Notes under the pieces: model-generated
What the model saw: the letters and a program-made list of their open reading frames with translations, nothing else
Database searches by the model: none
What the model was told of the DNA's origin: nothing
In this document: positions 1 to 64,000 of the stretch, one piece after another
How positions within the stretch are numbered: position 1 is the stretch's first letter
Layout: each line of letters opens with the position of its first letter
Origin: Acanthamoeba lenticulata
Taxonomy: Eukaryota > Discosea > Longamoebia > Acanthamoebidae
DNA: 64,000 nucleotides
Assembly: GCA_002179805.1 (NCBI GenBank)
Contig: NAVB01000875.1
Location: 1-64,000 of the forward strand
Direction: 5' to 3'
Program-made: the position numbers and the translations under genes

Positions 1-76
1 CAAGAAACAAAAAACAAACAAAAAACAAGAAACAAACAAAAACAACAAGTGGAAGACAAAGGGCGGCAGCACGCAC

Positions 77-818
77 CAGGCCTCCTCTGAGTGGCACTGG
101 AACAGGTGGTAGCAACTGCTCGTCAACTGTCAATCGACCACGTGGTGAGCGAGCGGACTATACCACCAGCACAAACGTGTGCGATCGTTGTGGATGTGTA
201 CCATGGAGACGATCGCGCTAGAGAGGAAGAGCATGAACATCATCGTTGTCCACGAGTAATTCTGGTGGGCAGCGCGGGCGTAAGCCTGTGTGCACGCAGG
301 CAGGCAGTGACCGCTCGAGGAGAGGAGAGAACGGCGTACGTCTTCGGGTCCGATGACGAGGTAGGTGAAGAGGCCGAGGGCGGCGAAGAGCGGGACGCCG
401 AGCAGGTGGGACCACACATTGCAGGTCTGGTTGTGGAGGCGAAGCAACGAGTTGAGACACGTGCCGACGGAAAAGTTAACGCGGTAGCCCGTCCGGATGA
501 ACGGGTTATCCTGTTGGTAAGCCGGCGCCTCGTCGTAGCTGACCGTCTTGTAGGTCGTGCACCTTAAAAGAAAGAGTGTTCCAAACAGTAATAAATGATT
601 AAAAAGTGATTAACTGGAACTCGATTAGAAGAAAAAGTGATCTCGCATTATGGGCCGTACTTGGAATGCTTGCAAACGGAATGCGGACTGGGCTGCGCAC
701 TGCTCTGCTCCTCAGAGGTCGCGAGGGAGCGCTTGATGAGGTTGGGGGAGTGGTGGTGTAGCTTGGAAGCCCGGCTCTTCTCGGACCACGCCGGAATGGT
801 AAGTACTCCCCGCATCAT
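77..818 (-). CDS. PAQR family (adiponectin/progestin receptor-like) membrane protein, 3' part outside window
   Basis: Seven-transmembrane receptors of the PAQR/hemolysin III family; some members are ceramidase-like sensors in the plasma or endomembranes. Exons that keep one frame are 661-818 (start ATG at 818, donor AA/gtacgg), 340-562, 202-286 and 77-126; the gene then runs off the left edge in an intron. The joined product shows the family signature just before the first membrane span: RTGYRVNFS, then LHNQTCNVWSHLLG, a hydrophobic segment starting GVPLFAALGLFTYLVIG, then TSSCYHLFQCHSEE, whose YH and CHSE residues match the second-span region of PAQR proteins. About 175 residues are visible; later spans and the C-terminal zinc-binding histidines are not in the window. 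It is divergent from the F-box/WD40 gene. Family assignment is firm; ligand and function cannot be told. Confidence 0.85.
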
Positions 819-1276
819 GAGTTCGAACGATTTGTGTCCAGGAGCAAGGAAGACTGGGCGGGAGAGGCAAATGCAAGGTCAATTCACTGTTCCCCTCTAC
901 TCACGCATCCAGCGCCCTCGTGCTGTCTCCCGCCAACCATTCCTAACTCCGTGATCTCCCATTCGCCCGCGGCTTCGTTGTTTGAATTCTTGGCCACGCC
1001 CCGCCAAGTTTTCTTTCTTTTTCGCGATCTGGTTCCGATTTTCTATCTTGAGAAACAATATTTGTCTGCTGGCAATGTGCTGCTTGGCGTTTAGATGGCC
1101 ATTGCCAAGACTACTACCGTTGTAGGAAAGTTGCGCCTGTGACCTTTTGGATCGTTGTCAACAGTTCAGTTCAGAGCTCCTTCTCGGAACCAACCACAAT
1201 TCGCGGGTGGGCCCTACGCTACGGCGCGTTGGCTTATACGAGTAAAGTGAAAGCTGAATGCCGGAAGAACCGCAGG
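819..1276. other. Intergenic region between divergent genes
   Basis: About 460 bases separate the start codons of the PAQR gene and the F-box/WD40 gene. It must hold both promoters and 5' leaders. The run at 1010-1030 is T-rich. An ATG at 1095 opens a 15-codon reading frame that closes at 1140-1142, so it is at most a short upstream ORF. I see no further gene or repeat. Confidence 0.5.
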
Positions 1277-3775
1277 ATGCAGCAACAAGCACCCCAATGC
1301 GTAAGCGCTGAACCTACCACAGTCCTGCCGTCTGTCAGCCATGGCGATGCAGTGACAAGCCTGGCTCCTGATCTCCCACCAGTTGACGTCGACGGCGACG
1401 ATGTCACTTCTGACTCTGCCGAGTCTCATGACGAGGCAACCGCTTGCGATGGCGAAGGTGTCCCCTGGGAGGTCTGGGTGTGCGTGCTCGCCACTCTGAC
1501 CAACCCGCTCGACATCCTCGCCTTTAGCCAAGCGTGCCGTCTCTTCCACGCCATTTGCCAATCGTACGTCCTTGCCAACTCCACGAGCCAAGTAAACAAC
1601 TACGTTTTGCTCAAGTGGTCGCTCTCGGCCTCCTTAAGAGGCCTCGTGTGGCGGCAGCTACTCGACGCCACGCACGGCTGGATGTTCGAGCGGTGGCGTG
1701 AGCACCTGGACCCCCAGGCGCTTGGTGGCTGGCGCAACGTCTACCTCGTGTGTCGGCGCGCGGCCTGCGCTCGCATCAACGCCAAACGCCTTTGCCGAAT
1801 GCCCTTGTCTCCCACGTTCGCGCGCCCCCGCTTGTGCTTCACTTTCACCACCAAAGGGTTCTTCTTGCTTGCGCTCACATTGCCACTTGTGGGAGAGCAG
1901 CACTCGATGCTACGACAGCTGGTGCCTGGAGTTTGGTCCTTTTCCGCTCGGCCGCTTCGCGGTGGACTGCTCTGACATCGTGCACAAGCCTGGTTCGCAA
2001 TCTCAGCCACGGCTGCGATCGTTGTTGTTCTTGTAGTTGTTGATGATGATCACTCGTGTGGGCTGCCGCACACATGTGAAGACATGGCGGCCATATCTTC
2101 ATGGAAACAGGACCCAGTCTCGGGCAGGAACAAGGGCAACCACCTGATCAACCTGTGGACCGAGTGCATCGACGAGCAGGATGACGCGTCAAGCACGACG
2201 ACGTCGATGAAGACGCGGTTGACGCCCATCTTTGGGGGTGATGTCGTGCCGCGTTCGCGACGCGGCAAAGTGTGGCTCCAGTCTGCGGTCCTGGCGGGCC
2301 ACGCCGCACCGGTCACCTGCATGAAACTGCTTCGCGCCCAAAAGCGGCTGATTTCGGGCTCATGCGACAGGCACGCTCGCCTGCATGCACACGGCTCAGA
2401 GCTGGAGGGGCTGACACCACACAATGGTTTCTTGTTGTTGTTGTTGTTGTCTGCATCGTTTCAACCAGGTCGATCAAAGTGTGGGACCTCGAGCGGCCCA
2501 AGGCGGCCACGACGACTCTTGAAGGCCACCAGTTGGATGTGACTTCCATGCAGCTCAACGCGTACCTGCTCGTACGCTTGTTTACCCATCCGCTCCCGTC
2601 TCTGCCGTTGCCGTACGGCAGTTGATTGTCCCTCCCCACGTGCCTCGTGCGCGCCTGCACACAAAGGTGAGCGGCTCGCAGGACCGGACGGTCGCATTGT
2701 GGGATGTGAACCAGGGCCAGCGCGTGCACTCCTTCCATGGCCACTCGCACTTTGTGACTGGTGCGTTCATCATTTTCTTTTTACTTGAGATTAGTTTATT
2801 GTTTGATGACGTGTCAGTCCTTCTGACCATTTGTTGGGCGGGTTGGCTGGTGGCTCAGACGTGGCGATCAACCAGGCCGGGACGCTGCTGCTGAGCGGCT
2901 CGTGGGACAAATCCATCAGGCTGTGGGACTCGCGCACCGGCGAGTGCAACGTGCGCCTCGACTTGGGTGCGCTCTCTGCCTCACCCTCTCTCCCTCTCTC
3001 CACGATGAAATGGACTCAACCAAGGTTTGGTGGCGTGTAGGATTTGATGTCAAGAACGTGACCTTCAATCCGAACGAAGGGCGCGTCTACTTTGGTCCGC
3101 TCAGCTCTGGCCAGCTTGGGTGCTGGGTGGACCTGCGCAAGGTCGAGGCCAAGGTGGCGGTGCGAACGCCGCCGCAGCCGAATTCAGCCGGTTTCGCCAT
3201 GATGCCCCTCGCCCTCTACGACGACATCGACCTCCTCTTTGCAGGTGAGCAACTCAACCACTTGTTTTCGACATGCGTTTCGCAGCGGTGCAGATCTGAT
3301 AAGCCTTTCGCCACACCCAGATGGCGTCGTGCACAAGTTCCACACGGGCGGAAAGGGTCACCGAGCGATGTCACCGCAGATCGGCCTCGACAGAGGCGCT
3401 GGCCGGTTATGGAAGCAGTTCTACTCGAGTGTGGGCGCCTGCTGGACGGCGGCGGGCACGCTCGTGGCGGCAGGCCAAGGCTGTCTCTTCTTCGCCGACC
3501 TGACCTGTACGCCGGAGTGGGACGATGACGACGGCGACGAGCGCAATGGCAGATGGGCAGAGGCGCGCGAGGAGTGGGCAAACCGCAAGGCTCGCGTGCC
3601 GCTCGCCACACTGCGCCAGCCCACGCCAGAGGAGGTGGCGCGCGACATCGACTCAGCACAGAAACAGATGGAAGAGCTCAAACGCACTACGCTGGCTCGT
3701 GAGAAAGAAGAGCTGAGCAAACAAAAGAACGAACGAAAGAAACGGACCCTCCGTCGCATGAACAAGATGAATTAA
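1277..3775 (+). CDS. F-box and WD40-repeat protein
   Basis: Likely substrate receptor of an SCF-type ubiquitin ligase: the F-box would bind Skp1 and the WD40 propeller a substrate. The ATG at 1277 is the first in frame. A probable F-box starts near residue 62 (VPWEVWVCVLATL, then LDILAFSQACRLFHAIC). WD40 blades follow in separate exons: GHAAPVTCMKLL with LISGSCDR/SIKVWDLE; VSGSQDRTVALWDVNQG; LLLSGSWDKSIRLWDSRTG; then weaker blades. The C-terminus (after about 3600) is a charged helix rich in K, E and R ending at the stop 3773-3775. The intron 2371-2468 appears to use a GC donor (GACAG/gcacgc) and restores CDRSIKVWD. Between about 1750 and 2083 the frame is interrupted by one TGA at 1973; I infer at least one intron there but could not fix its ends. 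Its stop lies only 54 bases from the convergent stop of the next gene. Confidence 0.75.
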
Positions 3776-3829
3776 AAGGTACTTTTACTATTTAATTTTT
3801 TGTTTTTATTCATGCAACAGAGCCGTTCC

Positions 3830-6800
3830 TTACCAGAACCAGCCCTTCTTCTCCTCGGCTGCTGGTGGCGCTCCACCTCGGCCGGCTTCGGGCGGCATGC
3901 CGCCTCGGCCTCGGCCGCCAGGCGAGGCATCGCCTCGGCCACGACCACTGTCTGGCGGAGGACCGCCCCAGCCGTCGCCGCCTCGACCACGTCCGCCGCC
4001 TCCTCGGCCGCCCATCATCGGGTCGTCAAAGTCCCGACCTCGTCCTCCGCCACGGCCACCACGGCCGCCCATCATCGGGTCGTCTCGGTCCATGGGGCCG
4101 CCTCGGCCACCACGGCCGCCCATCATGTCGTCGCCTCGTCCTCCGCCGCGGCCGCCACCGCCCCCTCGGCTTCCCATCAGATCATCCCGATTCATGGGGC
4201 CGCCTCGTCCGCCCATCATCATGTCGTCGCGGCCACGGCCGCCCGGCGGGGCGCCTCGGCCGCTGCCGTGCCGCCAGTCCGGCCCCTGGCGGCCCTCGCG
4301 ATCGCTGTTGCTGTCGCTGCCGTCGTCGTCACGGTCTCGCGGACGGCCGCGGCCGCCGCTCTGTCGGCGCCAGTCGTCCTCCGGTCGGCCTCCGCGTCCG
4401 GTGTGGTCGTCCCCCTGCTCCTCGTCGCTGCTGGTGGCGGCATCGTCGCTATCACTGTTCTCGCTGTCGCTGTTGTGTCGGCTGCTGCCACGCGAGCTGC
4501 CACGTGAGCTGCCACGCGAGCCGCCGCCGCCGCCTCGGCCTCCAGGAGGCTGGCGCGGGCCGCCCCAGCCGCCCCGGTCGCTGTCCTCGCTGCCACGGCG
4601 GCTGCCTGGGCGGCTGCCGCGTAAGTCGTCGTTGCCACCGCGGCCTCCTCGGCCCATGGGGCTCATGTCCGGCGGTGGGCCACCGCGTCCGCGCCCGGCC
4701 GCGCCGCCCGACCCAAAGGAGCGCATCGAGAGGCCGAGTCCGTCGTCTTCGTCATCGCCATGATGGTCCCAGCCCGGCGGCTCGCCGCTCCTGCCGCGGG
4801 CCATCGGGCTCATGTCGGGCCCACCGCGGCCACGGCCGCCCATGGGCGGCATGTCGGGCCCGCCTCGGCCGCGGCCGCCCATCGGGCTTGGCGGCATGTC
4901 GCCTCCTCGGCCGCGACCGCCCATCCCGCGACCTCGTCCGCCGGCGCTGTCTCGCTCGCTCTCGCTTCCGCTGTCGGCGCCCCACGAGCCACCACCACGG
5001 CCGCCGCCGCGCCCGCCCGGACCGCCCATGCCCATGCTACCTCGGCCGCGCCCGCCGGCGCCGCGCATCTCGCCGTCGCTGTCGCTGCGGTTGCTGCTGC
5101 TGCTCATGCGGCGCGGGTCACGGCGCGGATCGTCGTCGCTCCCGACCTCGCTGCTGTCCGACCGGCCGTTCCGGCGCGCGCCTACCGACCCCGCGGCCCT
5201 CCTCGGCGGTTGGTCGCCGGCGTTGTTGTCGGTATTGGCAAAGGCCTGCGCAATAGCCGCGTGGGGCGATCAGCCAAAGGTCAAAGGGAAGGGAGGCTGG
5301 GCGGGTCGCGGTACCTGTTCGTCGTAGGGCAGCAGGGGAGGCGGCTCAAACTTGAGGGGCAGAGGGCCTCCTCGGCCGCGCGAGCCCGCGATCTAGTATC
5401 GGTCATGATGATGATGACAAAGCGTTAAATGAGAATTTGGACAGTCGAGTTGAGGGGAGAGGCAAGATGATGGACGCATACCATGCGGTTGAGCAGCGCG
5501 AACGACTCCTTGGGCGTGCGCTTGGACTCCATGCTGCACGCACCCGTGACGGGTCAGCTGAGGCTCTCGATCGAGGGGCAGAGAGTGACAAGAGGGGCAA
5601 CGTACTCGTCGGGACGGAAGGAGTCGAGCAGGTGCGCGATCTGCCGCGGGTTGAGATGCGGGAACGTCGCTTTGATCATCTCCTCGTTGCCGTAAAAGTC
5701 CTGATGTACATGCACACCGGGTAGGCGGGCGTGAGCATATCACGCTCATCATCCAATGCCTTGAGGCCAGGATCATCCTGAAGGACGTCGCGTACGGGCG
5801 ACTTGGGCATGACCAGCACGTTGACGGCCTGCGTGATGCGCACGAACGAGTTGTTGCTGCGCCGCGCCACAATGGCCGCGTCAGCTTCCAACGACTCTGC
5901 CAGAAGCGAGAGCAGAAGAGGGGACGTTCGTACGGGGAGCGGGAGTAGGGCAGCAGGGAGCTGATCTCGTCCGTCTGGCGCCACGAGTCGAGCTCGCTCA
6001 GCGAGTTCTTGATCTGGAAGCCGCTGCCGCACGTGAAGAGGTCCCTGTTGTTGTTGTCATCGTCGTCGTTGTTGTGGTGGTGATGCAGGCCGTGAGTAGA
6101 GAGGACCCGAAAAGGGCAACGAGAGAGAAGGCAACACACGCACCAGTAGTCGCGGGGCGGGTCGCCGGGCCGCTGGGACTTGGGGTCGGGCGGGAAGGAG
6201 CATTCGATGAGCGTGTTGAAGAGCCCGACGTCGAGCTCGAGGAACACTTGGGTGAAGAACTGGCGGACGATGAGCGGGTAGATCTTGTAGCGCTTGCTGG
6301 CCATGCTGCGCAGCACGTCGTCCAGCACGCGGATGACATCCCGCACGCTCTTCAGGCTCTCGTTCACGTCCCACGGGATGAAGCCCCGGCTCCGCTGCAC
6401 CACCCTGCAATTATAATTAATCAATTAAATATTTCGTTTCTGTAGTTTATAATTATTTAAAAGAGTAATAAATAAATAAATCGTGCGATTTGAGGTACTT
6501 TTGGGCCTGGCGGAGGATGCAGGGCTTGAGAAGCGGCATGACGGCCTTGCGCACGTTGGCCAGCAGGCGCGAGTAGACGGCGAGGGCCTGGGCTTGGAGG
6601 CCAACGAGGAAGACCTCCACGCCCTCGCCCGAGCCAGCGCGGGCGGGTTTGACCTGCACGCCGTCGGTCTTGGGGTCCACGAGCTCCTCCCAACAGTCGA
6701 CCTCCGACGCCAGCTTCTCCTCGACTGACTCCTCGGTCTTGATGAAGTGAAGGAGGCGCGTCGTGTAGGAGAGCCAATAGCACAGCATCGTGTTGTCGTT

Positions 6801-9800
6801 GGCGCTTTTCTGCAGTGTGTCAGTGTCAGTGTTAGTGTTGGTGTAGTGCGGCCGAGATGAGTCGAGCACGTACGGCTGTGTTGGCCTTGATGGCCTCGAG
6901 CAGGTGCTGAAGGAGCCGGTCGTGGTGGCCGTCCACAACGAGGGCGTCCTTGCGCAGGAGGCGCGAGAAGAGCTCCTTGTGGGACTTTTCCCGCTCCTCG
7001 TCGTCATCGTCGTCACCGCCGCGCTTGGACTCGTCGTCGCTATCATCGTTGCCATCCTTGCCGTCGGAGGACCTGGGCGGAATGCCCGCCAAGTGAATGA
7101 ACTTCTCCACCATCTTGAGCTCGCCAACACGCCGCTTGAGCTTCTTGGCCTTCTTGCCGCCGCCGTCCTCGTCGTCATCGTCCGAGTCGCTGTCTGAGTC
7201 CGAGTCGGAATCCGATCCGCTGTCCGAGTCCGAGTCCTGCGGTCACAGCACAGCAGAGCCGCTCAGCCACTGAAAGCTCACGAGGGTAAAGGAGATGCAG
7301 AACGCACGTCGTCGTCCTTGGATTTTTTGCTCTTTTTGGCCTTCTCGAGCTCGGCCTGCAGCCGGGCGACCTCGTCCCGGAGCTGTCTCTGCGCAGCTTC
7401 GTCGACAGAAGAAGTCGCCGAAGAGGGCTTGCGTGCGGCCCCGGCGAGCTGGGCCGCCAGATCGTCGCTCTTGGCCTTGAACTCCTGCGCGCGCTGCTCG
7501 GCCTCGCGCTGCTTGCGCTCGAGCTCCTGCGCCCGGCGTGCGGCGTCGTCGCGCTCGTCCTTGAGCTTGCGCAGGTCGCGCTCCCGCGCGTCCTTCTCCC
7601 GCCGCAGGGTCTCGACCTCGGCCTTGACGCCGTCGCGCTCGCGCTTGATTTCTTCGATCTTGCGGCGCAATTCGTCCTCCTTGCCGCTGTCCTTGCGCGA
7701 ATCCCTGCCGCCTTGGCTCTGCAGCGTCTGGAGCTGCTCCTTTAGGCTGTGCTTGGCGCGCTTGACGCTGTCCACCTTGTCGGTGAGCTCGGCCACCTTC
7801 TTCTCGAGGTCGTACTTGACAGTGTCGCGCTGCCGCACGGCGTCCTCGGCCTCGCGTCGCTTGGCCTCGAGATCGCGCTGGGCCTGTTCCTTGGCACGGA
7901 TGAGGTCCGCGTTCTCGCGTGCGAGCTTGTCCCTCTCCTCTCGGTCCGACGAACCCTTGGCAGACGCCCGCTTGAGGTCGTCGAGCTCCTTCGTTAGTCG
8001 CTCCTTCTCGCGCTTCAGGTCATCGGCGAGCTTGGTCGCCGCGTCCTTGTCCCGCTTGAGCGAATCTGCGCCTGTAAGCCCCGTGATGTTGATTGATAAG
8101 ATGACGATAAGATCAACACTCGCGACGTCCATGAAAAGAAGGCAGGGCCGCACCAGATTGGTTCTTGGCGGCCTCCTTGATCAGTCGCTCCTTCTCGGAC
8201 TTGGCGTCGTCCGCCTCCTTTTTGATCCTGCACGAGGAAGGGGGCTTGATGAATTCAACTGCCCAGATGAGCTGGAAAGGAATTTCACACACGCACCGGT
8301 CCTTCTCCCGGCGGAGATCATCGGCCTCCTTCTGGGCGCGCTCCTTGTCGCGCTTGGCCTGGTCGAGCTCACGCTGAACAGCGTCGCGCTTGGACCGCTC
8401 GTCGTCGAGTTGCTTCTCGAGCCGGTCCTCGGCCTCTTCCTTTTGTCGTCGGAGATCGTCGTTTTCGCGCTTGAGCGATGCGAGGGCGTCGCTCTCGCCG
8501 GCAGCCTTCTCGGCCTTGCGCTGGTTGTCCTTGAGCTCTTCGAGCTTCTTTTGCAGCTTATCGATCTCCTTGTCCTTGCGCTCGAGCTCGCGCTTGTCGC
8601 GCTCCAAGTCGGCCGCTTTGGCCTTGAGCTCCTCGTCGCGGGCGGCGATGGTCTGCTCCTGCTCCTTGACCGTTTTCTCGAGTTCCTTCCGTCGCTCCTT
8701 GCCGCCCTTCTTCTTGGACTTCTTGCTCGAGTCCTCTTTGATTGAGGACGTATCATCGTCGGACATGTCCGACTCGAGCTCGCTCTCCGACTCGAGGTCT
8801 CGTGATGACGTCGTCGATGAGAGCAGGCCCGACTTGTCCTTCTTCTCCTTCTTTTTCTTCTCCTTCTTCTCCTTCTTTTCTTTTCTTTCCTTCTCCTTGC
8901 GCTCCTTTTCCTCCTTCTTCTCCTTCTCCTTGCGCTCCTTCTCCTCCTTCTTCTTGCGCTCCTTTTCCTCCTTTTCGCTCTCGTCCTTGTCCTTGTCCGA
9001 CTTCTTCTTCTTCTCCTTTTCGCTCTCCGTGCCAGCATCGTCATCGCGTGGCGACGTCTTACGCGCGCTGTCCCGGCTTTCCTTCCACATCTCCTCCGGC
9101 TTCTTCTCACCGAAACCTGCTCAAGGCGGACACACACGACATCAGCGGCCCGAACTCGATGGGGACGCTCGCGCGACCGTCCCCAAGTGCTCTTCAAAAG
9201 GAGGGGAAGGGGTACCCTCGGAGTAATTCCCCTTGAGCGCAAATAATTGCTATTTTTGTAAATGATAATTCAAACAAGAAGAGGGAGAGTTGAGTCAGTC
9301 ATGCAGGGGGGCAAGAAGAGGGAGAGGAAGATAAAAGACCTTGAAGTGGGGCTTGCAGTAATATTTTCCTGCAGGGTGCGAGCGAGCAGTGTGAGAACGG
9401 AACAAGGACAGGGCCAGAGGGGACGTGAGTGCACAATGAGAAGGGGAATACCTTGGAGTGAAGCGTAGGAGCCAAGCTTCAGCATCGACTTGCAGTAGTC
9501 GCACTTGAAGCATTCTTTGTGGAAGTTTTTGCCATCTAACGGAACATGACAAAGCGTGTGAGCGCTCGCTACAAGAAAAAATGGCCATCTCCCGTGCTGC
9601 CAAGCGTAAGGTGGGGTGGACGCACCAGCCTGGACTTTCTCGAGGGCATAGACTCTCTTGGCACACACGTCGCACGTTTCAGCCTGTACCGTGATGCGCG
9701 AGCCGGTGCTCTTTTTTTCAGCAGGCTGGCTCTCCTGAAAATCGCCCGTGGAGGGGTGAGCTCCCGGCCACATAGGTGGTCAAGGGATGATGTTCTTAAT

Positions 9801-9882
9801 GGATGAGCGGTACCGTGCGAGATTTGTCTTCAAACACAGATTTCGCGGACAGCATCGTGCTGCTCCGCTTTGTGTCACTCAT
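3830..9882 (-). CDS. Giant LIM / coiled-coil / dilute (DIL) domain protein with Gly-Arg-rich tail
   Basis: Probably a cytoskeletal or vesicle-transport scaffold of about 1,600 residues. Exon 1 is 9814-9882 (ATG at 9882), then 9626-9734, 9452-9535, 9340-9368, a 16-base microexon 9216-9231, and a long exon from 9116. Joined, these give one LIM domain: CDVC, 17 residues, HKECFKCDYC, 17 residues, CKPH, followed by FKGNYSEGFG as in animal LIM proteins such as EPLIN. Next come about 550 residues of highly charged K/E/D/R coiled coil (9116 to 7309), an Asp/Ser-rich acidic stretch, and a DIL domain like that of myosin V tails: MLCYWLSYTTRLLHFIK, then VGLQAQALAVYSRLLANV, then VLDDVLRSMASKRY and LDVGLFNTLIE. 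The domain ends around PRQIAHLLDSFRPDD, followed by small exons near 5490-5540 and 5316-5393. The last exon (about 5246-3830) encodes some 470 residues of RGRGG/GGRGG repeats with acidic SDS stretches, ending KKGWFW. No myosin motor is present. The fusion is supported by unbroken phase across the junctions I checked; cDNA is lacking. Confidence 0.8.
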
Positions 9883-10169
9883 TTGTTTTCCGCGCCGCTA
9901 GAAGTATTTCTAGTCTCAACTGCCAGCAGTCGGTTCCCTCGCGTACAAACTGGCACGCAACAGAAGCGATAAGGAAGCGTCTGCGCAGGACGACGGCTGC
10001 TGTCTTCGTCTCCAGCAGCTTCTGCCCGCCCTCTTCCCCTATTGGTTGCCAGGGAAAATCCAGAACAGCAAATGAAATCCACCGCAAAGGAAAGAGAATC
10101 AAACGTCGGCCATCACCGCTTGTATTCCGCCAATGGGAGAAGAACAAGAACTTGGCGCTGCGAGCTTGC

Positions 10170-11805
10170 TTAGTCCCGCTGGTCGCTGGCGACACGCTTG
10201 CAGATGGCGTCCGTGAATTGAGTCGTCGTGGCCGAGCCACCGAGATCGCCCGTGAGCACCTTGCCCTCGCGGAGCACGTCGTAGGCGGCGCGCTCGATGC
10301 GGTTGGCGTGCGTGTAGAGACCCATGTGCCTGAGCATCATGACAGCGCTGAGGAGCAGCGCCGTCGGGTTGGCCAGGTTCTTGCCCGCAATGTCGGGAGC
10401 CGTGCCGTGCACCTGAACGAGCAGCAGCACGACGAAGTGTGAGAGTCAATGGCGAAGACGAAAGAAAGCGGGGCCAAATTGTGCGTGGTCGTACCGACTC
10501 GAAGATGGCGCTGTCGGCACCGATGTTGCCCGACGGGGTGAGGCCGAGACCGCCCACCAGACCGGCGCAAAGATCGCTGGCAATATCACCGTAGAGGTTG
10601 GGGAGCACAAGCACTTGGAACTTCTCCGGCTCCATCACCAGCTGTGTGCGTCGAGGCACAAACAACCACCAACAGCATGAAGAGGTATGAGCGGTCTGAG
10701 ACCAGGTTGTCTTTGGGCTGAGCAAGCTGGCGTACCTGCATGCAAACTTTGTCGACGGACATCTCCTCGTACTCGACGAAAGGGTAAGCGCAGGCCACCT
10801 CGCGGCAAGACTTAAGGAACAGACCGTCGGAGAGGTTCCTTTACATGGAGACGGGAAGACGCGGGGTAAGAGGCCAGCAACAGAGAGGAGAGAGTACGAT
10901 AACGATACGTACATGATGGAAGCCTTGTGGACGGCGGTGACCTTGTCCTTCTTGTGGGTCTCGGCGTACTGGAAGGCGTACTGGGCGACGCGCCTGGAGG
11001 CCTCCCGCGTGATGAGCTTGATCGACTGGCACACGCCGGGAACGACCTGGTGTTCGATGCCCGAGTACTCGCCTTCCGTGTTCTCACGGATGACAACGAT
11101 GTTGACGTTGTCATACGCGGTCTTGACGCCGGGAATGGAGCGAGCCGGCCGCACGTTGGCGTAGAGGTTAAACTGCTTGCGCAGCGCCAAGTTGAGCGAC
11201 ATGTGGCCCTTGCCGATGGGGGTGGCGAGCGGGCCTGAGGAGCGCACACCAAGTCAAGCGCGAGTAAGAAGAGCAAGGGCTATTTGAGGAGAAGTGTGGT
11301 GGTGCTTGCACGGGAGGGAGCTACCCTTCAGAGCGAGGCGAGTCTTCTTAACTGATTCGAGGACGTCGCCACCAAGTAGAGAGGAGAGACTGCCCTCCTT
11401 GGCGGTCGTGGTGGAAACCTTGACGGTCTCCCACGAGATGGGGACCTTCGCGGCAGCGAAGATCTGAACCACCGCTTCCGAAATCTCTTCACCAATGCCG
11501 TCACCCGGAATGAGCGTCACCGTCTTGTTCTCGCCAGGTTGCTCCTGCACGACATTGCCGATTTGGAAATTTAAATGGGCAGCGTAATAATTGCCTCGAT
11601 CAAGATTATGAATGGGACACTTGGGGAGCAGCAAGTTGTCACAAAAAATATAAATTTCCGGTCGCTCCTCATTTTGCGATTGAGGAAATGTACGTACGGC
11701 GTAGAGTCGGCGAGTAGCGATGGGTGCCGAAGAAACGTGAGACAGCGGCGAGGTGGCGAGGCGAGCGGGCAAGGACCGCAGGCGCATGTTGGCGGCAGCT
11801 CTCAT
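10170..11805 (-). CDS. IDH3A: Isocitrate dehydrogenase [NAD], mitochondrial, catalytic (alpha-type) subunit
   Basis: Oxidative decarboxylation of isocitrate to 2-oxoglutarate with NAD in the mitochondrial matrix (TCA cycle). The ATG at 11805 begins an Arg/Ser/Ala-rich presequence ([19 protein letters not shown]). Exon 1 ends LYA and the next opens [18 protein letters not shown], the start of the mature enzyme. Diagnostic blocks: [48 protein letters not shown] (active-site segment); [11 protein letters not shown]; the metal/substrate motif [19 protein letters not shown]; and [13 protein letters not shown] followed by [10 protein letters not shown] (nucleotide binding). These match alpha rather than the regulatory beta/gamma subunits. 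The product ends VASDQRD with stop at 10170-10172. At least six exons with introns of 60-110 bases. It is divergent from the EF-hand gene across 185 bases. Confidence 0.95.
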
Positions 11806-11990
11806 GTTGTTCGATCTTCACACGAAAGAATCACTGTCTGTGGTTTCTTGCGCATTTTTTCTTTCATTTTTAGACCAGATACAGGGATTTATCCGGCAAC
11901 GAGCTGGGCGTGCGGTGAACGAGGAGGACCACAGCTCATCGCTCAGTTGAAATTTGAACCTGCAGACCTCGCTTCTTTTTCTACACAAAG

Positions 11991-12930
11991 ATGGGCGCTG
12001 GCATGACCAAGGAGGACAAGCAGCTGATGGCTGGCTATGGATACACCAACAAGGAACTGAAGCACCTGAAGAAGGATTTCTTGAGCCGTGCTTCTGATAA
12101 GAAGAATCCCGAGCTCAGCAAGGAGCAATTCAAGAACCTCTTCCGCGATCACGTGGGCGAAAATGGCATTCGGGTTCGTGAGATCCCTCCCCCCTCTTTC
12201 CAGACTTGGTCTAACTCTGTTGGCCCATTTAGTTGCTGGGCGAAAAGCTGGATCTCGACGAGATTTTTGCAAGCATGGACGCGGACAGGAGCGGCACGGT
12301 AGGTTGCTGCGTCGTGTTCGTGCACGGTGTATGCGTCACCTGGGTTGCTCATGCTCTGCTCATTGTTTTGGACCAGATTTCCTTCCGTGAGCTCCTTGTG
12401 TGGCTTGGTGTCTACTTGAAGGGCAGCGAGGAGGAGAAGCTCAAGCATATGTTTGACGCCTTCGATCAGGATGGCAACAAGGTGCTCGACAACTCAGAGA
12501 TCACCAACGTGCTGATGGTTCGTGCCTGCAGCCCTCCCATTCTCGCTTGCGAAGAGGCCCTGATCCCCATCGCCTCCGCCTTGCCCTTTTGCTTCGTGCA
12601 CAGACGCTCAGGCTGGCCAACAAGGGCAAGGTGTCTGAGTCGGAGGCCATCAAGAAGGCGGCTGACCTTGTCCGCCAGCTCGACAAGGACAAGGACGGCC
12701 AGATCACCCTCGATGTACGCTCCCTCTCCTAAATTGTGCCCCCCACATATGGGATTCTCTCCGTTTTCCTGCAGTCCTCGAGGATCCATGCAAGCCCCTC
12801 ATTTCCTACGTTTGCTCTGTGTGGCACGCAGGAATGGATCGATGTGGGCAAGAGGACGAGGCTCGTGTACGAGCTCCTCGGCGACTCCTTCCTGGAGCTC
12901 ATGCAGAGCTTCAGCATCGAGAAACCATAA
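11991..12930 (+). CDS. EF-hand calcium-binding protein (recoverin/calcineurin B-like)
   Basis: A small calcium sensor of about 190 residues. The start MGAGMTK has a glycine at position 2 and could be N-myristoylated, though the rest of the signal is weak. The N-terminal part is helical (LKHLKKDFLSRASDKKN, then LSKEQFKNLF). Three clear EF-hand loops follow in separate exons: DADRSGT/ISF, DQDGNKVLDNSE and DKDKDGQITLDE, each with acidic residues at calcium-ligand positions; an N-terminal hand looks degenerate. Exons are roughly 11991-12171, 12234-12299, 12378-12515, 12603-12714 and 12832-12930. The stop follows SFSIEKP. The order of hands resembles calcineurin B, CBL and neuronal calcium sensor proteins; I cannot choose among these, and no catalytic domain is attached. 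Confidence 0.8.
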
Positions 12931-13102
12931 CAACCGTGCACCCCACGTGAAACAGCCCATTTCTGGGTCCTGCTTCTATCACCCTTCATGGACGCACATC
13001 TTCTCGTGCGCCCCCTTTGTAGTCTTTGCGCAAAATAGAAATGTAGTCCGCCAACACATCACCAACGATACACCAACGTCCAAGAGCACATGTGGGGGCA
13101 TG

Positions 13103-14781
13103 TTACTGGCCCTTGGAGGCCTTTTTGCTTGTCTTCTTGGACGGAGTCGTTTCGCCGCTCTTCTTCTTGCTCTGCTTCTTGGACGGAGTCGATTCGCCGT
13201 CCTTCTTCTGCTTCTTGCTGGATGGGCTCTTGGTGGTATCATCGCCCTTTTGCTTCTTCTCCTTCTTCTTTTCCTTCTTCTTGGTGGGCGTAGTGGTCGT
13301 TGCGGCAGCGCTCTTGGTCGGCGTCTGCGGCGCCTTCTTCTTCTTCTTGACCAGCGGCGTCTCGTCCTCCTCCTTCTCCTCGTCCTCGTCCTTTTCCTCC
13401 TCCTCGTCTTCGTCCATCTGCGACTGTGCACGCGTGGGAGCGCGAAGGGAACGCGTGAGCATCGCTTGACCGAAAGGGCCACAAGGCACTCTCAAGAAGC
13501 TGCGCACCTCGTCGAGGGACGCCGCCCGGATGACGCCGGCCGTGTTGGTTACGTCCGGGACGGGTCGCAGCGGCGGAACAGCATGCTTGGCGACCTGGAC
13601 GGCCTTGGAGTGTTTCTTGCCCCTCAGCTCCTCCTCCTTGCTCTCCTTGGTGGTCATCACTGATGACGATGATGAACGCGCGAACACAGAGCATGTCAGA
13701 ACATCATCCTCATCTTCGCCTTTTGTGACGACACATGCGCGTGATGCGTGGACAAGGCGGGCACCGTAGCCAGGGGGTCGGAAGCGCAGGCGCAGGTTGG
13801 ACGGCTGCGGCACGATCGGGCGCGGACGGACAGGCACCGTGTGAACGTCTTCCGCTTCGACCGTCTCTGTGACGCTGAAGCCGCGCTGGAACGGGCGGCC
13901 TGCACATTGTGGGCGCAAGGAAGCGAGAGTCAGTTGGCGCTGCGTGTCAAAGGCGGGCGTAAACGAAAACGCAAAGGCGGGCAGACGTGCCGAGCACGAT
14001 TCGATGCTCTTCAGAGGACGGGAGGAGGTCCATGGCCTGCCTGTACTCGCCCGGCTCTGAGGCCTGCACGACGTACCGCTTACCTGGGCGCAGCGCAGCA
14101 CGCGTTCAGCAACAAGAAGCAGCGGCCTCGGCTGGTCGCATCATCATCATCATCATCACGAAGAGCTGTGGTACCATCAGCCGTCAGTGTGAGCTGAGAG
14201 GGCTGGCCCGGCTTCAGCTCTGTGAATTGGGTGATGCTGAAGGTCTTGCTCGCGAAGGCGGCCGGGTCGAGCTGGTGACGGCAACGCAAGAGCACATGAA
14301 CAGCAAGAGGGTCGCCGGTGAGCATAGTGCTGGTGCGCGGGACTCAGAGGAATACGCACGTGGACGGGCATCTTAACGAGCCAGATTTCCTTGTCCTGCA
14401 GCGTCTCGGTGAGATCGGTCTCATCACCAACTTCCACTTGGTTCCACTGCTCTGATTCGAGCCTTAACGATCGACAAGACGAACATGAGTGAACCAGAAA
14501 AGGATTGAATCGCGGAAAATTGCACAAAAAAAAAAAATAAAAAAAATCGGTACCATTCAGCGGTAGAAGCAAAGGTGGGAGTCTCGGCACTCTTGGCAAC
14601 CTCCTCAGGAGCGTCAGCCTCTCCGTTGGTCAAAGATTTCTGCTTTTTCTTTGTGGTGGCGTCCGACGTCTCCGATCTCTTCCGCTGCATTAAAATTAAG
14701 GCCGCATTTGGTCAATTCGCAGACACGTAATGAAGGAAGCGATGAGTATGCACAAACCTTGGACGACCCCTTAGCAGACAT
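13103..14781 (-). CDS. RNA polymerase I subunit A34-like (RPA34 / PAF49 family)
   Basis: Candidate partner of A49 in the Pol I heterodimer, acting in rDNA transcription in the nucleolus. The ATG at 14781 gives MSAKGSSK, spliced to an exon starting RKRSETSDATTKKKQK (near 14692). Features shared with yeast A34.5 and animal PAF49: an early DKEIWLVKMP strand (compare QQVWLIKFP), a block ending LTLTADG, then GFSVTETVEAEDVH and a P/R-rich RPRPIVPQPSNLRLRF ending in PPGYG, in the order and spacing of the family. The C-terminus is a lysine-rich tail (repeated KKQKK, TPSKK units) of about 110 residues, also typical. Stop at 13103-13105. Sequence conservation in this family is low, so the call rests on motif order plus tail; it is likely but not certain. 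It converges on the EF-hand gene. Confidence 0.6.
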
Positions 14782-14876
14782 TGTTGGTTTCTCCTTCTTC
14801 TTCTTGATGTTGTCCGGGGTTTTTATTTAAAAGAGAAGAGAAAGAAAGAGAAAAAGACAAAAAAAAAACGGCCAGG

Positions 14877-16141
14877 TCAGTGTGCGTGCTGGACGGAATC
14901 GCTGGTCCGGTGGTAGCGATCGGCGTCGGCGATCGGATTGTCCTTGTAGATCAACTGCTCATACTCTCCGTTTGCGGACCGAGGGCAGCATGGGCGGAAG
15001 TAAGCCAGCACGAGACCGACCATCGCGAGCGCCAACAGGCCGCCCAGCCCGATCAGGATCCACGCCCAATAGGGCAACGGGTCCGAGTCTTGGTGTCCTC
15101 CACTGCAGGAAGCAAAGACGAGTCTCTGGTTGACAATTCCCACCTCGACGGCGCCTTTGTATTCATAGATGACGACGCGGTCCGCCTCACCGGGGCTGTT
15201 CGGCAGAGGGCATACAACGAGCGTAGCGGACTCGGGTGGTAGCGATGGTGACAGTGGGAAGTTTCCAAAACCGCAAGCGTAGGTCGCTGACGTGAAGAAG
15301 AAGCCATCGACACTGACATTTTGGCCCACGCACACACGCGAGGGAAGCCTGATGCCAGTAACGATGGCCCCGGTGAGCGTCACCACGGAACGGACTGGCG
15401 GCACGGGGTCAGAGCCTTCCACTAGCGCCATGGCGAATGGTGTCCCAGCGGGGACAGGGTCAAACGCTGGCACCACGCATTTGGCCATGGTGTGCTGCGT
15501 TGTGCTGAATGTCAACGGGGCGGTAACGACGGTCTCGAGCGAGGTGCCGTTGGTGGAGTTGGTGGTTGCTGTCCATCGGCATGTGTAGTTGCGAGGGGAA
15601 ACGTCGAGGGCCGCGACCAGCTTCTTCTCGGTCTCAGAGAAGGAGAGGTGAGCGACGACGGTGTTGAGGCCGACGCTAGTCCACATGGTGGTTTGGCTGC
15701 TGGCGTTTTCGTGGGAAGCCGTCGTCACCAGTACGGATACCGACACGAGCTCGGCCGGAGCGGTGTTGGGCACGGCGTTCTCGAGCTGCCAACTCCAGGC
15801 TTGGCCGACCGGCGTTGTGCGTGTGGTGTTGAAGATGGTTGTGCCATTTAAAAGGGCAACGCTCACGAAGGTGGTGAACTCGGAGAAGGGGGTCGTGTTG
15901 CTGCCCGCCCATTCGACCGTGATGTCGGTGCCATTCCCCACGAACTCAACATGAAACACAGACGTCTCAGCGAATGTGCTTGGTGAAATAGCGCTCCACT
16001 TCAACTCGCTTCCCCTTGCAACCTGTCCCCCCACTGCGGTTAGCGCTGTCCCCACGCCCGAAGATTATTGGAGAACGTACGAGAGGAAGCAGAGCAAAGA
16101 GAACCAGAAAACACGTCGCCGTTGCCATCCGGCAGGGAGAC
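14877..16141 (-). CDS. Type I membrane glycoprotein of unknown family
   Basis: Not recognised. Exon 1 (16081-16141, ATG at 16141; a second in-frame ATG at 16126) encodes a signal peptide ending CFLVLFALLPL. A 58-base intron (gtacgt...gacag) joins in phase to VARGSELKWSA, starting at 16022. The rest is one exon of about 380 residues. The ectodomain of about 300 residues is Ser/Thr/Val rich and carries at least nine N-glycosylation sequons (for example NGT, NTT, NAS, NYT, NVS). It looks beta-rich, possibly repeated Ig-like modules, with scattered cysteines (near YTCRW, KCVV, RVCVG, YACGFG, VVCPL). A single membrane span (WAWILIGLGGLLALAMVGLV) follows, then CCPRS and a short cytoplasmic tail with an EYEQLIY segment. 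A surface or vacuolar receptor is plausible; no enzyme motif is visible. It is divergent from the next gene with 116 bases between starts. Confidence 0.7.
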
Positions 16142-16257
16142 ATGGCTTAGTGCAAGAGAGAGGTGTACGGCAAAAGTCTCGACTGGCTCAACAAAGCAAG
16201 AACCAATGGGCGAATGAAACTCTAAAAAATGGAGGGAAATGGGTTTTTCTTTTCAAA

Positions 16258-17583
16258 ATGATGGCCTCGCTCAAGGATGGGGTGCGTGTGGCGATGGAAG
16301 CGAAGGCGGCGGAATGGGGTGTGAGGCTGTTGTTTGTGGCTGAGGCAGGTAGTAGAGCTGCGGGACTGGCTCATCCCACGTCTGACCTTGACGTTCGCTT
16401 CATCTACGCTCGCCCCCTCAGGTACCACCACTTGCTTGCTCTCTGCCGCTGATGATCACTTCCTTATGGCTACAACACTATCAGAGAGTACATATCGATC
16501 TCTCCATCGAAGCGCCCCTCACTAAACATCCGTGCCACGAGCACCTTTGAACGTATGGTCTCTTTGGAGAGGCTACGCTTGTGTGGTCCTGACTCCCATT
16601 TTATGTGGCCAGTGCCCCAACGCGACAACAGCACCGCTTCGCCAGTGGTGGTTGAGTTAGACTTGTTCGGGTGGGATGTGGACAAGGCGCTTGCCCTGCT
16701 GCGGGAGTCCAACCCAGCGCTGCTGGACTGGTGTGTTCTCGTCCGACGCGGGGACTTGACAAGTGCATGCACTAATTGTGTCTGCACGTGCAGGTTACGC
16801 TCGCCAATCGTGTATTACGCAGATGAAGCGTTCTACGCCCAAGTTCTCGCGCTTGCTCAGAAGCACTTCCAGCCACGGGCACTCACTCACCATTACATCA
16901 ACATGGCCAAGGTTGGCTAGGCTCCATCCATTGCTTGGCCGCTCCCTTGGGCTGACTTCTTGTCCGCGAGCAGAAGCATGACAAACTTTACTTTGAGAAC
17001 AAGGGGCCCGGCGAAGAGGTAGCACTCAAGAAGTATTTCTACATCTTACGCCCGCTGATGAGTGTTGAGGTACGCTGGACCGGACATTCGTTGCCACTCA
17101 GCCTTACTTCTTGTGCTATCTTCAGTGGATGCGAGAATTGGACACGCAACATCAGCAGAAAGCCATGCCACCTTTCAACTTTGACCAGTTGCAGAACGGC
17201 GTAGCTGTGCCTGACGATGTCCTGCCTCTTCTTGTGGATCTGGTGCACCCGACCCCAGCCTTCTGCACAGTTGCTGTTTCTTTGATCTCACGAGAAGTCG
17301 TATGCTGCGTGGCAGGTGCAAAGAAAGCGAGAAGCCGAACTGGGCGGCGGTATGCGTGTAGATCGGTTGGATCGATGGATTGTTCAACTTTTTGAAAGTG
17401 CGTCACTCTACGCGGAGACCTTCCCGTATGTGGCTCAAGCCCTTCTAAGTCCACGTGCATGTAATTAACTATTCTGACATCCTGTCACCATGCTCCAGGG
17501 GCGGTAAAAACGACACGCCGATCGAAGAGTTCGACGCCCTTCTGTTTACTTTGCTAACCCAGCAGGCCAAAATCGGCGAATAG
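16258..17583 (+). CDS. RlaP-like (COG3541/YcgL-type) nucleotidyltransferase
   Basis: DNA polymerase beta-superfamily enzyme related to RlaP proteins, proposed to act in RNA repair. The ATG at 16258 begins MMASLKDG. Exon 1 holds the nucleotidyltransferase core: LLFVAEAGSRAAGLAHPTSD then LDVRFIYARP, with the GSR motif and DxD metal ligands (SDLDV). Splicing AG/A joins to REYISISPSK. Further family blocks: VVELDLFGWDVDKALALLRE, SNPALLDW/LRSPIVYYAD, RALTHHYINMAK, KKYFYILRPLMSVEW and PPFNFDQL. In-phase introns lie at 16422-16484 and near 16732-16792, 16913-16974, 17071-17125, 17251-17316 and 17443-17498. The C-terminus ends TQQAKIGE, stop 17581-17583, followed by a TTAAATAAA polyadenylation-like signal. 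The conserved active-site residues suggest an active enzyme. The family is mostly bacterial and phage; the introns show this copy is domesticated in the nucleus. Confidence 0.85.
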
Positions 17584-17605
17584 TTTGTATGTCATGCTTT
17601 TTAAA

Positions 17606-17625
17606 TAAAAAAAAAAAAAAAAAAA
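17606..17625 (+). repeat. A20-type homopolymer after the RlaP-like gene
   Basis: An almost pure A tract beginning within AAATAAAA, 20 bases beyond the stop at 17583. It probably includes the polyadenylation signal of that gene. It lies 73 bases before the AMP deaminase start. Confidence 0.7.
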
Positions 17626-17697
17626 TGAATTGGCCGACTTCAGTCGCGAAGTGTTGACGAACAGCAAAAACAAGCAACACGTCTCGTCAGCTTATCT

Positions 17698-20600
17698 ATG
17701 GATCACAAGCAGTCCACCAGCACACCTATTCGCTCGCCCTCTCCGAGGGTCTCGACGGCGTCGGCACCGCTTCCTGTCGTGTCCTCGCAGTCACCTATGG
17801 GGTCCAGATCTGCATCTGTCAATTTCGCCGATGAAGACGATGAATCTGTGGCTCCATCCACGTCCCTCACCTACCGTGATGCAGTCACCGAGCTCAAGGT
17901 GCGGCACCCACTTTTTTAATTCTATTTTACACTAAATAATACAATCGACTGCACCAACGTCGTGTGCCACAGGAGAAACCTGCTGTCTCTCTTCGGCAGT
18001 CCACCACCTTCATCTCCCGCTCTCCGAGCCCCCGCACGGCACTCGCGCCTTTCCAGGTACTCGCGTATCACACGACCAACCGTTGCGGCGCTACTTGTGC
18101 TTGCAGCTGCGCTCACTTCGTTGTCGTGTGGGTCACGCGGTACCCGCATTGGCGATCATGCAGCGCATCATCATCACCACTGAAGGTCAAGTGATTTCCG
18201 ACGAAGCGCTGGAGACCGCTCGGGACATTCAACTGTGCCTCGCGCTGCGCAAGAAGTATCTCTATCAGCCCAAGGCACGTGCTCTCAGCCCATTCCCTTC
18301 AAGCTCGTGCACTCTGTCTGACACCGTCAGCGGGCTCGTGTTGTTAGACCATGTGGCCCTACTCCCTGGACTCGACCTTTGGCAATCCGCCGCCAAAGGA
18401 CATCCCCTCGGCGTCTGAGCACACGTTCGTGATGAAAGGCGGCGTGTTTGTCGTTTATGAGAACGAACAAGGTTCGTTGAGTCTTGCGGCGGCGCTTGCA
18501 GCCGTGAACACGCGCGTGCCTCACCGCTCTAGTGCGTGCGTAGCCGAGGAGGAGAACAGGCCAGCCTTTGATGGGCCGCCCAACGTGCGTGATTTCTTCA
18601 CGGACGTCAACTACATGATGCGCGTGGCTACTGCCGGTCCGGCCAAGAGCATCTCCTACCGCAGGTCCGTCTTCCCTTTTTTTCTTCCTCTACTCTCTCT
18701 TTATTCACAGGCACGGCCGTTATTGACCCAAACCCCAAACCACGACAGGCTGCAGGTGCTGGAGGCGCGTTTCCACCTGCACACGGTTCTGAACGAGTCC
18801 AAGGAGGTTGAGGAGCAGAAGACCGTCCCGCACCGCGACTTCTACAATGTGCGCAAGGTCGACACACACGTGCATCACTCTTCGGCCATGAACCAAAAGG
18901 TTGCGGCGCCTTTCATGATCATTATCACCACCACGCTGTCATATTGTCGCCTGGCGCACTGACGCGCCCGATGCTATTACGGTCGAACCCCAACAGCATC
19001 TGCTCAAGTTCATCAAGAGGAAGCTGCGCGAGTGTGCCGACGACGTGGTCATCTACCGTGACGGGCGCTATCTGACCCTCCAGGAGGTGTTTGAGTCGCT
19101 CAACCTGTCGCCCTACCAGCTTTCTGTCGACACCCTCGACGTCCACGTACGTGGCATTGTCGCATCCCGCCGACCTGGTGCGTGGAGGTGAATCTCTCAC
19201 TCTTGAATCCCCTGTGCAGGCCGACAAGAACATATTTCACCGGTTCGACAAGTTCAACCTCAAGTACAACCCTTGTACGCTCAATTCTGCTTCTCCCTCG
19301 AGCTTGCGGCCGCAACGGTGGCGCTGACCGTCACGTTGGTGATGACGGGTCGTCGATGCAGGCGGTCAGTCGCGACTGCGTGAAATCTTCTTGAAGACGT
19401 CCAATTTCATCAAGGGCAAGTACATGGCCGAGCTCACGCAAGAGCTCATGCGCTCGCTCGAGGAGACCAAGTACCAGAGCGCCGAGTACCGTATCTCCAT
19501 CTACGGCCGGTCGCCCGACGAGTGGACCCAGCTCGCCAACTGGTTCATCGACAACAAGATCCACTCGGACAACGTCAGGTCCGTCAATCGCCTCGATGCC
19601 TTGAGGCTCTTCGCTGTACAACCGGAGGCTCACTCTTTTTTTTGCATTTTGAAATGCTCCACCAGGTGGCTGATCCAGATCCCGCGGCTGTACGAAGTGT
19701 TCCGGGAGTCAGCCACGCCGAACCTGGAGACCTTCGAGGACCTGCTCAGCAACATCTTCCGGCCGCTGTTCGAGGTCTCCCGCGACCCCTCGTCCAACCC
19801 GGCCCTCCATATGTTCCTGCAGCAGGTCATCGGCATCGACTGCGTCGACGATGAGAGCAAGGTACGCCCCCCCCCATCTTCAAGCAAAGCACGCCAAGTC
19901 CTGGTTGTGTTGGTTGACCTGTTGTTGTTGATGTTGTTGTTCTATTGCGCTGCAGCCCGAGCAGCGGCTGTACGATAGCATCCCCGAGCCCCAGGAGTGG
20001 ACCAGGGTACAGCATCTCCACTCCCAACCTCCCAGCTCTGCCTTTCTCCCTTGCCACCACCACCGCTGCTGCTGAGAGATCTCACGCGCGCACGGCGGTC
20101 TATGCATGGACATGGACATGGTGCAGAAGCGCAACCCGCCTTACTCGTACTACCTCTACTACCTCTACGCCAACCTTTACACACTCAACCAATTCCGCGA
20201 GTCCAAGGGCCTCCGTACGGCCTCACACCTCCCTTCGAGAGTCTGTTTCCTTGTGCGCTTTGGCTCACCGCTCTGTTCGCGATGGGCAACACTCAGGCAC
20301 GTTTGTGCTGCGTCCGCACAGTGGAGAGGCCGGCGAGATTGACCACTTGGCTGGTGCGCCTGCTGCGCAGCTCCTCGTACTGGTCTCTGTGTGTGCATTC
20401 CTGAATTCTCACACGTTACGCTGCGCGCAGCCGCGTTCCTCACGTCGGAGAACATCTCGCACGGAATCAACCTGCGCAAGGCGCCGGTGCTGCAGTACCT
20501 GTACTACCTGGCGCAGGTCGGGCTGGCCATGTCGCCCTCTTCCAACAACAACCTCTTCGTCGAGTATCAGAAGAACCCGTTCCCCAACTTCTTTGCCAAG

Positions 20601-21209
20601 GGCACGTCTCGTCCTCTCCGCGTTTGTATTTTGGTGCTGCGTTGACAGACCCGCCACCGCCGCGGCATGTGTACGTGCAGGGCTGAACGTGTCGCTGTCG
20701 ACCGACGATCCGCTGCAGTTCCACATCACCAAGGAGCCGCTTGTGGAGGAGTACAGCGTGGCGGGCCAGGTCTACAAGCTTACCTCGACCGATCTGTGCG
20801 AGATTGCCCGCAACAGCGTCTACCAGAGCGGCTTCGAGCATGCCGTCAAGTCGCACTGGCTCGGGCCACAGTACAGCCAGCCCGGCCCACACGGCAACGG
20901 TACTACTTCCCCTCTCTGAGAGGATTCTGCCACGATTTTGCTGACGTACAAGCCGCGGCCAGACATCCACAAGACCAACGTGCCCGACATCCGCATCAGC
21001 TATCGCCACGAGACCCTTCTCGATGTACGCACCTTCTTTCCTTTATCTCCTTCGTCCTTTTTGGCTCTGACTATGTGCACGCACTGATCGACCGACTTGT
21101 GCAGGAGCTGCGCTGGTTGGAACACATCCTTGTGGCGCGTTCCCTGCCTGTCGAGCAGCTGAGCCAGATGATTGCCGAGCTATCGTCTGGCGGTTCTGCA
21201 TCTCAGTGA
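17698..21209 (+). CDS. AMPD: AMP deaminase
   Basis: Deaminates AMP to IMP in the cytosol (purine nucleotide cycle). The start at 17698 gives a Ser/Pro-rich, probably regulatory N-terminus ([17 protein letters not shown]). The catalytic part begins around [14 protein letters not shown]. Zinc-site and active-site motifs: [12 protein letters not shown] (HxH), [63 protein letters not shown], the helix [10 protein letters not shown], then SPSSNNNLF and the signature [10 protein letters not shown]. About fifteen exons with short introns; the product is roughly 750 residues, normal for the family. It ends [10 protein letters not shown] with stop 21207-21209. It lies downstream of, and on the same strand as, the RlaP-like gene. 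Adenosine kinase, 6 kb away, makes AMP, the substrate of this enzyme; there is no evidence of co-regulation. Confidence 0.97.
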
Positions 21210-21479
21210 GGATCCTTCCAAACCTCCAGCCGCTGTACACAGGCCTCTTTTAAAAAGTGAAGCTTGCTGATGCCCTTGTGTCCAACTTTGCAAGAGGAGT
21301 TGGTGCTTTTTGGTAGTGTCACGCGAGGGACAACGATTGATCTTTGTTGGATCGGTGAAGGAAGGCCGCTGGGAGCGGAGGTGCTGCCTTGTCCACCGTG
21401 GAATACAATACCCCTTTTTTCTTTGGCTTTTTTTTGTTTTTCCTCGCCCTGTACCCGGCAACATTTGGCAGGCCGGCAC

Positions 21480-22919
21480 ATGGATAAGCAAGAGGAGCTG
21501 GGCCTCATATGGCCTTCCGTTCCTAAGGTGGGGGCAAAAGTTGAAGCCCTTTGCCCTGAAGACAATCGCGTATTTGTCCCCTTTCCTGAGCTTCCCCCAA
21601 AGGTCGATTGATATAACATGCTCTCTTTGCAGTATTATTTCGCTGTGGTGGATGCGACGACCAACGATAACCACTTGCGCCTCACCTTCTGTGGCCTTGC
21701 TCGTACTACTCTCGCTCTGCCTGCTGCCGTTCGACTTGCTCATGACTCACTCTTTGGCACCCACACGGCAACAGAGAGTGGGGAAAAGGCGCACCTGGTG
21801 GTGAGGGCACGCGATGTGCGGTGGCAGGGTGGCAAAGTGACGCGGGGTCGACCGACGGTCCACCCCGGCCCGCCTACAGCGACCTTCCATCAGCCGACCC
21901 TGCGTGCCCCCGTCGGCCTGCGGCTCCCACCTGTGGGTGGTGGCCTGCCCGGCAAGGGTCGTGGCACGGGCAGCGCTGTCCTTCCCAGCTCTCCTCCCTC
22001 AGGCTCAATGGTCTCCCCGTCTCCGCTGCGCCTCAGCCCCGCGGCTCTGCCGTCGCTCGCGGCCACCGGTCGAGGCGGCAGTCACGGTGCGTCCGCTCTC
22101 GCTCCTCCTCGGGCACACTCGCAAAAAACGCTCAACGACATTCCCACGCGTACAGGGGACCTATTCTCGGAGGCGGCGGGTAGCCCAAAGGCGATGCCCT
22201 CGAAACATGCGCAACCTCGAGCGAGTTCGGTTTACACCCCCGGGTTTGCGGCGTCCATGGCCGACGACGCGACAGCGCCGGGCATGGCCGGTCTTAATCT
22301 TGGCACCGCAGACAGCTCGTCCTACACGCGAACGTCGGCCTACTTGGGCCCGACACCTCAGCTACCTTCGCAGCCGCCGCCCAAGCATAGAGAGCGGCCC
22401 CCAGTGGCTCGGCCTTCTGGTCAGGGTACCGACGCGGGCCCCTCGAGCGGTAGCAAGGTGGCCGGGTTCGTCCGGACGATGTCACAAGAGAGCACCCCCC
22501 AGCCCGCGGCGCCGGCCCGAGGCAACCCATCGCTCGTGCGCTCGACATCGCACGACCTCCAACGAAGCCCCGGCTCTCGTGCGCCCTTGTCTCTGCCTCT
22601 GCCAATGGAGCGTGCGTGCTCACCGTTGAACGGGCGACACAGGACCTGTGCCCACGCCGCCTGAGAAGCCCGTCAGCGCAGCGGGCCGCGGCATGGCGAA
22701 GCCAGAGGATGCGCTAGCGCAGGCGTTTCGCGCCATATCGCCGCGTCAGCCCGGTTCGCCGACCGGGCTGGCCACTCAGGTAACCAAAACACCGTGCCTC
22801 CTCTGTGGCTTCTGCGTGCTCACGCTGCTTGTACGCCCATAGGGCGGGAGTGTGATCGTTCCTGGCAAGGGTGCTCGACCGGTCCCACCACCCAAGCCCG
22901 CGCACTTGAACTCCTGAGG
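21480..22919 (+). CDS. Disordered Pro/Ser-rich protein with Tudor-like N-terminus
   Basis: Not assigned to a named family. From ATG 21480: MDKQEELGLIWPSVPK, then KVGAKVEALCPEDNR. Splicing at CGC/gtattt (about 21579) to TAT at about 21651 gives CPEDNRYYFAVVDATTNDNH. That pattern (GxKVEA, then YYxAxV) resembles Tudor/MBT-like beta barrels, but similarity is short. The remaining 400 or so residues are low-complexity Pro/Ser/Arg/Ala with SP and RTxS phospho-type sites. A splice at about 22619 joins PLPMER to PVPTPPEKP, and the last exon starts at 22843 (GGSVIVPGKGARPVPPPKP). The end PVPPPKPAHLNS has SH3-binding-like proline motifs; stop near 22917-22919. Could be a signalling or chromatin scaffold. 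It converges on the small membrane protein gene, with 113 bases between stops. Confidence 0.6.
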
Positions 22920-23032
22920 GCCGACGTTCTGGATGCAATTTTGATTGTTTTTGTAAACCATATCTTCTTACCTCTTCGCACAGGCGCATTGCCCGCTGGC
23001 TTGCGGTAGATTGAGTGTTGATTGCTGCTGTA

Positions 23033-23802
23033 TCACCGACGGGATGGCGGTTTGCCACTGGGGGTCTGCGCCGTTATGGACCGTTCGTTAAGCCCGCCTG
23101 GTCCTCTCTTTTCGAGCTCTACGAGCTTCTCCTGCACAGGCTTTGAGGCGGCTCGTTCTTCCTGGTCTAGCTGACGCTCATCGTCGAAGTCGGCTGGCTC
23201 CTCACGCCTCATCGTGGGTGGCTTGAACGCCATCGCGGCTCGAGAAGGAAAGGGGTCAACCTGTCTTCTATCTTCGAAGTCTAGTGTGGCAGGCGTGGTA
23301 GGCAGAGCTGCAGGTGAGCCGGATACAGCAGCATGGTCCTCTTCATCTGCGCGTTCAGCTTCATCAGAGAGCCTGGCGTTGGGGCTCGATGCAAGTTGCC
23401 CGCTGGTGTCAAGAGCGAGCACTTGCGAGCCCCGCAGGCCACGGCGCTGAGCCAAAAGAGGCTCATCTTTCTCAAAGGTCTCTGCGGTGGTTGACCGGCC
23501 CACCTGCGGGGAAGCTTCTGGTGAAGCGCTCTCCGTCACGCTTGCACTCGAGGTGAAATCTGTCGTTTGGGAGAGGGAGCTGGCAATAGCGAGCCTCTCC
23601 TGCTTCATCTACCTCAAGAACGTGCTCGTCGCCGTCGTTAGCGGAGCCATGGCGAGAACGCGCGAGGGCAGAAACGCACCCATAACACCGCCAGCTGGCT
23701 CCACAGGAACAAGCACGCACAGAGCACCATGCAGACCTCCATAATACGCTTCAAACCGCCGTTGCCCCCTGCTCGCGCATTCCTCAGGCGCTGGAACTGC
23801 AT
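23033..23802 (-). CDS. Small single-pass membrane protein, unknown family
   Basis: Not recognised. The ATG at 23802 starts MQFQRLRNARAGGNGGLKR, followed by one hydrophobic span (MEVCMVLCACLFLWSQLAVLW). The exon ends TGG/gtgcgt in phase 0 and joins at an acceptor ggtag to an ATGAAGCAGGAG exon (near 23608). The rest, about 190 residues, is hydrophilic and probably disordered, rich in Ser, Glu, Asp and Pro, ending TPSGKPPSRR with stop 23033-23035. With positive charges before the span it may be a type II or tail-in protein. No motif suggests a role. An alternative is that the second exon alone is the protein, but the span and phase favour the two-exon model. Confidence 0.5.
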
Positions 23803-24011
23803 GTCAGTCCCAAGCTGGGCTGGTGGCCGCTCTCTTTTTGTTCTTTGTTGCTGGAGCAGACGCTGGTCCCTCTGGCTAATAACCGGGAAGGATGAAAAGG
23901 AAGAAAAGAGGAACGAAGAGAAAGGCCGGAAAGAAAATCGACTCGATCGGGATTGAATCGCCTGTATCCGATTAATCACTTCTCCGGTCTTGCTTGTTTG
24001 TGAGCGTAAGA

Positions 24012-26962
24012 ATGGGTCGCAGCAAGAGGAAGTCCAAGCAGTCTAAAGCGGATCAGATGGAGCAGGAGGAAGAAGTCAACCACGAGGAGAGCGCCACCGT
24101 GACGACAGATTCCGCCGATGCTGATGAACAAGAGAAGAGCATCATGGACGAGGAGGGCCAGGATAACGGCGAAAGCGCCGGTGAAGGAGCGAAAGAAGAT
24201 GACGTCGAAGAGAAAGAGGACGAGGACGAAGACGAAGATGAAGAGACTAAGTGGGAAGATCTCGGCCTTGAAGAGCGCCTTGTGGCCGCAGTTAAGCGGC
24301 AGGGCTGGGAAGCACCTTCACCTGTGCAAGAGGCAGCCATCCCGCTTGCCCTGGCTGGGCGTGATTTGCTCGTTCGCGCGCGCACGGGTTCGGGCAAGAC
24401 TGCTGCCTACTCGCTGCCCCTTATCCACAGTGCTCTCATGGCCAAGGAGGTGCGCTATCCATTTGACTTTACCATTTTTACGATTTAATTCTGTCCATCT
24501 AAATGAGCGATTAATTTTATGTGGAACGGACGATTTTGGTGATGATTTACGAATGCAGCTGCCCGATTACGAGCGCGGCGTGCGCGCCGTGGTGCTGGTG
24601 CCCACGCGCGAGCTGTGCCAGCAGGTGCGGGACCACTTCGTGGCCCTCACCCACAAGTACTGTCCCGAGGTCACCTCGCTCGCCCTCTCAGCCGATGCGC
24701 CCTTTGCCACGCTCAAGTGCGTCTATCCGCGGATTCTTCCTCGCCGTTCATCTTTGCATCTTCTTCTTCTTCTTCTTGCCTGACCTTCTGCTCCGATCGG
24801 CAGGGCGCGGTTGTCGGAGCTGCCGGACGTTCTCGTGGCTACGCCCAAGGTCTTGCTGGACCACCTCAAGAAAGGGGTACATGTCCCGCCACCCCACGAC
24901 AACTCGCTCCCCTCGAGGCCTGGCTTGGTTGTTGACGCGCGAAATCCGCGCACGCGCACGCACACGACACCAGACGGTGGTGCTCAAGGAGAGCGTGCAA
25001 TCGGTAGTGGTGGACGAAGCCGACTTTATGCTGTCGTATGGCTTCGAGGACGACATGAAGCAGATCGTGCAGCGGTTGCCCACCATCTTCCAGGGCTTCC
25101 TCATGTCGGCCACGCTCTCCACCGTACAGCCTTTCTCTTCACAACATAATTCAATTAATATTCCTTTAAATAGAAATTCAATTTTTAATATTATTTGTTA
25201 TTTTAAAAAATGAATAAAATGCTAACTAGCGTCTGTCGTTGTTGCAAATGGCCGGTGCAGGACGTGGAGAACTTGAAGCAGCTGATCCTGCACTCGCCCG
25301 CCGTGCTGAAGCTGGAGGACGTGGAGGAGGCTCAAGAGACCAAGCTCGTCCAGCATTCGATCGAGTGCTCCGAGAACGACAAGTTCTTGCTGGCCTACTT
25401 CATGGTCAAGATGGGCCTGCTCGGAGGCAAGGGCATCTTCTTCGTCAACGACATCGACCGCTGCTTCAAGCTCAAGCTCTTCTTCGAGCGATTCTTCATC
25501 AAGGCCGCCCTCCTCAACTCGGAGCTGCCGCAGAACTCGAGGTACCACATCCTGCAGCAGTTCAACAAGGGCGTCTTCGACTACCTCATCGCCACCGACG
25601 AGCATGAGGCCACCGCCGAGCAAGAAGACGACAAGAAGAAGAAGAACAAGAGCAAGAAGGAAAAGCCCAGCAAGGACGAGGACGACAAGGAGGACGATGA
25701 CGACAAGGAAGAAGAAGAAGAAGAAGAAGAAGACAAGGAGGAGGAAGAGGAGGGAGAGAATGAGGAGGACGAGGAGGAGGACGAGGAAGAGGAGGGCAAG
25801 GCAAAGAGCACGAAGAGGGGCAGGCGGCGGAGCGCAAAGGGCGTCAAGGCCCCGCGCAAGGGCGAGGAGTATGGCGTGTCGCGAGGTGTCGACTTCAAGA
25901 ACGTGTCGGCGGTGGTCAACTTTGACTTCCCGCGCACGGTCAAGGCCTACGTGCACCGAGTCGGCCGCACGGCCCGCGGCTCGGCCTCGGGCATGGCCCT
26001 TTCCTTCGTCACCCCCGACGACACCACTCTTCTCGAGCAGGTGGCTGCCCACCTCGAAGGTACTTTATCTTCTACTTCTTTTTTTGTCTTGTTTTGTTTT
26101 GTTTTGTTTTCTTATTCTTTTTCTTCCTATGTTCATTATTAATAACAATAATAATGTGCAGCGGAGGGCAAGAGCGTGACCCCGTACAGCTTCAAGAGGA
26201 GCATGGTCGATGGTTTCCGCTACCGTGTTGAGGATACGCTCAGGAGCGTGACGCGGGCGGCGATCAAGGAGGCGCGCGTGAAGGAGCTCAAGGCTGAGAT
26301 CCTCAACTCGCAACAGCTCAAGGAGCACTTTAGCGAGAACCAGGTGCGTGGCGTCTCCTTTTCGACGGCATTGCATAAAAAATGCTCAACGCTGCTTGAT
26401 CGGCTGACCGATCGGACGGACGCAGGCGGACTTGAAAGTGTTGATGGAGCACGACCGCACGCTGTTGGCGAATCACGTGAAGCCGCACCTCAAGTACATC
26501 CCGTCGTACCTCATGCCCAATGCCGACAGCATCAACGCCCAGGCCGACCTGGCGGCCGCCAAACCACAGCCCCGCAAGCGCAAGCGGCCCACCCACGGCA
26601 AGGTGCGTTCCGCTCCTCACGTGTTTTTGGAGATTCGACTATTTACCGATTACTTGTACTCTCGCGCAGGAGAAGAAGGGAGCCGACCCGTTGAAGTCTC
26701 TTAAGGCGCCCCACAAGAAGAGCAAGACTTTGAGCAACAAGGAAGAGGCCATGGCGGACAAGCGCAACCCTAGCCTCAACCCGAGCCTCGAGCCCGGCGA
26801 AAGAAACCGCGCCCGAAGCGTGCGGAAGGCCTTTTCGGTACAGTCATCGATCACTCCATCCCACGTGAAGATGATGCTGACTAGTTATAATTGCGTTTAC
26901 AGCGACCTGGCAAACATCACAAGGGTAAGTGGAAGGGTGTCACTCGCAAGCCCAAGAACTAG
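24012..26962 (+). CDS. DDX56: DEAD-box RNA helicase DDX56/Dbp9
   Basis: ATP-dependent RNA helicase of 60S ribosome assembly in the nucleolus. The ATG at 24012 gives MGRSKRKSKQ and an acidic N-terminal extension of about 80 residues. Motifs in order: Q motif (APSPVQEAAIPLAL), I (ARTGSGKT), Ia (PTRELCQQ), Ib region (PDVLVATPK), II (VDEADFML), III (MSATLS), IV (GIFFVNDIDRC), V (YLIATDEHE, then YGVSRGVDFKNVS) and VI (HRVGRTARG). The spacing and VSRGVDF are typical of DDX56/Dbp9. A very acidic and basic KE/DE insert of about 80 residues (25600-25860) splits motif V. The family also has an insert here, shorter in most species. A basic tail ends KWKGVTRKPKN; stop 26960-26962. The gene contains several short introns. 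Confidence 0.95.
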
Positions 26963-27108
26963 ACATTGTTGGCTCTTGTCTCTTCTTCTTTCAAACATCT
27001 TGTTCAGCTTCACTGTTATGGCCAGCAATATAAATGTTTATTCCCTGAGGTTGTATCGGAACGTCAAGTTATTGGAAGATGACAAGCAGCTTTATTTGAG
27101 CAAATCGC

Positions 27109-28585
<1,477 letters not shown>

Positions 28586-28711
28586 CTTAAAAGTAGCGGA
28601 GCGGAGGATGAACGGTCGGGCGAGCACGGCAAAGACAAGAAAAAAAACCCTCAAAATGATTTTAAAAATAAATAATGAGTTTTATCCCGGATTCTTCCGG
28701 GCACAGAACGG

Positions 28712-30633
28712 TCACGTCTGCTTGACGGGACGGCGCGTGGGAATCGTAAGGCCCTGCGGCGAGGCCGTTGGTGCGGATGACGACGATGCCTTGGCTCGTT
28801 TGGACTTACGGCCTGTGGGCGATGAAGGTGTAGATGAGAAGAGCAGGTTCTTGAGCGGCCCGACGCTCAGACCGAGGACGAAGCCCGTGGCCAGCATGAT
28901 GTATTCCAGACCGCCGATCCGGCGCGCTCCATCTCCTTCCCCGACGTGGCTCTCATCATGCTTGACCTTCTTGGGTGGCTGTTCAGTGTCGGCCGAGATC
29001 TGAGGCGCTGAGTTTTGTTCGGCTTGCTTGCTCTTCTTGGCGCTTTTGTCCTTCTTCTTGTCGCCGGCGTCTTTCTCGAAGCAGATCTCGGCGCCGCAGG
29101 CCTCGTACCAGTTTAGCGACGTGCTCTCCGCGAGCACCTTCTCGAACTCTGTGAAGGTGCAGTTGCCTTCGGTCTGGCCGCTGCAGCCTGGCAGGCGCAG
29201 CGGCTCACCGTTGTAGACCAGCTGCACAAAGGCCCGCTTGCCATCGTGATCGTCCTGCCACGTGTACAGCTCAAAGGCCACGTAGGCCGCAAAGGGCGGC
29301 ACGTCTGCATACAGCCGCCGAGTCAACGTCAGCAGAAAGCTCAATCAGGGGTACGAGAGGTGCAAGTACGAAAGTTGGGGATGTTGAGGGCGGTCAAGAG
29401 GGCCAGGAGGGTGCCGTCGTGGGCCGACAGCAGCATGAACTTGGGCGAGTCAGTAGCGGCCGTGGCCGGGCCGAGGTGCGGCCGCAAGGTGCCGAGGATC
29501 TCCGTGAAGATCCTTCCGCTGCCCAGCTTGCCCATCTCGCGCGTCGCATACTTTTGCTTCAGCTGCAGGAGGAGGTTTCAGCTTCGATTAACATCATCAT
29601 TGTTGTCGTCATCATCGTAGCTTGTAGGACACGGACCACCCACTCGCCGACCGACTTGATGGTGTCAAGGTGCTCCAAGGGGAAGCCGTCGATCATGGTC
29701 TTGTTATGAACGATCTCCTGCTTGAGGAGCGTGGCCACGCTCGTGAAGTGCTTCAGCCCGAGCTCGGTCCCAAGAAGCTGCGATAGGTGGGCCCGCAAAT
29801 CTGCCGTCTTTTCCTCCATCGCTCGCCACTCGCTCCTGTTCATTCGAATGTCGTCCGAGCCCAAGGGTGAGCCGCAAGTTTCACAATGCGCGAGACGCCG
29901 GACGCGCACCCCTGTTTCACGAGTTCCTGCATCTCCTTGATCCGCGGGCAGTTCTTGTAGGCGTAGAGCACGTTGTCATGGTGCTTGGCAAAGGCGTGGA
30001 TGGGCACAGGCTGCAGACCTCCCGGGAGCCGCTTCGCCTCTTGTGTGGGCGGATAAAAGCCGTGCATGAAGCTCTGCAGTGAGCGGCCAGAGGTTGAGCT
30101 TTAGACACCATGTGAAGAGAAGCTGATGGGAGACATGCCTGCGCGCTCATCAAAGTGCGCTCTTTGCTGGTCGAGCGCACGTAAACTTCGTTGCCTCGGT
30201 ATTCAGGGCTGACGAGACCGTGCTCCTCGACATACCGCTTCCTGAACATCTGGCCCAGTTCGTAGTGTTGCTCCATTCCCTACGGTGGGTGAGGTGAGAA
30301 CAGGGCGATAGTGCAATTCGATGCCTGCAAACGTACGAGCCATGTGAGTTGGCCCAACCCTTCAGGCCAGTGGCTCTTTGTGTTGGGAAACGTCTTGATG
30401 GGAGTCCTGATGCATGCAGATGTGAGAAACTTTGCCGGCGTCAAAGAGAGGGATAGTCACCTGTCGCCATGGCGTGTGATTACCAAGGCTGCTCGTAGCA
30501 CAGGGCCAACGGCAGCGGGTGGAATAGGGTGCGGATGTGCAAGCTCATCGATCAGTTGAGAAGATGGGGATGATAGAGCAGAATGAAAGAGCAAGAGCAC
30601 GACTATGAACGAGAAGAGCCGAGAGGAGAGCAT
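28712..30633 (-). CDS. Histidine acid phosphatase, membrane-anchored
   Basis: Branch-2 histidine phosphatase of the lysosomal/prostatic acid phosphatase type. The ATG at 30633 gives a signal peptide ([20 protein letters not shown]). The catalytic motif LVITRHGDR is split by an intron before TPIKTFPN; the second catalytic motif is [12 protein letters not shown]. Other family blocks: [31 protein letters not shown] and MHGFYPPT. After the catalytic domain comes a Lys-rich linker ([13 protein letters not shown]), then a hydrophobic segment ([17 protein letters not shown]) and a basic tail ending RRPVKQT. This predicts a type I protein, lumenal or extracellular and tethered. At least seven exons. 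Stop 28712-28714. The membrane anchor near the C-terminus is like that of mammalian lysosomal acid phosphatase precursors; the Lys-rich linker is unusual. Confidence 0.92.
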
Positions 30634-31090
30634 CGCAATGGAGACGTTGTGTTCAGGAGGATGGTAGCAGTGCCGGATGCACAGAGAACCAACCGCCTTG
30701 TCGTTTGTGCATCCGTGGCCCACGGACTGGCGTTTTCTCTTTTCATTTCTTTTCACTCCTCAGCGAACGCGTTACACGTTCCTGCAAAGCGTTCACTACC
30801 GTCCCTTCCGCGGCCAACTGGCTCGATTAATGAGCGTGGTGAGTAGTTAGGATCCTTGGCACAGAGCAGATAAAGGCGTGCGTGTGACCACGGCCTCTGA
30901 AGCCACTTGTCAAGAGACAGAGTAGACCCAAGTCGCAGTGAAGTCTTTACGTTTACGTTGCACGACTTGGTGCACAATGGCGCTAAACAAATCAAAAAGG
31001 GGGGTGCGGCGCAGGAAGGCCACTGGTTCTCTCTGCAGGGATCGATGTGGTCGCGTTGCTTTCTCTCTTTCTCTCTCTCTCTCTCTATGA
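30634..31090. other. Intergenic region with CT-rich tract
   Basis: Lies between the acid phosphatase start and the LRR gene stop, both on the minus strand, so it should hold the phosphatase promoter and the LRR 3' end. It contains a pyrimidine (CT) repeat at 31061-31086. No coding signal is visible. Confidence 0.5.
31061..31086. repeat. CT dinucleotide repeat
   Basis: TTCTCTCTTT followed by an uninterrupted CT run, 26 bases in all, just after the stop codon of the minus-strand LRR gene. Confidence 0.9.
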
Positions 31091-32103
31091 TTACAAGTCC
31101 TCGTTGAGGATGAATCGGTTGCCCTCAGACTGCCGTCCGACATAGACCTGGACAAGGTGAACCGGTCAGTAAGGTCTTTATCATCCTTCTTGACACGCAG
31201 AAGGAGAGATGAAGCACGCACGTATTTTGTCTTGGTGAAGGAAGCGCCGCCGGTCTTCTCGAGGGGACGAAGATCCTCTGGGAGGGCCTTGATGTTGTCG
31301 GCCTCTGCGTCAGGCTCGGGAGTCTGCTTGTAGGCCTCCTCCTTAGGCCGGACGACGATGCCCGTGAGGTGACCCACCCGCTTGGCCTCGTTCCTTTCCC
31401 AATCCGTGACCGGCGACGAGTCGAGGAACTTGAGGGTGGGAAGGCGGAACACCACAAAGATCCTGGCGGTACATGATTGTCAATATTGCACCACCCCTCA
31501 TAAAGTACACCGACGACGGCGCCATCACGAGGCAGAAGGGGTCGCGATAGATACCGGTAGCGTCGGTAATCGTCTTGGTCCTTGCCCGTGAGCTCGTTGG
31601 GGCAGGCGGGGTTCTTCAGCAGGCTGAGAAAAGTAAGGCTGGGGAATGCCTTGGACACCAGCGGCAGAAACACCTCGAGGTTTTCGATCTGCAACAAGAA
31701 GCGCAATGCGTGCACGTCTTTAAGAGGTCTTCGGAATGGAGCGGCGACAGATCCAACGGGTGCGTACGTTGTTGCTGTTAAGGCTGAGGGTACGGAGACT
31801 GGGGATGGAGGGAAGAGCAGGACTATCGTCTATGCTGTTGTAGTCGAGCACCAACGAATCCAAAATAGAGAAGCTGGCAAGCGCAGAGAGGTCTCTGCCG
31901 GCACAACATAAAATAAATAACAAAGAATAAATAAATCAATAGGGAGAACGGAATTGCAATTTGGCGCACCTGATGCGATTATAGCTGAGATCGAGCCGCT
32001 TGGCCTTGTCTCCGTATTGCTGAGCAAGACTGACCGGCATTTCCTCAAGGTCCTGTCCCACAATTGACAAGTGTTGCTCGCTCTCCGTGTAGCACGCCTC
32101 CAT
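31091..32103 (-). CDS. Leucine-rich repeat protein, LRMDA/SDS22-like
   Basis: A cytosolic LRR protein of about 240 residues. The ATG at 32103 starts MEACYTESEQHLSIVGQ. Repeats run DLEEMPVSLAQQ, AKRLDLSYNRIRDLSALA, LDSLVLDYNSIDD, SLRTLSLNSNNIENLEVF, LTFLSLLKNPACPNEL, closing with an LRR-cap-like LPTLKFLDSSPVTDWER. The last two blocks resemble the vertebrate LRMDA (C10orf11) protein. The C-terminal tail (IVVRPKEEAYKQ through YVGRQSEGNRFILNEDL) has no known domain. Six or so exons; introns fall between repeats. Stop 31091-31093. A protein-interaction role is all that can be inferred. Confidence 0.75.
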
Positions 32104-32376
32104 TTTCAATTTAAACTCAGGAACTGCCAGGATAGAACGCCGTTATTAGCAGTTAAACGAAAGGCATACGGTCGCAAGAGGGACGTACGGTCAGGGTGGG
32201 CAGCCAGGCAGAAGTGACACACAACAATTATTATTTCTGTTTGCAATTTCTTTCGCGGCGAGAAGAATGACGGCTACGAACAACTGGCCGCGGGGTGCGA
32301 CGGTCACCTTTGAACCTTTGATGTCAGCTTCCGCAGTCTTAGGTGCGGCTTGGGGGTACATTCTTTTGTTTATTGA

Positions 32377-34301
32377 CTAGAACATATGGTGGCCCACCTC
32401 GAGCATCATCTCTGCGTTGATGCCATCTGGCCCTCCAAAGGGATCCTCTACGTACTCTTGGATCTTGTAAAGCGTGAGGAGAAGAGCGCTGCAACGACGA
32501 CACAAGAAGAAAGGAGAGAAAGAAAAGGTCATCAGGCGTGTCAGACAACACGAGCAAAAGATGGCAGCTTGCCTACCTCGAAAAGACCGAGATGAAGACG
32601 CCGGCCCACAGGCCGTAGGTGTCGCCGAAGTAGGCGAACTGCGTGATCAAGAAGAAGTCAAAATATGAACGCAACGGAGAAGAACGAGCGAGACGTACGT
32701 AGGGGCCGAGGAGCACGGGGGCAATGGTGAGGAATACAAAGCCGTAGCCGCGGAGGGTGGACGCCGTGCGGAAGTCGTGAATGAGCTTGAGGTTCTCAAA
32801 GTCATTCATCATGTACCGGTGGTACTGGGCCGGTCGGCTGATCACGCTCCTCACCCATTCGTGCCGTTTCCGAAGGTCCTCTTGCTTCACCCTGCCCCCT
32901 CGTCCCACCGGAGCACGTCACTTTTTCCAATCCACTTTGCTCTCTTCCTTGCAGGTTAAGCGTACCAGAGTTCATCAAACAGAGTGTAGATTCGGAAGAG
33001 CGACTCGAGACCGCCTTTGTGCGTGAGATAGAGCTTGATCTCTTTGAACAGCCGGATGATGTCTTCCTTCACCTCGACCGCCTGGTACCGAAGACGTGCG
33101 TGTGAGTTGGGTGCGTGTGCGTGTGGGCAAAAAAATATCTCGTGAGCGGGGACCGCTGCCGTACCATCCTACGCTCTTCTCGCTGTCGTCGGTCGATGGT
33201 GGAAGGCCTGGTGTCACTTCCCGAAGGCTCGTCCTCGTCCTCTAATCACCGCGTTCAGGTGTCATACGTCAGTCGGACTCACACATGAAGTCACAGTGCT
33301 ACTCACCTTTCCTCTCCACCAGCTCGTGCCCTCCTTCCTGCTCTTCGCCACCTTCTTGAGGAACTGTATAATCGGGCTCGCGCCCTCGTGCGTCGGTCTC
33401 CTGGCGCGCCATCTCCTCACGGCTCCGCCGCTCCTCCTGCCATGTGGCCTCCGAATCCCATTCCCTGTCTCATGCTCCCGCACGAGCGCGTGTGAGAGGA
33501 GGCCTCAGCCATCATGATGGATTTGTCAGGCGCACCGGTGGCACTGGTACAGTGCGACAGCAGAGGATTTGAGCGACGCCATCGTCATGAAGCACCGCTC
33601 ACGTCTTTGAAACGCGTAGTTGATGCTGTGGTGCGTCCGAGCCCTCGCTCGGCAGAGTGAGTGCCGCCAACCCAGTGGAGAAGGCGATGGGAGATGGGGC
33701 AAGAAGATGATACCCGAAGGAAATAGGGAAGATGATGGCGGAGGCGAGGAGGGATATGGGCATGTCGGTGGTCAAGTCGAGGTAGTGGCACATGAGAGTA
33801 GAACCTACGGCAAGGCAGGTGACCAGCACCGTGTGAAACGTGATCAGCCGCAGGAACGATCGGAGGAGGCTGATCATCATGGCTCCGGTGAACAACCACG
33901 AATCGAGAGCCTGTGCAAAATGTGATGAGCGCCCAGCTAAACACTCATGAATGAACAAGCAAGAACTACGGGCACTCACCGGGAAGGGCGTCGCCCCACT
34001 CCACTCCTCTCGTCGCGGCTCGTGTCGGCGCGCATACCTGCCGTACCAGGTGCGTCAGTGCCAACACACTGAAGGTTTTTCACAGGACCTGAGGATTCCC
34101 GTGTGGGGGCGAGTGAACATACCGGTGCGGGTATTTGAGGCGGAGGTGCTCCAGACGTTCCTCGTGCGTTGGTGGTGCTCCACGGCGGAACAGGGCCGCA
34201 GTTGGCGCGTGCTCCGGGGGCAGGGCAGAGTGTTGCACTGGGAATGCGGGTGTGGGTGTGGGCTCTGCCTGGAGCTCTTCCATCTCAGCCTCACCTTCCA
34301 T
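32377..34301 (-). CDS. Bestrophin-like anion channel protein
   Basis: Similar to the bestrophin-like family of plants, algae and protists. The ATG at 34301 gives a Pro-rich N-terminus, then YPHRY and, by splicing, LDSWLFTGAMMISLLRSFLR. The first membrane block continues HTVLVTCLAVGSTLMCHYLD and LTTDMPISLLASAIIFPISFG. The cytosolic middle is very charged (EERRSREEMARQETDARG, then DEDEPSGSD). A second block has RHEWVRSVISRPAQYHRYMM, DFENLKLIHDFRTASTLRGY and the span VFLTIAPVLLGPYVRLA, then FDFFLITQFAYFGDTYGLW. The C-terminus LLLTLYKIQEYVEDPFGGPD matches the bestrophin ending (acidic EDPF calcium-clasp-like motif). Stop 32377-32379, followed immediately by an AATAAA signal (minus strand). Ion specificity is not predictable. 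Confidence 0.75.
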
Positions 34302-34782
34302 TTGATCTCTTTGTTTAAGAATTCAATTCAAAACTGGGCGTAGTTGCAGTAGGCCTTGGGCCAAGGGCACATGGATAAAGCGGGATAGACGAGCAGCAGC
34401 AGCATGAGCAGTACACACTCAGCCCTGCTTCGGGCGACGGGTGGGACATTCAGGACGCTTTCCGTGTGAAAGAAACAGAAAGAAGGAAGGCAGCCTGGCT
34501 TGCCTGCGAAAAAAGACAAGAGGCGCCTGCCCTGCCTCCCTTAGCCTGTCAGGCAGGCCAAAACAGTGTTGTGGCCTAGAGATCGGAGAGGGTCAGACAT
34601 CAGTCTGATCACCACAAACAATCGGGGGGCCTGGAGGAGTTATGTCTCTTTTAAATTATGATACAGACTCGCTGCCCATCACTGACAGTGCTGGGCGCCT
34701 CTTCCTTGCTCGCCAGGCGCCGTTTCCACGTGGACCGCATGCAACAGCACTACGAGGGGTTCTCCTCCCGCAGTGGACGGTT
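34302..34782. other. Intergenic region upstream of the bestrophin-like gene
   Basis: About 480 bases. A 63-codon minus-strand frame at 34328-34519 contains a hydrophobic run (ECVLLMLLLLVYPALSM) but has no neighbouring splice context, so I do not call it. The exact 3' end of the next gene is uncertain, so part of this region may be its terminal exon or UTR. Confidence 0.35.
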
Positions 34783-36836
34783 TCATTCAAACGAAGGGGT
34801 ATGTGGATGAAACGACGTCAGGAAAGCGATTCGAACATGCACCATTCGCGATCCATTTGCACGCACATGACCGAAGCCTTGGGAAGGTTCTGTTGCAAAC
34901 CACTACCGTAAGCGAAGAGAAATACGTAGAGAGCAAAGGCGACGTGGTTCCAAGAAAGAAAAGAAGAAGCGTACCTGAGCCATGGTGTAGATCGAGTTGC
35001 GGGACATCTTCACACAACCAAATATCTTGATCTCCTCGATGAAGTAGCAACCCTTCCAAAGGTACTCTACGATGACAGTAGCGGTGTGAGCCAGAGTAGA
35101 TGAAGAAGGGGGAGTGCTCCAGAAAGAAGTAGTACCTAGCGCGGTATCAGTAAGGTTGACACACCAGCTGAGATCAATCACGTTGAGGAGAGCGCAGTTG
35201 AGGGCGATAGTCTGAATGGCTGCGTCGGTGATAAGGGGACATCGACTCAAGTTGATATCATTCAACTGTTCGCAGCCGTCCGTGAGCCGCTCTGTGACAT
35301 TGCACAACGTCAGTCTCCTGCGTGGGAGCTACGAGCAGGAGTGTGGTGGGTAATATTACCGAGACAACTATCATCCACCGTGGGGCAACTCCGGAGATCG
35401 AGAGTAGTGAGCATTGGGCAGCCCTTGCCCAGCTTTGCGAAGAGCTCCTCCTTGAGATTGGAGCAGCTGTTGAGATGGAGATTGCGAAGAGTCGGAGAGA
35501 TGAGGCAAGAGGTGGAGATGCTGCTGCACGAGAGGTCCAGTGACTCCAAGTTGTGGAACGTTGTCGATATCCGGCCGACGGCTCTGTCTGTAGCCAAGGA
35601 GGGAGAAGCAGTTAATAAAGAGTAATTGGAACGACGAGAGTGCTGAACGGGTCAGGGCTCACCAGTTAGCCGCTTGCAGCCGGACAGGTTGAGGGCGACA
35701 AGAGAAGGACAGTAAATGTGCATCAGAGATTCTTCCGAGAGCCGCTCACATCGTGCAAAGTTGAGAACTCGAAGGCTCATAGACACTGAAGTACACAGCA
35801 CGCGCCGAAAGCCCGGTTAGACACAATGGAGGGAACCAGAGCGAGCAGTGAAGGAGAGAAGGGGTATGCCAACCTATTTCACAATGCTCCAACTTCTGAC
35901 ATGTTCGGAAGGTCAGAGACTCCAGCTGTGTACAACTGGAGAAAAGAGAAGCCAGGTGAGCAGCGAGGTCAACGAGGCCAAGACACAGGACGTCAGAGCG
36001 CGCACTTGAGCGATAGCTCCTTGATGCCTTTGCCAGTAAGCAGGCGCAGATTGCTGCAGTTGAGATGCCGAAGCTTAGGACAATTCTTGGCGATCTGGAG
36101 TATGCTCCGGTCTGTGAGCTTGTCGCACCACGAGAGGTCGAGGTCCTCTAGCAGCGGGCAAGCCTAGAGTGGCAGACCCACAGCAACGGTCGCCCAACGA
36201 GAAGTTAGTGACTTCGTGTCTTCCTCCTCCATTACTCCATTACTACTCCGGTCCATGGCAACTCCGAAGGATAAGTATTACCGGTGTGAAGGGGTGGAAG
36301 AGAAGGCTGAGGAGGGATGGGTGCGTGTGGGGATGAGCACCTGCGTAATGTTTTTTATGCCGAGGTCGGAGATCTTTTTGTTGAAGGAGAGGTTGAGGTG
36401 CTTGAGCATGGGGGAGGTGCGGGCCAGCTCGAGCACGCCCGTGTCGTTCACCACTAGGCAGCCCCGCAGCGAGAGTGTGGTCAAGTTGGGGCAGGACCTC
36501 GCAATCTTTCTCAGGTTTATGTACTGACACCCACTGCGTACGGCCACGGACATAAGTTCAATTGGCAAAGACAAGACGAGAGTGGAAGGAAACAAATTGA
36601 GAATCGAACCTAAGGTTGAGATTGCGAAGGCTGGAATGGAGGAAGGGCAGTAGGGTTGTCTCATTGAGGCGCTTGGCTTCAATAAGCATGCCCATGAGTC
36701 GAACAGTGAGTTCCTCGGGCAAGACAATCTTGCTGTAGCATTCGACATTATTGAGCACTGACAAGGTGCATAGATCAATCAAAGCCTTGGGCATCCAACG
36801 CCCATTCGGAGCTGGGAGTTGGAGATTGCCTGTCAT
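34783..36836 (-). CDS. Leucine-rich repeat protein of the AMN1 / FBXL type
   Basis: Cysteine-containing LRR protein like those of SCF ubiquitin-ligase receptors. The likely start is ATG 36836 (MTGNLQLPAPNGRW, then MPKALIDLCTLSVLNNVE), a region like the N-terminus of some FBXL-type proteins; a canonical F-box is not clear. About a dozen 25-26-residue repeats follow, one or two per exon: CPNLTTLSLRGCLVVNDTGV; MLKHLNLSFNKKISDLGI; CPLLEDLDLSWCDKLTDRSI; CPKLRHLNCSNLRLLTGKGI; CPSLVALNLSGCKRLTDRAV; LESLDLSCSSISTS; LRNLHLNSCSNLKEE; MLTTLDLRSCPTVDDSCL; LNDINLSRCPLITDAAI; LLNVIDLSWCVNLTDTAL; IEEIKIFGCVKMSRNSIYTM. The last exon is unclear: a phase-0 splice after TMAQ to about 34911 would end at stop 34783, but this is weak. 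Confidence 0.7.
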
Positions 36837-37335
36837 CGTCGTTAACTTTTCTGTGCGCTTTGTTCCCAGTTGCGTGCGGTCCAACTCCCTGCGTCCGCCA
36901 GCAGGTTTCCACCACTACTTGCTGTTTTAACAGGGTGGGTCGTTCTTGCCGGGGAAAAAGAACGTAGCAAACCAGGAGTTCAGTGAAGCAAGCACAGTTT
37001 AGAGCTCCCTCTAAAGTTTGGCCAAACAATGTGAAACGTTTCACTAGTCATTTCTCTCGATTTTTACTTTTTGGGCTACGCGCAACATCACCGGCCGTGA
37101 AAGGTACAACATCTTTTCTAAGCATTATAACCGTTGGAAGACGCTGCAAGGTGCCAATGTGCCCAAAATTCTTAATGCGAATCGCAAAATGGCTTCCCCA
37201 ATTTGTTATGTGTTTACAAAAGAAAATCTTGGCCGATGCCGCTTGTTGTGCATGTGATCAATGGGCAGTTCGTGTTCGTGCACACGTGCAATGCTGTTGC
37301 ATCTAACATAACACTTCTCCAGGCAGCTCTAGCAA
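36837..37335. other. Intergenic region between divergent LRR and SNX3-like genes
   Basis: About 500 bases, AT-richer than flanking exons. It must contain two divergent promoters. Short frames on both strands lack splice or family support. I see no repeat. Confidence 0.5.
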
Positions 37336-37975
37336 ATGATCAGGAACGAGAGGGACGATGCTCCTCGTAAGAACCGCGTAGAAGGTGATTACCAGGAGCC
37401 TGAGTACATAACTATCACGGTTTCCGATCCTGTGCGTTCTTCCTTTTCCTCAATTGATGAAAGAGATTTGCCTTTGTTCACACTATTGCCACAGATCACT
37501 CACGAAGTGAACGGCAAGAAGTCACATACGACCTATCTCATCACCACCGACGTACCTTGCCCCCACCACCTTCGTCTCACGGTTTCCTATTGGGCAGGCC
37601 GAGCAGCGATCTCATAACTGGTGGTGGGCGGTCGTGTGCACATGCCAGACCTCGTTCCCCGAGTACAGCGGCACAAACTTGCAGGTCAGAAGGAGGTACA
37701 GCGACTTTGTATGGCTGAGGAATCACCTCAAGAAGAAGATGGAGGAGAGCCCCAAGAGCAGGAAGAAGGGCGGCACCATCCCCAATCTCCCGGGCGACAA
37801 CTTTGGTTCGCTCTTTGGCGCGGGCCGCTTTGACGATGCCTTTGTCGAGGAGAGGCGGAAGGGCCTCGAACTCTTCCTCAACAGCGTCGCCAACCACGTC
37901 ATCTGCAGGTTCGAGTCTGCTCTTCACTACTTCCTCCAGGACCCTTCGGAGGATCGGTTCAAGCAGTGCTCTTGA
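37336..37975 (+). CDS. Sorting nexin 3/Grd19-like PX-domain protein
   Basis: A small sorting nexin that binds PI3P on endosomes and recruits cargo to retromer. The ATG at 37336 opens MIRNERDDAPRKNRVEGDYQ. Splicing at SDP/gtgcgt (37433) to ITHEVNGKKSHTTYLITTD and then to TSFPEYSGTNLQ gives a complete PX domain. The PI3P-binding signature is VRRRYSDFVWLRNHL; then PNLPGDN and GLELFLNSVANH lead to LHYFLQDPS, as in SNX3 (ERCLHMFLQD). An insertion SPKSRKKGG precedes the polyproline-like loop. About 175 residues, with no BAR domain, fitting SNX3/SNX12 rather than SNX1. Stop 37973-37975. ELP4 follows on the same strand. Confidence 0.88.
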
Positions 37976-38238
37976 ACAATCTCCTTTTCTCTCTCTTCTT
38001 TCTCTCTGCGCTAAAATAAAAAAAACCATCCACATAATCGCCGTCCTTGAGTACGAGAGTACATCCCGCCCACGCCGGTGAGCATGAGAGGAAGGAGACA
38101 GTCTTGGGAGAACACCTGACCATCAGCTTCACACCAGCAGATGACAGGATAAGGAGGAGAACAAAAGAGAAAGTAGAAAAGAAAGCCAACGCAAAAAAAC
38201 AAAAACCAAAACCAAAACAAAAACAAGAACGGGTAGAG

Positions 38239-40531
38239 ATGGAGTCAGCCGGGAGGGGAGGACCTGCTGGCACACGAGGTGCCGCGACAAGCTTCACACG
38301 AATGACTCGCGGGGGTCGCGGCGGCGCAGCCGCCACCACGTCGGCAGGTGCGCCCCTGCTTCTCCCGCTACAGCTTAAGATCTTGCAGCACGCCAAACTG
38401 ACGCGCCTCCTACCCTTTCACCCCGGCCCATCGCAGCCATGCCCAGCGTTCCTGGAACACGGCCATCTGTGCACAACGGACAGCTCCTCGCCTCCACTGG
38501 CCTGCACGACCTCGACGGTTTGCTCTTCTTTTTCTGTTTTCTTCGTCGCCTTTTTTATGGCCGCTCACACCAGCAAGCGCGCAGAGGTGCTGGGCGGTGG
38601 CGTGGGTGTGGGCACGCTTCTCTTGATCGAGGAGGACCTGCGCACGACGCATGCCCGCACCCTTCTCAAGTACTTTGCGGCCGAGGGACTTGCCTGTGCT
38701 CACCACGTACGTCTCCTTTAGCGACCCACATCCCCATCACCGCAGCCACTCGCACTAACAGCAATAGGGGATGCGCCGCGTCGCTCTTCTTCCCGCCACG
38801 ATCTCCAAAGGTGTTCGTGGCGTCGGGCGACCCATCCGCTCAGGCGCTGGCCGAGAGCCTGCCGTCGCGCGTGGACGCTCTGCCCGTCGAAGACGACGCC
38901 GAGAAGCAGCACGAAGAGGACCTGAAGATCGCTTGGCAGTACCAGAAGTACCTCAAGGAGGGCGACGCCGGCGTTCCCCAGCCACGCGCTGCCAAGCCTC
39001 CCTCTGTACTGCCCCACCTTGGTGTTCATGATCTTGAGCGGCAGCCACATGACTGACGATCGTCGTTGGTGTTGTCGCCATTCGTTGATGCGGGCCCGTC
39101 TTCTTCCCGCCAGGCCACGCTCACGCGCACGTCATGTACGTCGCCGCTCTTGCCCGCATGCGCCCTCTATCTTGGCCTCACCCGCGACGTCTCTCCGTTC
39201 TCCTCTGTGTTGCCACCACAGCACGCAAACTGAGGCCTTTTTGCCACACGTTCGACCTCTCGCGTCCGATGCAGCCCGAAGCGGTCGACGAACTCCTCAC
39301 TAAGGCATGCGCTCGTCTCATGGGCCCGACTTGTGCCTCTCGCGAGAGCGACTCGGATGCTGACGCGGATCATCCTCCTTCTCCTGCAGGAGAAGCTCGA
39401 GGTCTGCGACGTCACCCAGCTGCGTCCGTCAGAGGGCTTCGTGCCGGGCGCCAAGTACCGCCACTTCTTCCACACACTCCGTCAGTCGCTGGTCAAGAGG
39501 CATGGCGCTCCCTCCTTCTCATTCCCTGCTCCTTGTCCACCTCCATCTGACACACGAGCACGTCACCGACGACAGTGGTGGCCTCTCGGGAGGCGAGAAG
39601 AAGAAGGAGCTCAACGTGACACGCGTGGCGATTCACTCGCTGGGCTCGCCCTCATGGGTCTCGAGCGACCAGCCCGATGATGTACGGCCGGCGCCCATCT
39701 CGTCCGTGTCGAGCTTTTGCCTCAACGTTGTGGGTCGCCTAACGGCCGCTTTTCCAGGAGGCGCGCCACTTGGTACAGTTCCTCCACGCGCTGAAAGGTC
39801 TGCTCCGCTCTTCCCTCGCCGTGTGCGCCGTCACCGTACCGACAGCCCCTCCCGTTCTCGAGAGACAGTGAACGGCAAACGAGCTTATCAGCTAATGCCG
39901 TTTACGCGCAGGTCCCACCGCACCTCCTCAGCCCCTCGCTCATGGCGAAACTGCGCCACTTGGCCGACACCGTCGTGGCGCTACACTCGTTCAAAGGCAC
40001 ACGCCCTCACGCTCGTGCTACGCACGCGAGAGAGAGCACAAGCCCACTCACCTCTCGCGTTTGTCGGGCCCTCAGGCAGTGGCGATGTGGCGGGTGAGGC
40101 GTTCAAGGACTACAGTGGCCTGTTCTACCTGCGCAAGCTGCCTCGGCTAAACTCGCTCGTCTGGGGCCATGTGCCCGACGCGTTGACCTATCTCTTCCAG
40201 ATGCGGTGCGTGCCCTCTCGACGCAGAAGGAGCCATGGTGAGGCTCACTCGCTTGAGTGGGTCGCGCTGCTGTGCTCCACGCAGGAGGCGCACATTCAGG
40301 ATCGAGGAGATCCATCTACCGCCCGAGACGGACCGGTCAGGCGCCACGGGCGACGCCAAGCCCGCAGGCAAGCCCAAGCGTACGTCTCTCTTCCCGCATG
40401 CGAGAGAGGAAGCCCTCAATTTAGGGCTTACACGTTCGCGCGTGTTTGCGCCCAACAACGGACCAGCTTCTGTGCAGAGCGCAGGCCTTCTGTGCGCACC
40501 AGGCAAACAGGCCAGCCCGCTAGACTTCTGA
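38239..40531 (+). CDS. ELP4: Elongator complex protein 4
   Basis: Subunit of the Elp4-Elp5-Elp6 RecA-like hexamer that assists tRNA wobble-uridine modification. The ATG at 38239 gives MESAGRGGPAGTRGAATS. A phase-1 splice GCAG/gtgcgc to CCATGCCC joins MPSVPGTRPSVHNGQLLAST, the family N-terminus. Further blocks: LGGGVGVGTLLLIEED (degenerate P-loop), LLKYFAAEGLACAHH, VFVASGDPSAQALAESLP, EEDLKIAWQYQKYL (compare yeast DLKIAWKY), LRPFCHTFDLSRPM, LNVTRVAIHSLGSPSW, LMAKLRHLADTVVALHSF, YSGLFYLRKLPRLNSLV, FRIEEIHLPPETDR and the C-terminus SAGLLCAPGKQASPLDF (compare SG-CSGSS-LDF endings). Ten or so exons; stop 40529-40531. The match of block order is strong. Confidence 0.9.
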
Positions 40532-40708
40532 TGGTGGAAGGAAGCTTCCCAGACCATGGCATCAAACGCAAAAACAAGAGAAACGGTTCGGGTTGGTCGG
40601 TGCTTGTTGTTCCAATGTGGTGTGCGGCGTGGTATGTACATCCTGCCACGCGCGAGACTGCGGGGCAGAAGGAGGGTGGGCGGGAGGCAAACGGCCAACG
40701 TGTGGGGT

Positions 40709-40726
40709 AGAGAGAGAGAGAGAGAG
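40709..40726. repeat. AG dinucleotide repeat
   Basis: Nine AG units in the space between the convergent ELP4 and Rab5 genes. Confidence 0.85.
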
Positions 40727-40821
40727 GCCTGGACGAAAAAGATGAAGAACCAAGGGGCGGGCGTGAGTGTGAAACTTGATTTGTTGGCCTGCTCGGTCGG
40801 GCCTTCAGGCGGATTGAGCTC

Positions 40822-41830
40822 TTAAGAGCAGCAGCCGCCCTTCTTGACGGGCTTAGGGTCATCCTTCACCACGAATCCGTTGTCCTGCGTACAAGGTTAA
40901 CACAAAAACATGAGCACAGCAAACAGAGCGGACGCGCGTCTTTGGCAAGAGCGCAAACGTACAGGACGAGACGGTTCCTTGGCTGGCTTCTTGGGCAGCG
41001 TGTTGGCTGTCGAGGGAGCGGAGAGAGAGGTGAGCAAAAGACACCCAAAGAAACAATGGTGGACGGGAACAAAGGCTCAGAGCCGCGACGCTATCAGCAT
41101 ACCAATGGCCTCAAAGATCTCGCTCACGTTCTGGGCAGTCTTGGCCGAGGTCTCCATGAAAAGCACGCCGTTCTCCTCAGCGTAGGTCCGGGCCTCCTCG
41201 GTCCTGATCCGCCTGCCGTCCTCGAGATCGTTCTTGTTGCCCACAAGGGCGATGATCATCTTGGCGGCGCCCTGCGTCTGGAGCTCCTTGACCCAGGCCT
41301 TGGCCCGCGCGAATGAGCTCTGAAGCGAGTGCAATTGAGTGAACTCTGTGAGTAACGACAGATGGGGCGGCAGCAAAGGAGGTCTCAACATACGTCGTTG
41401 GTGATATCGTAGACGACGAGGGCTGCCTGGGCGCCACGGTAGTACATGGGCGCCAACGAGTTGAACCTCTCCTGGCCAGCTGCAGGATTGATTGTGGAAA
41501 TGAGCGATGCTTTTCTGCAGGCAAATGACGAAAGGGGGGAGGGGGAAGCGATTGTCGGTACCAGTATCCCAAATCTCAAACTTGACCATGGTGCCATCAC
41601 TCAAGGCCACCGTCTGCGTCAAAAATGCGGCTGCATTGATAGAGGCAGGAGAAGTGAGTGGGCGCTGCCCAAAATGCAGTACTTTAAAGGTACGCCCACG
41701 TCGTACCACCGATGGTGCTTTCGTTGTTTTCATGGAACTCGCCCTTGACGAATCGCAGCACAAGGTTGGATTTGCCCACGCCAGCCTGGCCAAGCAGAAC
41801 CAACTTGAACTGGAAGATCTTGTTGTTCAT
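40822..41830 (-). CDS. RAB5: Rab5-like small GTPase
   Basis: Early-endosome Rab GTPase controlling endocytic fusion. The ATG at 41830 gives [20 protein letters not shown]. The P-loop GQAGVGKSN has Gln-Ala-Gly where animal Rab5 has Glu-Ser-Ala. Switch I is [13 protein letters not shown] (Rab5 signature GAAF), switch [22 protein letters not shown] is split by an intron, then [28 protein letters not shown] (guanine specificity), [15 protein letters not shown] and VSEIFEAI. The tail ends VKKGGCCS, a double-cysteine prenylation site one residue from the end. Stop 40822-40824. About 200 residues in six exons. It converges on ELP4 and is divergent from COQ7. Confidence 0.95.
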
Positions 41831-42291
41831 TTCTCTATCGTTATCTGTCGTTTAAAAGGGGGGAGGATGGAATCAAACGATAGTCTCCTTTGGGTGTTCG
41901 ATTGCGCTGTCTCTGTCTGCACTGTATCCAAAAGCGTACCCTGGTTGAGTTGTCAAAGGCTGCAGCAACCGCGCTATTTCGATTGCGTTTCGTTGTGTCT
42001 GGCCCGTTTGGCGTGGCGTGCCCTTCGGTTTTGCCGATACTCCGTGGAGCGAAGCTTCAGAGAAAATGGCCGCACGCACCCTTTTCTTTTAAAGCCAAAA
42101 AGAAATACGGAAATGAAATCGATACCTAAAAGAAAAGGAAGCAAAAATCAATTGTTTATTAATAATCGCCTCCTCATCTCTACGTTCTAAGAAAAGACGT
42201 GCTTTTGTGCAATCACAAGTACACACGGCACTACTGCCCAGTACAACCGGCACGCAGGAGTTGCCGGATCGCTCGGTGAATTAAATCTACA
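41831..42291. other. Intergenic region between divergent Rab5 and COQ7 genes
   Basis: About 460 bases carrying the two promoters and leaders. It is AT-richer than the exons towards 42090-42190. I see no gene or repeat. Confidence 0.5.
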
Positions 42292-43264
42292 ATGCTGTCC
42301 CGTGCACCTTTGCTCCGGGCCTCTGCTATTGCTGGGCGGGGTTCCCCCTTTGTTGTGAGCCACTTGACCTCGTCTCGTGGGCCGGTGCGTATGCTGAGCA
42401 CCACCCGGGCGGATGACACCGGTGTCAACGGAGCAGACACCTCTGCTCCCACTTCCGATGAGGTCTCCACCACATCCCCAGAGCAGGAGCGGCTACGGCA
42501 TAGCCTCTATGACCAGATTATACGAGTCAATCAAGCTGGAGAGCTGGGTGCGCAGCAGATCTACGCTGGCCAGCTCTTCGTCTTGCGTGGCACCGCCGAC
42601 GAGCCCGTCCTGCGGGTACGTTCCCAGTGCTCGTGCTGTTTTGGTTCCTCTTGTTGTGACGCGTGCCAACCGGCATCGGCGGGAGCAGCACATGGCCGAA
42701 CAGGAGAAGGAGCACTTGAAGAAGTTCGACGAGTTGATGGAGCGCCATCGGGTGCGGCCAACGGTGCTGACGCCGCTCTGGCGCGTCGCCGGTTTCGCGC
42801 TCGGGGCCAGCACGGCGCTCCTGGGCCGCGAGGCCGCCATGGCCTGCACCGTGGCCGTCGAGACCACCGTCGGCGAGCACTACAACGACCAGCTCCGCGC
42901 CCTCCACGAGCACAATCTCAACTCGCCCTCCGACCAGGAGCTGCGCCAGGTAAACAACGCTCCTCCGCCCTTCTACGTCCTGTTTTGGCTTCCGGTTCGT
43001 TTATTGCTGACTCCCCGCTCCTCGGTCTTTACACGACGACAAGACGATACGCAAGTTCCGCGATGACGAGCTGGACCACCTGGACATCGGCCTCAAGAAC
43101 GACGCCGAGAAGGTACAGGAGAATGAAGAGCGCTTTCCTTTCCTTGTTCTTATCAATCTTACGTCGCTACACTCGTGACGAGCGCAGGCGCCACTGTACA
43201 GAGTGCTTTGCAAGACCATCGAGCTCGGCTCCAAGGCCGCGATCTGGCTCTCCACACGCATCTA
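42292..43264 (+). CDS. COQ7: 5-demethoxyubiquinone hydroxylase, mitochondrial
   Basis: Di-iron hydroxylase of the penultimate step of ubiquinone synthesis, on the mitochondrial inner membrane. The ATG at 42292 gives a basic, Ser/Arg-rich targeting sequence (MLSRAPLLRASAIAGRGSPF). All iron-ligand helices are visible: IIRVNQAGELGAQQIYAGQ (Glu), HMAEQEKEHLKKFDEL (ExxH), CTVAVETTVGEHYNDQL (Glu, Glu/His) and FRDDELDHLDIG (ExxH). The spans LTPLWRVAGFALGASTALLG and the C-terminal LYRVLCKTIELGSKAAIWLS match the family. Four exons; introns near 42616-42688, 42949-43044 and 43114-43188. The end is STRI, stop 43262-43264. No key residue is missing. Confidence 0.96.
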
Positions 43265-43550
43265 ACGCTGCTTTTCAGAATGTTGCTCTTCCCTCCACAA
43301 ACATCTTGTGTCGCGAACGGTCGAGATTGGCAAAAAGGAACGGCTTTTCTTCTTGTACATAACAACAAACACCAAAAACACGAGCCTGCTTCGATGTCAC
43401 ATGTGGGCTACACAGCCACGCAGCGATAGGGCGGGTGAGCTCGCTGGCGGGCGCTGCGCCATCGACCAAGACAGCCGAAAAACATAAAAAAACGTAAAAT
43501 CACATCACCTCCTCACGCGCGGAGTCGCGCCACCGCCGCGGAAGGAAGTC

Positions 43551-45709
43551 TCACAGGGGCTGGGCAAAGGTGGCCAGCGCTGCCGCAGCGGCCTTGGTGA
43601 TGAGGCCCATCTGCTCAAAGTCCAGGTACTCGGGCAGGTCCGTCGACTTGTGGTAGTGCGGGTACACCACCGCCGAGCCCGACGTCTCAAAGTAGCTGCG
43701 TGTCCCAGGGACGTGTCCTTTCGTCAGGCGCGGCCTCACGCCGAGATTGGCGGGGGAGAGAGGAATGAAGGGCGGAAGGGGGCAGCGTACCTCATGGCCG
43801 GGAAGCCGTTCTCCACGAAGCTCTGCTGGTCGGAGCAGCAGCCGCTCGTGTAGGCGATGGCGAGCTCGGGCACGTAGGCGCGCGCCAGCTTCTCGGTGGC
43901 CTCAGTGAGCCACACCGTCGTGTAGCGGTTCACCAACGCCAGCGTCACTCCCGTGGTGGGGCGCTTGTAGCCTTGGGGCCAGACGGAGGAGTGAGCGCAG
44001 CCAGCAAGAGAGGCCACAACACACACACACACACATCAACACATAAACACACACGTACCGATCATGTCGGCGTTGAGCGCGGCGACGATGTTCTGGCCGG
44101 TGGCCTTCATCTGGTCAGCGTAGTAGCGCGAGCCGTAGAGGCCCATCTCCTCGCCCGACCACGACGCGAAGCGGAGGGTGTAGTTAAACCTGTCGTCGCC
44201 GTGTTTGGAAATGTTCATGTTGCTGTTCATGTTGTCGGCCAAGAAGAGAAGAGAAGCGCAAGGCGACGGTACTTGGCGCCGCTTTGGGCAAAGGCACGGG
44301 CCAGCTCGAGCACGGCCGCCGACCCGGAGCCGTTGTCGTCCGCGCCGGGTGCGCGCTGGCTCGGGTTCTGCCGGGCACGCCCCACCCCACAAGACGCCGT
44401 TGGTTCGCGGCCTGTGGCTCACAATCCACAGCTGCTCCGTACAGAGAGGGACGTGGCGCGAGAGTCGTAGTGGGCGCCGATGATGACGATCTTGGTGGGG
44501 TCGCCCGCGCCCGGCAGCTCGGCGATCACGTTCTTCGAATACCCATCCCTGAAGCTCTGGGTCGTAACGGCCAGACCTGCGCGAGTTCATTGGGTTGGTG
44601 GGCGCTCGTTGTTGCCCAGCGGTGTGTGGGACGTACCGAGCGAGGCATAGTACTGGGCGATCCACTCCTGGGCCTCAACGGCTGCAAATAAATAAATGAA
44701 TAAATATTCATAAATAAATAAATAAAACAATAAAGCCGCTTCACTTTCAGGCGGATGAACCTCCGGAAGACGTGGCGAGGCGGGTGAAGTAGTTGCTCAG
44801 GTGGTAGTCGTGCTTCTTGACCAGCTCCGGCTCGACTGACTCCACGAGCCGGGCGATGATCGGCTCGGCCTGGACGGCGTTCATGGCCGCCAGGCGGGCG
44901 CGCAGCGGGTTGTTTGCAAAGTCGGGCAGGGCCTGCCGCCGCGGCTCAGTGAGCGGGACAAGAGTAAAAGAGAGATATTAGAGGATGAAGTGGCGGTGCG
45001 GGAGTACCACGGCCTTGGGGGGCACGGGGACGAAGGTGGCCACGTTGCGGAACGGCTCGAGGGCATCGAGGTCGGACTTCTGGACCACGAAGCTGGCGCT
45101 GCCGTCAGGCGCGAGGAAGGACATGACCCGCGACGAGAGCGCGTCGGCGATGTCCTGCACCGCCAGCTGGTTGGAGCACTCCACCACCCTGGCGTGGTCC
45201 ACGAGAGATGGCCGTGAAGTGAGCGCTTGGCAAGGGAGCGCGCGAATGAAGGGGAAGAGAGAAAGGCCACCAGAGCTCGTCGCTGGGCTTGTAGGGCGCG
45301 AAGGGCAACACACGGCAAGTGGGGCAGCACTTGTCCATCAGTTCGTCTTCAGCGGAGGCGTCGGCCACCACGAGCCCGAAGAAGCCAAACCTGTCGACGA
45401 AGAGAGCGGGTCCCGATACGCAACGATTGAGGGACCGAGAACGAGACATTCAAGTGAGAGACAGTGTACCTGCCACGATAGTCATAGCCGAGTTCGAGAA
45501 GACGCTGTTCGTTGAGGGCCTCGATCACATCAGGCTGCAGGAAAATCCACGAAGGACCATCCTCCTGAGCTGCTCGATTCGAAAAATGGGACGGATTAGA
45601 AGTGTGCGCAACGCATCCAAGGGAGGAGTGAAAAAAGCGAACCAGCAACCACAGCAACAGCAGCAAGGATTAGTGCCAAGCCAAGGGCCCACCTCTTCAT
45701 CACCATCAT
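43551..45709 (-). CDS. M28-family zinc aminopeptidase, membrane-anchored or secreted
   Basis: Leucyl-aminopeptidase-like M28 metallopeptidase. The ATG at 45709 gives MMVMKRWALGLALILAAVAV, a signal peptide or signal anchor, so the enzyme should be lumenal or secreted. A propeptide-like half follows (FLQPDVIEALNEQRLLELGY, FGFFGLVVADASAEDELMDK, FVVQKSDLDAL, PPKAVVLPHRHFI), like inhibitory domains of related enzymes. The catalytic half has KIVIIGAHYDSRA (zinc His), RAPGADDNGSGSAAVLE (bridging Asp), RFASWSGEEMGLYGS (catalytic EE), ALNADMIG (zinc Asp), CCSDQQSFVENGFPA and VVYPHYHKSTD (zinc His). All ligands are kept. It ends ATFAQPL, stop 43551-43553. At least nine exons. A copy of the 60-base intergenic element lies about 85 bases upstream of its start. 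Confidence 0.9.
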
Positions 45710-46448
45710 GTATGCACAGAGCAAGAAGTGCGAGTTTGTTGCTGTGCTGCCAACGCGCCCGAAATTTGGGATATCGGCGTGCGCGGCAAAGAAAAAGAAA
45801 ACGCCTTTCGAGAGAAGGCCTCTTGTGTTGGGTTGGGTGGTTTTTGTCGTGTTGGGTGGTTGGTTGAGCACGTACGTCACGCCTCGCTCCTGGTGGTGGG
45901 CCTCACCAGTGCTGACCTCTTTGCGCGTGGGCTGCAGCAAAACCTGCGTGATGCGCGTGGAATGCTTCGTCGCTTCGCGCGTGTGGCCGGCGCCAACGTC
46001 TACGGTTACAAGGCCCGCGCCATCACGCCCGGTTCACCGTACCGCCCGCCAAGATGGAGGAGAGGACATACACGATCCGGACGTCTACGGAGTAGACCTC
46101 TTCCGACGTCATGCTGGTCGCGATGGCCCTAACGCAATGAAGCGGTTTCTTTTGAAACAAAAACACAAGAGCAGGATGATCTTTTTGGGTAAACCTAAAC
46201 ACAACGCCAGGCTGGCGAGGTCGTGCGGTCACAGCAAAGGACAGCACGCCTTGCGCCGTCCACCCTTTTCTTCTGTTTTTGCTGTTTTCTTCTGAGGCGC
46301 GAGTTCCTCTCCTCACCTTCATGGTCTCCTCCTCCTCCTCTTCCAACTCTACACCGTTCGTACGCCTCACGTCCTCGGTGCGCGGAGTCTCTCTTCTTTC
46401 AGCCTCCACCGTTTGCCCTCCTGGGTTTCATCAGCCGTGGTCGCGCGC
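45710..46448. other. Intergenic region, possibly with an unassigned plus-strand exon
   Basis: Lies between the M28 start and the TFIIA stop. It holds copy 1 of the 60-base element (45794-45854). At 45938 a good acceptor (gggctgcag) precedes an open stretch reading QNLRDARGMLRRFARVAG in one frame; another frame near 46054 reads KMEERTYTIRTSTE to a stop at 46096-46098. These may be pieces of a small plus-strand gene but I could not join them in phase, so I do not call a CDS. Confidence 0.35.
45794..45854 (+). repeat. Copy 1 of a 60-base intergenic direct repeat
   Basis: Begins AAAGAAAACGCCTTTCGAG and ends GTGGTTTTTGTCGTGTTG. It is identical to 47843-47902 except for one extra G in the GGGTTGGG run. 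It contains a short inverted repeat GCCTT-TCGAGAG-AAGGC. It lies about 85 bases upstream of the minus-strand M28 start codon. Confidence 0.9.
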
Positions 46449-47515
46449 TCACCACTCAAACTCGCCATTGGCCCGGTTGAACAGGTAATCTCGCCCGTTG
46501 AGGTGCATCACGCCGGCCTTGAGGTTGCACTTCCTCTTGTTCTTGATGCGCGTCACCTTCTCGAATTGGCACAGCACGATGTTGTCCGTGTCGGGCTCAC
46601 CGCCTTCTTCGTCGTCCAGGTCCGAGCCAAGGTCCTCATCCTCCCCCGTTTCCTTCTTCACCCCGACGCCGTCGTCATCATCGTCGTCGTCATCGTCCTC
46701 ACCGTCGAGCTGTGGGATGTTGCCCCCAGGGTGGTGGTGCGGGGCCGCCGCAGCGGGACGTGGCCGCGCCTGGTGGTGCGGGGCCGGCGCGTGCCTCGCG
46801 TACGGCGCTAGTGGCGAGTTCCAGTCCGGTGGAGGCTGCCAACGCACAAGAGATCAAGCACACCGTGCCTTGTGAGCCACAATTTTCGAGAACCAAGGGG
46901 CTGGACTGTCGCCTGTACCATGTAGGGCTGAGGCCGGCCGTACTGCGGGGGCTCGGCCGAGGGCTCCTGAGGCTGTGGGTGGGCTGCGGCGGGGGTGTAG
47001 GTGCGCGCCAGCTGGTTGAAGGCCGGGTTCGTGAAAAGGGAGTTCTCAGGCGCGACGCCGAGGCCCGCCGCTGCGGCGTCGGAGCCGTAGTGACCGTGCT
47101 GTGGCTGTTGGAAGTATGGCAGCTGATACATGTCGGCCACCGATTCGACGGTCGTTGCCGAGACGCCCGCCGACCCGAGCGCTGCCGTGTCGGACTGCGC
47201 CAGCTTGGCTTCCCATATCTGCCCAAAGAACGAAAAGAAAATGAAAGATGAGAAGAATGCAAACGAAAAGTACAAAATCACAGCCACGATGACCATGAGA
47301 ACATTTTTACAGCGAATTGAAGCAAGTTAAAGATTGATTATCACCACTCCATGTGCAGCGCTTTTTAATCAGCTCTCATTGCATCCCTCCTGCGTACGCA
47401 CCTGCTGCAGCTCGGCCAGAACAGTCTCGGGAATGCCCTCACTGAGAAACTCGTGCTTGATGTTTTTAATTACATCCTCGATCACGTGTTTGTAGACGGC
47501 GCTCGTGGATGTCAT
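46449..47515 (-). CDS. TOA1: Transcription initiation factor IIA large (alpha/beta) subunit
   Basis: General RNA polymerase II factor that stabilises TBP on DNA. Three exons: 47402-47515, 46919-47218 and 46449-46835, all in phase, 266 residues. The N-terminal four-helix-bundle part is TSTSAVYKHVIEDVIKNIKH, GIPETVLAELQQ/IWEAKLAQ, matching TFIIA alpha. The middle is a Gln/Pro/Tyr-rich spacer (PQPQEPSAEPPQYGRPQPY) and an acidic run of Asp residues. The C-terminal beta-barrel part is NIVLCQFEKVTRIKNKRKC, then LKAGVMHLNGRDYLFNRANG, ending EFEW, as in yeast Toa1. Stop 46449-46451. The spacer is where animal TFIIA is cleaved; I see no clear taspase site. Copy 2 of the 60-base element lies about 330 bases upstream. 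Confidence 0.95.
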
Positions 47516-47842
47516 CTGCGTAGTCGTGTTGCTCCCCGACAGGAGGCCACAAGAAAAAAGGCTTTCTCTCCACGAGACGCAGTCCCAACGAAACTGAGCG
47601 TAAATAAAAATCGACATTGTTTTTTTTTAATGGTCGCCCTTGGGCATGCCTGGCATTCCTTTGCGGCGCAGCATCCCACTTGATGGTTTGGAAGTGGCCA
47701 TCAGGGACTCTGTACCTGTGCTGTCTCCCTCCACACGGCGATGTCGCAGTCGCTGAGCAGCACGGGTGGACACTTGACGCGGCCTCAGGCTCCATTGCTC
47801 CCCGCCCATTGTGCCCGAGACGAGGCAGGGCGCGGTGTGAGG

Positions 47843-47902
47843 AAAGAAAACGCCTTTCGAGAGAAGGCCTCTTGTGTTGGGTTGGTGGTTTTTGTCGTGT
47901 TG
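47843..47902 (+). repeat. Copy 2 of a 60-base intergenic direct repeat
   Basis: Same orientation and sequence as 45794-45854 apart from one missing G. It lies upstream of the minus-strand TFIIA gene. The flanking bases differ between copies, so the identity has sharp edges. Confidence 0.9.
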
Positions 47903-48075
47903 TGCAGCAGATGGTGACGTCTGCCCGGGCCCTCGCGCCGCGAGCTGACGCTACTACAAAACTGTGGGTTTTACCTTTCCTCTTGCCTCCTCTTCTTCCT
48001 CCGCCTTGCGTGTGTCCGCCTTGACGTCGTCCCCGCGTGTGCAGCCTCTTCCTCCCGTTCGTGCGCTCTCCACTC

Positions 48076-48096
48076 CTCTCTCTCTCTCTCTCTTTT
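48076..48096. repeat. CT dinucleotide repeat
   Basis: CTCTCTCTCTCTCTCT run ending in TTTTT, between the TFIIA and RWP-RK genes. Confidence 0.85.
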
Positions 48097-48251
48097 TGTT
48101 TGTTGTTGTCCTCGTGTCTCTCCTCAACGCACATCTTCCTCGTCCTCTCGAATGCCAACCGTCCGATCCTCATCTGAAGACCAGGGGCCCTGATCAGCCC
48201 TGTTTTGCTCGCTGTTCCTCACCGGTGTTGTGATCGGCCGCGTCCTCCTCC

Positions 48252-50970
48252 TCAGCGAGGCAGCCGCCCGCTGGCCATGGTCTCCATTTCGTACTCGCCC
48301 TCGTTGTCCTTGACCGTCGCCGCCTCTTGAACGATCGGGTCGTGGTGCTGTTGGGGTTGTTGCTGTTGCTGCTGAAGCTGCAGCTGTTGCTCTTGTGGCG
48401 AGGCGAGTGGGTTGTGCTGGTCGTCAGAGGCGAGGTGCATGCTGCATTCGCTCTCGTCCTCGTCGCCGTCGGCGTCCACTTGGAGCTCGTCGGGCTGGTC
48501 CTCCTGCTCCTCGCCTTCGTCGCCGGGCTTGCTGGTACCGGTCGCCTTTCGTCGCTTGAGGCCGTCGACGTCGAGCAGATCGTCCTCGAGCTCGTCGTCA
48601 TCGTCTTCCGACGACGAGTTACCGTCACGCTCGGCGCTGCCGCACTCGGAGAGCTCGGAGCCGTCGCCCTGCGGCTTGAAGATCCGCAGCATCTCGAGCG
48701 TCTGGAGGGCGTCGATGGGGATGTCCTCCTCGTCACAATCTGACGTCTTGCGGTGGCGCATGACCGGCGACAGGCGGTCGTAGGAAGTGATGCGGATCTT
48801 GACCGGACGCAGACACTCCTCGCGCTCCTTGTGCAGGCGCGTGAGCTTGTCCCGGTCCTCTTCCGACATCCCATCCCCGTCGGCCTTGTGCAGGTTGAGC
48901 ATGTTGATGATCTTGTCAATCTTGCGCAAGTAGCGATACGGCCACTTGCGGCGCGTGCATTCCTTGAAGCGCTTGCAGAGCATGGACTCAGAGATGCCCA
49001 ACTTCTTGGCGGCCTCCTTCTGCGGCAGCGTGAGGAGGTCCGTGATGTCGATGTAGTTGCCCTCGGCCGAGGCGGCCGAGGCCGAGTCCTTGGCGCTCGC
49101 GTCGTCGGCACCGCCGTCCGCCGCGCCGCCGGCCCCGCCATCGTTACTCCGCTTCAGCTTCTTGTCCTTGCCGTTGGGGCTCTTCTTCTGGGCGCAGCCG
49201 CCAGCCGCGGCTCCGTTGGGCGAGCCCATGTCGGGTCCCGCCTCGCCTTCTCGGCCATTGAAGGCGCCGGCGCCCTCCTCCTCACCAGGTTCGCGCTTCC
49301 GCTTGGCTGGGCGGGACTGGACGTGGAAGGGCGTGGACTTGGCGTTGGTGATGGTGCGCTTGAGGCCCTGAGCTGAGTACTCCTCGAGAACGAACTCGAG
49401 GCAGAAGGACTGGTGTCGATGCTTGGAGGAGACCTCCATGATCTTGAGCTTGTTGAAGATGGCGCGCCCGAGCTTGTCGACGGTCACCTGACGGATGCCC
49501 TGCAAAATCTCCTGCTTGCCGTGGATCGTGGTGGTTACCTCCTTGCCCGAGGCGTGGTAGAGCAGCTTGACGCTCACGATCAGCGTCCCGGTCTCGCTCT
49601 TGGGCAGCTGGTTGAGCGCCACAGTGATGACCGGTCCGGGCATGAGGTATCGGTTGGCCACGGCGATCTCGGCCGGTTGCGACGTGATGGACATCAGTCG
49701 CTCGGTCGGCGGCAGCGGCGGCGGGAGTGCCACCATCGGCTTGGGCGCTTGTTCCTTTATCACCGGCCTGCACGAAGAGCACAAGTGTTGGAAATTAGTA
49801 AGGTTGTGATTATTACATTTCTTGTTATTACTGCCTGTTGTTGCAAACAGGTCAGGAATGAGACAACGTACTCGGCGTTGTCCACCAGAGAGGGCATCAA
49901 GGCAGACAGCACTGTTGTCGGGGAGGCACGCAGACAAGCAGTGGCAAGCCGTGAGTGATGGACATGTGACGTGACTGAGGCGAGGGAGAAGCTCGGAGAG
50001 GTTTCATGAAGTAGATGAAAGAAGTGAGAAGGGGCTTTTATCGCGTACCGATCTTCTTGCTTTCAAGGATGGTCCTGAGCTCTTGGGCTACTCGCTTGGA
50101 TTGCTGCTCGCTGGTGAGCAGCGGAAGTTCGTTAATGAGGTCCTGATTGTGCGGATTGGCCGACAGTTGAGGACTGAGGGTCGCCGGATGATGGCCGGTT
50201 TTGAACTGGAGCTTGAGCTGGTCGAGCAATTGGGTCTCGCGAGCCAGCAAATGTTCGAATTCGGCCAATTCCTTGGGCAAACCAGAAGGCATGGCCGGCA
50301 TTTCCGGCTCATTCGTCTCGATGTAGGCACGCTGAGAGCCGGCCTGCTGTATCCGCTTGGAAATGATCAGTGGTTCTCCGTCATTCGAAGCCCCAGAAGC
50401 GAAAGGGCCCTGCTGGAAGTGTGTAGCAGAAAATGGGAGACTGCCCGAAGTTCGCTTGGGCACGATGTTGACTTTCATCACTGGCGACGCTGGGGAAGCG
50501 GCCAAATGGTGAGTCGGCGTCGAAGAAGAGGCCTGTTGACCCATCACCGGTGAAGGCGGTTGTTGAACATGACCAGAACGCGGGTGCAAAGCAGATGAAA
50601 GCGACTGCGCTGGCAGTGTCGGCTGAGTGGGAGGCAGTGTCGATACTGGTAGGGACTGAAGAACAGGGTTCGGATTAGAAGGTAATTTTTGGGTCACCGC
50701 CTGATCGCGCGGGGCCCATAGTGACACACCTCCTCCTCCTGAACCCAGTGCCGCTGAGATAGTTGCGGGAGACCGAGGGGAAGCAGAGGGAGCGAGTGAA
50801 GCAGTTGGGGCCGGACTGCCATTCGCGCTGGTTGCGCCAGTCGCATTTAAAGCCGACGTGGCTGAGGGCGAAGTGGAAATGGCGGGAGAGGGATTGGGGG
50901 CGTAGAAAGAGTTGAGCAGAGCAGGGAATCCGCGCGCACCCAGAGGCGGCGATTGGATTGTCGTCGTCAT
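48252..50970 (-). CDS. RWP-RK domain transcription factor with an additional beta-rich domain
   Basis: Nuclear DNA-binding protein of about 825 residues in three exons: 50970 to about 50050 (ATG 50970, MTTTIQSPPLGARGFPAL), a small exon near 49873-49912 (VLSALMPSLVDNAE) and about 49769-48252; phases agree. Order: Ser/Pro/Ala-rich N-terminus; helical EFEHLLARETQLLDQLKLQF; a region of about 110 residues that looks beta-rich (VITVALNQLPKSETGTLIV, VSVKLLYHASGKEVTTT, GRAIFNKLKIMEVSSKHRH, SFCLEFVLEEYSAQG, STPFHVQSRP); a basic PAKRKREPG nuclear signal; then the RWP-RK helix block (LTLPQKEAAKKLGISESMLC, KRFKECTRRKWPYRYLRKI). The C-terminus is acidic and Gln-rich (runs of Q). RWP-RK factors in plants control nitrogen response and gametes; the amoebal target is unknown. 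Stop 48252-48254. Confidence 0.85.
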
Positions 50971-51505
50971 CGATTGAATTCTCGAAATCGATAGAAAAGA
51001 TGCAGGAACAGAGAGAGGAAGCTGCTCCAAGAAAGGAGACGAGAACGAAGAGAAGGAAGGAGAGGGGAGAGGAATCGAAGAAGAGATTCAACGACGCCGA
51101 CCGACGAAGGGAAGGGGAGGAAGGCCAAGAAGACCCAGCTGCTCAAGCAGGCCCCATTTTGCGTCGCCAGAATTTCCGCTCACCAATTTGCGCAACCTCG
51201 CCCTCCAATTGGCTTTCAATTCCAGCTGCCTTCCCGCCGTCAAATTTCCATCAGCCCTCCGCTTCTCTGCGTTCTGTTTTCCCTCCTCCAAGAAGAAGGG
51301 GTGGGGGTGGGGGGTGGAGGAAGCGTCGTCGGCTGAACGCAAATCTCGCTCTCTTGATGATCAAAACTGAAATCAAATGTATGGGGGTTATCTACATCTC
51401 TCGCAGCGCGCTGAGCAACGTGCTCGACAAGGGGAAGAGGGGCTTGCGGGTGCGAGGCATTGGGCGGAAAAAAAAACATCTCCAGAACAGGCGCCTAGCC
51501 GGAGA

Positions 51506-52724
51506 TCAGGCCGTTCGGATCTTGTCGCGTGGCCGGACGTAGGGAAGGATGGGGAGCGAGCCCTTGGTCGAGTAGCAGGGGTTTCGGCCCAGAGTTTCCG
51601 CGCGGAGGAAGGAGAAGAAGAGGAACGCGCAGTAGCAATGGATCGCCATGAAGATGTGCCAGTAGCCGTGGAGCGAACCCACGTAGAGGTAGATCGGGTT
51701 GAGCGAAATGGCCGCCGAAGACTTAATCGTGGAGCACAGCCAGTTGTCAAGGAGCCAGCATGACGCGGCTGTTGAGAAATGGAAGTGGTTTTGTGAGTAG
51801 AGAAAGTTACATGGTGCTGGCAGCAGAAGGCGGTGCAAGTACCAATGGCGAAAGTCCCGGCAAAGCCCACGAAGAAGAGGAGCTTCGTAGTGCGGCTCTT
51901 AGTGCTGCGGATCATGGGCATAACCAGGTAGGCGCAGCAGCCCTCAAGCGTGATAAAGGTGACCTCAAAGGCCAGCGGGTAGTGCCGGTGCGACCACGGC
52001 GCCAGGACGGTCCTGCACGAGGGCGCCAGTTGGTTATCAGTGAGCTGAGGGATCACTCAAGAAAGCATGCGTTCCGTCGAAAAGTACCACAGAGTGCCAA
52101 AGGCGGTCATCGCGTAAGGGAGCCAGGGGTACTGGATGTGGGGCTTGCTCTCGATGAGGGAGTAGAGGGTGACGAGGACCGCCCAGAGCATGGGCAGTTC
52201 GTCACCGAGCTGACAGGAGAAGAGCAGCGTTCCATGGAACAGAGCTGTACCCGAGCATGAGACGCCACTGTGAGCCGCCAGCAGCCAAAAGGCGCCAAGG
52301 CGCCACTTGCAAGCGAGTCGTGTGGCGGAGGTGCGTACCGGAACCGAGACCCACCATAAGGGTGGTTACGCAGCCAAGGATCATGCGAGTTTCGAATCGA
52401 TGGCGCACGGCGTGGTAGAGGCTGAACAGAGGAAGCAAGATGAGACCCAAGTTGGAGATGGTGTTCCAGAACTCAGCGATGTACGGCGACACCCTGTGGA
52501 GGATAATGGTCCGTTGACGGGTGAGCACATGGGCACAAAATAACTCAAAAAAAGGAGGGAGGACGCACACATAGTTCGGCTCACACCAATCGATGCTGCA
52601 CAAATTAAGGCGAGTTAGATGTGAACGTTTGTGCAAAAAACTGCTGTAGGAAGTGCTGCCAGTACCTGGCAGTCACTGGGCCCCAGTAGCCGGGTTGGTC
52701 AAAGATGACAGGAGTGGAGGTCAT
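51506..52724 (-). CDS. Alkaline ceramidase
   Basis: Seven-span ceramidase (ACER/Ypc1 family) that splits ceramide to sphingosine and fatty acid in ER/Golgi membranes. The ATG at 52724 gives MTSTPVIFDQPGYWGPVTAS. Joined exons read ASIDWCEPNYVVSPYIAEFW, with the calcium-site Asp, Trp, Glu, Asn and distal Glu. The next motif, LGSALFHGTLLFSCQLGDEL, has the catalytic Ser, zinc His and Asp. The last zinc site is GSLHGYWHIFMAIHCY (two His). Spans include ISNLGLILLPLFSLYHAV, PWLPYAMTAFGTLWYF, LEGCCAYLVMPM and LLFFVGFAGTFAIGT. The end is VRPRDKIRTA, stop 51506-51508. Introns at phase-consistent sites, for example AG/gtactgg and GT/gtgcgt. No catalytic residue is missing. Confidence 0.94.
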
Positions 52725-53217
52725 GATGATGCAGGTGATGTTTTTCAATTGCAAAGTCCAACAAACTGGCTCGTTACTGGCGTAGTGCGAGATGCAACAA
52801 TAGATGGTGTTGTATAGGAGGCGTTTCGTTAGGTGCTGCTCGCCCTTCGTGAGTATGAGGCGCAGAGGTTAACGAAACAAAGGGCAGGAAGCTGGTAAAT
52901 AAGACTGGAATCCAAGAGTGTAACCCTCAGGACAAACGAAGAAAGCCGAGCCGGAACGGCTTCGGACAGGCCAAGCTCCGCCTCAACCACAACCCGTTTT
53001 TGGGACTTCGCGAAACAGGCCCCAGATGTGTTTTGAAAGGATTTGGTAAAGTTTGTTTGCTTCTCACAATTTTACGAACGCTAGAAATTTTGTTTGCCCG
53101 GCAATTTCCGGGTTTGCTGAAGCAAGGATGGTTTTCTCCTTCCGTCCGCCTTGAATCGCTCTTTCTCTTTTTCCCTCTCTCCCCTCGTTCGTTGTCAGCT
53201 TTCTCAGGCGGACCAAC
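52725..53217. other. Intergenic region between divergent ceramidase and eS6 genes
   Basis: About 490 bases. A pyrimidine-rich stretch (TCTTTTTCCCTCTCTCCCCTC, 53160-53180) lies about 40 bases before the eS6 start and could be its initiator or leader. A short inverted repeat (GAAAGCCG ... CGGCTTC) lies near 52942-52963. No coding signal is visible. Confidence 0.5.
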
Positions 53218-54418
53218 ATGAAGGTAAGGAAGCTCTTCTTTATGTTGGGGAGGTCAACTAGTGTGTGCAAGGGTGAAGTGGTGGGGGAACTGTACCCAAA
53301 TCAGCACTGATTAATCTCTCGTTTTTCTCCGCACACAGCTCAACATCGCCAACCCTGCCACGGGTCAACAGAAGCTCATCGATATTGAAGATGAGAGGAA
53401 GGTCCGCGCCTTCTACGACAAGCGCATCTCGGACGAAGTCTCGGCCGAGTCCCTCGGCGACGAGTGGAAGGGTTACGTCGTCAGGATTACTGGCGGTAAC
53501 GACGAGCAGGGTTTCCCCATGATGCAGGGTGTCCTCAGCTCTGGCCGAGTCCGCCTTCTCCTCGATGACCGTACGTCCGCCTCACCAGATTTATTTTCCT
53601 GGTCCGAGGCTAATTTCTGTGGATAATCAGGTCACCCTTGCTACCGACCCCGCCGCGCTGGTGAGCGCAGGAGGAAGTCCGTTCGCGGCTGCATCGTCGC
53701 TGGCGATCTGTCGGTGCTCAACCTTGTGATCGTCAAGCAGGGTGAGGCTGACGTTCCCGGCCTTACCGATCAGAGCCTGGCCCAGCGCCTCGGTCCCAAG
53801 AGGGCCTCGAAGATCAGGAAGCTCTTCAACCTCGAGAAGGAGGATGATGTCCGCAAGTACGTCGTCCGCCGCGAGATCAAGAAGGAGGGCAAGAAGGACC
53901 GCTCGAAGGCCCCCAAGATCCAGAGGCTCGTCACCCCCGTCGTCCTCCAGCGCAAGAGGAGGAGGGCCGCCCTCAAGGCCAAGTGGGCCAAGAAGTCCAA
54001 GGAGGAGGCTGCCGGCTACGCCAAGCTTCTCGCCCAGAAGAGGAAGGAGGCTAAGGCCAAGCGTCACGCTGCCCACTCCTCGCGCCGTGCGTCGTCGCTC
54101 CGCAAGGAGGGTTCGACTCCCGCCGACGCCCCTGAGACCAAGCCTGTCGCTTCCGCCGTGAAGAAGGGCACCACGCAGGTGGACAAGTCCGCCAGGACCA
54201 CCAAGCCCGCTGCTGCCCCCGCCAAGGCCCTCAAGGCTGCCCCCAAGGCTGACAAGAAGGCCGCCCCCGCCAAGGCCGCTGCCCCCGCCAAGACCGCCGA
54301 GAAGAAGGCTGCCCCTGCCAAGGCCGCTGCTGCCCCCGCCAAGGCCGCCACCCCGAAGAAGGGAGCTGCCGCCAAGAAGCCCGCCGCCGCCAAGAAGGGA
54401 GGCGACAAGAAGCAGTAA
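53218..54418 (+). CDS. RPS6: 40S ribosomal protein eS6 with long C-terminal extension
   Basis: Small-subunit protein and classic S6-kinase target. Exon 1 is only ATGAAG (53218-53223); exon 2 is 53339-53570, starting [18 protein letters not shown]; exon 3 is 53631-54418. Joined length is 341 residues against about 250 in most eukaryotes. Conserved blocks: [75 protein letters not shown] and [18 protein letters not shown]. The phosphorylation segment [13 protein letters not shown] keeps the RRxSS kinase site. Beyond it lie about 95 residues of Lys/Ala/Pro repeats ([18 protein letters not shown] and similar), like a histone H1 tail. Exon 1 of two codons is typical for ribosomal genes. Confidence 0.97.
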
Positions 54419-54622
54419 ATCAAAAAACTAAAAATCTTCCTTGTTATACACACTTCTGCCTCTGTCCCCTTCATGTCCTGTCCGTCTGAGAAATAAACCC
54501 CTCGTCCCGCCGAACAACAGAGCCCTCCTGCTCCCCTCAAGTTGTGTAGCGATCGATCTTCGATCCTTTCCCTGCTTCGTAAATTGTTGTTTTCTTTTTC
54601 GGTTTCTTTTCTGGTAAGCAAG

Positions 54623-57186
54623 ATGCAAGGCAGCCGGGCTGGTGCGCCTGCAAACACGGGGCGCCTCCGTGCAGTGCTGTTGATGGCAACGGCAGTCAAG
54701 CTCCTGCTCTTCCCGTCCTAGTGCTGCTTCCTCCTTCTTGATCGATTCCTGCTCTCAAATCTCAGCAGTTGGTCTGACTATCGCTGGCTCGCGCACAGCC
54801 GAAGCACAGACTTCGAAGTGCACCGCAACTGGCTTGCCATCACCCACACTCTGCCTCTGTCCAACTGGTACTATGAGGTGCGGTCGACTTTGCTGCTCTC
54901 CATCACCCCTTGTCCCACCGGGGAACGAGGAACCAGCGCGTCTGACACGGCGTGTGCAGTCGACCTCAGAGTGGACGCTGGACTACCCACCCCTGTTTGC
55001 ATGGTTTGAATGGTTGCTTGCTCACGCGGCCGTCTGGTTCGACCCGGCCATGGTCGAGTTGCACAACCTCAACTACGCCTCGCCCGCCACCGTCCTCTTC
55101 CAGCGCCTCACCGTCGTCCTCTCCGATCTCGTCCTCTTCTGGGGTGTCCTCCGGTTCGATTCTCTTCTCGTGGTTGCACCCCCAATGGCTCATCTTCTCG
55201 TTTGGCTTGACATTCTTCATGCGCAGACTGTGCCGAACGCTGTTTCCGCTGGACGAGACCAAGCAAGTCGTGTGCGGCGCCCTCCTGGTCTTCAACCCGG
55301 GCCTCCTCCTCGTCGACCGTACGGCCGTCCCTCTTCTGCTTTTCTCTTCTTGTCTCTCTCTCCCTTCTATCTCCAACTCGCCGGCGCGCAGACGTGCACT
55401 TTCAGTACAACGGGCTGCTCATGGGCATCCTGCTCCTCTCCATCGACGCCATCCTCCGTTCGCGCGTACGTGCTGAGCTCTCGGCCCTTCTCGCCTGGCC
55501 TGGCCCGCGGACCCGCCAACAACTTCTGTGTATGAGCAGGTGTTGGTCGGGGCGGCCCTGTTCATGGTGGTGGTCAACATGAAGCACATCTTCGTGTACA
55601 TGGCGCCGGCCTACTTTGTCTACATCCTCAAGAACCACTGCTTCTACGTCCCCGCCGAGGCGGCCTCGCCGTCGCCCGCCGGCACGCCCGAGGTCCCGCC
55701 ACGACAGCAGCGTCGACCGCAGCGGCCAGTGGCGAGCGGCAGCGACACGGAGAGCAGTGACGGCGGTGGCACCGACAGCGACTGGGACGACGATGACGGC
55801 CACCACCACAGGGCGGCTCGAGACGACTTTGCGCCTCGCTTCAGCGTCGTCCGCTTCGTGCAGGTGGGCCTTGTGGTCATCGCCGTCGCCGTCGCCTCCC
55901 TCGGGCCATTCGTCTATCTTTCCCAGGTCCTCGCTTCCCTCTTGATCGTCGCGCGTGTGTCGTCTCGTGTCGGGTCGTGCGGTGGACTCACGAGCGCGAG
56001 GACAGATCCGACAAGTGCTGTCGCGGCTGTTCCCGTTTGGGCGCGGCCTGTGCAACGCCTACTGGGCGCCCAACTTCTGGGCCCTCTACAACGTGGCCGA
56101 CAAGATCGTCGCTCATGTGCTGCGTCGGTTCGGGCTGGCGACCAGCGCGAGCGTGGGCGTGATGACCGGCGGCCTCGTGGGCGAGTTCGAGCACGCCGTG
56201 CTGCCGGCCATCAAACCCCTCCACACTTTTGTGCTCACTCTGGCCGCCACCACCGTACGGCGACCTTTACTTCTCCTCTGTACATACGTATATATATATG
56301 ACCAACACACCTGCGAACACAGCCGCTGCTGTGGAAGCTGTTGGACGGTGGGCGTGGTGGGCGCGTGTTCATCGCTGCGCTAGTACAGTGCTCGCTCTGC
56401 TTCTTTATGTTTTCGTGGCACGTCCACGAGAAGGCGGTCCTCATGCCCCTTCTTCTCCTCACGTACTCCCTCCCCTCGCCGCTCTTGACCCGTAAGCCTT
56501 TTTAATTTTTTTAATTTTTTTCACATACATAAACACAAAACGCGAGCGCAGGCTGCTGGCGGGGGTGGACATGAAGTATGCGCGCATCTTCTTCTTTGCG
56601 TCGACCGTGGCGCACTACTCGCTCTTTCCGCTCCTCTTCACACCGCGCGGTGCGACCTGGCCCTTCCCGTGCTCAGCGCGGCGACCCACGAGCGTGCTAA
56701 TGCTCCAATGCATACGTAGAGTACGGGACCAAACTGTTGCTCGTGGGCACTTACACCCTGGCCGCATGGGTCCTGCTGCCGCTCATGCACGCCCCGCCGC
56801 GTTCCATGTCCGACAAGTACCGTCTCTCACTCACCTTTCCTTACACACCAAGCGCCTCACATACGCCGGGGCTCTCACCCGTTCCTCATGAACGCAGGCG
56901 CGGACGTGGCCACGGCGGCGCGGCGGCGGCCGTGATCGAGCCGCTGGTGGGTCGAGGCGAGGGCGCCTACCTGGCGGGGCTGGTTGTGGTCGAGCTCTAC
57001 GGGTCGTGGCTGCACGCACGCGTATGGGGCCCCGAGCGCATGGCTTTCCTGCCATTGCTGCTCACTTCCCTCTACTGCGCGCTCGGGCTCCTTTACGTCT
57101 TCGTTTGGCTCTACCGAGACTTCCTCGCCACCCCTTCTCCCTCTTCGTGTCGGTCCTCCCCCGCGCCCCTCAAGCGCACGACTTGA
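54623..57186 (+). CDS. ALG8: ALG8 alpha-1,3-glucosyltransferase
   Basis: Polytopic ER enzyme adding the second glucose from dolichyl-phosphate glucose to the lipid-linked oligosaccharide for N-glycosylation. The ATG at 54623 gives [20 protein letters not shown], with first span to LLLFP. A splice CC/gtccta to C-CGAAGC restores [17 protein letters not shown], the family motif containing the catalytic Asp. Next: [25 protein letters not shown] (second acidic motif), [69 protein letters not shown], and [25 protein letters not shown] and [14 protein letters not shown] distinguish ALG8 from ALG6. A Ser/Asp/His-rich loop ([12 protein letters not shown] through [12 protein letters not shown]) is an insertion. 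About twelve exons; stop 57184-57186, 70 bases from the convergent P1 stop. Confidence 0.92.
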
Positions 57187-57256
57187 TCCCAAAAGAAGAA
57201 TACGAGAAAGAAGGGGGCGAGCGATTTTATGCAGGTTTGGGGAGTGCTTCTTCTGC

Positions 57257-57891
57257 TCAGTAGTCCTCATCGTCGCCGAAGAGACCCATGCCCTCACCAT
57301 CTCCGCCAAGAGCGTCGTCTTCCTCCTCCTCTTCCTTCTTCTTGTCCTCCTTCTTCTCCTCGGCAGCCGGGGCAGCGCCTGCAGGCGTGGGCGCAAGCAA
57401 GGAAAGGCGGTCAGCCGCAGCAACTACGCCAGAGCTCGGGAGGCGAATGGAGAGGAGGGGGCTTAGAAGGATCACGAACCTCCAGCGGGGGCAGCGGCGG
57501 CAGCAGAAGAACCACCAGCAGACGGAGCGACGGCGACCGTGGACATGAGCAGGTCATCCAGGTTGCGGTTGCCAAGCACGCGCACGTACAGCCTACAGAG
57601 TTGGAGATGTAAGTTGTTGGTCATCAGCAACCAATTCACACCACTAAGAAGATGGTATCTAAGTACTTGGTGTAGAAGGGAGGGACATCGATGCCAGCAA
57701 CCGACAGAAGCGCGGTCAGCTTGTCGGCCTGAGGATCGAGAGCAGCTGTGAGATATTGGGTCTCTTTTCTTTTTCAGAAAAAACTACTGAAGACGTACGT
57801 TGATGCTGACACCAGCATCGTGAAGAAGAAGGGCAGCGTATGTGACGGCAAGGTCGTGCTTTTCAGTGATGAGTGCGGGAGTGGTGGCCAT
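57257..57891 (-). CDS. RPLP1: 60S acidic ribosomal protein P1
   Basis: Stalk protein of the large subunit that recruits elongation factors. The ATG at 57891 gives MATTPALITEKHDLAVTYAA, then LLLHDAGVSI (P1-type N-terminus). Exon joins give ADKLTALLSVAGIDVPPFYT, NRNLDDLLMS, an Ala/Gly hinge and the conserved end. The C-terminal motif is normally DDDMGFGLFD; here it is GMGLFGDDEDY, still acidic with the GLF core. Four exons with introns near 57379-57473 and others; stop 57257-57259. About 115 residues, normal for P1. The stop is 70 bases from the convergent ALG8 stop. Confidence 0.9.
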
Positions 57892-58200
57892 CTACAATCA
57901 AAAGATGGGCATAAGTTAATGAGATCCAATCACTTTCATGGTGCAAGGCAGCTGCCTACTGTGCTGAGTTTTGAAGTCTCGTGGGATGCGACTTAGCCTT
58001 CGAAGGAAAGGGACCACAAAGCTCGCAGCAACTGGGTGGCTAGGACAGAAGGGGGAGAGGAAAGCCGATACAGACGGGAGAAGCAGAGCTTCACCCTTGT
58101 CGACCCAACAGACGTCGGCCACCATTGGTCAATGTTTTTCGTTTTCCCAAACGTTTCCGAAACATTTTTACACGAGACGAAGCAGAACAAGAGGGAGATC

Positions 58201-59055
58201 CTACTGCGCCCTGTGGAGCGAGTCGATGTGCTGCCGAAGCGCAGAGATGGTTTGTTGTGGCCAGTGGTAGTTGATGAGGGCTCGGAGGTGGGCATGATAG
58301 AAGTCCGATAGGAAGTTGTCGAGTCCAAGGTACCACACGGTCACTTCGCACAACAGAAGGATAGCGACAAAGTAGAAGACTAGTCGCATCAAGAAGCCGC
58401 ACGCGCTCATGCTGTCCTCGTATCGGGTGCGATTGAAGTGCTCGGCGTAGAGCTTCGCCTCTTGCTTGTAGGCCATGACTGCAGCGCACACTTCTCAATC
58501 AGACACTCGAACCCGGGTGGAGATGAGCAAGAGGAAAAGGGGAGTGGGCAAGTTACTCTCATGGTCGACCTCACGAAGCTGAAGGTCAAGCTGATTGCTC
58601 TCTTCTGTGACCGCTTTGTATTCCTTGTCCAGTGCTTCAAGCTCGGCCTACAGCATTTCATGATGGTCAGCAAGAAGGCCAGGGTTGCTGGTGGCCAAAA
58701 CGTACGCGAGCTTGGCGGGTGCGCCTTTCGAGGATGTCGAGGTCGTCAGGTCCGTTCTGCTGCTGCGCAAGCCGCTGAGCCTCTCTGAGGGAAGGTGTTG
58801 TTAAGCCGACAGCACCCCCCCCCCCCAAACACTTCCTCAAGCACGCGCAAGGGCACAGCAGTGCGCACTCTTCCTTCTTGGCAATCTTGCCAAGCATCCC
58901 TTCAACTTCGCTCAGCTCCTCATTCAAGTCCTCTGGCTTTGCGGGACTCTGCCGGGGGTGTGAATCTTTGCTCTTCGAGTGTTGGGTGAACAACGTACGG
59001 TTGCGAGGCGGAAGAGTTGCTTGGAATTGTGGACCGTGGGCGTCCGAGAGGCCAT
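58201..59055 (-). CDS. Coiled-coil protein with one membrane span, unknown family
   Basis: Not recognised. The ATG at 59055 gives MASRTPTVHNSKQLFRLAT, a basic/hydroxylated start compatible with mitochondrial targeting. In-phase splices then give SPAKPEDLNEELSEVEGML, GKIAKKEEEAQRLAQQQNG, PDDLDILERRTRQARAELEA, LDKEYKAVTEESNQLDLQL and REVDHEMCAAVMAYKQEAKL: about 120 residues of likely coiled coil. One strong span follows (LVFYFVAILLLCEVTVWYLG) and a short C-terminal tail ending IDSLHRAQ, stop 58201-58203. About 200 residues. The layout (coiled coil then C-terminal span) recalls mitochondrial or ER tethering proteins, but no family could be named. A C12 run (58815-58826) lies in one intron. Confidence 0.6.
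58815..58826. repeat. Poly-C tract in an intron
   Basis: Twelve consecutive C (plus strand) inside an intron of the coiled-coil membrane protein gene. Confidence 0.9.
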
Positions 59056-59487
59056 CTTATGCAATCGCACACTGGTGTTTTGGCGCGAATCGGCCCAGCA
59101 ACTCGGCAAACCACAATAAATTAAATTGAGGAACGCAGCCAAGAGGACGAGGAGAAGCTGAGTCGCTATTCCTCACGTCCTTTATGAACCGTCGGTAGCA
59201 GGGCCTGATCATCTTTTGTCTCTTCGGGGACATGGTGAGGCTGGTGGCTGCCGACGTTTGCACTTGGACGGAGACCCAAGCCAGGTACCTTCAAGGGAAG
59301 GTGTGCGCTCCACCTTCGGGCGGGATGAGCCACTTTCTTGGGACACGGTGCCTACATCTTCACCAACTTGTTCAGAAAGAAAAAGATGCTTTAATTGCAG
59401 TAGAATAAGAGTCAAAACAGCGACGAAGAATCTAATCCTCCGCCACGATGATGAATGCCCGAAGCTATGGATACAACTGGAGCGGAA
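59056..59487. other. Intergenic region between two minus-strand genes
   Basis: About 430 bases between the coiled-coil membrane protein start and the histone-fold protein stop. A short minus-strand frame from 59233 (MSPKRQKMIRPCYRR...) and a plus-strand frame from 59216 have no splice or family support. No repeat is visible. Confidence 0.45.
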
Positions 59488-60704
59488 TTACCACTTCTGC
59501 TGAGTCATGAGCTGAGCGAAGCGGACATCCTCCTCGGTCACCTCCTTGCGGCCGACGAAGTGAGAGCTCCTGCTCGACGCCTGGATAAGGGAGACGAGGA
59601 AGTCCTCGGTGGTGGCCTGCATGACAGCGTAGCTCTCGGCGGAAAGCTCAATGCCGTCCCACCTGTTGACGACGTCAACCAGCCTCTTGAAGGCGGCAAC
59701 GTTGAGGCAGTTGGTCTCCTCCTCAGCCTCCTCGGCGCCCATGTCGATCTCCTCATCTTCCTCGTCGGAGAACTCCTCTTCGGCGTCTTCCTCCTCCTCC
59801 TCCATGCCGTCCTCCTCCATGGCCTCGCCATCGACGGACTGCTCGCAGGTCTCGGCAGCAGACTCCTCAGTAGGACCCTTCCAGTAGAGGGGGCGACCCA
59901 TAATGTTGAGGACTGCGAAGAGAGCAACTAAGCGAGAGATCACACCAGTACTAAGATGAACAAGGATGCCGTACCGTTCAAAACGTCGCTGACGACGACC
60001 TGAGCAGACTCCCTGTACTCGGCGTGAACAACCGACCTCTCAAGAATGTAGCGCAGGTACTGCTCCATAAGGGTGCGGACAACCTCTGCAATTGATTCTC
60101 GATTAGCTTATTGAGCACAGCTCGCGGCTGGTTCAAAAGACGTCGTACCAACAGCACCGGGGTGCATCTGGATCTGACCATCAGAGGCGACCTTCCTGAT
60201 GCCATCGTCAATCGAGGCACGGAGGTTATTGATCTCAGTAGTAAGGCCATCGTAGAGCTGAGCCACCTCCTGCTCGGCGTTGGAGATCATCTCGGCATAC
60301 TTGGAGATGGTGGAGGTGACGCGCTTCTCCTGCTGACCCAGGTGGGAAAGGGCAGAGTCGGTCTCCATGCCCAAAGCCTTGGCAAGCTCGGCAGCCTCCT
60401 TGGCCTCGACGTCGAGGGCAAAGGGAGCGTCCACTTCAAGCGAGAGCTCGTCCTCGGGGTAAATCTCCTCGCCCTCCTCATCGAGATCCTCGTCCTCCTC
60501 ATCTTCATCTTCCTCATCTTCATACTCGGCGTCTTCCTCCTCCTCTTCCTCCTCCTCGGCCTCCTCAACGTTCTCGACCTGCTCTTCGGGCTTGGTAGCG
60601 GGAGCAAGGGTCTCGGTCGGCTTCAGGGAGATCTCTGCAGCGAGCTGCGGGATGTTCTCCTGGGGCTTGATGTTCTCAATGTCGAAATGCGAAACGGCGG
60701 CCAT
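59488..60704 (-). CDS. Double histone-fold protein: H4-like domain then H3-like domain, with acidic segments
   Basis: Exons 60149-60704, 59975-60085 and 59488-59912 join in phase to 363 residues. Residues 42-80 are almost pure Glu/Asp. Residues 115-165 form a probable long helix. Residues 165-235 match histone H4: IDDGIRKVAS (H4 PAIRRLARR), VVRTLMEQYLRYILERSVVH (H4 helix 2, VLKVFLENVIRD), HAEY, then VVVSDVLNVLNIMGRPLY (H4 TVTAMDVVYALKRQGRTLY), keeping GRxLY. Residues 237-289 are an acidic linker. Residues 297-360 match histone H3: FKRLVDVV (H3 FQRLVREI), SYAVMQATTEDFLVSL (H3 SSAVMALQEACEAYLVGL), RKEVTEEDVRFAQLM (H3 RVTIMPKDIQLARRI). Basic histone tails and H3 alphaN are absent. Likely nuclear; a pseudo-H3/H4 dimer, chaperone-like factor or TAF/CENP-type protein are alternatives. 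Stop 59488-59490. Confidence 0.8.
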
Positions 60705-60976
60705 TGTGGAAAGGGCTTCGAGTACCAAGCGTCTGTTATGCGGTGGGTTGAAAGAAACTGAGCAACCAGCCGTCTGTTGGTTTTGTGCTTGCCTTGCCGG
60801 CTCCTTGAACGTTTGGGCGGTTTGGCGCCAACGAGCAACGGCCACGTTTCGCGCCAACGCACCAACGGATTCTGTGTTTTGCTTTTGAATTATGCTTTCG
60901 TATCTCTTTTATTTTGAAAAAGAAAAAGAAAAAGATTTAAAATTGTAAATAGCAGCTGTACAGCCCAACCGATCCA

Positions 60977-63900
60977 CTACTTCTTACGGAAGCCCTTCTT
61001 GGCGGATTTCTGCATGACCTGACCCTCGTAAAGGCTATTGATCATCGCCTCCAGAGTCTCTGGGGTGTATTTTATAAACTTGCCGGCGTTCGCGGTGAAG
61101 GTGCTCGCGTCATGTCTATTTGGCGCACCGAGTCAGTGCACTGACTCACTTAAGTGGTGCAAAGGCGCAATGGTGGCCGTACGCTGCAAGAAACTTCTTG
61201 TAGGGGCCCAGCACTAGCGCTCGGATATCGCTTCGCAACTGCTCGCACAGCTCCTCGTCGTGAATGGAGAACCTATGTAAAGAGTAGAGGTGCCACGTTA
61301 CACACGAGTACGATTTTGAGTTTGGTGGGGAGCTCTGCCACACCTCTTTTGTGACGCGATGACCTCCTCCACTTCCGCATTGAAGCCCTGATGTACAAAG
61401 GCGGAGAAGGGGCAAGTGAGAAATGCAGCACAACACGCATGGACACCTCAGCCATTCTTAACATACCGAGTACTTGGCCTTGAGCTTCTTCTTGAGCTTA
61501 GAGCTAAGCGGCTTCTTCGCATAGTCCTCGTCGTCCTCCTCCTTCAGGTTGGCCATCACATTCAACCAACTGTGTGTTGTTGCAACGGTGAGAGGTGTTA
61601 TCTTTGGGTGAACTTCGAGAAAGAACGGTGGGCGCTTTACCTCTCCTTGTAGGTGTTACGCTCGGCTGTAAGCACATCCTGGAGGTACCGCGTGAACTTG
61701 GGCTCGACATGGGCGGAAAGGTCCGAGTTGTTGACGTTGGAGGATATGTAGTATGCGTTGTTGAGGACAAACACGTTGGCCAGCGCCTGCAATTACACAG
61801 CCAGACCACGAATAAGTCAGGCTCTCAACCTCCTCGCAGAGCGCGAAGCACAGCGTGGCCACCCACCTTCTCTTTCTTCTTTGTTTTGTCGGCCTTGTCC
61901 TCAAGATTGGAGAGCAGTGCCTTCAGGATTCGCGCTGTGATGCATCAACCGTCGTGAGCACATGCAGCACAAAGGGCAAATGACGTTAACGCATGACGGC
62001 GTACTGATGAGCTCGGTGAACGGGGAGACCGTCTGCTTCTGGGAACCCGTGTTTCCAGTGGGCGGCGGCAACACGGACTCGACCACGGTCTGGTACTCGC
62101 GCAGTCGCTTCAAGTAGTGGAGAGCCTGTCGTTTACGAAGCACCTCAAACGCGATGAGTGCACGGCACTTCAGAGTCCGATAAGCAGGAGAGTCGTAGGT
62201 CGCACGTTGGACGTCAGCTCAGAGACGGTGCCGTCCGCGGGCACGCCCTTGAGGGCGTCGTGCGTAATGTCCTCCTCGAACTCTGGCGAAGAGGATGAAG
62301 ATAAGTAACTTATCCTCATGGGCAGGTTCCTAGTCTGGTTCTGAAGGTGGAGGCATGTACCAAGGAACGATCTCCGAAGTGAAGCCGAGAGTTGAGCGGC
62401 AAAGTCGTTCAGGTCTTCGTTGGCTTTGCTGCCCACCTGCGTCGTCCCCACAACACCCAAACACATCTCGCAGGCTCAGCTCTCCACATTCCTCAGCCCA
62501 GAGCAGGGCGTGAGCCGCGCGTGCCTTGAGAGCAGCCTGGAACTCGTCCAGCGTGGCCGACAGTTGCTCCCAAATGTCAAAGAGCGGAAACACGCCAAAC
62601 ACACGATCTGAAGTCTTCTGGTGCTTGATGATGCTCTCGCCTATGCGCGGAGCACGGAGCCCAACGTCAGGCGTCAGCAGAGGGAAAAGGGAGTCAAACT
62701 AACCAAGGTACGGCGCACCTGTGGTGATGAAGAGGTCGAGGCCGTTTTCGAAGATGCTCGGGTAGATTGAAGCAAAGTAGGTCGGATCGATGAAATCAGT
62801 GCCCAATTTGCGCTCATACTGCGAAGCCAACGTCAACCCTTGGGATCGAAACCGGAAAGGGCGGGGAGGTGCACCTTGAGCAAGATGAGGAAGACTTGCA
62901 GGAAATAGAGGTACTTGTGCGACCCGCGCACGTAGTCGCGCCCACTGGTCTGGGGGAGGGCCACCTGGCCCGCCGACGCCTTCCTGCAGCGTGCATAAGG
63001 ATTAATTGCCCTCCTATCTTTTGGTATACGACAAGAAGTGAGGGACGTGCATCTCGTCGAGATTGCGCGAGGGACGGCCGGCGTAGATGATCTGGTCCAG
63101 GTTGAGCGACTGCAGCGTCAGCGTGAGGAACTGCGATCGACACTCCTGTCATGCGGCGAGCAGCAAGGACAACCACCGCAAGTAAGTCTCGGCCCGCGAG
63201 CGAGGAGAGGGTCGACCAACCCGACCTTGTAGATCTTTTGATAGTTGTACTGCTTCTGATGCTGAAGTTCGAGCGTCATCTTGCGCATGTTTGTGATCAT
63301 ATCCGCCGGCCACGGTGCTGTATGCGATGCCGCGTCGTGCGGTCAGTAAGTGACCATAGCGCGAGCAGGTGCGGGTGGATGTATTAAATTATACCGTAAA
63401 CTTGCGTGCCGCGCACGATGGTCTCAACCTTGGCCTCGGGCAGGGCATCCATGAGGTCGAGCGGCCGGCTGTGCTCGCCAATGAGGAAGGACAGGGCGTC
63501 CTCCGTCTTGGCCACCGCTAAACGTTGCAGGTGTTGCTGTCCCCGTCACGTACATGCACAATTAATTGCCGAATCATGTGAGAGCACCATCACTGCAGAG
63601 CCTTTTCTCACCAGTTTGGACAACGCTGACTCCGCGCTCTTGAAGTTGACGTTGGCTTGGAGGAAGACGATGCCCTCGCCCACCTGAGGTACGCGTAGTG
63701 TACATCCAATGAGCGGTTAAAGGTGGTTAATCGTCTTCGGGACGACTCTTGAAAATGCATGGACGGGTGGATGGAGAGGGGGAAGAGCACCTCATGCATG
63801 TACTTGACGTACATGTTGATTCGGTCCTGCCGAAGGATGGGCACCAGGAGCTTTGTGGGAAGCCTGTAGGTGTTTGACGTCACACAAACACACATGAGAT

Positions 63901-64000
63901 CCTGCAGAAAGGCTAAGACTAGGCTTCCGGCAGAGGAGCAAGAGGAAACACAAGACCCCTGTTGGATGACGCCCTCGACTCGTCGGGCCGTGCCCAAGAT
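60977..64000 (-). CDS. EXO70: Exocyst complex subunit EXO70 (5' end outside window)
   Basis: Exocyst subunit that binds PI(4,5)P2 and Rho GTPases and tethers secretory vesicles to the plasma membrane. The gene runs off the right edge; the most upstream visible block is ILGTARRVEGVIQQ. Family blocks in order: RLPTKLLVPILRQDRINMYV; GEGIVFLQANVNFKSAESAL; DLMDALPEAKVETIV; RKMTLELQHQKQYNYQKIY; FIDPTYFASIYPSIFENGLD; FPLFDIWEQLSATLDEFQ; EDLNDFAAQLSASL; the signature PADGTVSELTSNVLHYLKRL (human KDGTVHELTSNA); ANVFVLNNAYYISSNV (human FLHNNYNYI); ERNTYKESWLNVM; KLKKKLKAKYSGFNAEVEEV; FSIHDEELCEQLRSDI; and LGPYKKFLAAYGHH. The basic patch for lipid lies in this C-terminal part. The end is KKGFRKK, stop 60977-60979. 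More than ten short introns. Confidence 0.93.

Follow-up and report, generated by a model that had tools for sequence, protein, structure and literature searches.

An acidic, spliced gene product of Acanthamoeba lenticulata with H4-like and H3-like histone folds, probably a histone look-alike that handles proteins

Introduction

The locus analyzed here raises the question of what a single polypeptide that combines an H4-like and an H3-like histone fold with long acidic runs could be doing in an amoeba. In a 2026 review of double histone folds, the eukaryotic examples are Sos, ABTB2, SPT3 and the animal HSIH proteins, with no amoebozoan among them (PMC13088155). In the literature on histone doublets, folds and fusions and on Acanthamoeba and Balamuthia (titles and abstract openings, among the matches listed), no description of such an acidic H4-H3 family was found; further types may be described by Miyake et al. 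(2026). The analysis presented below indicates that the protein is probably a conserved histone look-alike handling proteins rather than packaging DNA.

Gene structure and copies

In the window (i.e., the whole 64-kb stretch of DNA analyzed) the gene occupies the minus strand from the ATG start codon at 60704 to the end of the stop codon at 59488, exactly the limits given by the initial annotation, which had also read it as a three-exon eukaryotic gene with two GT-AG introns. This structure holds, both introns (63 and 62 nt) being in phase 1, and the joined exons encode 363 amino acids:

60149..60704, minus strand, exon 1 (residues 1-185 and the first base of codon 186)
60086..60148, minus strand, intron 1 (63 nt, GT-AG, phase 1)
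59975..60085, minus strand, exon 2 (111 nt)
59913..59974, minus strand, intron 2 (62 nt, GT-AG, phase 1)
59488..59912, minus strand, exon 3 (end of the H4-like fold, acidic linker, H3-like fold and stop)

Since exon 3 carries, in a single frame, the last part of the H4-like fold, the linker and the entire H3-like fold, the connection between the end of the first fold and the second one is independent of the intron calls. The remaining part of the H4-like fold does depend on them, and relatives whose frames are uninterrupted support it.

The assembly to which the window belongs (G000; 48,480,206 bases in 1825 contigs) contains a second copy of the gene on contig C767, where the surrounding 7.5 kb aligns at 97.3%. 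This copy is intact (364 amino acids), with introns of 61 nt (first) and 64 nt (second) in the same places. The two copies differ with dN of 0.0059 and dS of 0.064, and 15 of the 19 nucleotide differences over 361 codons fall at third positions, as expected under purifying selection. Because the TAF6-like, TAF9-like and SPT3-like genes are also present as near-identical pairs on separate contigs, the C767 copy may be a haplotype copy of the window gene. Such pairing of several genes resembles a partly phased or duplicated assembly.

Protein layout and charge

The whole protein carries a net charge of -78 (pI 4.05) and is organized as follows:

60465..60581, minus strand, N-terminal acidic run (residues 42-80, net charge -30)
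60213..60458, minus strand, conserved helical region (residues 83-164)
59875..60212, minus strand, H4-like histone fold (residues 165-235, spanning both introns)
59713..59871, minus strand, acidic linker (residues 237-289; net charge of residues 236-289, -30)
59500..59691, minus strand, H3-like histone fold (residues 297-360)

The long acidic runs noticed initially are thus real features of the product, at residues 42-80 and 236-289. In structure models of relatives the N-terminal run has low confidence (pLDDT mostly <50), while the helical region forms a short helix followed by one long helix (P0001) or two helices (P0010) entering alpha-1 of the H4-like fold. Near the N-terminus, residues 9-20 (window positions 60680-60645, minus strand) form a conserved family motif, ENxxPxxN(V/I)P; its version in P0020 reads KEN, resembling an APC/C degron.

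Identity of the two folds

Single-sequence comparisons gave weak fold matches. In phmmer searches against the PDB, H4 was matched with E-values of 0.0028 (whole protein) and 0.0018 (N-half alone) and H3 with 0.01 (C-half alone), and Pfam Histone matched the whole window protein at 6.9e-4, in the C-half only and below the cut-off. Family profiles gave much clearer matches. The N-half profile (A4) comprised 14 rows, P0023 being left out because of its interrupted H4 part, and the C-half profile (A5) comprised 17 rows, P0024, P0025, P0026 and P0028 being left out as near duplicates; P0031 was found after both had been built and is in neither. Against the PDB, A4 yielded 103 matches at E up to 10 (best 2.8e-6), the best 60 of which comprised 58 chains named H4 and two single-chain Scm3 constructs (2ly8_A, 2l5a_A). 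A5 yielded 436 matches (best 2.5e-8), with the best 60 being H3 chains except for one CENP-A and the chimera 2l5a_A. With the joined profile (A2) 250 matches were obtained at E up to 0.01; among the best 60 of them, 58 aligned via the H3 part, and 2l5a_A and 2ly8_A via the H4 part.

The same assignment was obtained with nine proteins of the amoeba's own genome. A4 scored H4 at 25.7 bits and in second place TAF6 at 11.5, with TAF9 at 6.9, H2B at 2.8 and H2A at -1.8; A5 scored H3 at 32.6 bits and in second place H4 at 11.7, with H2B at 9.9, TAF6 at 9.7, TAF9 at 2.0 and H2A at -1.6. In a control with 2000 shuffles of each histone, a score was reported in 1602 (H4) and 1484 (H3) cases and reached at most 4.6 bits for shuffled H4 with the N-half profile and 9.9 bits for shuffled H3 with the C-half profile, versus 25.7 and 32.6 bits for the native proteins. 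The order proposed initially from short motifs, an H4-like fold and then an H3-like one, is therefore sustained by the PDB profile searches, the own-genome scores and the shuffle control.

Pfam agrees with this for one half only. Its Histone family matched all 17 C-halves (best 7.9e-8) and just 2 of the 14 N-halves, while Bromo_TP, another histone-fold family, to which folds of the TAF3, TAF8 and SPT7 type belong, matched 10 of the 14 N-halves (best 9.6e-5), which speaks against the H4 label if Pfam alone is considered; the window's own N-half scored 13.1 bits with Bromo_TP at a cut-off of 24.6. In the window's genome, the Bromo_TP model matches only two TAF9-like genes, so that it is not specific. 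A profile search of each half, as proposed at the outset, thus favors H4 and H3 in the PDB and in the own genome, but Bromo_TP for the N-half in Pfam, so that the objection of a best match outside the core histones applies in part, through Pfam alone. NCBIfam placed 3 of 4 proteins in an archaeal-histone superfamily below the cut-off, and the one PHROGs match (E 0.017; one of three proteins, residues 210-294 of P0001) was set aside as weak.

In a tree of 37 folds, the N-halves joined the own H4 at 93/75, a value that does not earn the tool's star, and the C-halves were left together with the own H3 and a cenH3-like frame by a fork at 82/94. As long branches meet in this tree, it lends modest support to the H4/H3 assignment and does not bear on origin. 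A divergent H3-like frame of the assembly (G000, contig C135, 36493-36723, minus strand, with an intron-like insert) may be a centromeric H3.

With two histone folds on a single chain, which models of relatives predict to pair, the protein ranks among double histone fold (DHF) proteins. As a canonical H3 or H4 it was rejected, the basic tails and the H3 alpha-N helix being absent and the basic DNA contacts mostly lost.

Relatives and distribution

Homology searches with the full protein, the acid-trimmed alignment A2 and the wider alignment A7 found 14, 29 and 9 proteins, respectively, together 31 (P0001-P0031). The nine of the A7 search (E up to 1) all belong to the acidic H4-H3 family. The full-protein and A7 searches scored the 8000 candidates sharing most words, so that members may exist elsewhere. 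According to the half profiles, both folds are complete in one frame in 13 of the 31 proteins (P0001, P0002, P0009-P0013, P0015-P0018, P0020 and P0031); P0023 has the H3 part but lacks some of the H4 part, and P0019 has the H4 part only. Nine further relatives are exon-1 pieces and seven are exon-3 pieces. In all nine exon-1 pieces the homology stops at the position of intron 1, which suggests that this intron is shared among the relatives. The fused frame is apparently transcribed in relatives, as P0011 and P0020, transcriptome entries by their names, contain both folds in one frame.

The named sources are Balamuthia mandrillaris (P0012) and Stereomyxa (P0020). P0012 goes under the name 'putative transport and golgi organization protein 1', to which its acidic runs probably gave rise; it is likely misannotated and a member of the acidic H4-H3 histone-fold family.

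Predicted structure and surface

Models of two relatives, P0001 and P0010 (pTM 0.48 and 0.50), which stand here for the window protein, contain both histone folds, whose absence would have spoken against the initial assignment. Both align across the two folds to single-chain histone dimers, and the folds of one chain are predicted to pair through a histone handshake into a pseudodimer. The earlier idea of a pseudo H3/H4 dimer fits this predicted structure of the relatives.

At the DNA-contact positions of H3 and H4 in nucleosome structures, the family alignment mostly lacks a basic residue, and several of the positions are acidic. Alignment with the own H4 and H3 places a helical segment where the H4 tail would be, and the acidic linker where the H3 tail and alpha-N would be. 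A basic residue is kept at H4 position 36 in 11 of 14 proteins and at H3 positions 69 (15/17) and 117 (12/17), so that a weak DNA contact is conceivable. The H4 residues Y72, H75 and R92, which are positions of H2B contact, are also changed (Y72 to H in 13/14, H75 to Y in 14/14, R92 lost in 14/14), making binding of H2A-H2B by the usual surface doubtful. Four charges of H4 alpha-2 are reversed (K59 to E, E63 to R and D68 to R in 14/14 each, R67 to an acid in 13/14), which could prevent ordinary H3 from pairing with the protein. The persistence of H3 R116, D123 and F/Y113 and of the H4 GRPLY strand makes an H3-H3-like or ASF1-like contact possible.

Relation to viral histone doublets

The order of the folds is indeed that of the Marseilleviridae doublets, as was pointed out initially, and the Melbournevirus doublet likewise holds an H4-like and then an H3-like fold in one chain. 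The two models superpose on its structure (7n8n_A) over 156 and 150 residues with rmsd of 2.6 and 2.3. Separate H3 and H4 chains cannot align across both folds, and the viral chain is consequently the sole H4-H3-type single chain among the structural matches. The amoeba protein differs in the mostly lost or acidic DNA contacts, in the acidic linker of about 50 residues, in the acidic and helical N-terminal parts, and in the introns of its gene. Viral doublets form nucleosomes (PMC13088155); for the acidic H4-H3 protein, the mostly lost basic contacts argue against nucleosome-like particles.

To the initial idea of a virus-host exchange, in the form that an H4-H3 doublet of Nucleocytoviricota was taken up by the host and there shed its basic surface, we assign a low probability without deciding against it. 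This reading concerns origin and can coexist with any functional one. The domain order and the good structural match would agree with it, as would the host range of marseilleviruses, which infect Acanthamoeba. In one structural comparison, identity to the Melbournevirus chains was 14% versus 8-12% for H2A-H2B chains, but in the other it was 15%, no higher than for many H2A-H2B chains (12-16%). Other points against it are the introns, the presence of the family in Balamuthia and Stereomyxa too, and the absence of Melbournevirus among the best 60 of the 250 A2 matches in the PDB. Scans of the IMG/VR viral contigs with the family alignments found no viral relative either (210, 5 and 2 pattern matches for A2, A5 and A4, none confirmed). 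However, the own H4 and H3 as queries were equally null there (8 and 1 pattern matches, none confirmed), so that this absence is weak evidence. One scan of bacterial and archaeal contigs gave 9 pattern matches, none of them confirmed.

Proposed function and its alternatives

Our tentative reading, held with somewhat less than even confidence, is that of a nuclear histone-mimic chaperone, decoy or assembly adaptor, which engages histones or histone-handling proteins. The spliced and conserved gene of Acanthamoeba-like amoebae gives rise to an H4-H3-type double histone fold, and the predicted pairing of the two folds within the chain would make it a built-in mimic of the H3-H4 dimer. With the basic DNA contacts mostly lost and the tails and alpha-N replaced, the protein should not wrap DNA, whereas its H3-H4-shaped core and acidic arms may engage histones or their handling proteins in the nucleus. 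Counting against this reading, many proteins that act outside chromatin have acidic arms too, and Pfam makes no core-histone call for the N-half in 12 of 14 cases.

A docking piece of a large coactivator or kinetochore complex, with an SPT3-like intramolecular histone pair, would be another role for such a protein, and SPT3 of SAGA is itself a eukaryotic double histone fold. We consider this unlikely, as genes like SPT3, TAF6 and TAF9 and a weak CENP-T_C-matching frame exist separately in the same genome, and the five non-histone folds tested, among them TAF6, TAF9 and the first fold of SPT3, reached at most 11.5 bits versus 25.7 (H4) and 32.6 (H3). An SPT3 identity was rejected on the first fold of the own SPT3-like protein, for which the N-half and C-half profiles gave just -1.1 and 5.8 bits, as was a TAF6-TAF9 identity, these proteins being encoded by separate genes and scoring far lower than H4 and H3 with both profiles. 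For CENP-T/W, the C-halves score better as Pfam Histone, and the best 60 of 436 PDB matches are mostly H3; CENP-T_C gave 16.6 bits on the window protein at a cut-off of 28.1, and the H4 genes score higher with this model than the frame itself. The initial suggestion of a TAF or centromere-type factor is accordingly disfavored. Less probable still is a repurposing of the folds, away from chromatin, as a domain for protein-protein interaction. Its precedent is the histone domain of Sos, an intramolecular pseudodimer of H2B-H2A type without DNA-binding electrostatics, at the N-terminus of a Ras exchange factor (PMC13088155). The acidic family has H4 and then H3 where Sos has H2B-like and then H2A-like folds, no exchange-factor domain was seen in a Pfam scan of the window protein, and the Sos type was rejected, with H2B and H2A at no more than 9.9 bits with either profile versus 25.7 for H4 and 32.6 for H3. 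A nucleosomal variant that replaces the H3-H4 pair and wraps DNA is hardly credible: the fold and order, H3 R116, D123 and aromatic 113 and some basic positions are kept, but the DNA contacts are mostly lost or acidic, basic tails and alpha-N are missing, and the net charge is about -70.

ABTB2 and HSIH proteins also fuse two histone folds in one eukaryotic polypeptide; the review lists them from animals only, ABTB2 having ankyrin and BTB domains as well and HSIH being at least 60% identical to histones, with histone types not given there for all HSIH proteins (PMC13088155). In contrast to HSIH, the histone kinship of the amoeba protein is clear only with profiles.

Returning to the histone-mimic reading, a bolder form of it, which we regard as doubtful, would have the fused H4-H3 pair converted in centramoebid amoebae into an 'anti-histone' of inverted charge, an H3-H4-shaped chaperone with an acidic DNA face and acidic arms holding histones. 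If true, a eukaryotic H4-H3 fusion would have been kept by natural selection, contrary to the view of eukaryotic histones as locked into separate proteins. The conserved amoeba fusion shows that such a fusion can persist after apparently leaving the nucleosome; the family sits in a group that includes giant-virus hosts, and would offer a histone mimic open to experiment in amoebae that can be cultured.

Neighboring sequences

An Rfam search of the 64-kb window gave no match. The adjoining frame at 61146-61457 (minus strand) has a Pfam match to Exo70_C (E 3.1e-4) that falls below the cut-off, and the frame at 60977-61132 (minus strand), with no Pfam match, reads like an Exo70 end. Farther off in the window, a frame at 48255-50003 (minus strand) contains an RWP-RK domain (E 1.5e-7).
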